This document shows positions 1 through 36,676 of a DNA stretch of 36,676 nucleotides, piece by piece (position 1 is the first letter of the stretch; each line of letters opens with the position of its first letter). The notes beneath the pieces were generated by a model. The model saw only the letters and a list, made by a program, of their open reading frames with translations. It did no database searches and had not been told where the DNA came from. The stretch is from NCBI RefSeq assembly GCF_902801725.1, contig NZ_CADCJB010000027.1:28765-65440 (forward strand), written 5' to 3'. The translations under genes were made by a program, and so were the position numbers. This stretch comes from an uncultured Methanobrevibacter sp. (GTDB lineage Archaea > Methanobacteriota > Methanobacteria > Methanobacteriales > Methanobacteriaceae).

Positions 1-776
1 ATTTGGATTTAGATGATGATTTGGATGAGTTTGATGATTCTGATTTGGATTTAGATGATGATTTGGATGAGTTTGATGATTCTGATTGGAATGAATTAGG
101 TTATTATGAATCATTTAAAGATTTTGATTTGGAAAATATCGGATATGTGGCCAGTAAAGGACTTAAAAGTTTTGATTATTTGGAATTTAAAATTATCTCT
201 TATTTGAATAAATTTGGAAATTCTGATGAAAATTGGACTGAAAGCGATGAATTTTTGGCTGAATACAAGTTATATTTGGATAATTCAAGTAATTATGCTT
301 TAAATGAAAGCAATGAATGTTATGAACTTTATTTGAAAATTTATGATTCAATCGTGTCCACTTTTGGAGAATATAATCTAACTCAAAACGAAACAGATTA
401 TCTCAGTTTTTTAATTATATTTTATTTAAATCACTATGGTAACTGTTCTGATATCGCTTGGAACGAATCCTGTAAGTTTTCTACTTGTTGTCCACCATAC
501 TATTTGACTATGTCACACCCAATTGTTTTAGCATCAGGTTCTGCTCCTGATGATCATGTTGACGGTTATGGGGGTTCAGGTCCTTATAATCCGGGTAGCT
601 ATGGAAATGTAGTTTACAGCAATATCTTAAGCAATATCTTAAACAATTCTACAGATTCAAATTCAACTCAATTAAATAATTCCACAATTACTGTTGCACC
701 GAAGAGCACTAATGGAATATATGATTTCTTAATGGTTCTCTTTGTTATTGTAATGATGGTATTGGTAATTATTTAA
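1..776 (+). CDS. Asp-rich repeat surface protein, C-terminal part (5' end outside window)
   Basis: The reading frame is open to the left edge, so the true start and any signal peptide lie outside the window. The visible part begins with two exact copies of a 14-residue Asp-rich unit (LDLDDDLDEFDDSD). Next come two related blocks, around residues 59-84 and 132-158, each of the form DYL-x-F-x-II-x-YLN-x(2)-GN followed by W-x-ES. Then there is a Gly/Pro/Tyr stretch and a region with many N-x-S/T sequons. A hydrophobic segment of about 18 residues (FLMVLFVIVMMVLVII) ends the protein, with no charged tail. This suggests an extracytoplasmic protein held by a C-terminal membrane anchor. I do not recognise a family; adhesin-like is only a guess. 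Confidence 0.6.
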   Translation, partial: LDLDDDLDEFDDSDLDLDDDLDEFDDSDWNELGYYESFKDFDLENIGYVASKGLKSFDYLEFKIISYLNKFGNSDENWTESDEFLAEYKLYLDNSSNYALNESNECYELYLKIYDSIVSTFGEYNLTQNETDYLSFLIIFYLNHYGNCSDIAWNESCKFSTCCPPYYLTMSHPIVLASGSAPDDHVDGYGGSGPYNPGSYGNVVYSNILSNILNNSTDSNSTQLNNSTITVAPKSTNGIYDFLMVLFVIVMMVLVII

Positions 777-882
777 TTTACCTTCTTTTTTTCTTTTTCA
801 GCATTGTTGAAATTCCATTTCTTTTTAACCAAAATCTTTTTATTAATTTGTTAATAAATTATTAACAATGGAGGTTCAATTA

Positions 883-1509
883 ATGACTATTGTAAAACAT
901 TGTCCTAAGTGTGGAAGTGAACTCAGCGATGATGCGGAATTTTGCACAGAATGTGGTTGTAATCTTTCAAATGGCTCATCTCAGGAGTTAAATGTCAAAA
1001 AAGGCTTTTTCAACACATTGGACGATAAAGTTAATTATTCAATAATAATTTTTTCATTTGTAATTTTCGGAATATTTTTGTTTGCAGGTTCTTTTCTATG
1101 GTCACAGTTTCTGGCGAATCGATCAATTGATTTGATAACTTATATTATGTTAACTGTGGTGTTTTCGGTATTTTTCGCAGGAATCTTTGTCGGATACTTC
1201 GGATGTGATGACAAATCATATGTTTTACCAAATTTTTCAATGTATTTGGGTAGCATATTTGCAGTAGTACTATGCGGTTTGGGTTTGATTTTCGCCTTTT
1301 TAATGGGAATATTGACTAGTATTTCTTCTGCTTTTTCATCTTTGGCAAATCCTTCACCATATGCAAGTTCATATCAACCGAAAACTTCAAGTTTCACTCC
1401 TAATTTTGATTTAAGTGGTATTTTTAAGATAATGCTGTTCATATTATTGATACCTGTTTCAGCTTACTTTGGAGTTTTCTTGGGGTATTTCTTAAAGCAA
1501 AATATTTAA
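883..1509 (+). CDS. Zinc-ribbon membrane protein
   Basis: The N-terminus carries a zinc ribbon (HCPKCGSELSDDAEFCTECGCNL), with two CxxC pairs near residues 6-9 and 23-26, of the kind often fused to membrane segments in methanogens. After a short linker come about four hydrophobic segments (roughly residues 43-65, 80-105, 118-145 and 180-205). A Ser/Pro/Tyr-rich loop precedes the last one. I place the start at ATG 883 because GGAGGT at 870-875 lies eight bases upstream; an in-frame ATG at 868 would overlap that site. The function is unknown. The ribbon probably sits in the cytoplasm as a structural or interaction module, which is an inference. Confidence 0.8.
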   Translation: MTIVKHCPKCGSELSDDAEFCTECGCNLSNGSSQELNVKKGFFNTLDDKVNYSIIIFSFVIFGIFLFAGSFLWSQFLANRSIDLITYIMLTVVFSVFFAGIFVGYFGCDDKSYVLPNFSMYLGSIFAVVLCGLGLIFAFLMGILTSISSAFSSLANPSPYASSYQPKTSSFTPNFDLSGIFKIMLFILLIPVSAYFGVFLGYFLKQNI

Positions 1510-1633
1510 TTAATATTTTGTTATCAATTTTTTTACAAAAAAGCTATAATTGAACCATTTAGTATATATACTTATTAACTACATAAATTAATTCATTAAT
1601 AGATTAAATTTAATTAAATAAAGGTTCGATAAT

Positions 1634-2497
1634 ATGGTTAGATTTTCACAATCTCTTGATGATAAACAATCAAATAATAGAGAAAAACAACGCGAACAAC
1701 TCAAGGATAATCATCATTATTATTCTCATGAAGAAAGGCAGCCTCATGTAGTTCACATGCCGAAAGAGGATAATATTTACAGGCAAGTTCCTAATCCTGA
1801 GTATCAAAGACCTGTTTATCAAAAAGAAGATAATTTCTATAGGCCTCCTCAAAGAGCGGAAAGTTCTGAAATCGCTTTTGAAAGACCTAATGTTATTGAA
1901 AAAGAATCCGTTAAACCAGATTATCAAAGACCTGAATTAAAATTTCCGCCTAATCAGAATATCCAGTTCGGTGTGGAATATTCTCCAAATTCAAAACCTC
2001 CAGTAATTGGTAATAACCATACTATAAGGTCTAATTCAATTATTTACAATGATGTGGTCATTGGGGACAATTTTAGAACTGGGCATAATGTTGTTATTCG
2101 TGAAAATACTAACATCGGTGATGATGTTTTAATAGGAACCAATACTGTTATTGAAGGTGATGTAATCATTGGAAATGATGTCAGTATACAATCTAATGTG
2201 TATATTCCAACTAATTCAGTAATTGAAGATAATGTATTTATTGGACCTTGTGCTTGTTTTACAAATGATAAGTATCCTGTAAGGATTAACTATGATCTTC
2301 AGGGGCCTAAGGTTAGACGTGGAGCTTCAATTGGAGGCAACACTACATTCTTGTCTAATGTTGAAATTGGGGAAGGAGCTATTGTTGCTGCAGGAGCTAT
2401 TGTAATTCATAGTGTTCCTCCATTCTATTTAGCTATTGGAACCCCTGCCCGTATCAAACCGCTTCCTGACCATTTAAAAGTTCCAAATAGATTTTAG
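1634..2497 (+). CDS. Left-handed beta-helix (hexapeptide repeat) acyltransferase with disordered N-terminus
   Basis: Residues from about 120 onward form a left-handed parallel beta-helix built of [LIV]-G-x(4) hexapeptides (for example [15 protein letters not shown] and [14 protein letters not shown]). It ends in the [16 protein letters not shown] tail typical of sugar O- or N-acetyltransferases of the WbbJ/WlbB/FdtC group, which use acetyl-CoA and act as trimers. The first ~115 residues are different: rich in Pro, Gln, Tyr, Arg and His, with repeated YQRP-like motifs, and probably disordered. The likely role is modification of a nucleotide-activated sugar for surface polysaccharide or pseudomurein. 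The substrate cannot be read from the sequence, and no other glycan gene is adjacent. The tail before the helix domain is unusual for the family. Confidence 0.82.
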
Positions 2498-2523
2498 TTT
2501 GTAAATATAAAGGAGATTATTTA

Positions 2524-2685
2524 ATGGCTATATATAAATGTAAGATTTGTGGTTATGTTTTTGATGAAAATAATATTGAAGAAGGTTTAAATATCCCTGC
2601 AGGGACTAAATTTGAGGATTTGCCATCTTCTTTTAAATGTCCAAAATGCAGGATGGCCAAGGCAATGTTTCAAAAAGTTGAATAA
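2524..2685 (+). CDS. Rubredoxin (full-length type)
   Basis: This 53-residue protein is a one-iron electron carrier. It has the two metal-binding pairs CKICGY (Cys6, Cys9) and CPKC (Cys39, Cys42), and between them the canonical rubredoxin spacer including IPAGTKFEDLP. The Gly that usually follows the second Cys pair is replaced by Arg (CPKCRMAK), a small deviation. AAGGAG at 2510-2515 precedes the ATG. It lies 26 bases after the beta-helix acyltransferase gene and is the first of three consecutive rubredoxins. In methanogens rubredoxins commonly pass electrons to oxygen- and peroxide-detoxifying proteins such as F420H2 oxidase or rubrerythrin. No such partner is in the window. Confidence 0.93.
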   Translation: MAIYKCKICGYVFDENNIEEGLNIPAGTKFEDLPSSFKCPKCRMAKAMFQKVE

Positions 2686-2733
2686 TTTTATATATTGCTA
2701 AAATGAAAAATATTATTAATTAAATTATAAAAG

Positions 2734-2741
2734 TTTAAATA
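2734..2741 (+). promoter_or_regulatory. TATA box for the two small rubredoxins
   Basis: TTTAAATA sits in an AT-rich spacer between the first and second rubredoxin. It is preceded by A-rich sequence that could serve as a BRE. A transcription start about 25 bases downstream would give a leader of about 25 bases carrying the AAGGAG ribosome-binding site before ATG 2790. This suggests the second and third rubredoxins can be expressed independently of the first. Confidence 0.45.
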
Positions 2742-2789
2742 CTAGACAATTTAATAAAAACATAATAAATCTATAAGGAGATTGTTATC

Positions 2790-2909
2790 ATGGCAAAATT
2801 TAAATGTAAAATTTGTGGATATGTAACTGACGAATTTGACGAACTCCCAGAAGACTACAAATGTCCTATGTGTGGCGCTAGCGCTGACATGTTTGAAGAA
2901 GTAGAATAG
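2790..2909 (+). CDS. Short rubredoxin-like protein (39 aa)
   Basis: A complete 39-residue protein with two CxxC pairs (CKICGY at residues 6-11 and CPMCGA from residue 25). It lacks the roughly 14-residue spacer found in classic rubredoxin, so it resembles the short rubredoxin domain at the C-terminus of rubrerythrins (ELPEDYKCPMCG, then F-E-E-V-E). The four cysteines should bind one iron. AAGGAG precedes the ATG at good spacing. The downstream gene starts 11 bases after its stop, so the pair is probably co-transcribed. Free-standing versions this short are easily missed by gene callers. Confidence 0.9.
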   Translation: MAKFKCKICGYVTDEFDELPEDYKCPMCGASADMFEEVE

Positions 2910-2920
2910 GGGAAGTTAAA

Positions 2921-3031
2921 ATGGCTTTTGTTTGTAAAGTTTGTGGATACGTCCACGAAGCAGATGAATTACCAGAAGGTTTCACCTGCCCAATGTGTGG
3001 TGTAGGTGCAGAAAACTTTGAAGAACAATAA
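2921..3031 (+). CDS. Short rubredoxin-like protein (36 aa)
   Basis: The third rubredoxin in a row, 36 residues long, with CKVCGY (Cys5, Cys8) and CPMCGV (Cys23, Cys26). It has the same rubrerythrin-tail architecture as the preceding gene (ELPEGFTCPMCG and a terminal F-E-E). Its start is 11 bases after the preceding stop, with AGGGGAAG as the ribosome-binding site. Similarity to the 39-residue neighbour suggests tandem duplication, although the two have diverged. A run of T residues after the stop (3043-3060) separates it from the convergent YigZ-family gene. Confidence 0.9.
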   Translation: MAFVCKVCGYVHEADELPEGFTCPMCGVGAENFEEQ

Positions 3032-3050
3032 GTTTCTTCATTTCTTTTTT

Positions 3051-3650
3051 TTATATTTTTTCCAAAAATTGTTTATTTTTATATTCAACGCTAATTTTGC
3101 CTGAATATTTCTCAAAAATCTTTTTTATATCTCTATTGTCGTTGGATACGATATCATAGTTGACTTTATCTGAGTAATCCTTATCAATAGTTGTTAGCTT
3201 GTTATTTCGAACTTCAGTATCTGCTATTTTGATGTCAGAGTATTCAAAAGTAATCCTGTAAACGTCATATTCCTCAATTTCAACGATTTCAGCTTCACCG
3301 ATAGCCTCCAGAACTGATTTTGAATATGCCCTTACAAGTCCTCCGGCACCTAATTTAATTCCTCCAAAGTATCTTGTAACAACAGCGGTAACATTATGAA
3401 GCTCGTTTTTTCTTAAAACATTTATCATTGGTCTTCCTGCGGTTCCACCAGGTTCTCCATCATCATCAAAGCCTTCGCCATCGCTTACGATATATGCTGT
3501 GCAGTTATGGGTAGCATCGCTGTACTGCTCATTCAGCTTTTGGATAATTTCCTTTGATTCTCTTTTTGTTTTGGTTGGAAATAATGAGCAAATAAATTGA
3601 GATTTTTTCACATTGATTTCACATTGGACCGCTTTTTTTATTGTTTTCAT
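3051..3650 (-). CDS. YigZ/IMPACT (UPF0029) family protein
   Basis: The sequence carries the YigZ/IMPACT signature: KSQFICSLFPTKTKRE near the N-terminus, DATHNCTAYIV, then DGEPGGTAGRPMINVL and TRYFGGIKLGAGGLVRAYS. These proteins have an N-terminal UPF0029 domain and a C-terminal ferredoxin-like domain. The yeast and mammalian relatives regulate the Gcn2 kinase by binding Gcn1; the role in archaea is not established. I chose ATG at 3650, because an upstream in-frame TTG at 3680 has no support while GGGA lies nine bases before the ATG. The gene stands alone, convergent with the rubredoxins and divergent from the next gene. Confidence 0.88.
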   Translation of the reverse strand: MKTIKKAVQCEINVKKSQFICSLFPTKTKRESKEIIQKLNEQYSDATHNCTAYIVSDGEGFDDDGEPGGTAGRPMINVLRKNELHNVTAVVTRYFGGIKLGAGGLVRAYSKSVLEAIGEAEIVEIEEYDVYRITFEYSDIKIADTEVRNNKLTTIDKDYSDKVNYDIVSNDNRDIKKIFEKYSGKISVEYKNKQFLEKI

Positions 3651-3714
3651 AATATCCCATATATTTATATAATTAATCAAACATATTATAGTTAATTAAT
3701 TTTTCAAGGTGTTA

Positions 3715-4122
3715 ATGTTGTCAAGTAGATCTGCTACAGTATTGGTAATTGCTATAGTTGCTATTGTTGCATTTTGTTTAGCCAGTGTATTTGGCGCTAT
3801 GACAGGACCAATATCAATTTTACCGAATGGAAGTGAAGAAGGCGGTGTTTTAGATAATTTGTCTTCTTTTGTTGAACATGGAGATACTGGAGAAAGTTAT
3901 GGTAATACTAACTATGATAATCATTATTCAGAGGATTCCCATAATGGCGGCTCTAATGTAGAGACAACTACTGATTCAGGTCACTCTGAGGATACGTCAG
4001 GTTCTCAGGAACAGTCATCATCAGGTGATAATTCACATGTTGAAACAACTACTCAACAATCATCTGAAACTCATACATCAGAAAGTTCCAGCAGTTCCAA
4101 TGTCGAAACCACAACTGCTTAA
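3715..4122 (+). CDS. Membrane-anchored Ser/Thr-rich low-complexity protein
   Basis: A short basic N-terminus is followed by a strong hydrophobic segment (residues about 8-30, ATVLVIAIVAIVAFCLASVF), which is a signal anchor. The remainder is a hydrophilic extracytoplasmic tail rich in Ser, Thr, Gly, Asn, His and Glu. The tail contains three copies of a VETTT motif separated by Ser-rich stretches. It may be a glycosylated wall-spanning stalk; this is an inference from composition. AAGGTG at 3706-3711 lies just before ATG 3715; an in-frame GTG at 3709 would overlap that site, so I prefer the ATG. No family is recognised. Confidence 0.65.
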   Translation: MLSSRSATVLVIAIVAIVAFCLASVFGAMTGPISILPNGSEEGGVLDNLSSFVEHGDTGESYGNTNYDNHYSEDSHNGGSNVETTTDSGHSEDTSGSQEQSSSGDNSHVETTTQQSSETHTSESSSSSNVETTTA

Positions 4123-4139
4123 TCTTTATTTCTTTTTTT

Positions 4140-4832
4140 TTAAAAATCTAATAGTTTTTCAACATCCAAAAGCACGGAATTGATGGCCAGACTAAATAAT
4201 CTTTTTCCGTAAACTTCATCTACATAGACTCCGTTTTCTTCAACATCCCTTGCCCCCTCTTCGATGTTGGGGTCATTTTCACGAGCTTTTTTGAATCCAT
4301 GCAGTCCGACTTCCTCATATTCGTCAACATTTGCCTGATTTTCAATTTCGTTTTCATTTAAAATTCCTAAAACTTTTGCCATGGATAATTCTCCGCTTCC
4401 TCCATGAGGGCCTTCTGATGAGATTACCTTGTTGTTGAATATAATTGATAAATCGGTTTTATCTTCAATATCCCATAATTCTGTCATAAGGGGGATGTTT
4501 CCGCCATGAGCATTTACGATAACAACCTTTTCTATGTCTAAGTATTTTTTGGCAGATTTAAGTGTACAAATGACATTTTCTTTTAGTTCTTCAAGGGAAA
4601 CATGCACGCCGTGGTCAATTTCGTCTAATTCATATGCTGGAAATATTATTCCTAAAAATTTCGCTCCTGTTTCAAGGGCTGATTGAAATGCTATATGTGC
4701 TCCGATTTTTGCATCGGTATCTATTGGAAGGGCGGGGCCATGGTTTTCCAAGTGTGATCCAAGGGCTATTATTCCAATTTTGTGAACTCCAGGATCTTTA
4801 ATTTTACCTGCACGATATCTTAATTCCGCCAT
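4140..4832 (-). CDS. arfB: ArfB: 2-amino-5-formylamino-6-ribosylaminopyrimidin-4(3H)-one 5'-monophosphate deformylase
   Basis: This creatininase-family metalloenzyme acts in archaeal riboflavin and deazaflavin (F420) synthesis. It removes formate from the pyrimidine made by GTP cyclohydrolase III. The start MAELRYRAG, the motif HKIGIIALGSHLENHGPALP with DTD after it, and VIVNAHGGN give the metal-binding Glu, His and Asp residues. The overall pattern, including GLHGFKKAREN near the C-terminus, matches what I recall of the characterised Methanocaldococcus enzyme MJ0116. The length (230 aa) is normal. AAGGTG precedes the ATG. It starts nine bases after the PUA-domain gene on the same strand, so the two are probably an operon. 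F420 is the main hydride carrier in hydrogenotrophic methanogens. Confidence 0.9.
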   Translation of the reverse strand: MAELRYRAGKIKDPGVHKIGIIALGSHLENHGPALPIDTDAKIGAHIAFQSALETGAKFLGIIFPAYELDEIDHGVHVSLEELKENVICTLKSAKKYLDIEKVVIVNAHGGNIPLMTELWDIEDKTDLSIIFNNKVISSEGPHGGSGELSMAKVLGILNENEIENQANVDEYEEVGLHGFKKARENDPNIEEGARDVEENGVYVDEVYGKRLFSLAINSVLLDVEKLLDF

Positions 4833-4841
4833 GTTTTCACC

Positions 4842-5324
4842 TTATAATTCAAAGTTCCAAATGTCATCGCCGACATAATGTTTTGTTTCAACGGCTTTTC
4901 CGGAATCGTTTTCAACCATTTCTTCGCCGTTTATTAGACTCACTCCAATGGCTAGTGGTTTTCCATGTGTTTCATCAATGATTAAGACAATATCTCCTTT
5001 TTCAATCCCCTCATCGGCAGCTACAATTCCAGGGCTCATGATGTCTGCGCCATTGCTCACAAATCTGATTGCACCCATATCGACAGTTACTTTTTTGCTG
5101 TCGATTTGATTTGCAAGAGCTGCTTTGAGTGTTGGGAATGGCTTGTCGTCAATTATTATGATGTAAGGTTCTCCATCCACTAAAATAAATGAATTCGGTT
5201 CTGCTTCCAGTATTTCAACATTTTTTTTGTTTTGAAGCAAATCGCCGTATTCTCCTAATTCCACTTTTATCTCTTTGATTTTTTTCTTTTTCAAGAAGTT
5301 TCTTTTTTTAACTTTAATGCTCAT
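4842..5324 (-). CDS. PUA-domain RNA-binding protein (archaeal MCT-1/Tma20-like)
   Basis: The 160-residue protein has an N-terminal pre-PUA part starting with a very basic stretch (VKKRNFLKKKKIKEIK). A PUA domain occupies about residues 80-155 (KKVTVDMGAIRFVSNGADIMSPGIV, then GDIVLIIDETHGKPLAIG). This is the architecture of the archaeal relatives of MCT-1/Tma20 and the N-terminal part of eIF2D, which bind RNA and are linked to translation initiation or ribosome recycling. Its role in methanogens is untested. It is the upstream member of a two-gene cluster with arfB, nine bases apart, a link with no obvious functional reason. Confidence 0.88.
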   Translation of the reverse strand: MSIKVKKRNFLKKKKIKEIKVELGEYGDLLQNKKNVEILEAEPNSFILVDGEPYIIIIDDKPFPTLKAALANQIDSKKVTVDMGAIRFVSNGADIMSPGIVAADEGIEKGDIVLIIDETHGKPLAIGVSLINGEEMVENDSGKAVETKHYVGDDIWNFEL

Positions 5325-5380
5325 GTTTTTTGCCTATCATATTTTAATGAATAATATTTTTGGATTATGAATAAATAAAT

Positions 5381-5974
5381 TTATTTATTTTTTTGTTTAA
5401 TTTTTCTTATGGAATATTTGTTGTTTCTTGAAAAAACATATCTGCAGTCTATTTTTTCGCCCAAATTTGCAATATTGAATGGAGGGTCTTTTCGGGTATA
5501 TTTTCCAATTGAATTTGCGTTATGGTTTATTAATAGGTCTATGCTTAAGTTTATCAGGTTGAGTTCTTGTTTACTGAACCTGGCCTGGGGGATAATAGTC
5601 AGGTAGTATCTGTGTATTATCCTGTTGTAATAAGGCTCCTTTCGTAAAAACAGATGTTTTTTTCCAATCAAATCTTCAGTTACTTCTTTGAAATGTTTGG
5701 GTTTGATCCCTTTTTTAGACTTTATGTAGGTTTCTTTTGTAAGCAAAGTTCCGTATAATTCATAATAATTAAAATCAATGAAGTATAGTAACGTACATAG
5801 TACTGTTTTTCCTACATTAGGTTTGTTATAGCATTTGGATAGAATATAGATAATTAGCTTAACGTATTTGTCCTTGTCGAATTTCATTTTATTACCGGTG
5901 ATGGTTGGTTGTTTTTGATTTATATTTTGGTTAATATTTAAGAAAACACCGAGAGCATTTGAAAAGTATTCCAT
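5381..5974 (-). CDS. DUF4065 (SocA/Panacea-like) domain protein, orphan
   Basis: The central part (residues about 34-115) resembles the DUF4065 domain. It has a helix (DKYVKLIIYILSKC), then TVLCTLLYFIDFNYYELYG, then KSKKGIKPKHFKEVTEDLI, matching the family pattern of K-L-LYF-x-D-x(5)-G and a G-x-(K/P) segment. DUF4065 proteins act as antitoxins or chaperone-like adaptors beside varied toxins (SocA, Panacea) and occur in mobile elements. No toxin-like gene is adjacent. The C-terminus is very basic (RKIKQKNK). The annotated ATG has no visible ribosome-binding site. A second ATG at 5887 (MKFDKDKY) follows CCGGTAAT and would remove 29 unconserved-looking residues, so it may be the true start. The family assignment is moderate. 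Confidence 0.6.
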   Translation of the reverse strand: MEYFSNALGVFLNINQNINQKQPTITGNKMKFDKDKYVKLIIYILSKCYNKPNVGKTVLCTLLYFIDFNYYELYGTLLTKETYIKSKKGIKPKHFKEVTEDLIGKKHLFLRKEPYYNRIIHRYYLTIIPQARFSKQELNLINLSIDLLINHNANSIGKYTRKDPPFNIANLGEKIDCRYVFSRNNKYSIRKIKQKNK

Positions 5975-6056
5975 ATTTTTAAAATTTAAATTCTTGGAGT
6001 TATAATATTACTAATTAGGTAGTTTTTTCATTCTTTTTGTTAAAAATAAGGTAACC

Positions 6057-6064
6057 TTTATATA
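6057..6064 (+). promoter_or_regulatory. Putative TATA box upstream of the LSm-L37e genes
   Basis: TTTATATA preceded by AAGGTAACC (possible BRE) lies about 140 bases before the LSm start codon. Initiation about 25 bases downstream would give a leader of roughly 115 bases, which is long for this kind of gene. I saw no conserved structure in the leader. Another, weaker promoter closer to the gene cannot be excluded. Confidence 0.35.
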
Positions 6065-6194
6065 GTAGTTGAATTATAATTAATAGTATTAGTTTTAATT
6101 AGGTTTTGTCTTATCTTAACTTGATTATATTATGTCTAATAATGAGTACTTACTCAAATTTGATTAATAAAACTAAAATTTTGTAATAATATAA

Positions 6195-6434
<240 letters not shown>

Positions 6435-6494
6435 ATATTATTCGATACTTATTTCGAGATCATATTTTTAACGATAACTTAAGGAGGTGTATCA

Positions 6495-6683
6495 ATGTCA
6501 AAGGGAACTCCATCAATGGGTAAAAAGAATAAAAAGACCCATATCAGATGCAGAAGATGTGGTAGAAACACTTATCACATACGTAAAAAAGTCTGTGCTT
6601 CTTGCGGATTCGGTAAATCCAAAAAACTAAGAAGATACAGTTGGCAAAATAAAAAACCAACTACTAGACAAAGATTAGTATAA
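6495..6683 (+). CDS. rpl37e: 50S ribosomal protein L37e
   Basis: This is a 62-residue, highly basic zinc-binding ribosomal protein. Its zinc finger is formed by CRRCG (residues about 19-23) and CASCG (residues about 34-38), with the L37e signature [18 protein letters not shown] and the C-terminal [13 protein letters not shown]. It binds 23S rRNA in the large subunit. GGAGGTG precedes the ATG. It is downstream of the LSm gene in the usual archaeal order, and a hairpin follows its stop codon. Confidence 0.98.
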
Positions 6684-6699
6684 GTTGGTTAATGCTTTT

Positions 6700-6720
6700 G
6701 AAGATTATTTAATAATCTTC
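6700..6720 (+). terminator. Hairpin after L37e
   Basis: GAAGATTATT and AATAATCTTC are exact inverted repeats separated by one base; the practical loop would be a few bases larger. They begin 17 bases after the L37e stop and are followed by a moderately T-rich stretch. It probably ends the LSm-L37e transcript or protects its 3' end. Confidence 0.45.
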
Positions 6721-6836
6721 TATCAAATCTATTTTTCAGGTAACCTTTCAATCACCATATGTTTATTAATAACTTTTTTTAGATACATTCATACACATTT
6801 AATTCATTCAAATTAAAATATAGTGGAGGTATCATC

Positions 6837-7247
6837 ATGACAAATTTAGGTGATGTTGCTAAAGATAATAATGTTAATTTAGAAGATTCTGTTGTTTTTG
6901 TTAAAGGCGATGATGATATTTTGTCTGTAGACATTAAAAATGTTGGAATAAAACAAAGAGCCGACGACACTATGGGCGTTAGATTTTCCATTACTCCAAA
7001 ACAGACAAAAGAATTAGAAAGATTTTTTTCTAAATTTCAAAATGGAGAAAAACTTTACTTTAATATTTCACAAACCGGCTACAGGCCAGTGTATTTTAGG
7101 GGACTTTCACCGGTCACAAAAGAAGTAAGCACAGAATATGATGCGAAATTTAACGTGACTCTATTCGTGCAGAAGGCTATTGCAGTTCCGGATGACAATT
7201 ATTTTGAACCGACTTGTGAATGTTGTGAATTTTGCCACATTGGATAA
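6837..7247 (+). CDS. Unknown protein with C-terminal cysteine cluster
   Basis: The 136-residue soluble protein is not recognised. The body is predicted to be mostly beta-strand, with one amphipathic helix near residues 53-70 (TPKQTKELERFFSKFQNG). The last residues hold a dense Cys/His cluster, CECCEFCH, four cysteines and one histidine in eight residues, which suggests metal binding. GGAGGT nine bases before the ATG gives a strong ribosome-binding site. The gene stands alone, with its own upstream spacer and a hairpin terminator shared with the convergent gene. Confidence 0.7.
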   Translation: MTNLGDVAKDNNVNLEDSVVFVKGDDDILSVDIKNVGIKQRADDTMGVRFSITPKQTKELERFFSKFQNGEKLYFNISQTGYRPVYFRGLSPVTKEVSTEYDAKFNVTLFVQKAIAVPDDNYFEPTCECCEFCHIG

Positions 7248-7286
7248 CTTGTGGTTGTAATCACTGCTTAAACTGGAAAAATATCC

Positions 7287-7350
7287 CAAAGATATTCGAA
7301 ATTTCTATATTATGAGGAATTTGCGAATAATCTTTGTTTATCTATTTTTT
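7287..7350. terminator. Bidirectional hairpin terminator between convergent genes
   Basis: An imperfect inverted repeat runs from 7287 to 7336. CAAAGAT pairs with ATCTTTG, ATTCG with CGAAT and AAATT with AATTT, with two single-base bulges and a loop of about ten bases. It is followed by a T-rich tract (7337-7350) reading on the plus strand. It lies exactly between the stop codons of the convergent genes ending at 7247 and 7351, so it can serve both. Confidence 0.5.
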
Positions 7351-7686
7351 TTAAAATTCATCCTCTACTGCTTCCCACAAATCAGTAGCCCATCCTTTGG
7401 ATCCGTCAATTACCATGTCCAACAGTCTTACTTTACCGTCTTTGAATCTGAATAGTCTGTAGTCCTGTTGCGGTTTTTTTGCGGTTCCTTCTTTATTGCA
7501 GTCAAGATATACTCCTTCAGAGTATTCCTGATTAAAGTTTCCTGCTTTTACAAAGTCTCCAACAAGTGAATATCCGTTGGTTACACTTTTATCTAATTTT
7601 TCTACTGTTTTTAGCCATCCGCCTTGTGCTCTAAATTTTATATCTGGATCGATTCTTGTAATTTCTTCTTGCCAATTTAAAATCAT
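7351..7686 (-). CDS. Conserved-looking hypothetical protein, 111 aa
   Basis: A small soluble protein with four tryptophans, and no signal peptide, membrane segment or metal motif. It starts MILNWQEEITRIDPDIKFR and contains GWLKTVEKLD, YRLFRFKDGKVRLLDMVIDG and GWATDLWEAVEDEF. The alternation of short strands and turns suggests a compact alpha/beta fold. I do not recognise the family. A GGATTTGGTAAT stretch precedes the ATG. It stands alone and is divergent from RNase III across a 183-base AT-rich spacer. Confidence 0.7.
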   Translation of the reverse strand: MILNWQEEITRIDPDIKFRAQGGWLKTVEKLDKSVTNGYSLVGDFVKAGNFNQEYSEGVYLDCNKEGTAKKPQQDYRLFRFKDGKVRLLDMVIDGSKGWATDLWEAVEDEF

Positions 7687-7869
7687 ATTACCAAATCCTT
7701 TTCGATATTATGTTTGCCGAAAACTTATTTAAATGAAAAGTAAGAGAGCATTTGGAAAGAAATAATTTAATAACAATAGTTATATATTTTCAGTTTCAAT
7801 ATAAATTATATATAATTAAAATTCCAAAATTATATATGCATATTTATAAATCATTTTGGACTTTTGATT

Positions 7870-8544
7870 ATGAATTCATTATTTGAAAAATTTGGAATAA
7901 AAACGGAAAACAAACGTATATATGAGATGGCATTCACTCATGGTTCTTATGCAACAAAAATGGGACTGAATTATACTTATGAAAGATTGGAGTATTTAGG
8001 TGATGCTGTTTTAAGTTTGATTGTATCTGAATATTTATATAAGATGTATCCTCAATATGAAGAAGGTAAACTTACAAAATTGAGGGCGAACTATGTCTGT
8101 CAGAGTGCTTTGATTTATTATTCTCATGAATTGGGATTGGGAGAATATCTCAAAATATCCGTTGATGAATTGCCTTTAACAGAAAATGAAATACTGTCTA
8201 TTAAAGCCGATATTTTCGAGTCATTTTTAGGGGCAATATTCCTGGATCAGGGCATAGAATTAGCAAATGATTTTCTGTCCAAAGTAATTTTCAAATATAT
8301 TGATGAAGAAAAGGTATTTTTCCGAGATTATAAATCTTCAATGAAAGAATATGGGGACGCTGAAGATATAGAAATAACCTATGAAGTATTGGAAGAACAT
8401 GGATTTCCTCATAATAAAACATTCATAATGGCGATTTTAATTGATGGGGAAATGTTGGGTATAGGAAAAGGAAAGAATAAAAAAGAAGCTGAACAAGCAG
8501 CTGCTAAAGTAGCAATTGAAAAATTAGGTGTTTTAGATGAGTGA
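7870..8544 (+). CDS. rnc: Ribonuclease III
   Basis: This endonuclease cleaves double-stranded RNA. The RNase III domain (residues 1-~150) has the signature [11 protein letters not shown] (Glu38, Glu41, Asp45) and the second acidic motif [13 protein letters not shown] (Asp114, Glu117), which coordinate Mg2+. A double-stranded RNA-binding domain follows (about 158-222), ending in [21 protein letters not shown]. The length of 224 aa matches the bacterial enzyme. RNase III is rare in archaea but present in some methanogens. I chose ATG 7870 rather than an in-frame TTG at 7864. The gene overlaps the next start by eight bases, so it is translationally coupled to metX. Hydrolytic residues are all present, so it should be active. 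Confidence 0.95.
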
Positions 8545-10003
8545 AGAATCTGTTGGGATTGTTGAAACTAAATATCTCAATATTGAAGAGCCAATTGAAT
8601 TGGATAGTGGTAAATCTCTTAAAGAAGTCACTGTTGCTTATGAAACTTATGGTGTACTCAATAAAGAAAAATCAAATGCTATTTTAATCTGTCATGCATT
8701 GACCGGTGATGCCCATGCTGCAGGTTGGCATGAAGGCGATAAAAAACCAGGATGGTGGGAAATAGTTATTGGTCCGGGCAAAGCATTGGATACAGAAAAA
8801 TACTTTATAATTTGTTCTAATGTTTTGGGCGGTTGTAAAGGAACAACAGGTCCTAGTTCTATCAATCCTGATACTGGAGTCGAATATGGTATTAATTTTC
8901 CAGTAATTACAATAAAGGATATGGTTCATGTTCAAAAGAAATTGGTTGATTCAATGGGAATTGACCAGTTATATGCAGTTATAGGCGGATCCATGGGGGG
9001 AATGCAAGTTCTTCAATGGATGGTGTCTTATCCTCAAATGATGAAAAAGGCGGTTCCGATGGCTACTGCAGCAATGTCCTCACCTCAGCAAATTGCATTT
9101 AATGCTGTAGGTCGCCAGTCAATCTTTTCCGATCCTGATTGGAATAACGGAAACTATTATGAAGTTGGAAAGATTCCAAAGAATGGCCTTTCAATAGCCC
9201 GTATGATTGCCCACATTACTTATTTGAGTGATGAATCAATGTATATCAAATTTGGTCGTGACCTGCAGGACAAGGATGAAATAAGCTATGATTTCACGAC
9301 AGATTTTCAGGTTGAAAGCTATTTGAAACATCAGGGTGAATCTTTTGTAAAGAGATTTGATGCCAACAGTTATCTGTATATTACAAAGGCTGTTGACCTA
9401 TTTGACCTGTCTGAGAATAACTCATTGATTGACGGTTTCAAGGATATTGAAGCTAAAATTGAAGTTATATCAGTGGATTCCGATTGGTTATATCCGACTG
9501 AACAGAGTACTGAGATTGTAACTGCACTCAATGCCAATGATGTGGAAGTATCATTTTCGGAAATAAAATCCAATTATGGGCATGATGCATTTTTACTTGA
9601 AAAGGGACAGCTGAACTTTATCCTGTCAAAATTTCTGGCAAACAATGTTGTTACAGATTTGATGAAAGAGGTAATTGTTACTATTAAAGCCAATGCTGAT
9701 GTTGAGGAAGCAGCTAAATTGATGCTTGATAAGCAGGTTACTCATATTCCTGTTGTAACTGATGACTATAAGTTGATAGGTATTGTTACAAGCTGGGATT
9801 TATCCAAATCAATTGCCACTAACACTAATCGTCTGAAAGATATTATGACCACTACAGTTAAATACTGTTATGCTGATGATTCTATTGAAAATGTCGCTCG
9901 GATGATGAGTCAATATGATATATCATCACTTCCTGTCGTTGATGAGGATATGAAAGTATTGGGAATTGTTACAACTGATCAAATTAGTCATTTATTGGGT
10001 TAA
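8537..10003 (+). CDS. metX: Homoserine O-acetyltransferase fused to two CBS domains
   Basis: Residues 1-~370 form the alpha/beta-hydrolase MetX domain that transfers acetyl from acetyl-CoA to homoserine for homocysteine and methionine synthesis. The nucleophile is Ser152 in GGSMGGMQ; Asp316 (DSDWLYP) and His349 (YGHDAF) complete the triad. Residues ~374-488 are two CBS motifs ([16 protein letters not shown] and [17 protein letters not shown]), which usually bind adenosyl ligands. This fusion is known in methanogens and suggests allosteric control, perhaps by SAM or a nucleotide; that ligand is inferred. The start overlaps rnc by eight bases. Homoserine, its substrate, would come from the dehydrogenase encoded at 18301-19320. 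Confidence 0.93.
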
Positions 10004-10037
10004 ATTACTAATTTACTTTTTTTTATTTTATAATTTT

Positions 10038-10043
10038 AAGGAG
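10038..10043 (+). promoter_or_regulatory. Ribosome-binding site that decides the azlC start
   Basis: AAGGAG lies just before three successive in-frame ATT codons (10046, 10049, 10052). No ATG, GTG or TTG exists in that frame between the stop at 10037-10039 and ATG 10121. Spacing is five bases to ATT 10049 and eight to ATT 10052. Confidence 0.6.
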
Positions 10044-10051
10044 ACATTATT

Positions 10052-10744
10052 ATTTCTAGAAAAGATAAGTTTATTGATGGTGCTAAAAAGGGTATTCCAA
10101 TCACATTTGGATATGTTCCAATGGGAATTGGTTATGCTGCAATTGCCATAAAGGCAGGTTTCACACCATTGCAGACAATTTCAATGTCTTTTTTAGTATA
10201 TGCTGGTGCCGGACAAATCATTGCGGCATCAATGGCTCTTTCAGGGGCAACGGCAATAGCAATCATATTGACAAATTTTGTTGTTAATTTAAGGTATTTC
10301 GTAATGTCAGCATGTGTCCTGAATCAGGTTGAAGAGTCAAATACTCCTTTAAATATCTTGGCAGCTCATGTTACTGTCGATGAATCATTTGCGATGTTTT
10401 CGCTTTCTGAAGATTCATCAATTTGGATATATTTGGGAATTGCAATAACTGCCTGGTTAAGCTGGTGTTTTGGAGCTGCAATCGGTGTGGTATTGCTTGA
10501 CTTGCTTCCGGTCATTGTTACAAACAGTTTCAATATCTCATTATATGCTTTGTTTGTAGCTATTCTGGTTCCGTCCATTAAAGAATCAAAGCAGATTGCT
10601 CTTTTGGTTTTAGTCACAGCAGTTTTAAATATTGTTTTATCTCAATTTTTGGGAAACTGGTCTTTGATTGTATCAACACTTGTCGGTGCGGGAATTGGAA
10701 TGTATATAGTTGATGATGAATACTTGCTTTCGGGTGATGCATAA
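10052..10744 (+). CDS. azlC: AzlC family branched-chain amino acid exporter, probable AUU start
   Basis: AzlC is the large subunit of the AzlCD exporter for branched-chain amino acids and their analogues. The sequence has the family opening, basic residues then GAKKGIPITFGYVPMGIGYAAIAIKAGF, followed by YAGAGQIIAASMALSGA and LTNFVVNLRYFVMSACV, and about seven membrane segments. From ATG 10121 the protein would have 207 residues and would lose the conserved start. Homology-like sequence extends upstream to AAGGAG at 10038-10043 with only ATT codons in place. I therefore propose translation from ATT 10052 (about 230 aa, normal for AzlC); ATT 10049 is also possible. A point mutation or sequencing error of ATG is the alternative. 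The stop overlaps the azlD start by one base. Confidence 0.85.
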   Translation: MSRKDKFIDGAKKGIPITFGYVPMGIGYAAIAIKAGFTPLQTISMSFLVYAGAGQIIAASMALSGATAIAIILTNFVVNLRYFVMSACVLNQVEESNTPLNILAAHVTVDESFAMFSLSEDSSIWIYLGIAITAWLSWCFGAAIGVVLLDLLPVIVTNSFNISLYALFVAILVPSIKESKQIALLVLVTAVLNIVLSQFLGNWSLIVSTLVGAGIGMYIVDDEYLLSGDA

Positions 10745-11058
10745 TGGATTATGTTAGCTTGGTGATTTTAGGCTGTGCAATTGTAACATTTATTCCAAGG
10801 CTGATTCCTGCATTATTCATTGATAAACTTGATTTTCCTCCTAAGGCAGAGAAATTCCTGAATTTGATTCCATATACTGCCCTTGCGGCATTAATATGTC
10901 CTGGAGTGTTGACAGTTGACAATCAATTGTGGTATATAGGTTTGATAGGTGCTGTTGTAGCGGCAGGTCTTGCTTGGAAGAAGGTTCCTCTCGGAGCTAT
11001 TGTAATTTTGACTGTTGTTGTGTTGATAACTGTTTATTCTATCGTTCCTTTCTTTTGA
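10744..11058 (+). CDS. azlD: AzlD family branched-chain amino acid transport protein
   Basis: AzlD is the small partner of AzlC. The 104-residue protein has four hydrophobic segments and the family pattern TFIPRLIPALFIDKLDFPPKAEKFLNLIPYTALAALICPGVL, here with the conserved P-R-x(2)-P and L-N-L-I-P-Y-T-A-L-A-A motifs. The length is typical. Its ATG shares the final A of the azlC stop codon (TAATG), which indicates translational coupling and a heteromeric transporter in the cytoplasmic membrane. Confidence 0.93.
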   Translation: MDYVSLVILGCAIVTFIPRLIPALFIDKLDFPPKAEKFLNLIPYTALAALICPGVLTVDNQLWYIGLIGAVVAAGLAWKKVPLGAIVILTVVVLITVYSIVPFF

Positions 11059-11528
11059 ATTGTTGTCTTAACAATATGGGGTTATATGTGGGTTGGATTG
11101 GGAAGCGATTGTCGGATTTATTGATTAAATTTAATGAAAAACTTGTTTTTGATTTGATTGATTTTCGATTGATTATTCAGTTGGCAAAAAATAGTTATGA
11201 AAATGTTTTTTTTTTAGTCCCAAGTATATTTGAGGAAAAATGGGTTCGGTTCAACATGATTATTTATGAGCAACTATGATTATATCATCAAATGTGTTAA
11301 TGAAATATTACATATGTTAAAGATTAATTACCTACTATATAAATGTTTTTTTTAATTATCTCTATGATAATAATAATTTAAATCAATTTAAATTATAAAA
11401 AAACTATTATATATATATGTTAATTAAATAAAAAACTATGGAAATTTATATAATATAATTTTACAGTTATTTTTGATTTTTTAAACTATTTTAAATAGAT
11501 ATAATTAAGTTTATAAAAAATAGTAAAG

Positions 11529-11536
11529 TTTATATA
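11529..11536 (+). promoter_or_regulatory. TATA box of the XRE-DUF4013 operon
   Basis: TTTATATA preceded by AGTAAAG lies about 105 bases before the regulator start codon. The expected transcription start is near 11558, within the repeats at 11552-11580. Confidence 0.5.
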
Positions 11537-11551
11537 CTATGTAAGTTAACA

Positions 11552-11580
11552 TTAACATAAGTAATTATATTTTAACATAA
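11552..11580 (+). repeat. Direct repeat TTAACATAA, possible operator
   Basis: TTAACATAA occurs at 11552-11560 and again at 11572-11580, a 20-base centre-to-centre spacing (two helical turns). A related TTAACATTAA lies just upstream at 11545-11554. The repeats overlap the predicted transcription start of the XRE regulator gene, the place where an autorepressor would bind. That function is inferred from position only. Confidence 0.4.
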
Positions 11581-11633
11581 TTGCTTAGTTACTTAAATAC
11601 TTTTTGCAAAAATGAATTAATTTGTGGATTACA

Positions 11634-11870
11634 ATGAGAACCATGATTAAATATTTAAGACAAGAGCTCAAAATGAGCCAAAAAGAACTGGGTGAAAAAG
11701 TTGGAGTAACTCGTCAAACCATTAATGCGCTGGAAAATGGTAGATATAATCCATCTTTATTTTTAGCTTACGAAATAACCCAGGTTTTTAATAAAATAAT
11801 GTTCAAAGGTGATCGAGAGAAATATTTCATTATGGAAGAGATATTCATCTTCGATGATGATTACTATTAG
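11634..11870 (+). CDS. Small XRE-family helix-turn-helix regulator
   Basis: This 78-residue protein is almost entirely a Cro/C1-type helix-turn-helix. It contains [20 protein letters not shown], then [24 protein letters not shown], which is the canonical recognition region, and a short acidic tail. Such stand-alone regulators often control the genes directly downstream. Here the next gene, a DUF4013 membrane protein, starts eight bases after its stop. ATG 11634 is chosen over TTG 11622; ATG 11646 (MIKYLRQ) is also possible. A repeat pair near the promoter may be its operator. Confidence 0.9.
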
Positions 11871-11878
11871 GTGATAAA

Positions 11879-12613
11879 ATGATTTTAGAAATATATAAAG
11901 ATGCACTGGAGTATTCAGCTAAAGACTGGAAAACTCTAGTATTATTAGGGGTAATTTGTTTATTCAGTTTTTTATTGCTACCAATTTTCCTGATTGCAGG
12001 ATATAATTATAGGGTTGTTAGCAATGCAGTACATGGAATTATCAATGGAAGAGACCCATTGCCGGGGTTCGATGATTTAGTAGACATGTTTGTTGATGGG
12101 GTAAAAGTTGTAATTGTCCAAATTGCGTATTTGATTGTACCTGTGATTTTATTCCTAATCTTTGCATTCATCGCAACCTATTTGAACGACATGGCTGCAG
12201 TCGTATTAGTGATTATCGGATCTTTAATTACATTGGTGGTTGGTGTGATTGCATATTTGATGAGTCAAATGGGATTGTGTCACATGGCATACAATGAGGG
12301 AGTATTTTCAAAAGCATTTGAATTACGTGAAATAAAAGAAATCATTGATGAAATTGGTTGGTTTAAATGCATCTTAACCTATTGTGGTTTGATTATCATA
12401 ACATTTGTCATTTCAACTGTTGTATCAACCATTATTGGAGCTGTATTCACAGTGTTTGGATTTTCAGGTCTTCTGTTCAGTGCTGAAGCAGCAAGCGGAA
12501 TATTCATTTTCGGTATGTTGGTCAATTGGTTAATTTCCTTGTTCATTGTCGGACCATATTTAGGAATATTCAATTCAAGATCCATAGGATTATTATATAC
12601 AATGCAAATTTAA
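11879..12613 (+). CDS. DUF4013 membrane protein (first of two)
   Basis: The 244-residue protein has about five to six membrane segments. It carries the DUF4013 pattern: AGYNYRVVSNAVHGIINGRDPLPGFDD in a cytoplasmic loop after the first segment, then DMFVDGVKVVIVQIAYLIVP. Later comes the SQMGLCHMAYNEG-x-F-x-KAFELREI motif. AGGTGATAAA precedes the ATG. The family is abundant in Methanobrevibacter but has no assigned function; its duplicated layout is loosely transporter-like. It is co-oriented with the XRE regulator before it and another DUF4013 gene nine bases after it. Confidence 0.87.
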   Translation: MILEIYKDALEYSAKDWKTLVLLGVICLFSFLLLPIFLIAGYNYRVVSNAVHGIINGRDPLPGFDDLVDMFVDGVKVVIVQIAYLIVPVILFLIFAFIATYLNDMAAVVLVIIGSLITLVVGVIAYLMSQMGLCHMAYNEGVFSKAFELREIKEIIDEIGWFKCILTYCGLIIITFVISTVVSTIIGAVFTVFGFSGLLFSAEAASGIFIFGMLVNWLISLFIVGPYLGIFNSRSIGLLYTMQI

Positions 12614-12622
12614 GGTGATAAT

Positions 12623-13456
12623 GTGGCAAGCATAACAGATTGTGTCGTTGAAGGATTGAAATATCCTTTCAATGACATCAAAAAACTTTTAGGATTAGGA
12701 GTTCTGTTTGCGTTGATAAGTGCATTATCCACATTTATTAGCACACAATCATTTGAAGTTTCTACAATAACAATGAATTTTGTTGAAAATGCAAATGGCA
12801 CTGTTTCCCAGATGGCTTCTTCACAATTGCCAACCGGAAACATTTATCTGATAATTGGATTGTCTGTACTTAGTTTCATTGTCTCTTTATTTATATTAGG
12901 CTACCAGTATGATATTGTAAAGTTTGCAATAGACAAAAAGCCTGAACTTCCAGGATTCAACGATGTAATTGATCTCTTTGTCAAAGGGATAAAATATTTC
13001 ATCGTCGTCGTTGCGTACAATGTCATTCCAATGATTGTATTGTTTGCTGGTATGGTGTTTGGTGGTGACGTATCAGTAATGATGGTCTTCATATTGATTT
13101 CAGTGGTACTGTTTATAATCGCATATTTCCTTCTTGTCATGGCAATAAACAATATGGTCGCTCATGACAGCATTAAAAAGGCATTCGACTTTAAGGAAAT
13201 AACAGACAATATCGCTAATTTCGGATGGGGAAAGTATGTTGGGATAATCATCTTTACAGTTATTGTATATGTGATTATCATGGTTGCAGTAAGCTTTGTT
13301 TTAAGCTTCATTACTGTAGCACTTTCAATAGCTATCCCAAATCAAATAATAGCAATATCAATCGTTGCAATAATTGAAGGATTGTTTATAGATTCCTATG
13401 CGTCAATATTCTTCAATAGGGTATGCGGATCAATATATAGGGAATCAATTAAATAG
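12623..13456 (+). CDS. DUF4013 membrane protein (second of two)
   Basis: A paralogue of the preceding gene, 277 residues. It has the same GYQYDIVKFAIDKKPELPGFND loop and DLFVKGIKYFIVVVAYNVIP, and later AHDSIKKAFDFKEI in place of the YNEG-x-F motif. About six membrane segments are visible. A longer outer loop (residues about 35-70, including NANGTVSQMASSQLP) is the main difference from the first copy. AAGGTGATAAT precedes a GTG start. The pair may form a heteromeric complex, since the genes are adjacent and presumably co-transcribed with the XRE regulator. A strong hairpin terminator follows. Confidence 0.85.
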   Translation: MASITDCVVEGLKYPFNDIKKLLGLGVLFALISALSTFISTQSFEVSTITMNFVENANGTVSQMASSQLPTGNIYLIIGLSVLSFIVSLFILGYQYDIVKFAIDKKPELPGFNDVIDLFVKGIKYFIVVVAYNVIPMIVLFAGMVFGGDVSVMMVFILISVVLFIIAYFLLVMAINNMVAHDSIKKAFDFKEITDNIANFGWGKYVGIIIFTVIVYVIIMVAVSFVLSFITVALSIAIPNQIIAISIVAIIEGLFIDSYASIFFNRVCGSIYRESIK

Positions 13457-13458
13457 TT

Positions 13459-13495
13459 GGAATGTTTAAACACATTCCGCATTTTATTTTTTTTT
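13459..13495 (+). terminator. Intrinsic-type terminator of the DUF4013 operon
   Basis: GGAATGT (13459-13465) and ACATTCC (13472-13478) form a perfect seven-base-pair stem with a six-base loop. They are followed by a T tract ending at 13495. It starts right after the stop codon of the second DUF4013 gene. Confidence 0.65.
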
Positions 13496-13517
13496 AATAA
13501 TTTTTGGAGGTTTTAAT

Positions 13518-14340
13518 GTGGCAGACTATGTCATCGAAACAAATAAGTTGTCAAAAATAAACAATGTGTATGCTTTTAAATCTCACATATCCAAGCAGTG
13601 GGAATATACTTCTCTTTGGTAAAAATCCAAAAAGTCATTCAAAAGAAATTTATCCAAAAATAGGATCAATTATTGAAACTCCGGGTTTTTATGAAAATTT
13701 AACTGCATATGAAAACTTAAAACTCATTGCAAAAATAAGGGGAGATTTCAATCCGCAGGATATAAATTCAGTTCTTGAAATGGTTAATCTGGATAAAGAT
13801 AAATCAAAAAAGTTCAGCGATTTTTCATTAGGTATGAAGCAACGTTTGGGAATAGCTGCCGCTATTATGCACAGTCCTGAATTGCTGATTTTGGATGAGC
13901 CAATCAATGGTCTTGATCCTTTCGGAATCAAAGAGATAAGGACATTACTTAAGAGATTGTCCCATGAATTTGGAATAACAATCCTGATTTCATCCCATAT
14001 TCTAAGCGAAATAGAAAATATTGCAGATGTCATCGGATTCATGGACAATGGAGTTCTGATAGATGAAATTTCAAAAGAAGAATTATACAATCGATTAAAT
14101 AAATTTGTTGAATTTGAGGTATCTGATGTTGAATTGGCTAGAAATATATTTAATCTATTGGAGCTTAAGGAAAATGAGGATTTTGCAGTTGGCGGACATA
14201 CAATTCGTTTGTATACTCATCTGGAGATGAGGGATAAATTCAATGCATTATTTGTAAAATCAGGAATTGATGTTAAAAAGGTAAATTTATGTGAAGAAAA
14301 CCTGGAGGAATTTTTCACACGTTTCGTTTCCAATAACTAG
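13518..14340 (+). pseudogene. ABC transporter ATPase with deleted Walker A region (disrupted)
   Basis: GGAGG precedes a GTG at 13518 that begins VADYVIETNKLSKINN, the usual opening of BcrA-type ABC-2 ATPases. At about 13560 the homology jumps directly to MCMLLNLTYPSSGNI, which normally follows the P-loop. The Walker A motif (GPNGAGKTT) and roughly 30-35 residues are missing, and the two parts are in different frames (the first stops at 13620). The remainder, readable from ATG 13564, keeps the Q-region (SIIETPGFYENLTAYENL), the signature LGMKQRLGIAAA, Walker B LLILDEP and the switch His (SSHI). Without Walker A it cannot bind ATP normally. It is most simply a deletion pseudogene; the shorter 258-residue product could still be made. 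Confidence 0.8.
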
Positions 14341-14349
14341 GTGATATAA

Positions 14350-15075
14350 ATGTTGACTTTCATTGAAATGGAATTTTTAAAGCTTAAAAGATCAAAAATA
14401 TTTTTGTTAAGTTTGATGGGGGCTGTTCTTCCTCCCTTTTTAATGTTTATAGCAGTAACTGCCTTTGATGAGGGAGGGACTTTTGAAGCGTTATTCACTA
14501 ATGTGAATATGTATATGACTGCAATGTTTGCAGTTTTAATCTTTGCAATAATCATATCCTACCTTTTCGGAAGGGAATACAATGAACATACTCTAAAAAC
14601 AATGTTGACAATACCAATTTCACGGGAAAAGTTTCTGGCAAGTAAATACCTCATGTTTTTAGTATGGATAGTGATTTTAACTGTGACTACAAGCATATCA
14701 ACATTGGTGTTTGGTTTCATCGCAAATCTGGACGGATTCAGCTTAAAACTGTTTATGGATAGCTTTGCACAGCTTCTATATGCAAATGTGCTGCTGTTTT
14801 TGACATTCTCTCCATTCGTTTTTGTATCGTTATTCATTACAAATATGGTTCCTGCAATGATTGGAGGTGCAGGATTGGCATTGGTGAACTTGATGGTTTA
14901 TGGTCAAAACTGGGCACCATTTGTTCCTTGGATATCTCCATATCTGATTGCATCAGGGAAAATAGCAGAGTATGGTGCAAGCATGTCCGTATCTTATGGT
15001 ATTATTTTAGCCACTTTCGTTATTGGGCTTGCAGTTTCATATATTTACTTCACAAGATGTGATGTTTCACTTTAG
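14350..15075 (+). CDS. ABC-2 type transporter permease
   Basis: The 241-residue protein has six hydrophobic segments and the ABC-2 layout: an N-terminal amphipathic MEFLKLKRSKIFLLSLMGA, then IISYLFGREYNEHTLKTMLTIPISREKFLASKYL, which is the conserved coupling region of bacitracin- and lantibiotic-type exporters. AGGTGATATAA precedes the ATG, nine bases after the stop of the ATPase gene. Its cognate ATPase is disrupted, so the transporter is probably inactive unless another ATPase substitutes. The permease itself has no frameshift, which suggests that the ATPase loss is recent. Confidence 0.9.
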   Translation: MLTFIEMEFLKLKRSKIFLLSLMGAVLPPFLMFIAVTAFDEGGTFEALFTNVNMYMTAMFAVLIFAIIISYLFGREYNEHTLKTMLTIPISREKFLASKYLMFLVWIVILTVTTSISTLVFGFIANLDGFSLKLFMDSFAQLLYANVLLFLTFSPFVFVSLFITNMVPAMIGGAGLALVNLMVYGQNWAPFVPWISPYLIASGKIAEYGASMSVSYGIILATFVIGLAVSYIYFTRCDVSL

Positions 15076-15147
15076 CATTACTTATCAAATGCTCTTGCTA
15101 ATGATTTAATTATCATAAATTAATAATGTTTAATTGGATGTGATATT

Positions 15148-15420
15148 ATGAATGATTTTGAAAATCAAAAATTCTGTCAATCTTGTGCAATGCCGTTAAC
15201 CGATGAGCTTTTCGGAACCAATGCAGACGGCACAAAAAATGAAGACTACTGCATGTACTGCTTCAAGGATGGGGAATTCACTTCAGACATGTCAATGGAA
15301 GAGATGATGAGTTTCTGCATAGATAAAATGGTTGAAGTTCACCCTGAAATCGATAAAGCTGAAGCCAGTACAATGATGAAAGATGTATTTCCTAAATTGA
15401 AAAGATGGGCAAATGATTAA
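15148..15420 (+). CDS. Putative zinc-ribbon protein (PF12674-like)
   Basis: The 90-residue protein has the pattern QKFCQSCAMPLTDELFGTNADGTKNEDYCMYCFKDGEFT, with CxxC pairs at residues about 10-13 and 31-34. That is the arrangement of the Zn_ribbon_2 family. Its remainder (SMEEMMSFCIDKMVEVHPEIDKAEASTMM) is helical. The family is widespread in anaerobes; the function is unknown, and it is often found near transcription factors. GATGTGATATT precedes the ATG. T-rich sequence after the stop is a likely terminator. Confidence 0.88.
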   Translation: MNDFENQKFCQSCAMPLTDELFGTNADGTKNEDYCMYCFKDGEFTSDMSMEEMMSFCIDKMVEVHPEIDKAEASTMMKDVFPKLKRWAND

Positions 15421-15525
15421 TTTCCCATTTATCAATTTTTTTTTTTGATTTAATTTCCAAATTCCTTTTTAATATTTCAAAAATTATATAATGTAATAAA
15501 TAGTATATATTAATGGAGTTTTAAA

Positions 15526-15960
15526 ATGAAATTATGGAATCCAATTGCTTTTTTTATAAGTTTGATTATGAGTATAGTGATGCCTTTGATTTTTGCAACA
15601 CCAATGGGAATGCCCCTTGATATATGCTTTTTAATGTGGCCAATTCGTTGGGTTGTTGCCTATTTTATAGTTAATTTAATCGTTCATCCGTTATCTCTTA
15701 AACTGGCAGGAAAATTGTTTGACTATAAGTTAGGCATGAAAACAGGTTTGTGGAACCCATTGGCATTTTTCATAAGCTTGATGATGAGCTTTATAATGCC
15801 TTTGATATTTGGAGTTCCTAACGGACAATTGTCTGCAGATGTATTATTCTATATGTGGCCGGTTAGATGGGTTGTAGCTTACTTTATAGTAAGTCAGATT
15901 GTCAATCCAGTGTCATTCAAGTTAGCGGTAAAAATATTAGGATTCAATCCTATGAAATAG
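15526..15960 (+). CDS. DUF2798-like membrane protein with internal duplication
   Basis: The 144 residues consist of two clearly related halves. Residues 1-~70 and ~75-~141 each read LWNP[IL]AFFISL-x-MS, then MPLIF, then MWP[IV]RWVVAYFIV and P[LV]S-x-KLA. Each half has two membrane segments, so the full protein has four. The pattern is like DUF2798, whose members are usually a single unit. Function unknown. ATGGAGT precedes the start. The duplication is described as a finding. Confidence 0.75.
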   Translation: MKLWNPIAFFISLIMSIVMPLIFATPMGMPLDICFLMWPIRWVVAYFIVNLIVHPLSLKLAGKLFDYKLGMKTGLWNPLAFFISLMMSFIMPLIFGVPNGQLSADVLFYMWPVRWVVAYFIVSQIVNPVSFKLAVKILGFNPMK

Positions 15961-16028
15961 CTAATCTTTATATGGATATTCTTTAATATTTAATTGTAGT
16001 TACAAATTAGGGAGTATTTTTTGATATT

Positions 16029-17477
16029 ATGTGTTCAATAGTAGGTCTTCAGGGTAATTTTGAAGGTAATGATATAATTAAAATGTTAAAAGTATCTAAA
16101 AGCAGAGGTCCGGATGAATCGGGCGTTTGGCTGGATGAGATTCATGTTAATATAGATTTGGATGAATTTGATGACAGCAATAATTATTCTATTGCTTTTG
16201 GCCATAATTTGCTTTCAATTTATGATTCTGATGATAGAGTTTCAAAAACTCAACCTGTAAGCAATGATAATTTGGTACTGACTTTTAATGGGGAATTGTA
16301 TAATTTCCATACGATTCGAAATTTGCTTAAAAAGGTTGGCGTCACTGCTGAAGTTACTTCCGATTCTGAAGCGTTGCTTTACTTGATTGACAGCTATAAT
16401 AAAGGAGACCTGCTTAAGGCAATTCAGATGGCAACACGCTTGATTGATGGGGATTATGCTTTTGCAGTATATGATGGTGAAAATTTAGCTCTTGTACGTG
16501 ACCCGTTAGGGGTTAAACCGCTGTTCTATTCAAGTAAGGATGGTAATTTTGGTTTTGCATCATCAAAAATCTCTTTAAAAGAGGTAGGATTTGACGACAT
16601 CAATACTCTAAAACCGGAGCACATATTGTTTAATGGCGAGGACATATCTCCTGCACAGCATCTGTATGAAAAAGTTAAAGAGGGGGATGTGGCCAAAATA
16701 GAAAAGATGCTAAAGTTAAGTGTAGTTAAAAGAATTGAAGGATTAAGAGAGGTTGGTGTAATATTTTCAGGTGGTGTCGATAGTTCCTATCTGGCATTGC
16801 TTTTAAAGGAAATTTCGGAAAACGTTCCACTTAAAATTAAACTTTATGCAGTTGGTGTTGAACAATCAAAAGATGTTGAAGCTGCAATTTATGCTTCAAA
16901 ATTCTTAAATTTGGATTTGGAAATCTGTGAAGTGACAGAAGAGTTAATAAGAGATGCTTTGCCTCATGTTGTAAAGGCCATTGGTGATGATAATCTTATG
17001 AAGGTGGGTGTTGGATTAACCACTTACTTTGCCACAGAATTGGTTGCAAAAGATGGAATAAAAGTCGCAATTTCAGGTCAGGGTGCTGATGAACTGTTCG
17101 GAGGATATAAAAGATATCTCAAAAGCTTTGTAGACGGAAGTCTGAATTGGACGCTTAGGGAAGACATGTCAAATATGTATCATGTAAACATGGAAAGGGA
17201 TGATGCCTGTTCAATGCTCAATTCAGTAGAGTTGAGATTGCCGTTTTTGGACAAAACTCTTGTTGAGCTAGTTTTAAACATTCCTGATAACAAAAAAATT
17301 GTTTCAATGCATGATGATATGAGAAAAAGCATTTTAAGAAAGCTTGCTTTTGAAGAGGGTCTGGATTATGAAATAGCCTACAGGCCAAAAAAGGCAGCCC
17401 AATACGGAACGGGCATTGATAAAATTTTAAGAAAGAAAATAATCCGGGATACGGATATTTCTCAATATCTGGATTAA
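16029..17477 (+). CDS. asnB: Asparagine synthetase (glutamine-hydrolysing)
   Basis: The enzyme makes asparagine from aspartate, ATP and glutamine. Cys2 after the initiator Met is the glutaminase nucleophile (MCSIVGLQG), followed by SRGPDESG, GHNLLSIYD, TFNGELYN and the DGDYAFAVYD region of the class II glutaminase domain. The synthetase domain has the ATP PP-loop FSGGVDSS near residue 247 and SGQGADELFGGYKRY later. At 482 residues it is short but typical of archaeal AsnB. It precedes a GatC-like gene and an aspartate-family cluster. A short acidic insertion (residues about 40-50) lies within the N-terminal domain. Confidence 0.95.
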   Translation: MCSIVGLQGNFEGNDIIKMLKVSKSRGPDESGVWLDEIHVNIDLDEFDDSNNYSIAFGHNLLSIYDSDDRVSKTQPVSNDNLVLTFNGELYNFHTIRNLLKKVGVTAEVTSDSEALLYLIDSYNKGDLLKAIQMATRLIDGDYAFAVYDGENLALVRDPLGVKPLFYSSKDGNFGFASSKISLKEVGFDDINTLKPEHILFNGEDISPAQHLYEKVKEGDVAKIEKMLKLSVVKRIEGLREVGVIFSGGVDSSYLALLLKEISENVPLKIKLYAVGVEQSKDVEAAIYASKFLNLDLEICEVTEELIRDALPHVVKAIGDDNLMKVGVGLTTYFATELVAKDGIKVAISGQGADELFGGYKRYLKSFVDGSLNWTLREDMSNMYHVNMERDDACSMLNSVELRLPFLDKTLVELVLNIPDNKKIVSMHDDMRKSILRKLAFEEGLDYEIAYRPKKAAQYGTGIDKILRKKIIRDTDISQYLD

Positions 17478-17579
17478 TTTTTTTTCAAATCATTATTTTT
17501 TTACAATTTTTCAATCTTTAACTTTATTAATATTAAAAAACATAATAAATATATTATTAATTATTAGGAGTTTTTAATT

Positions 17580-17795
17580 ATGACAATCGAAAAAGATGCA
17601 GAAGATATTATAGAAAAGTTCTCAAAAATATTGGAAGACATTCCTGATTCTGATGAAACATGGTATATTACAGATAATTTAAATTTAACACGTGAAGATA
17701 AGGCTCATGAGAAAAATCCTGAAAAAATATTGAGAAATGCAAGAATTGATAAGGAAGGAAATCTCGTTGTAAAAAGAGCTGATTGGACTAATTAA
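17580..17795 (+). CDS. gatC: GatC-like small protein (Asp/Glu-tRNA amidotransferase subunit C, probable)
   Basis: A 71-residue acidic protein. Its N-terminal helix (IEKDAEDIIEKFSKILEDIP) and C-terminal RADWTN after KILRNARIDKEGNLVVK match the short GatC version I recall from Methanobacteriales. GatC stabilises the GatA-GatB complex that converts Asp-tRNA(Asn) to Asn-tRNA(Asn). It is shorter than bacterial GatC (about 95 aa). TAGGAG precedes the ATG. The position between asparagine synthetase and the ACT protein agrees with the gene order I recall from Methanothermobacter. gatA and gatB are not in the window, so the assignment rests on pattern and context. Confidence 0.62.
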   Translation: MTIEKDAEDIIEKFSKILEDIPDSDETWYITDNLNLTREDKAHEKNPEKILRNARIDKEGNLVVKRADWTN

Positions 17796-17806
17796 GAGTG
17801 ATTTAT

Positions 17807-18292
17807 ATGAGATTAAACTTAGTTCTAGAACTTATGGATGTTCCGGGGCAGTTAGTTAAAGTGTTGGAGCCAATTGGCAGTCTTGGCGCAAATCTGGTAA
17901 CTGTCATTCATAAAAGGGATTATAAAACCGAAAATGGTAAAGTTCCTGTTCAACTTACTTTGGAAGGGGAATTAGAAGACCTCAAAAATGTTGTTAAAAG
18001 ATTTGAGGAGATGGGATTTACTATTACTCAAATGGATGATGTTATTTTAAAAGAAAAAATAAGTACTATCTTTTTCGGACATATTATTGATAATGATTTA
18101 AGAGACACGATGGATAGGATTAATGATTTGGACGGTGTCTCAATTGTTGGATGTGAAATTAAACTGGATGGGGAAGACAGATCCACTGCACTTTTAAATA
18201 TTGAAGCTGACATTGGTCTTAAACAGTTTATATTTGACAAAATTGAAGAAATTGCAGAAGAAAAAGATATACTTGTGATTAATGAAGTTTAG
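17807..18292 (+). CDS. ACT-domain amino acid-binding protein
   Basis: The 161-residue protein starts with an ACT domain ([35 protein letters not shown], shown here in part by [14 protein letters not shown] and [10 protein letters not shown]). A second ACT-like half is visible from about residue 85. Stand-alone ACT proteins bind amino acids and regulate biosynthetic enzymes. It lies directly before homoserine dehydrogenase, which here has no ACT domain of its own, so it may be its detached regulatory subunit (threonine or methionine sensor); this is an inference. ATG 17807 is preferred to GTG 17798, because GAGTGA then lies at the right distance. Confidence 0.87.
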
Positions 18293-18300
18293 TGATTATT

Positions 18301-19320
18301 ATGGATGAATGTAAGATTATTATAATGGGATTTGGATCAGTTGGCCAAGGTGTTGCCAATGCAATTTCCATGAAAAAAGATTTAATTAAGGATAAAACTG
18401 GAGTGGCTGTTAAAGTAGTTGCTGCTGCAGATTCATCTTCATCTGCAATCTCACAGGAGGGTTTGGATGAAGAACTACTTGTACAAACCAAAAAAGAAAG
18501 CGGAAAATTATCAGAATATCCTGAATTCGGATCAGATAAAAATGGTGAGGATGTATTGGATGCCGTTGAATATGATTGTCTTATAGAAGCAACTCCTACT
18601 AATATCGTTGATGCAGAACCGGCATTTTCATTAACACTTAAAGCTTTCGAACAAGGAAAAGATGTGGTCACATCAAATAAGGGACATTTAGCACTCAAAT
18701 TCAAAGAAGTTGTTAATGCTGCTGAAGAAGCTGGCGTTGAATTCAGATATGAAGCCAGCGTTGGTGGTGCTATGCCGATTATCAATCTGGCAAAGGAAAC
18801 AATTTCCTCATGTGATATCAAATCAGTCAAAGGTATTTTGAATGGTACTACCAATTATATATTGTCAAGAATGACTGCGGAAGGTTCCGATTATGAGGTT
18901 ATCTTGAAAGAATCTCAGGAATTGGGAATTGCTGAAACTGACCCTACACAGGATGTTGAAGGTATTGATGCAGCATGCAAAACTGTAATTTTGGCAAATT
19001 CACTTTTAGGCATTGATGCAACATACAGTGATGTTAAGGTTACAGGTATTTCAAAAATTAATTCACAAGCAATTGAATTGGCCAAAAAAGATGATTATTT
19101 GATTAAATTGATAGCTGAAGTATCCAAAGATAATTTGCAAGTTTCTCCACGTTTGGTTAAAAGGGGAAGCTCTTATGATGTAAGCGGAACTTTAAACATG
19201 GCTACAATCAAAACTGATTTGGCTGATGAAGTATCTGTAATAGGACTCGGAGCAGGTTCACTGGAAACTGCTTCTGCGATGTTGACTGATTTAATTAGTA
19301 TTTTAAAAAATAAAAACTAA
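18301..19320 (+). CDS. hom: Homoserine dehydrogenase
   Basis: This NAD(P)-dependent enzyme reduces aspartate semialdehyde to homoserine, the branch point to threonine and methionine. The nucleotide-binding motif [13 protein letters not shown] is at the N-terminus. [28 protein letters not shown] and [16 protein letters not shown] are the family signatures, the last including the catalytic Asp and Lys. The protein has 339 residues and no C-terminal ACT domain. ATG 18301 is chosen over an in-frame GTG at 18292 because AGTGAT then acts as the ribosome-binding site. It follows the ACT gene by eight bases, and its product feeds MetX (8537-10003). Confidence 0.96.
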
Positions 19321-19348
19321 TTAAATATTTTTTACTTTTTTTGATAAT

Positions 19349-20560
19349 ATGAAATATGTAATTTTTATTCCAGACGGATCAAGTGATTATCCTGTAGATG
19401 AATTAGACGGTAAAACTCCTTTGATGGTTGCTAAAACTCCAAATATTGATAAATTGGCCAGTAAGGGATTTGGAGGATTTACAAACAATGTTCCCGAACA
19501 GTATACTCCAGGTTCTGACGTTGCCAATATGAGTATTTTCGGATATAATCCTGCAGATTACTATACTGGTCGTGGACCGCTTGAAGCAGGAAGCGAAGGC
19601 ATCCCTACAGCACCTGAAGACGTAATCTTTAGATGCAATACAATATTCAGTGAAAATGATTCAATGGATGATTTCAATGCAGGCCATATCTCAACTGAAG
19701 AAGCAGATGAACTGATGAAAGGATTGAACGAATACTTCAATGAAAAGTATCCTGATTTTAAAGGCAAGTTCTACACTGGCGTAAGCTATAGACATTTATT
19801 TGTATATTCTTGTGAGAGTGTTGAAGATGCTAAAATCCTATCCCGCATCAAAACAATGCCTCCTCATGATATTGTAGGTGAAAAATTGGCTGATAATTTA
19901 TTTGGCGAATGTGAACTTGCCGAAGAGATTCAGTCAATAATGTTTGAGGCAAGGGAATTTCTCAAAGGTCATGAAATCAATCAAAAAAGGGAAATTCCTG
20001 CAAATATGGTATGGCTATGGGGACAGGGTGTAACTCCAAGCTTACCTAACTTTGAGGAAACTTATGGAATTACAGCTTCAGTCATTACTGGTGTTGATTT
20101 GCTTAAAGGTATTGGAAACTTCGCAGGCATGAACATTGTAGATGTGCCTGGAGCTACAGGATACTTCGATACAGATTATAATGCAAAAGGTCAATATGGT
20201 ATTGAAGCTTTAAAGGAAACTGACTTGTTGTTGATTCATATAGAAGCTCCTGACGAAGCAGGACATGCTCAAAATACTGAAGAAAAGGTCAAAGCAATCG
20301 AAAGAATCGATGAATTCATCGTTGGACCTATTATTGAAAGTTTAAAAGATGGTGAATTTAGAGGAGCAATTTTGCCAGACCATCCAACTCCAATAAGCGT
20401 TGGAACTCACACTCGCGATAATGTGCCTATTATCATCTTTGATTCTGAAAGAAATGGGGATGAATGTGAATCATTTGATGAAGAAGGTGTTAAAAAGGGT
20501 TCACTTGAATTTAAGGAAGGTCATTTCCTAGTTCAAAGATTAATTGATGGAGATTATTAA
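19349..20560 (+). CDS. apgM: 2,3-bisphosphoglycerate-independent phosphoglycerate mutase (archaeal type)
   Basis: The enzyme interconverts 3- and 2-phosphoglycerate in gluconeogenesis and glycolysis. It belongs to the alkaline phosphatase superfamily; the metal-binding start is IPDGSSDYPVDELDGKTPL, and the catalytic Ser is in DVANMSIFGYNP. GRGPLEA follows, then the metal ligands in HIEAPDEAGHA and ILPDHPTPISVGTHTRDNVPI. The 403-residue length is normal. It follows hom by 28 bases, as I recall it does in Methanothermobacter. One base separates its stop from the start of the flavin reductase gene. Confidence 0.96.
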   Translation: MKYVIFIPDGSSDYPVDELDGKTPLMVAKTPNIDKLASKGFGGFTNNVPEQYTPGSDVANMSIFGYNPADYYTGRGPLEAGSEGIPTAPEDVIFRCNTIFSENDSMDDFNAGHISTEEADELMKGLNEYFNEKYPDFKGKFYTGVSYRHLFVYSCESVEDAKILSRIKTMPPHDIVGEKLADNLFGECELAEEIQSIMFEAREFLKGHEINQKREIPANMVWLWGQGVTPSLPNFEETYGITASVITGVDLLKGIGNFAGMNIVDVPGATGYFDTDYNAKGQYGIEALKETDLLLIHIEAPDEAGHAQNTEEKVKAIERIDEFIVGPIIESLKDGEFRGAILPDHPTPISVGTHTRDNVPIIIFDSERNGDECESFDEEGVKKGSLEFKEGHFLVQRLIDGDY

Positions 20561-20561
20561 A

Positions 20562-21197
20562 ATGAAAGTATTGTTAGTAAACGGTAGTCCTAATAAAAAC
20601 GGTTGTACTTATACAGCTTTAACAGAAATTGAAAAAACCTTAAAAACCCATGATATTGAAACTGAAATATTCTGGATTAAAACAAAACCTATAATTGGTT
20701 GCATTGCCTGTATGAAATGTGGTGAAAAGGGGGAATGTACTTTTGACAATGATGTTGTAAATGAATTTGTCAAAAAGGCATATGATGCTGATGCATTCGT
20801 ATTCGGCTCACCGGTTTATTATGCTGGAGCTAATGGATCCATGACCTCATTTTTGGACAGGGCATTTTATTCAAACTCTCATGGTGCAGGTGGGGAGGCA
20901 TTCAAACACAAACCTGGTGCAGTAATATGTTCTGCAAGGCGTGCAGGTACAACTGCAACATATGACCAGTTGATAAAATATTTGGGAATAAGCCAAATGC
21001 CTATAATTTCATCTTTCTATTGGAACATGGTTCATGGGAACACTCCTGAAGAAGTCATGCAGGATGAGGAAGGATTGGGCACAATGAGACAATTGGCTCA
21101 TAATATGGCATTTTTCTTAAAATGTATTGAAGTGGGAAATGAAAAAGGTTTAACTCCAACTGAAGAACCTAAACCTCGTACAAACTTCATACGATAA
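20562..21197 (+). CDS. NADPH-dependent FMN reductase / iron-sulfur flavoprotein-like
   Basis: A 211-residue flavodoxin-fold protein: VLLVNGSPNKNGCTYTAL is the FMN phosphate loop, and FVFGSPVYYAGANGSMTSFLDRAF the second flavin region. A compact cysteine motif (CIACMKCGEKGEC, C-x2-C-x2-C-x5-C) near residues 47-59 matches that of the methanogen iron-sulfur flavoproteins, which bind a [4Fe-4S] cluster. Relatives lacking the full motif are simple FMN reductases. It may detoxify oxygen or peroxide, or reduce other acceptors. GGAG lies upstream of ATG 20562, one base after the apgM stop, so the genes are coupled. Three bases separate it from the MATE gene. Confidence 0.86.
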   Translation: MKVLLVNGSPNKNGCTYTALTEIEKTLKTHDIETEIFWIKTKPIIGCIACMKCGEKGECTFDNDVVNEFVKKAYDADAFVFGSPVYYAGANGSMTSFLDRAFYSNSHGAGGEAFKHKPGAVICSARRAGTTATYDQLIKYLGISQMPIISSFYWNMVHGNTPEEVMQDEEGLGTMRQLAHNMAFFLKCIEVGNEKGLTPTEEPKPRTNFIR

Positions 21198-21200
21198 ATC

Positions 21201-22556
21201 ATGAATATATTCAGAACTCCTGAAGGCTATCTCTATTCTAACAGGGCGTTGCTTGCATTATTCGTTCCGCTTTTAATTGAATATTCCTTGGAATTTCTTG
21301 TAGGATTTGCAGATTCTGTGATGGTGGCATCTTTAGGTGAGGCAGCAATTTCCGGAGTTTCATTAGTTGACTTTTTAGTTCAACTACTTATTTTTTCTTT
21401 TTCAGCTCTTGCAACGGGAGGTGCCGTCGTTGCAGGACAATATTTGGGTGATAATCAGATAGATAAGGCTCAAAATTCAGCAACCCAATTGGTCTGGTTT
21501 TCGACTATTTTGTCTACTGTTTTAATGATTGCAGTAGTTGTTTTGAGGCATTTTTTAATTGGAATTCTGTTTGGCCATATTGAGGCTGAAGTTTGGGCGA
21601 ATGCAGATGTGTATCTATACATTGTAGCTCTTTCTATTCCTTTTTTAGCTATTTATAATGCTGGAGCGGCTATTTTTAGGACAACCAATAATGCTTCACT
21701 GCCTATGATAGTTTTGCTAGTTTGTGATGTTTTAAATGTTATTGGCAATGCATTTTGTATTTACTATTTGGGATGGGATGTTCGCGGAGTAGCCATTCCG
21801 ACTGTAATTTCAAGGGTACTGGCAGCAGTGGCGATATTGTACTTCGCCACAGATGAAAACTACAAGTTACATATTAAAAGGACTTTGAAACATAAATTCG
21901 ACACTGTTATTCTTAAAAAGGTATTGCATGTTGGAATTCCATATGGTGTTGAAAACGGCCTTTTTCAATTGGGTCGTGTTTTAGTTTTAAGCATTGTTTC
22001 AACTTTTGGAACTATGGCTATTGCAGCAAACTCTGTTGGTTATGCTATTGGAATATTTTCTGTTTTGCCGGGTTTTGCAATAAATTTGGGTCTGACTGCA
22101 GTAATATCCAACTGTGTTGGTGCTAATGATTATGAACAGGCAAGATATTACAATAGGAAGTGTTTAATAATAGTTGTAGTTACTCATGTTATTATTAACT
22201 TGGCTATTTTCGCTTGTCTTCCTTTGATTTTGGGCATTTATAATTTATCAGCTCAAACTGCAGTCATGGCTGGTGAAATGATTGTTTGGCATGGGATTTT
22301 TGCAGTAATAATATGGCCGTTATCATTTACTCTGCCTGCAACATTTAGAGGAGCAGGTGACTCAAAATCAGTCATGTACATTAGTTTGGCTGTGATGTTT
22401 ACCTGCAGGATAGCCCTATCTTATGTGATTGCAAGTTGGATGGGCATTGGCGTATTTGGAACATGGATTGCAATGTTTATAGATTGGTATGTGAGGGCAG
22501 GAATTTATGTTTACAGGTATTTTTCAGGTAAATGGACAAAATACAGGGTGGTGTGA
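21201..22556 (+). CDS. MATE family efflux transporter
   Basis: The 451-residue membrane protein has about twelve hydrophobic segments in two homologous halves. Recognisable MATE features are EYSLEFLVGFADSVMVASLGEAAISGVSLVDF near the start, LATGGAVVAGQYLG, and in the second half GVENGLFQLGRVLVLSIVSTFGTMAIAANSVGYAI and FRGAGDSKSVMY. MATE proteins export cationic drugs or metabolites using Na+ or H+ gradients. The gene follows the FMN reductase with three bases between, suggesting co-transcription with apgM and the reductase. Confidence 0.93.
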   Translation: MNIFRTPEGYLYSNRALLALFVPLLIEYSLEFLVGFADSVMVASLGEAAISGVSLVDFLVQLLIFSFSALATGGAVVAGQYLGDNQIDKAQNSATQLVWFSTILSTVLMIAVVVLRHFLIGILFGHIEAEVWANADVYLYIVALSIPFLAIYNAGAAIFRTTNNASLPMIVLLVCDVLNVIGNAFCIYYLGWDVRGVAIPTVISRVLAAVAILYFATDENYKLHIKRTLKHKFDTVILKKVLHVGIPYGVENGLFQLGRVLVLSIVSTFGTMAIAANSVGYAIGIFSVLPGFAINLGLTAVISNCVGANDYEQARYYNRKCLIIVVVTHVIINLAIFACLPLILGIYNLSAQTAVMAGEMIVWHGIFAVIIWPLSFTLPATFRGAGDSKSVMYISLAVMFTCRIALSYVIASWMGIGVFGTWIAMFIDWYVRAGIYVYRYFSGKWTKYRVV

Positions 22557-22696
22557 GAATATTAATTTACACTCGGAACATTGCATATAAGTGCCTCTTG
22601 ATTAAATTTAAATTGTAAAATAAATAAAAATAATAAATGTCAATCTGAAAGTTAGATATAATTTTTTTAATGATGTATGATAAATGGGGTGTTTAA

Positions 22697-22864
22697 ATGG
22701 TTGATAGTGAAGATACACATGATGAACTTGTCGGTTTGGTAAATTTAAACGTTGCACATTATAAGGTAATCACCGACAATCAAAATTTAATTCTAAAAAA
22801 TCAGGAAATTTTGTCAAAGCAATTAGAAGACATTAACAAGAAATTGGATAAGCTATTGGAATAG
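22697..22864 (+). CDS. Small coiled-coil protein, 55 aa
   Basis: A complete short frame encodes an acidic start (MVDSEDTHDELVGLVNLNVA) and a strongly helical C-terminal half. That half has heptad-spaced Leu and Ile (LILKNQEILSKQLEDINKK then LDKLLE), indicating a coiled coil. GGGGTG precedes the ATG. It lies eight bases before the esterase gene, so they are probably one transcript. I know no family; the conserved-looking spacing and the clean coding start support a real gene. Confidence 0.7.
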   Translation: MVDSEDTHDELVGLVNLNVAHYKVITDNQNLILKNQEILSKQLEDINKKLDKLLE

Positions 22865-22872
22865 GTGTTTTA

Positions 22873-23649
22873 ATGGTACTGTTTAGAGGAGATATTAAGT
22901 GTAAAAGCTTGCAGAGAAGAACTTCAATCAGTGTCATACTGCCTGCAGATAATATCCATTTTTTACAGGATACTGAAGAAATAGTTCCACAACCTTACAG
23001 GACATTATATCTGCTTCATGGGTTGTATGGCAGTGATGACATATTCCTTGCAAACACTTCGATTCAGAAATTTGCGGAAGATAACGGGATTGCTGTTGTA
23101 ATCCCTTGTGGTGAAAACAGTTTTTATGTTGATAATGAGAAAGCTCATGCCTACTATGGAGAATATGTGGGTCAGGAGCTGCTGGACATAACCAGAAATA
23201 TATTTCCTCTGTCTGATAAAAAAGAAGACACTTTTATTGCAGGTTTTTCCATGGGTGGATATGGAGCAATTTGCAATGGATTAAAATATTATGAAAATTT
23301 TTCAAAAATTGGAATGATTTCTCCTGCATTAATTACTGATGACATTGTTAATTATACTGATGATAATAATGTTTTGCGTTCCAGGGATTTCTATGAATCT
23401 ATTTTTGGCAATCTGGATGAATTGAAAGGTTCTAATATGGATCCGAAATACCTGATTGAAAATTGTCCCTCCATTCCTGATATCTATATGGCATGTGGAA
23501 TTGATGATTTTCTTTTTGAAAAAACCGCTGATTTTTATAGATTTTTAAACTCCAAAAATATTGATGCCACTTTTGTAGGCGATGAGGGTGAGCATAATTG
23601 GGAGTTTTGTGATAAATATGTCAGGGAATTCATTAAAACATTGGTTTAG
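22873..23649 (+). CDS. Alpha/beta-hydrolase esterase (esterase D-like)
   Basis: The 258-residue protein belongs to the putative esterase family (PF00756). It has YLLHGLYGSDD (oxyanion hole region), the nucleophile elbow GFSMGGYG with Ser126, an acidic residue in ACGIDDFLFE (Asp211 or Asp212), and His241 in GEHNWEF. Relatives include tributyrin esterases, S-formylglutathione hydrolases and feruloyl or acetyl esterases. The absence of a signal peptide suggests a cytoplasmic enzyme. The substrate cannot be told from sequence. TAGGTG precedes the ATG. It is flanked by a coiled-coil gene and a zinc-ribbon gene in the same orientation. Confidence 0.88.
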   Translation: MVLFRGDIKCKSLQRRTSISVILPADNIHFLQDTEEIVPQPYRTLYLLHGLYGSDDIFLANTSIQKFAEDNGIAVVIPCGENSFYVDNEKAHAYYGEYVGQELLDITRNIFPLSDKKEDTFIAGFSMGGYGAICNGLKYYENFSKIGMISPALITDDIVNYTDDNNVLRSRDFYESIFGNLDELKGSNMDPKYLIENCPSIPDIYMACGIDDFLFEKTADFYRFLNSKNIDATFVGDEGEHNWEFCDKYVREFIKTLV

Positions 23650-23657
23650 GTGGTAAT

Positions 23658-24149
23658 ATGAAGTTATGTCCAAATTGTGGAGCAGTGTTGAGAGAAATAA
23701 TGGGAGGTTACAAATGCCCGGAATGTGACAGCATATTTGATGATGATGAGGTTGATGTTTCCAAATGCCCAAGCTGTGGTGGTGAATTGGAAGACTCTGA
23801 TGGTAAATTTCACTGTTCTGAGTGTGACATGACAGTCGATAATGAAGACACAGTTTTCAGCGATGACATGAGTTTTGATGATAATTATGGTTTTGAGGAG
23901 AGAGACTATGATTCTATGGTAAATAATGGGGATGAAATCTGTTTGAACTGTACTTTTTGGAGCGTAAGCCCATATGGACGTGCTTATGGGATGATTTGCC
24001 GTAAAGGATATCCTACAAACGGCCCGGGGGATTCCTGTAGTGAATTTATTCAGGAACATCATTTTGCAAGTTATGGCGATGATGGGCAGTATCAGTTTGA
24101 TGAGACAAGTAGGTATATTTCCAATAAGCTATTTAACTGGAAGCAATAG
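23658..24149 (+). CDS. Protein with three zinc-binding elements
   Basis: A 163-residue soluble acidic protein. Two zinc ribbons start it: CPNCG with CPECD (residues about 4-24), then CPSCG with CSECD (residues about 38-59). After an Asp-rich linker comes a third cysteine group, CLNCTFWSVSPYGRAYGMICRKGYP and then CSEF, with a C-x2-C-x(15)-C-x(11)-C spacing. The C-terminus is aromatic-rich. Function unknown; the ribbons suggest nucleic-acid or protein binding. AGGTGGTAAT precedes the ATG, and the gene follows the esterase by eight bases. Confidence 0.8.
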   Translation: MKLCPNCGAVLREIMGGYKCPECDSIFDDDEVDVSKCPSCGGELEDSDGKFHCSECDMTVDNEDTVFSDDMSFDDNYGFEERDYDSMVNNGDEICLNCTFWSVSPYGRAYGMICRKGYPTNGPGDSCSEFIQEHHFASYGDDGQYQFDETSRYISNKLFNWKQ

Positions 24150-24184
24150 TCTGCAAAAACTGAGTTTATATAATTGAATTAATA

Positions 24185-24194
24185 TTTTTATATC
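24185..24194 (+). promoter_or_regulatory. TATA box of pyrG
   Basis: TTTTTATATC lies 36 bases before ATG 24230. Transcription from about 24216 would give a leader of some 14 bases to that ATG, too short for a ribosome-binding site, or about 29 bases to the CTG at 24245. Confidence 0.4.
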
Positions 24195-24229
24195 ATGAGA
24201 AACTAAAATTATAATATAAGTTTTATTTT

Positions 24230-25846
24230 ATGGAGAGGATTTTTCTGACAAAATATATTATTATAACTGGTGGGGTAGTTAGTTCCATAGGTAAAGGTAT
24301 TACCTCAGCATCTATGGGTAGGATTTTAAGATCATATGGTTTAAAAGTTTCAGCTATTAAAATAGACCCTTATTTAAACTGGGATTCTGGAACACTCAAT
24401 CCATATCAGCATGGTGAAGTATTTGTAACTCATGATGGTATGGAAACTGACTTGGACCTTGGTCACTATGAAAGATTTTTAGATGTTGAACTTGATGGAA
24501 TTGCAAACATCACCACAGGTAAAGTTTATCAATCAGTTATCGCTAAGGAAAGAGAAGGTGGATACCTTGGAGAATGTGTACAGGTCATTCCTCACATAAC
24601 TAACAGAATCAAAGAGATGATTAGAGAAAATTCTGAAAGATACGATTATGATGTTGTGTTAGTTGAACTTGGTGGTACTGTTGGAGATATTGAAAGTCAG
24701 CCTTTCCTAGAAGCATTAAGGCAACTCAGAAATGAGGAAGGCCGTAAAAACGTTATGTTTGTCCATGTTACATTTATTCCCTACCTAAATGCAGCTGGAG
24801 AATTCAAAACCAAACCAACCCAACATTCTACAAAAGAATTAAGAAGTGTCGGTATTAATCCTGATGTAATTGTATGCAGATCACAGGTGCATATTGATGA
24901 TGCATTGCTTGGCAAAGTTGCTCACTTCTGTGATGTGGATGCCAGCGCTGTTGTAAACACTCCTGATGCAGGTACAATTTATGAAGTGCCTTTGGTTTTG
25001 GAGGACAAAAACATCGGCGAGCTAATAGTCAATAGGATAGGTCTGGATGTAGATCCTGATTCATCCAAACTTGACGAATGGAGAAAAATAGTTGAATCTC
25101 TTAGGATTTCCGAGCCTGAAGTCACTATAGGCATTGTTGGTAAATATGTGGAGCTTGAGGATTCATACATTAGTATTCGTGAATCACTGCTTCATGCAGC
25201 GGCCAGCATAGGCGTAAAGGCCAACATCAAGTATCTAAGTTCTGATGTGGAACAGTTGGATGAAAATAAACTAAAAGAATTTGACGGTATTTTGATTCCG
25301 GGCGGATTCGGTGAAAGAGGTTTTGAAGGTAAATTGGGTGCTGTTGATTATGCAATAGAGAATAATGTGCCTTTATTTGGAATTTGTCTTGGAATGCAAT
25401 CCATTGTAACTCAATTCGCAAGAAGAAATGGTTATCCTAATGCAAACAGTTCAGAATTTGATGATAATTTGGAATTCCCTGTTATTGATATGATGGAAGA
25501 GCAAAAGAAAATCAAAAACATGGGTGGAACAATGCGTTTAGGCTCTTATGATTGTAAAATTGTCGAAGGAACTAAAACTTATGATGCATATGGTGAAATA
25601 GACATTGAAGAACGTCATAGACACAGATATGAATTCAACAATGATTTCAGAGATGACTTGCAGGAAAAAGGTTTAATTATTTCCGGTACAAGTCCTGATG
25701 ACTTCTTAGTTGAAATTGTAGAATTGCCAAATCATCCATGGGCTATAGGATGTCAATTCCATCCAGAATTTAAATCAAGACCAAATAGGCCACATCCATT
25801 ATTTAAATCATTTTTAGAAGCTATTTATGAGTATTCTAAAAATTAA
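24230..25846 (+). CDS. pyrG: CTP synthase
   Basis: The enzyme converts UTP to CTP using glutamine. The synthase domain (residues 1-~275) has the P-loop-like TKYIIITGGVVSSIGKGITSASMG, DPYLNWDSGTLNPYQHGEV, and HYERFLD. The glutaminase domain (about 300-538) has the nucleophile Cys386 in GICLGMQ and the His-Glu pair in CQFHPEFKSRP. The start is uncertain. Annotation from ATG 24230 adds MERIFL before TKYIII, whereas most CTP synthases begin at M-T/K-K-Y or close to it. GAGGA at 24235-24239 is well spaced for CTG 24245, which would give a typical start. Confidence 0.96.
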   Translation: MERIFLTKYIIITGGVVSSIGKGITSASMGRILRSYGLKVSAIKIDPYLNWDSGTLNPYQHGEVFVTHDGMETDLDLGHYERFLDVELDGIANITTGKVYQSVIAKEREGGYLGECVQVIPHITNRIKEMIRENSERYDYDVVLVELGGTVGDIESQPFLEALRQLRNEEGRKNVMFVHVTFIPYLNAAGEFKTKPTQHSTKELRSVGINPDVIVCRSQVHIDDALLGKVAHFCDVDASAVVNTPDAGTIYEVPLVLEDKNIGELIVNRIGLDVDPDSSKLDEWRKIVESLRISEPEVTIGIVGKYVELEDSYISIRESLLHAAASIGVKANIKYLSSDVEQLDENKLKEFDGILIPGGFGERGFEGKLGAVDYAIENNVPLFGICLGMQSIVTQFARRNGYPNANSSEFDDNLEFPVIDMMEEQKKIKNMGGTMRLGSYDCKIVEGTKTYDAYGEIDIEERHRHRYEFNNDFRDDLQEKGLIISGTSPDDFLVEIVELPNHPWAIGCQFHPEFKSRPNRPHPLFKSFLEAIYEYSKN

Positions 25847-25859
25847 TTTTTTTATTTTT

Positions 25860-25896
25860 AAATCAATTTTATGGGCTAAAATCAATTTTATGAGCT
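25860..25896 (+). repeat. Tandem 18-base repeat after pyrG
   Basis: AAATCAATTTTATGGGCT (25860-25877) is followed by AAATCAATTTTATGAGCT (25879-25896), one mismatch, period 19. It lies between the pyrG T-rich terminator and the prepilin peptidase gene. It may be a replication-slippage product or part of that gene's promoter region. Confidence 0.5.
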
Positions 25897-25941
25897 TATT
25901 TTCTATCTAATTAATATTATAGTTTGTATAATACTATAATT

Positions 25942-26811
25942 ATGAATTTTAGTCTTTTATTTTTATTTCAAATATCAATTACAGTATTATTTTGCATTAT
26001 GGCTGCAATATTTGATGTTAAATATGGTATTGTTCCGGACTGGTTGACAAGAAGCCTTTTGCTTATTGGATTCATATCAAATTTAATTTTGTCATTGTTT
26101 TCATCTAACATTAAATACATTCTAGCTTCAATTATTTCAGTAGTTATTACATATTCTATCACATATATGATGTGGCAATTAAACGTATGGGGTGGTGGTG
26201 ATGTTAAACTATTTACTGGCATCTCATCAGTAATACCATTCGGTATTAATGTGGACTTTTTGAATATTTTTCCGGAACTGTCGATATATCCGTTTTCATT
26301 CAGCGTGGTTTTGAACAGCATTCTGGTGTCATTTCCTTTTCTGATTGTATTTGTCACATATCTGATTTTCAAAAACAATATTTTTAAAGGAAATAAGGAT
26401 TTCCTGTTTAATGTCTTTAATGTTCGCAGTTTAAGATTCTTGGTTGAATCCACGCTTAATAGGATGGTAAAAATAAAGAACATTGAAGAGGGAGCAATCG
26501 TCAATGAGTATTATTTTAACAATGAATATATTTGTGAGTTAATCGGAGAAGCAGACGGCAATTTAAAGATTTATAAAAATCCTAAGGAGTCATATTTCAA
26601 ATATTATTTCAAATCTCAAAGCGCTGGGGGTATAACCAACAAGGAAATGTATCTCTTGAAAATCTTGAATGCCCAAGGTTTTATTTCCGATGAGATTTCT
26701 GTTAAAATTTCATTTCCTTTTGCCCCGTCTATTCTTTTTGGATTGATGATTGCAGTGGTTTATGGAGATGTAATCATGTTGTTTACAAAAAATATTTTTC
26801 TGGTGGTATGA
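25942..26811 (+). CDS. Type IV prepilin-like peptidase (A24 family, archaeal EppA/PibD type)
   Basis: This aspartic membrane peptidase cleaves class III signal peptides. The two catalytic motifs are visible: FDVKYGIVPDWLT (Asp25) after the first membrane segment, and WGGGDVKLF (Asp87). About six hydrophobic segments are present, and there is a cytoplasmic insert (residues about 145-240, charged, with NRMVKIKNIEEGAIVNE). The length, 289 residues, is in the range for archaeal enzymes of this kind. ATG 25942 is chosen over an in-frame TTG at 25924. It is immediately followed by a small protein with a class III signal peptide, its probable substrate. Confidence 0.9.
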   Translation: MNFSLLFLFQISITVLFCIMAAIFDVKYGIVPDWLTRSLLLIGFISNLILSLFSSNIKYILASIISVVITYSITYMMWQLNVWGGGDVKLFTGISSVIPFGINVDFLNIFPELSIYPFSFSVVLNSILVSFPFLIVFVTYLIFKNNIFKGNKDFLFNVFNVRSLRFLVESTLNRMVKIKNIEEGAIVNEYYFNNEYICELIGEADGNLKIYKNPKESYFKYYFKSQSAGGITNKEMYLLKILNAQGFISDEISVKISFPFAPSILFGLMIAVVYGDVIMLFTKNIFLVV

Positions 26812-27237
26812 ATGATTAAAGATAATTCCGGCCAGGTTTCACTTGAGTATATGCTGATTTTTGTAATTTCTCTGATTATTTTAATTGTATTTACAATGCC
26901 GATGGTAAATCAAAGCATGAAAACAACATTGGATGTGTCTGATTCCTTGAAAATCAAGTCTGATTTATCAAAAATAGCTTCTGCCATCAATACAGTTTAT
27001 GGGGAAGGTCAGGGATCTAGGCAAACCGTAAATATATATCTAACTCATTCCATTAAGGTAAATATTGAAAGTAACTATGTTTTATGTAAAATAACTCTTA
27101 AGGATAAATCGAATAAAAATATTAAGGTTCCCTGCAAGTCAAATTTAAAATCCTCTTCAATTACTCTTAAAAAGGGTAAAAATTCTGTTGTTGTAGAATG
27201 GCCTGTTGGTAGTGATAATATGTTTGTAAGTGTGTGA
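26812..27237 (+). CDS. Class III signal peptide (pilin-like) protein
   Basis: The N-terminus MIKDNSGQVSLEYMLIF shows the archaeal class III signature QxSxEYxxL, with cleavage expected between Gly7 and Gln8. The following hydrophobic helix (YMLIFVISLIILIVFTMPMV) is the part that packs into the pilus core. The mature protein is 134 residues with a beta-rich, Lys/Ser-rich C-terminus and two cysteines. It is a probable minor or major pilin. Its ATG directly abuts the stop codon of the prepilin peptidase gene, so the two are translationally coupled. The ribosome-binding site is GGTGGT within the preceding gene. Confidence 0.9.
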   Translation: MIKDNSGQVSLEYMLIFVISLIILIVFTMPMVNQSMKTTLDVSDSLKIKSDLSKIASAINTVYGEGQGSRQTVNIYLTHSIKVNIESNYVLCKITLKDKSNKNIKVPCKSNLKSSSITLKKGKNSVVVEWPVGSDNMFVSV

Positions 27238-27315
27238 TTTAAGATATTTTTAACAAAAGTTATTTTAATGGGGTTATTATAAACTATTATAGTAAATAGT
27301 TAATGGCGTGTAATT

Positions 27316-28119
27316 ATGGATGTTATAACTTCAATTATTTATATCGTTTTATTTATTATAATGATGGTATTTGTCTTTTCTGTTGGCATGATTAGGAAAT
27401 ACATGCCAAAAAAGGAAATTCTTTTAGTCATTCTAGTTGCTTTTTTAATTGGATCAATTGGGGGTGCATTTTTCATAGAGCCGATCTATCAGGAAATGCC
27501 TTCTGTCGTGACAACTGTTGAAAAGAACATGCCTAATAACGAAGAGACATTATATTTGGATTTATCTTCTTCATATGATTTGGCTGAATTAGAAAATAAT
27601 CTATCTCATACTGATGGTTTCAAGTCTTATGATGAAGAAAGCATTTCGATTACTCTATGGAGCTTTACAGATACTGAAAAGGCCTACTTTGAGGAGATAG
27701 TTGGAAATATTGATGACCATTATAAGAATTATACCGTAAACTCTTCAGGTACAATAACTATTGAACTTGATAATAATTACTCTGCAAAAAATGCTTTAAA
27801 ATCATTTTCAGATTGGTATAAATTAGTTTATGGAGATTCTCTTACTTATGCTCAAGTACATTCCAAACTGGTAATTGATGCTTCACATTTGGATGAATTT
27901 GAGAAAAATCTGCTTGCTAGAGGTATTGTTGCAACCAAAATGGAAGGTCCAATTCATGATAGTTTGAATAATACAAATGCAACTATGGTTTCAGATACTA
28001 ATTTGGTATTGGCTACGGGAATCCTCGGTATTGTTGTTGCAGTATTTGGAATTTACTTCGATTCGTTCGTTGTTTATTACAGAAGACTTAGGAAATTCAT
28101 GAAAAATAAGAGACGGTAA
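27316..28119 (+). CDS. Membrane protein with extracytoplasmic domain, unknown
   Basis: The 267-residue protein has two N-terminal membrane segments (residues about 5-25 and 36-55) and one near the C-terminus (about 229-250), ending in a basic tail (RRLRKFMKNKRR). The middle portion, about 170 residues, contains several N-x-S/T sequons and strand-rich sequence with two similar stretches (residues about 73-90 and 140-160), suggestive of paired alpha/beta units. It would face outward. I recognise no family. GGCGTGTAATT lies before the ATG. It sits 78 bases after the pilin-like gene and five before the Dph6-like gene. Confidence 0.7.
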   Translation: MDVITSIIYIVLFIIMMVFVFSVGMIRKYMPKKEILLVILVAFLIGSIGGAFFIEPIYQEMPSVVTTVEKNMPNNEETLYLDLSSSYDLAELENNLSHTDGFKSYDEESISITLWSFTDTEKAYFEEIVGNIDDHYKNYTVNSSGTITIELDNNYSAKNALKSFSDWYKLVYGDSLTYAQVHSKLVIDASHLDEFEKNLLARGIVATKMEGPIHDSLNNTNATMVSDTNLVLATGILGIVVAVFGIYFDSFVVYYRRLRKFMKNKRR

Positions 28120-28123
28120 TCTT

Positions 28124-28804
28124 ATGAATGCCGCTATTTTATTTTCGGGCGGAAAGGATAGTACATTGGCTTTGTATTATGCCTTGAAGGAGAAGGAAGA
28201 TGTCAAATATCTTCTTTCCATGAAATCCGTCAATGATGAGTCATACATGTTTCATGTTCCCAATATTCACATCACAGATTTGCTTGCAGAGGCACTTGAT
28301 ATTCCTATAATTTCTGCTGTAACTCAGGGTGTTAAGGAAGAGGAACTTGAAGATTTGAAAAGGGAATTTGAAAACCTTAAGGAATTGGGTGTTGAGGCCA
28401 TATACACTGGTGCACTTTACTCGGTTTATCAGAAATCAAGAATTGAAAAGTTGGGTGAGGAAGTTGGTTTGAAAATCGTTTCACCATACTGGCATGTCGA
28501 TGAACTTGAGTATATGAGAAAAATCGTTTCGCTAGGTTTTAAAGTTATTATTTGCGGTGTTGCAGCTTGGGGTCTTGATGAATCATGGCTCGGGCGCCTA
28601 ATTGATGATGAAGCTATTGATGAACTGGTCAAAATCAATGAAAAATATCAGGTCAATATAGCTTTTGAAGGCGGTGAAGCTGAAACCTTGGCTATTGACG
28701 GACCTATTTTTAAAAAAAGAGTTAAAATATTAAAAGATAAAAAAGAATGGCATCTGGATAGTGGTGTTTATATTATTGAGGATGCAATTCTTGAAGATAA
28801 ATGA
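28124..28804 (+). CDS. dph6: Diphthine--ammonia ligase family protein (Dph6-like)
   Basis: The protein belongs to the PP-loop ATP pyrophosphatase family annotated as TIGR00289/Dph6. The last step of diphthamide synthesis amidates diphthine on elongation factor 2. FSGGKDSTLALYYAL (residues 7-21) is the ATP loop; SVNDESYMFHVPN, TGALYSVYQKSRIE, SPYWHVDELEYM and the closing FEGGEAETLAIDGP are family motifs. The length of 226 aa is typical. It begins five bases after the preceding membrane protein gene and its stop codon directly abuts the stop of the convergent kinase gene, with no spacer. Confidence 0.9.
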   Translation: MNAAILFSGGKDSTLALYYALKEKEDVKYLLSMKSVNDESYMFHVPNIHITDLLAEALDIPIISAVTQGVKEEELEDLKREFENLKELGVEAIYTGALYSVYQKSRIEKLGEEVGLKIVSPYWHVDELEYMRKIVSLGFKVIICGVAAWGLDESWLGRLIDDEAIDELVKINEKYQVNIAFEGGEAETLAIDGPIFKKRVKILKDKKEWHLDSGVYIIEDAILEDK

Positions 28805-29344
28805 TTACAGGTTAATTTCATTAAAAAATTCATTTATCTTTTCATTACAGCTTTCAATATCACTTTCGTTGATGATTATTTTGTCTGAAAGTGCAATTAC
28901 ATTGCCTATGCCAAAGTCCAATTCGGTATAATCTCTTTTTGCAAACACGTTATAATCTGTGGAATCATCTTCTCTCATTCTTTTTTTCAGTCTTTCGAAG
29001 CGTAATGCCGGATTTGCAAAGATTGAAAGGATTATGAAGTTATCAAAGTTTTCCTTAAACATAGCCACTTCATGATGGCTTCTGATACCTTCAACAACGA
29101 TTGAATTTTCAATTCCTTCCTCTTGAAGTTTTTTAATTTTTTTGATTGTGAGTTCGGAAACTATATACTTTCCATGTTCTTTTCTTAAATTTTTTGCAGT
29201 TTCTTTAGAGCTTTCGCCTCTTTTTTTAGCTTCTTCTCTTACTATGTCTCCCATACTAACAATCATGGCTCCTCTTTTTGTTGCCATTTCAGAAACTAAA
29301 CTTTTTCCAGATCCAGGCATTCCTGAAATTCCCATAATTTGCAT
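28805..29344 (-). CDS. P-loop NMP-kinase-like protein (UPF0200)
   Basis: The 179-residue protein begins with a Walker A loop, MGISGMPGSGKSLVSEMA, then MGDIVREEAKKRG, EGIRSHHEV, and a lid region FERLKKRMREDDSTDY, ending in IINESDIES. This is the UPF0200 family, related to dephospho-CoA and nucleoside kinases; its archaeal substrate is not established. I chose ATG 29344 with GTGAAGATA upstream over a GTG at 29353 that would overlap the preceding gene. It follows the pantothenate synthesis gene by five bases on the same strand, which hints at a role in CoA metabolism. Confidence 0.85.
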   Translation of the reverse strand: MQIMGISGMPGSGKSLVSEMATKRGAMIVSMGDIVREEAKKRGESSKETAKNLRKEHGKYIVSELTIKKIKKLQEEGIENSIVVEGIRSHHEVAMFKENFDNFIILSIFANPALRFERLKKRMREDDSTDYNVFAKRDYTELDFGIGNVIALSDKIIINESDIESCNEKINEFFNEINL

Positions 29345-29349
29345 TATCT

Positions 29350-30087
29350 TCACTCTTTTAATTTAATTTGTTGTAATGATTCTTTAAGGTTCTCTTCATT
29401 GTCAAATTCGTTAACCATATCCATTAAGAATTTTTTATCTTGATCTTTCAGGTCTTTGGCTATTTTTGTCATGAACGGTATTGCCCTTACAATATTGTCC
29501 ACAATAGAAACATCAGACATTTTTGATGTTCTAGAAAGTGGGTTCAAATCTATTGTAATAATGTTTTTACCTGATTTTTTAAGTATTTCGGCTCTGTCGC
29601 CATCTTCAAGTGGAACTAAAATAGTGTCTGATGAATATATTCCAGATTTGCTTGCTGATGCCCTATTGTTTTTAATATTGTCAATGTATTCGATGTCATC
29701 GTCTAATGTGCCTAATATGCCGTCAAATCCACGGTTTTTGTATAGTTTTGTCAATAGTCTTACTCGCTCATCAGTTCTATAGAATAGGTTAATTTCTATT
29801 TTGGCACTGATTTCATTTGCAAGGTCGATTATTTCATCACAGGCAAGAGCACTGGCATTTCCATTCACTGAAATAACTGGATTGTTTGATAAAAGTAACG
29901 CTGCAACGGCAACATACATCGCTCTTTTTGCAGGGTAGGTTGTTTTCTCTCCAATCAGGTAATCAAAAGCTTCTCCTCTTCCATGTGCAATCATCCCAGA
30001 ATCTGCAAGATAACCTTTCTGGGACGCTTTCACTATTTTATCTCTTAAGAGTAATGACTCGTAACGGGGGTGAGATTTTGGTATCAT
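29350..30087 (-). CDS. 4-phosphopantoate--beta-alanine ligase (archaeal phosphopantothenate synthetase)
   Basis: The enzyme makes 4'-phosphopantothenate from 4-phosphopantoate and beta-alanine, the archaeal route to coenzyme A. The family pattern is clear: IPKSHPRYESLLLRDKIVKA, AHGRGEAFDYLIGEKTT, PVISVNGNASALA, NLFYRTDERV, LVPLEDGDRAEIL and TIDLNPLSRTSKMSDVSIVDN. At 245 residues it is of normal length. GTGATACC precedes the ATG. It lies seven bases after a small membrane protein gene and five before the UPF0200 kinase gene, forming a three-gene minus-strand unit. Confidence 0.93.
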   Translation of the reverse strand: MIPKSHPRYESLLLRDKIVKASQKGYLADSGMIAHGRGEAFDYLIGEKTTYPAKRAMYVAVAALLLSNNPVISVNGNASALACDEIIDLANEISAKIEINLFYRTDERVRLLTKLYKNRGFDGILGTLDDDIEYIDNIKNNRASASKSGIYSSDTILVPLEDGDRAEILKKSGKNIITIDLNPLSRTSKMSDVSIVDNIVRAIPFMTKIAKDLKDQDKKFLMDMVNEFDNEENLKESLQQIKLKE

Positions 30088-30094
30088 GGTATCA

Positions 30095-30478
30095 CTATTT
30101 TAAATCAATCTTCATTTGGGCAAGATATCCTAAAAATGTTGTAATTAATAAAGTTATTATAATCATTGAAGTAATATGCAACGGATAATTGGCAACAAGT
30201 GAATTATGTGCATTTGGCAGTATGAAAAAGATATAATCTAAAACAATATCTACTGCAATAAATATTATTCCTGCAAGAATTCCTTCCACAACTTCATTTT
30301 CTTCAATGTTTCTGATGTACAGTATTCCGAAAAACCCTGTTACGATAATCATGATTATTGGAACAAGGATATTGATATAGGGAAGATTGTTATTGAAAAT
30401 TGGATTGAAGATGTCTGTTAGAATAAATGTTAAAAACCATATTATTATTCCAAACACTATTGCTAATTTCAGTTTCAT
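30095..30478 (-). CDS. Small four-helix membrane protein, unknown
   Basis: The 127 residues contain four hydrophobic segments (about 4-21, 32-55, 66-86 and 102-120) and short charged loops (RNIEENEVVEG in the second). Basic residues at both ends suggest that both termini are cytoplasmic. No family is recognised; it may be a transporter-like or structural protein. AAGGTTT precedes the ATG. The stop is seven bases before the CoA gene, so it is likely co-transcribed and may take part in the same unit. Confidence 0.72.
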   Translation of the reverse strand: MKLKLAIVFGIIIWFLTFILTDIFNPIFNNNLPYINILVPIIMIIVTGFFGILYIRNIEENEVVEGILAGIIFIAVDIVLDYIFFILPNAHNSLVANYPLHITSMIIITLLITTFLGYLAQMKIDLK

Positions 30479-30596
30479 ATTAATTAAACCTTAAATAACT
30501 ATCATTATTATCTTTGATTTGGAGATATTAAATACTTTTCTAAGTTGATTTAAATTTGTAATTATGAAGTTATTTTAAAAAAAGAGTTTAGGGATT

Positions 30597-30719
30597 GTTA
30601 GGTAAATAATCTATGTGATTATCTACCTAACTACTTGTTTTTTTACAAGCTTTTAGAGAAATGAATTTTAAAATTTGGCTGTTTAATCTATCTCTCTGGC
30701 TACTTCGTAGCCAAGTAGT
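30597..30719. ncRNA. Candidate structured RNA or regulatory element (hairpin cluster)
   Basis: Between the minus-strand CoA cluster and the plus-strand nuclease gene, three hairpins occur within 123 bases. H1: GTTAGGTAAATAATC (30597-30611) pairs with GATTATCTACCTAAC (30617-30631), 15 positions with one mismatch. H2: CTTGT (30634-30638) with ACAAG (30645-30649) around a T-rich loop. H3: TGGCTAC (30697-30703) with GTAGCCA (30707-30713). In addition, CTACTTG (30631-30637) can pair with CAAGTAG (30712-30718), competing with H2 and the foot of H3. There is no open frame of note here. Either strand could be transcribed; this may be a small RNA, a terminator array or an attenuator. Confidence 0.35.
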
Positions 30720-30729
30720 ATTATATTTG

Positions 30730-30774
30730 TTCAAGTATATAAACTTATTTATAATTTACATAAATTCAAGTATA
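30730..30774 (+). repeat. Direct repeat TTCAAGTATA upstream of the nuclease gene
   Basis: TTCAAGTATA is present at 30730-30739 and 30765-30774, 35 bases apart. The second copy is just upstream of a TATA box (CCTATATATT, 30787-30796), a position suited to a regulator-binding site. That box lies about 33 bases before ATG 30825, so the message would be almost leaderless, which fits the absence of a ribosome-binding site. Confidence 0.4.
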
Positions 30775-30824
30775 CTTTACTAATAACCTATATATTCTTT
30801 GATTTACTAAAATTAAATTGAATT

Positions 30825-31868
30825 ATGTATAATGACGATCAAGAAAATTATTATCAAAGGATGTTGTCTAATTCAATATCTTCAATGAATCCATCTGAAG
30901 AAGCTAAGAAAAGAGCTAGAAAGAAATCAGCAGGCTATTATGAAGATTTAAAAGAACAATTATTGTTAGAATATGAAGGCAAGGAATTGACTGATATTAA
31001 AAATTCCAAGGTTATATCTACTGATTTCGGCGACACTCTAAAGATAACTTCGAAAGAAAAGGTTGATTTTAATATTATTGATAATAATTTTAAAAGCCAA
31101 ATGAACCATAATTTAAAATTGCTTCCAAAGATAGGTATTAAAACGGAAGAAAATCTTAAAAATAAAGGATATCCTACGATTGAATCTCTTAGGAGTCATG
31201 ATAAATACGGTGATGTCGCATCTGATTTTTTGGATGCTGTCGGGGAAATGTCATTTCATGAGATAATGGATTTGCTTGATGCCAACAAATACTCTAAAAA
31301 GTGCAGAAATAACCTGCTGAAATGCATAAGTCTTACTGACCGTGAAAACTTTAAGTTTATGGATATAGAAACTAAAGGACTTTCTAACGTTCCTGTAATA
31401 TTAATTGGTGTTGCTGAAATTAAAGGCAATAACATAATTACTTCACAATATTTCCTAAGGGATTATGCTGAAGAATCTGTGATATTGGATGCATACCTGT
31501 CTCATTTGGATGAAGATTCCGTTCACGTAACTTTCAATGGAAAAAGTTTTGATGTACCATTTATTAATAATAGGTGCATATATAATAGAATTGATGCTGA
31601 CTTGGATTTGCCTCACATTGATTTGATGCACTTTGCAAAAAATCTGTGGAGTGATGAATTGCCAAATTGTAAACTTCAAACAATTGAACGGGAGTTTTTT
31701 GGTATTGAAAGGGAAGATGATGTTCCCGGACAATATATTCCAGGATATTACGATACATATTTATCTAAAAACAATATTGGTCCTATTGTGCCCATAATTG
31801 AGCATAACAGGCAGGATATTGTTTCACTTGCCGCTTTTTTGGAGAAAATGTATGGGGATGTAAATTAA
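30825..31868 (+). CDS. RNase H-like (YprB-type, DEDD) exonuclease domain protein
   Basis: The C-terminal part (residues about 175-345) is an RNase H-fold nuclease domain of the YprB group. Its acidic residues are visible in FMDIETKGL (Asp180, Glu182), in FNGKSFDVPF, and in HNRQDIVSLAAF near the end, consistent with the DEDD metal site. LPHIDLMHFAKNLW and the GIEREDDVPG segment match the family. The N-terminal half is different: a charged helical start, then a helix-hairpin-helix-like stretch (LLPKIGIKTEENLKNKGYPTIESL) that could bind DNA. There is no ribosome-binding site; the TATA box suggests near-leaderless translation. The stop is one base before the next gene, a long repeat protein. Confidence 0.85.
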   Translation: MYNDDQENYYQRMLSNSISSMNPSEEAKKRARKKSAGYYEDLKEQLLLEYEGKELTDIKNSKVISTDFGDTLKITSKEKVDFNIIDNNFKSQMNHNLKLLPKIGIKTEENLKNKGYPTIESLRSHDKYGDVASDFLDAVGEMSFHEIMDLLDANKYSKKCRNNLLKCISLTDRENFKFMDIETKGLSNVPVILIGVAEIKGNNIITSQYFLRDYAEESVILDAYLSHLDEDSVHVTFNGKSFDVPFINNRCIYNRIDADLDLPHIDLMHFAKNLWSDELPNCKLQTIEREFFGIEREDDVPGQYIPGYYDTYLSKNNIGPIVPIIEHNRQDIVSLAAFLEKMYGDVN

Positions 31869-31869
31869 A

Positions 31870-33381
31870 ATGGGACTTTTTGATAGATTTAAAAAGAATG
31901 ACAAAAAGGAAAAAAAGGAACGCAAATCCGTTCCGAATGATGTTGAAATTGATGAAGATCAATTGCTGTTGAAAAAGATAGCCACAACAAGCAAGGATAG
32001 AAATGAACGGGCTGTTGCTGCAGACCAAATTACAGATCAATACGTTGCACTGGATATTGCTAAAAATGTAAAGGATAGGGCCATTAGATTGATTGCAGCC
32101 AATAAAATCAAAGATGAAAATCTACTTTGGGATGCTGCTGAAAACTCAAAATTCTTTGATGTTAGAAGTTTTGCCTATGAACGATTGGGTGAAAATAACA
32201 AATCAATTGCCGAAATTGTAATAAATACTAAAAAAGATCCTCATGTCGATGAAATATTTAAGAAAATCACGGATGAGGAAACCCTTAAATGGATTGCAAT
32301 TGAAGCAGAGGACAAAAGATATAGAAATGAAGCTGTAGATAGGATAGAATCCAAGGAAGTATTGGAAGATTTGGTATTTAAGGCCAGTGACAATTCCATT
32401 AAAATGACAGCAATCAACAAGGAAAACTTTGATGATGAGGATATTCTCCAAAAAATTGCTATTGGCGAGAAAGATGAAGGCGTAAAGACTGCAGCAATCA
32501 AAAAAATTGATGATGAACAAAAATTAGCTGAAATTGCAAAGAGCGAAGAAAATGCAAAGATACGGTCACTTATTTTTGAAAGGATTGATGATGCCGACAT
32601 CCTAAAAAGCATAGTTCTGAACTCTGAAAAATCTGATGTTCGTCTGGATTTGGTTCCAAAGTTGGATGATGAAAATCTTTTAAAGGAAATTGCTTTAAAT
32701 GACTCTGATAAAATTGTTAGAAGTGAAGCCGTTAAAAAGATTGATGATGAAGATGCATTATTGGAAATCATCAAAAATGATGACGACAGGTTTGTTCGCC
32801 AGATTGCCGTCAATAACATTAAAAATCCCCAAATATTAATTAACATTGCTTTGAATGATGATGACCAATTCGTAAGAAATCATGCAATTAAAAATCCTAA
32901 TTTGGTTGATGAAAAGGATTATTTGGAAATTGTTATTAATTCCACTCATGAGGATGTGGCTTTTGAAGCAATGAAACACATCAGCGATGAAAAATCATTC
33001 ATAAAAATTTTAAATGAAGCCAAATTGGAAAATATTAGAAAGGGTACTCTGGACAATATTGATGATTTGGAAACATTGATTAAAATAGTTCTGGCAAACA
33101 AAGATGAGGAATTTTCCTTGAAGGCTTTAAATAAGATTGATGTTGAAGCTTGTTTGATTAAAATATATGAGCAGGGAATTTCTGAAAGTATTTCGGTTAG
33201 GGCAGTTTCCAAAGTAAGAAATCAGAAGTTTTTAACTGGTGTTGTTAAAAATGAACCTCAATGGAGAGTTCGTGAAGCTGCAGTTAAACATATTGTAAGT
33301 AAGAAAGTCTTAAAAGAAGTTTCAATCAATGATGAAAATGAATATGTAAGAAACGTCGCTAAAAAAAGGTTGAATTTATAA
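31870..33381 (+). CDS. 26-residue helical-repeat (LRV/HEAT-like) solenoid protein
   Basis: After a very basic start (FDRFKKNDKKEKKERK-type, residues 3-20) nearly the whole 503-residue protein is built of about 18 repeats of 26 residues. Their consensus is D-D-E-x-L-L-x-x-I-A-x(4)-D-x-x-V-R-x-x-A-x-x-x-I. The register is exact through most copies, for example DDENLLKEIALNDSDKIVR and DDEDALLEIIKNDDDRFVR. This resembles leucine-rich-variant (LRV) and short HEAT repeats, which form curved helical scaffolds for binding proteins or nucleic acids. The surface is rich in Asp, Glu and Lys. It starts one base after the nuclease stop, so the pair is coupled. The end overlaps EFR1 by six bases on the opposite strand. 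Confidence 0.85.
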   Translation: MGLFDRFKKNDKKEKKERKSVPNDVEIDEDQLLLKKIATTSKDRNERAVAADQITDQYVALDIAKNVKDRAIRLIAANKIKDENLLWDAAENSKFFDVRSFAYERLGENNKSIAEIVINTKKDPHVDEIFKKITDEETLKWIAIEAEDKRYRNEAVDRIESKEVLEDLVFKASDNSIKMTAINKENFDDEDILQKIAIGEKDEGVKTAAIKKIDDEQKLAEIAKSEENAKIRSLIFERIDDADILKSIVLNSEKSDVRLDLVPKLDDENLLKEIALNDSDKIVRSEAVKKIDDEDALLEIIKNDDDRFVRQIAVNNIKNPQILINIALNDDDQFVRNHAIKNPNLVDEKDYLEIVINSTHEDVAFEAMKHISDEKSFIKILNEAKLENIRKGTLDNIDDLETLIKIVLANKDEEFSLKALNKIDVEACLIKIYEQGISESISVRAVSKVRNQKFLTGVVKNEPQWRVREAAVKHIVSKKVLKEVSINDENEYVRNVAKKRLNL

Positions 33382-34134
33382 AAAGATTTCAACCTCTTTT
33401 CTTTCGCTGTTTGCTTCTTCAAATACTGGTTTTTTAGATTCAAATGCTTCTCCTGTAAATGAACGTGCATTTTCAGGGCAAATATTGATGCATGCAGTAC
33501 ATCTGCTACACATGTTCAGGTCTGTGTTTACAGGATCATCTTCAGGAATTGCATTTTCTGGACAAATTGAAATGCAATCATAGCAGAAGATGCAATGAGT
33601 TTCATCGCAGGCTATTTCGAATGGTAGCTGTTTGTATTCGACGTATGGTATGTTTCCTGGAATTTTACTTTCAAGGCTTTTGCCGGATTTGATTTTTTCC
33701 TGACATTTTTTTGAAAATTCATTAATTTTTTTGATGTCATTTTCATCAGGCCTTCCTACAGCAACACTGTCAAATATGGAATGGTGACTTACTGTTGTTG
33801 CCGCTGCAATCACATCAAACTTGTTTTCTCTCAGCAAATCCACTAATTCAAGTAGTGCATCACTCACGTGTGCATTTCCATAGTTTGCAACAGCGATTGC
33901 TTTGGTATTATTTCCTTTCAATTTAGCTAATCGATTGCGGGCACTTTTAGGTATTCTTCCGGCAAAAACAGGCATTCCTACAATTGCAATGTCGTCTTTT
34001 TTGAAATCCTTCTCCAAATCAAAGTGCAACAGGTCATAGGCTTCGCTGGTTTCATTAAAATTGCTGGCGATTTGTTCTATGACTCTTTTTGTGGTTTGGG
34101 AAGGACTGAAATAGATTTTTATAATTTTTGACAT
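33376..34134 (-). CDS. EFR1-type ferredoxin-flavodoxin protein
   Basis: Residues 1-~150 are a flavodoxin domain (KIYFSPSQTTKRVIEQIA phosphate loop, VGMPVFAGRIPKSA, AVANYGNAHVSDALLELVDLL). Residues ~180-225 hold two [4Fe-4S] ferredoxin motifs, CIFCYDCISICP and CSRCTACINICP. This matches the EFR1 family of anaerobes, in which flavin and iron-sulfur clusters exchange electrons; the physiological partners are not known. GGTGAAATA precedes the ATG. It is convergent and slightly overlapping with the solenoid gene, and divergent from the FrhB-like gene, another flavin/iron-sulfur protein, across a 246-base AT-rich spacer. Confidence 0.9.
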   Translation of the reverse strand: MSKIIKIYFSPSQTTKRVIEQIASNFNETSEAYDLLHFDLEKDFKKDDIAIVGMPVFAGRIPKSARNRLAKLKGNNTKAIAVANYGNAHVSDALLELVDLLRENKFDVIAAATTVSHHSIFDSVAVGRPDENDIKKINEFSKKCQEKIKSGKSLESKIPGNIPYVEYKQLPFEIACDETHCIFCYDCISICPENAIPEDDPVNTDLNMCSRCTACINICPENARSFTGEAFESKKPVFEEANSERKEVEIFL

Positions 34135-34312
34135 TATTTCACCAATAATCGTTATGTTTGTAGATAAATTTAAAAATTTTGAATGGCATTAATTAGCTTT
34201 CATTGTCTTGTGTTAATTTTTGTTTAATCTTAATTTTATTTTAATTATTCAATTTAAACTATTATGTTTTTTGAATCATTATTTTTTAAATCTGTTCAAT
34301 TTTTTGAAAAAC

Positions 34313-34324
34313 TTTAAATATATA
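34313..34324 (+). promoter_or_regulatory. TATA box of the FrhB-like gene
   Basis: TTTAAATATATA, preceded by AAAAAC, lies 57-68 bases before the start codon. The predicted transcription start is near 34345, at the foot of a small hairpin (GGAAG-ATAC-CTTCC, 34346-34359). This is followed by GAGGTG (34369-34374), six bases before GTG 34381. Confidence 0.5.
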
Positions 34325-34380
34325 GAATGTATAAACTATTATGTAGGAAGATACCTTCCGACTGAAGTGAGGTGTAAAAA

Positions 34381-35454
34381 GTGAGTGAAATCAGAACAGC
34401 CATGGTTGGAACTCCATGCCAAATACTGGCTGCAACAAAAATTAACAAATATGAAAAACAGACTGGCGGTTCGCCGATAGATGTAAAAATTGGTTTATTT
34501 TGTATGGAAAACTTTTCTTATTCCTATCTTGAAAGATATCTCAAGCAGCAGGATATAGAGCTGTATGAAGTCAGAGAATTCAGAATAGACAAAGGTAAAT
34601 TCATTGCGAATTTAATTGACGGAAGGGTATTCAAAATACCTATTGCCGAAACCGAACCGTTTACCCGTAAAAATTGTCACATATGTACTGATTATACCTC
34701 TGATACTTCTGACATATCTGTAGGTTCAGTGGGTTCTCCAAACGGATACTCAACAGTTATTGTCAGATCAAAAAAAGGAAGGCAAATTATCGAAGACTGT
34801 ATTGATAAAGGGTATATTGCTATTGATGAAATCACATCTGAAGGATTAAATCTTTTGGAAAGGATTGCAAACCAGAAGATTTCCAAAAACACTAAAAATT
34901 ATAAAAAGAGGGAAGCCATTGCAAGGCCTGTTTTGTCTAAAAGAAAAGTAACTGAAGAGGAATTTGTAAGAGAATCATGTCTCTGCCAATTTGAAAATCT
35001 GCAAAATGATGTTATAAGCGTAGGGTCATGTGTTTTGTGTGGGGCCTGTGAATATGTCTGTCCAATTGACTCAATACAAATCAATCATAGAAAACCGGTT
35101 TCCAAAAAGGAATGTGAACCTGACTGCCATGCATGTTATTTTGCATGTCCTAGAACATTTGTTAGCGAAGAGATATATCCAAGCGATATAGATGAAAAAC
35201 CGCTTGGAAACTATCTTGATATCTATTGTGTAAAGGCAGATTCCATAATCGGTCAGGATGGTGGGGTAGTATCAGCTATTCTAGTATATCTGCTTGAAAA
35301 TGATGTAGTTGATGCAGTATCCATTGTCGGAGAAGATAAGGATGCACCTTGGAGACCACAATCAAAACTCACCTCTTCAGTTCAGGATGTTATTACTGCA
35401 GCCGGAACAAAGTACAGTACAACTCCGATAGGATTCAAAGCCCTAAACAAATAG
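34381..35454 (+). CDS. F420 hydrogenase/dehydrogenase beta subunit (FrhB/FpoF) homolog with circularly permuted domain order
   Basis: The 357-residue protein starts with the FrhB C-terminal-type domain (residues ~1-195): TAMVGTPCQILAATKI, KIGLFCMENFSYSYLE, and KNCHICTDYTSDTSDISVG with IVRSKKG. Two [4Fe-4S] motifs follow: CVLCGACEYVCP from residue ~217 and CEPDCHACYFACP. Finally comes the FrhB N-terminal-type region (GQDGGVVSAILVYLLENDVVDAV and ITAAGTKYSTTPI) at residues ~288-352. The usual FpoF order is ferredoxin, N, C; here it is C, ferredoxin, N. Such proteins carry FAD and iron-sulfur clusters and use coenzyme F420 as electron donor or acceptor. GAGGTG and a GTG start with a TATA box upstream support this as the true gene; a terminator overlaps the stop. 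Confidence 0.87.
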   Translation: MSEIRTAMVGTPCQILAATKINKYEKQTGGSPIDVKIGLFCMENFSYSYLERYLKQQDIELYEVREFRIDKGKFIANLIDGRVFKIPIAETEPFTRKNCHICTDYTSDTSDISVGSVGSPNGYSTVIVRSKKGRQIIEDCIDKGYIAIDEITSEGLNLLERIANQKISKNTKNYKKREAIARPVLSKRKVTEEEFVRESCLCQFENLQNDVISVGSCVLCGACEYVCPIDSIQINHRKPVSKKECEPDCHACYFACPRTFVSEEIYPSDIDEKPLGNYLDIYCVKADSIIGQDGGVVSAILVYLLENDVVDAVSIVGEDKDAPWRPQSKLTSSVQDVITAAGTKYSTTPIGFKALNK

Positions 35455-35476
35455 GGTTTTTATTTTTTCTTTTTTT
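35441..35476 (+). terminator. Terminator overlapping the FrhB-like stop codon
   Basis: CCCTA (35441-35445) and TAGGG (35452-35456) pair across a six-base loop, and the stop codon TAG is part of the stem. A T-rich tract follows to 35476. This supports the protein ending here rather than continuing into a lost second domain. Confidence 0.55.
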
Positions 35477-35605
35477 GTGTTGACCCTCAATTTTAATTAT
35501 TATTAGATACTCAAATTTAATAAAAAAAGAGAAATAGGTTAAAAATTGAATTAAATCAAAAATCTAATAATTTCTGCAACACTCAAACCCTTAAAAAAAG
35601 GTAAG

Positions 35606-35622
35606 TGAGAGATAAACTCTCA
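35606..35622. terminator. Small hairpin at the end of the MFS gene
   Basis: TGAGAG (35606-35611) and CTCTCA (35617-35622) pair across ATAAA. A run of T lies on the plus side and an A-run (35592-35599) gives T on the minus side, so it could end transcription from both strands. The MFS stop codon (35620-35622) is inside the stem. Confidence 0.4.
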
Positions 35623-36676
35623 TTGTTTTTTAATATTTTTATTTTTTATCCGCAGCGTTAGAATTAAAATAACTCCTAACACAATGGCCAATGCCTGCAT
35701 TACGGAAGCCATTGCATTTTGAATAATTATATCTGCAGTATTTACAACAATACTATCTTGTCCATCTATGGTATCTAATTTTTGGAAGTAATCATAGACC
35801 TCTTGATGGAATTGTTCATCTCCGGAATAATTAGGTGCGTAGGTATCGACTGCAGTACTAATGCCTCCCATAACTCCAAGAATTAGAATTATTCCAATAA
35901 TTGCTGTACCCATTGATGAACCTAATGTCTCACCAGTTGTAATGATGCCAGATGCGTTATTTTGGCTTTTAGAGGGAATATCGAATAATGCAACATCCGC
36001 ACTTAAAGCCATTATGAAACCAATTCCCGCACCGAGTAAAAACTGTCCCGGAATTAAATCCAGCAGTGTTATATCTAATTTAAACTGATAACTTAAAATC
36101 AGACATCCTACGATAGATATTATACATCCTATTGCCATAATTGTCTTATGATTCAGTTTTCCAATTAATTTTGGAGCGGACACTGAAAAAATAAGCAAAC
36201 CCATACAAAACGGAAGTGAAGCCAAACCAGTATTCAATGGATTTAACTGCAATACACTTTGGAAAAACAGAACCAGTACAAAAAATGTTCCGGATACTAT
36301 AATATTATACAATAACTTAATGGATACGCCCAAACGCAAATTTTTGTCTCTAAATAAATCAACATCAAGCAATGGGACCTTTCCTGACCTTTTTCTTTTG
36401 AGTTCATGCCATATAAAGATTGCCAGGATTGTTAATCCCAAAATTATCTCAATTATGCTGGCAGTAATATCCTTGGTCAGAGTCAATATACCGAGCACAA
36501 GCAAAACAAGACCTATGCTTGAAATTATAGTACCAATAATATCCAAATCGTTTTTAGATTCAGTAGGTTTGAAGTAAGGTATTCTATTTTGCATTCCTAA
36601 AATAAAGAAAATAATCAGTAATTCAAATGCAAATGTATATCTCCAACTTAAAAAAGTTGTAATGACCCCACCAATG
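35620..36676 (-). CDS. MFS drug-exporter-like transporter (DHA2/EmrB type), N-terminus outside window
   Basis: The frame is open to the right edge, so about the first 120-150 residues lie beyond it; ATG 36594 is internal. The first visible residues (GGVITTFLSWRYTFAFE) are the conserved segment after the fourth to fifth helix in the 14-helix DHA2 family. After this come about eight to nine membrane segments, with PLLDVDLFRDKNLRLGVSI, NPLNTGLASLPF, LLGAGIGFIMALSADVAL, NNASGIITTGETLGSSMGTAI and a large outer loop before the last helix. Proton-driven export of small molecules is expected; the substrate is unknown. Its 3' end lies in a hairpin terminator. Confidence 0.9.
   Translation of the reverse strand, partial: IGGVITTFLSWRYTFAFELLIIFFILGMQNRIPYFKPTESKNDLDIIGTIISSIGLVLLVLGILTLTKDITASIIEIILGLTILAIFIWHELKRKRSGKVPLLDVDLFRDKNLRLGVSIKLLYNIIVSGTFFVLVLFFQSVLQLNPLNTGLASLPFCMGLLIFSVSAPKLIGKLNHKTIMAIGCIISIVGCLILSYQFKLDITLLDLIPGQFLLGAGIGFIMALSADVALFDIPSKSQNNASGIITTGETLGSSMGTAIIGIILILGVMGGISTAVDTYAPNYSGDEQFHQEVYDYFQKLDTIDGQDSIVVNTADIIIQNAMASVMQALAIVLGVILILTLRIKNKNIKKQ

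Follow-up and report, generated by a model that had tools for sequence, protein, structure and literature searches.

Gene and surroundings

The window analysed here, a 36,676-nucleotide stretch from an uncultured Methanobrevibacter sp., carries near its end a gene for an FrhB-family protein in which the two FrhB domains and a ferredoxin part (Fd) follow one another in the order C–Fd–N. The gene and its associated signals and segments are listed below.

34313..34326, forward strand: TATA-like element TTTAAATATATAGA, a candidate promoter of the gene's own (read directly from the sequence)
34369..34374, forward strand: GAGGTG ribosome-binding site, six bases 5' of the GTG (read directly from the sequence)
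34381..35454, forward strand: coding sequence of the permuted FrhB-family protein, 357 aa, GTG start, TAG stop (open reading frame)
34393..34932, forward strand: FrhB C segment, made up of FrhB_FdhB_C and the stretch to about residue 184 (Pfam, FrhB alignments, residue mapping)
34933..34995, forward strand: new linker, residues ~185–205, from the C segment to the ferredoxin part (unaligned in rotated alignments)
35011..35157, forward strand: two [4Fe-4S] ferredoxin motifs, residues 211–259 (Pfam, residue mapping)
35251..35430, forward strand: FrhB_FdhB_N segment, residues 291–350 (Pfam, residue mapping)
35437..35460, forward strand: terminator-like hairpin overlapping the stop codon, then T-rich DNA and a T run (consensus match only)

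The reading frame, coordinates, GTG start and motifs quoted in a first-pass annotation of this DNA all match the sequence. That annotation also took both ends of the gene to be real, which the GAGGTG and the TATA-like element bear out; the hairpin is weak support because two terminator-like sites were found on both strands where 0.7 would be expected. Both neighbours lie on the opposite strand, and thus the gene looks like a unit of its own, apparently of a single gene. Upstream is an EFR1-like gene (33376–34134, reverse strand; 64.6 bits against a cut-off of 75) with two 4Fe-4S motifs, and downstream an MFS gene truncated by the end of the window. An RNase H-like gene followed by a HEAT-repeat gene (30825–33381) adjoins the EFR1-like gene here and in the 11 syntenic loci.

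Domain order and cofactor residues

Pfam places FrhB_FdhB_C at residues 5–153 (E = 1.3e-46), 4Fe-4S matches at about 203–260, of which Fer4 alone exceeds its cut-off (21.3 against 21.1 bits), and FrhB_FdhB_N at residues 291–350 (E = 1.9e-18). The order first read from the motifs, a C-terminal-type domain followed by two [4Fe-4S] motifs and an N-terminal-type segment, is thereby upheld. The stretch to about residue 184 can still be aligned with the C-terminal helix of FrhB, and the linker that follows (residues ~185–205) is partly helical in the structure model.

The roles of the FrhB residues, ligands included, are taken from the available part of the FrhB study (eLife 2013, PMC3591093). Mapped onto the window protein, Cys13, Cys41, Cys99 and Cys102 of the C segment would ligate the [4Fe-4S] cluster proximal to the flavin, Ser116-Val117 map to the F420 loop, and QDGG (292–295) and Lys344-Tyr345 of the N segment map to the FAD site; the ferredoxin motifs contribute Cys217, 220, 223 and 227 and Cys245, 249, 252 and 256. 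Equivalents of FrhB Cys104, Cys134, Cys192, Cys195, Lys75-Tyr76 and Ser209-Val210 are all retained, and the 163-IGKGK loop of FrhB reads IDKGK, so that the mapped FrhB residues for FAD, F420 and the proximal [4Fe-4S] cluster are conserved in the protein. The other eight permuted proteins compared retain the cysteines, Lys-Tyr and the serine, with the valine changed to isoleucine in two. The IGKGK loop, which is thought to touch F420, varies among the other permuted proteins (IEGGA, IEGSN; the reading depends on the alignment), and the protein of genome G044 has QDGS instead of QDGG. The twelve cluster cysteines, including all eight of the ferredoxin motifs, are invariant in 33 aligned sequences, a selection from the best 120 of 3346 homologues plus the query.

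Circular permutation

Every rotation of the window protein was aligned locally to five non-permuted FrhB or Fsr-like proteins. Undoing the rotation raised the score from 259 to 383 for the genome's own FrhB, from 311 to 439 for a second FrhB, from 349 to 594 for an FrhG–FrhB fusion, and from 243 to 414 and 238 to 436 for two Fsr-like proteins, a gain of 41–83% over the five relatives, with the best cut points at residues 185–204 for all five. No shuffled query (20 per target) scored above 48, and rotation brought no gain in four control pairs of non-permuted proteins. The C–Fd–N order is a true cyclic permutation, beyond chance, as had been proposed on first reading.

When the rotated window protein is aligned to the FrhG–FrhB fusion, its native C-terminus continues into its native N-terminus across a gap of two residues, which puts the new termini at the N–C junction, where the break had already been placed. 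Canonical proteins have ferredoxin joined to N and N joined to C, whereas in the permuted protein ferredoxin is joined to both and the N–C junction is open. Judged by its sequence, the protein is an FrhB-family member that was opened between N and C and rejoined via the ferredoxin part, giving C–Fd–N in place of Fd–N–C. The fold comparison and search aligned the C half of the window protein only, and the expectation that the N and C segments would fold together as in FrhB therefore rests on pTM and sequence.

The window comes from an unfinished assembly of 83 contigs, and the same order could in principle be produced if a real Fd–N–C gene had been cut and rejoined, or two partial genes run together, during assembly or annotation. 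Domain order was examined in the best 120 of the 3346 homologues found; both ends are present in 116 of these, all 116 are C–Fd–N like the window protein, and the other four are fragments. The order recurs in single-contig genomes (G001, G003 and G148), no assembly join was found at the ends of the gene, and the four neighbouring open reading frames that were scanned contain no FrhB N-type domain. An artefact has a negligible probability and is refuted by the homologues of the same order.

Relation to other FrhB-family proteins

Three kinds of protein resemble the window protein closely enough to require comparison. FrhB of the F420-reducing hydrogenase shares its two Pfam domains and cofactor residues and is closest to it in C-domain score, but runs N–C without a ferredoxin of its own, that part being in FrhG, whereas in the window protein the order is reversed and the ferredoxin internal. 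The window's genome has a separate frhB elsewhere, after a ferredoxin-type frhG tail; the permuted gene has neither the N–C order nor the place beside frhG that mark FrhB, and its protein falls below both NCBIfam cut-offs (226.6 against 269 and 192.2 against 331.5). FpoF/FqoF and the N-terminal half of Fsr likewise combine ferredoxin and F420H2-oxidase module in one chain, but in the order Fd–N–C, and against the NCBIfam FpoF model the window protein scores 159 with a cut-off of 475. FdhB has an FrhB-type core with two [4Fe-4S] motifs, but arranged N–C–Fd; a fully supported branch (100/100) divides FdhB-like sequences from the permuted ones, and a separate FdhB-like gene is present at locus L003.

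A variant of FpoF or FrhB with a hydrogenase role is ruled out by the domain order and the separate frhB. The first-pass comparison with FpoF-type proteins was misplaced, in that the C part scores best with FrhB and the family is that of the F420 subunit of glutamate synthase. One locus of genome G142 (L160; G142:C35, ~8928–9482) holds a single 540-aa frame that resembles an FrhG–FrhB fusion in the natural Fd–N–C order; apart from it and the permuted gene, that genome has no FrhB-family match.

Probable assignment to glutamate synthase

The permuted gene was found at 131 loci, with some genomes counted twice. At 71 of them glutamine amidotransferase (GATase), GXGXG and GltB genes lie within five genes, and at 70 GXGXG directly precedes and GltB directly follows the permuted gene. 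Among the 80 loci of named records, 48 have glutamate synthase genes within five genes and 47 are directly flanked by them. In early-branching lineages the permuted gene sits inside the glutamate synthase operon.

The domain order of this family was stated for the Methanothermobacter marburgensis homologue, a subunit of F420-dependent glutamate synthase, in the legend to Figure 9 of the 2013 eLife article (PMC3591093), and the permutation is therefore already in print, although the letters 'permut' do not occur in the available part of that text. Other sources, as far as their available parts go, agree on the enzyme: MTH193/MTBMA_c06440 was described as F420-dependent glutamate synthase with proof by purification still due (PMC3087415), and the name FGltS(II) was given in an account that regards its F420 subunit as an FdhB homologue divergent from Fsr-N in sequence and, in a tree, groups it with FrhB (PMC3448663). 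Two further articles mention F420-dependent glutamate synthase, again without 'permut' in the parts available (PMC9012536, PMC13381448), and in the open-access literature no paper was found that joins circular permutation with F420 terms. The Methanothermobacter subunit (ADL58239, MTBMA_c06440, MTH193; FGltS(II)-alpha), as given in the available parts of these sources, has the C–Fd–N order of the window protein. In the presumed Methanothermobacter genomes the gene is inside the gltB operon, whereas in the clade of the window it is unlinked.

It is likely, given the similarity and gene context described above, that the window gene encodes the F420H2-oxidising subunit of an archaeal-type glutamate synthase (FGltS(II)-alpha in the 2012 nomenclature), which would carry electrons from F420H2 to GltB. 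By analogy with the FrhB family, F420H2 would pass a hydride to FAD, and electrons may then move from FAD through the proximal [4Fe-4S] cluster and both ferredoxin clusters into the ferredoxin part of GltB and on to GltB FMN, where 2-oxoglutarate and glutamine-derived ammonia would yield glutamate. With the gene outside the operon and apparently a unit of its own, the subunit would have to join GltB in trans in the window's genome. Counting against this assignment are the missing linkage in the window, the variable IGKGK loop, QDGS in G044, a fold comparison confined to the C half and, in the survey below, genomes G011 and G071, the weak sign test and the differences between the two protein trees inside their groups.

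Displacement from the operon

The window's genome has its GATase–GXGXG–GltB operon on another contig, unlinked to the permuted gene, and only 12 bases separate GXGXG from GltB at the point where relatives have the permuted gene. Operon membership, found in the early-branching relatives, is thus lacking in the window; linkage appears typical of FGltS(II)-alpha and not required, since the unlinked genes cluster together next to the linked ones. In 35 genomes the permuted gene and GltB are apart or on different contigs, some of which (e.g. G059, G078) resemble the operon-borne type at a contig break. GXGXG adjoins GltB with no permuted gene between them in all 28 of the 35 that were inspected; the absence of the permuted gene from these operons is partly by choice, since they were picked for a gene lying elsewhere, and what they add is the adjacency of GXGXG and GltB.

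Within the window's genus the displaced gene lies between the EFR1-like gene and a gene for an M42 peptidase. Fifteen relatives that have the operon-borne type, no permuted gene or a gap (G075) were searched for the EFR1-like gene, and in nine of nine comparable sites the EFR1-like and M42 genes are adjacent with nothing between. The remaining six were not comparable at the site: G043, G046, G075 and G093 have no close EFR1 match, in G061 the match lies at a contig edge, and in G044 the best match is a paralogue at a different site (L217). A second EFR1-like match of 50–52% identity occurs at other sites in G061, G094 and G097, and in G044 the sole close match belongs to this second type.

The EFR1-like neighbour bears on an alternative in which the displaced protein has been released to act by itself as an F420H2:ferredoxin (or flavodoxin) oxidoreductase, possibly together with the EFR1-like gene product, while GltB is fed directly by ferredoxin. 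The promoter-like element and single-gene arrangement, the divergent EFR1-like gene and the ferredoxin motifs that GltB has of its own are all consistent with such a role. Yet the EFR1-like gene stands beside M42 without the permuted gene in all nine comparable relatives, and the two genes are therefore not tied; a functional tie to this neighbour was rejected on that ground. No genome of the 151 examined has two full-length permuted genes, and across the genus tree described below the displaced gene is missing where native GltB has been replaced or lost, except in G071. A free-standing oxidoreductase is accordingly unlikely.

Co-inheritance with GltB

Among 151 genomes, with GltB counted at E-values up to 1e-110, 123 have both the permuted gene and GltB, 20 have neither, four have the permuted gene only (G025, G071, G086, G136) and four GltB only (G011, G035, G074, G075). 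These eight are the exceptions to joint inheritance, and only one of them, G011, is at least 90% complete; at 99% completeness it has an unlinked GltB operon (L282), and no permuted gene was found in it. G071, which has the permuted gene and no full GltB, is 80% complete, and G074 and G075 end at contig breaks, the contig of G075 stopping just before the site. The GltB-like matches at 1e-91 to 1e-101 belong to another paralogue of 458–486 aa, present in all seven genomes checked (the window's own, G000, included) with or without the permuted gene. G019 and G027, whose best GltB E-values are 7.8e-118 and 6.5e-123, are counted as having GltB. The window's genome has two further GltB-like paralogues of ~465 aa (G000:C71:1177-2142 and G000:C2:59587-60540).

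A CTP synthase tree was built from 60 genomes of the window's genus with G014 as outgroup (61 in all); G049, G059, G067, G073, G078, G084 and G101, with no usable CTP synthase gene, fall outside it, and most genomes were assigned to the genus by comparison with named loci. On this tree the displaced gene changes state 10 times, seven of these forced by starred branches, and the displaced state occupies most of the earliest branches. Of the 61 genomes, 14 have the displaced gene together with native GltB, 45 lack both and two have one of them alone (G071, G075). G074 was entered as lacking native GltB, and its GltB proved to be of the operon-borne type (98% to L035). Across independent pairs on starred branches GltB changed in the same direction in five or six of seven and never in the opposite one, though the support from a sign test is weak (median p = 0.03).

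Trees of the permuted protein and of GltB from 42 genomes recover the same three groups, each on one side of a branch: the unlinked group (100/100 and 100/99), the operon-borne type of Methanobrevibacter and Methanosphaera records (100/100 in both trees) and the early linked lineages (99/96 and 78/82). Inside the groups the two trees disagree in places (G142, G107, G015). Joint presence and absence together with the shared tree groups suggest that the window protein is probably a subunit of glutamate synthase that has been displaced yet remains paired with GltB. That the displaced gene and its GltB partner were repeatedly lost or replaced together gives genetic support, independent of operon linkage, for an F420-dependent glutamate synthase that is still unproven.

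We read these patterns as a single ancestral relocation, after which both genes were repeatedly lost or replaced. Many Methanobrevibacter records (L128–L131 and many of L035–L083) have a second type of glutamate synthase operon, in many cases with glutamine synthetase upstream, and its proteins group with the Methanosphaera copies. Since this type stands in place of the native operon, the relationship of the replacement copies to those of Methanosphaera suggests transfer and replacement. The open-access literature, which was not searched for gene displacement as such, yielded no account of this displacement.

Loss of linkage might also have left the displaced gene to decay. The match in G019 (G019:C59:1922-2974) is broken by many stop codons, as a dying relic would be. 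Against decay, all 24 unlinked genomes aligned keep an open frame of more than 300 aa for the gene, in each of these 24 the permuted gene falls in the same tree group as its GltB, and the twelve cluster cysteines are invariant in the 33 sequences; a relic is highly improbable. The best GltB match in G019 is also weaker than usual. A further, quite improbable reading is that the displaced subunit has ceased to be dedicated to glutamate synthase and acts as a detachable F420H2 module, serving GltB and other ferredoxin-accepting enzymes in trans. It would have been made separable by the permutation, in which the flavin module is joined to ferredoxin at both ends and two new termini are exposed at the N–C junction.

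Age and distribution of the permutation

Proteins sharing this order turn out to be widespread and previously described, an outcome that the first-pass annotation had itself named as counting against its reading: besides being in print (Figure 9 legend, in the available part of eLife 2013), the order occurs in 127 of 151 genomes of the phylum, the deepest lineages of that set included (G001, G003, G148), with the gene broken or in pieces only in four of the 127 (G009, G019, G091, G140). Four genomes of the set G143–G150, presumed Methanothermobacter, have proteins with 44–46% identity to that of the window. In a tree of the N and C segments the permuted proteins fall on one side of a branch (85/96), apart from FrhB (95/92) and also from Fsr and the FdhB-like sequences; union of the permuted group with FrhB or with Fsr gave p = 0.19 and 0.20, and neither is rejected. 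The permutation is old and family-wide.

The usual route to such a permutation is tandem duplication, here of an Fd–N–C unit, after which the outer parts are lost, and no intermediate of that route was seen. To our knowledge, cyclic permutation through an internal ferredoxin is uncommon in flavoproteins. Its spread through a whole methanogen class therefore makes this family well suited to asking how such genes originate and how far the FrhB N–C junction tolerates cutting. Ten of the best 120 of the 3346 homologues are named hydrogenase beta subunit, an annotation that is misleading.
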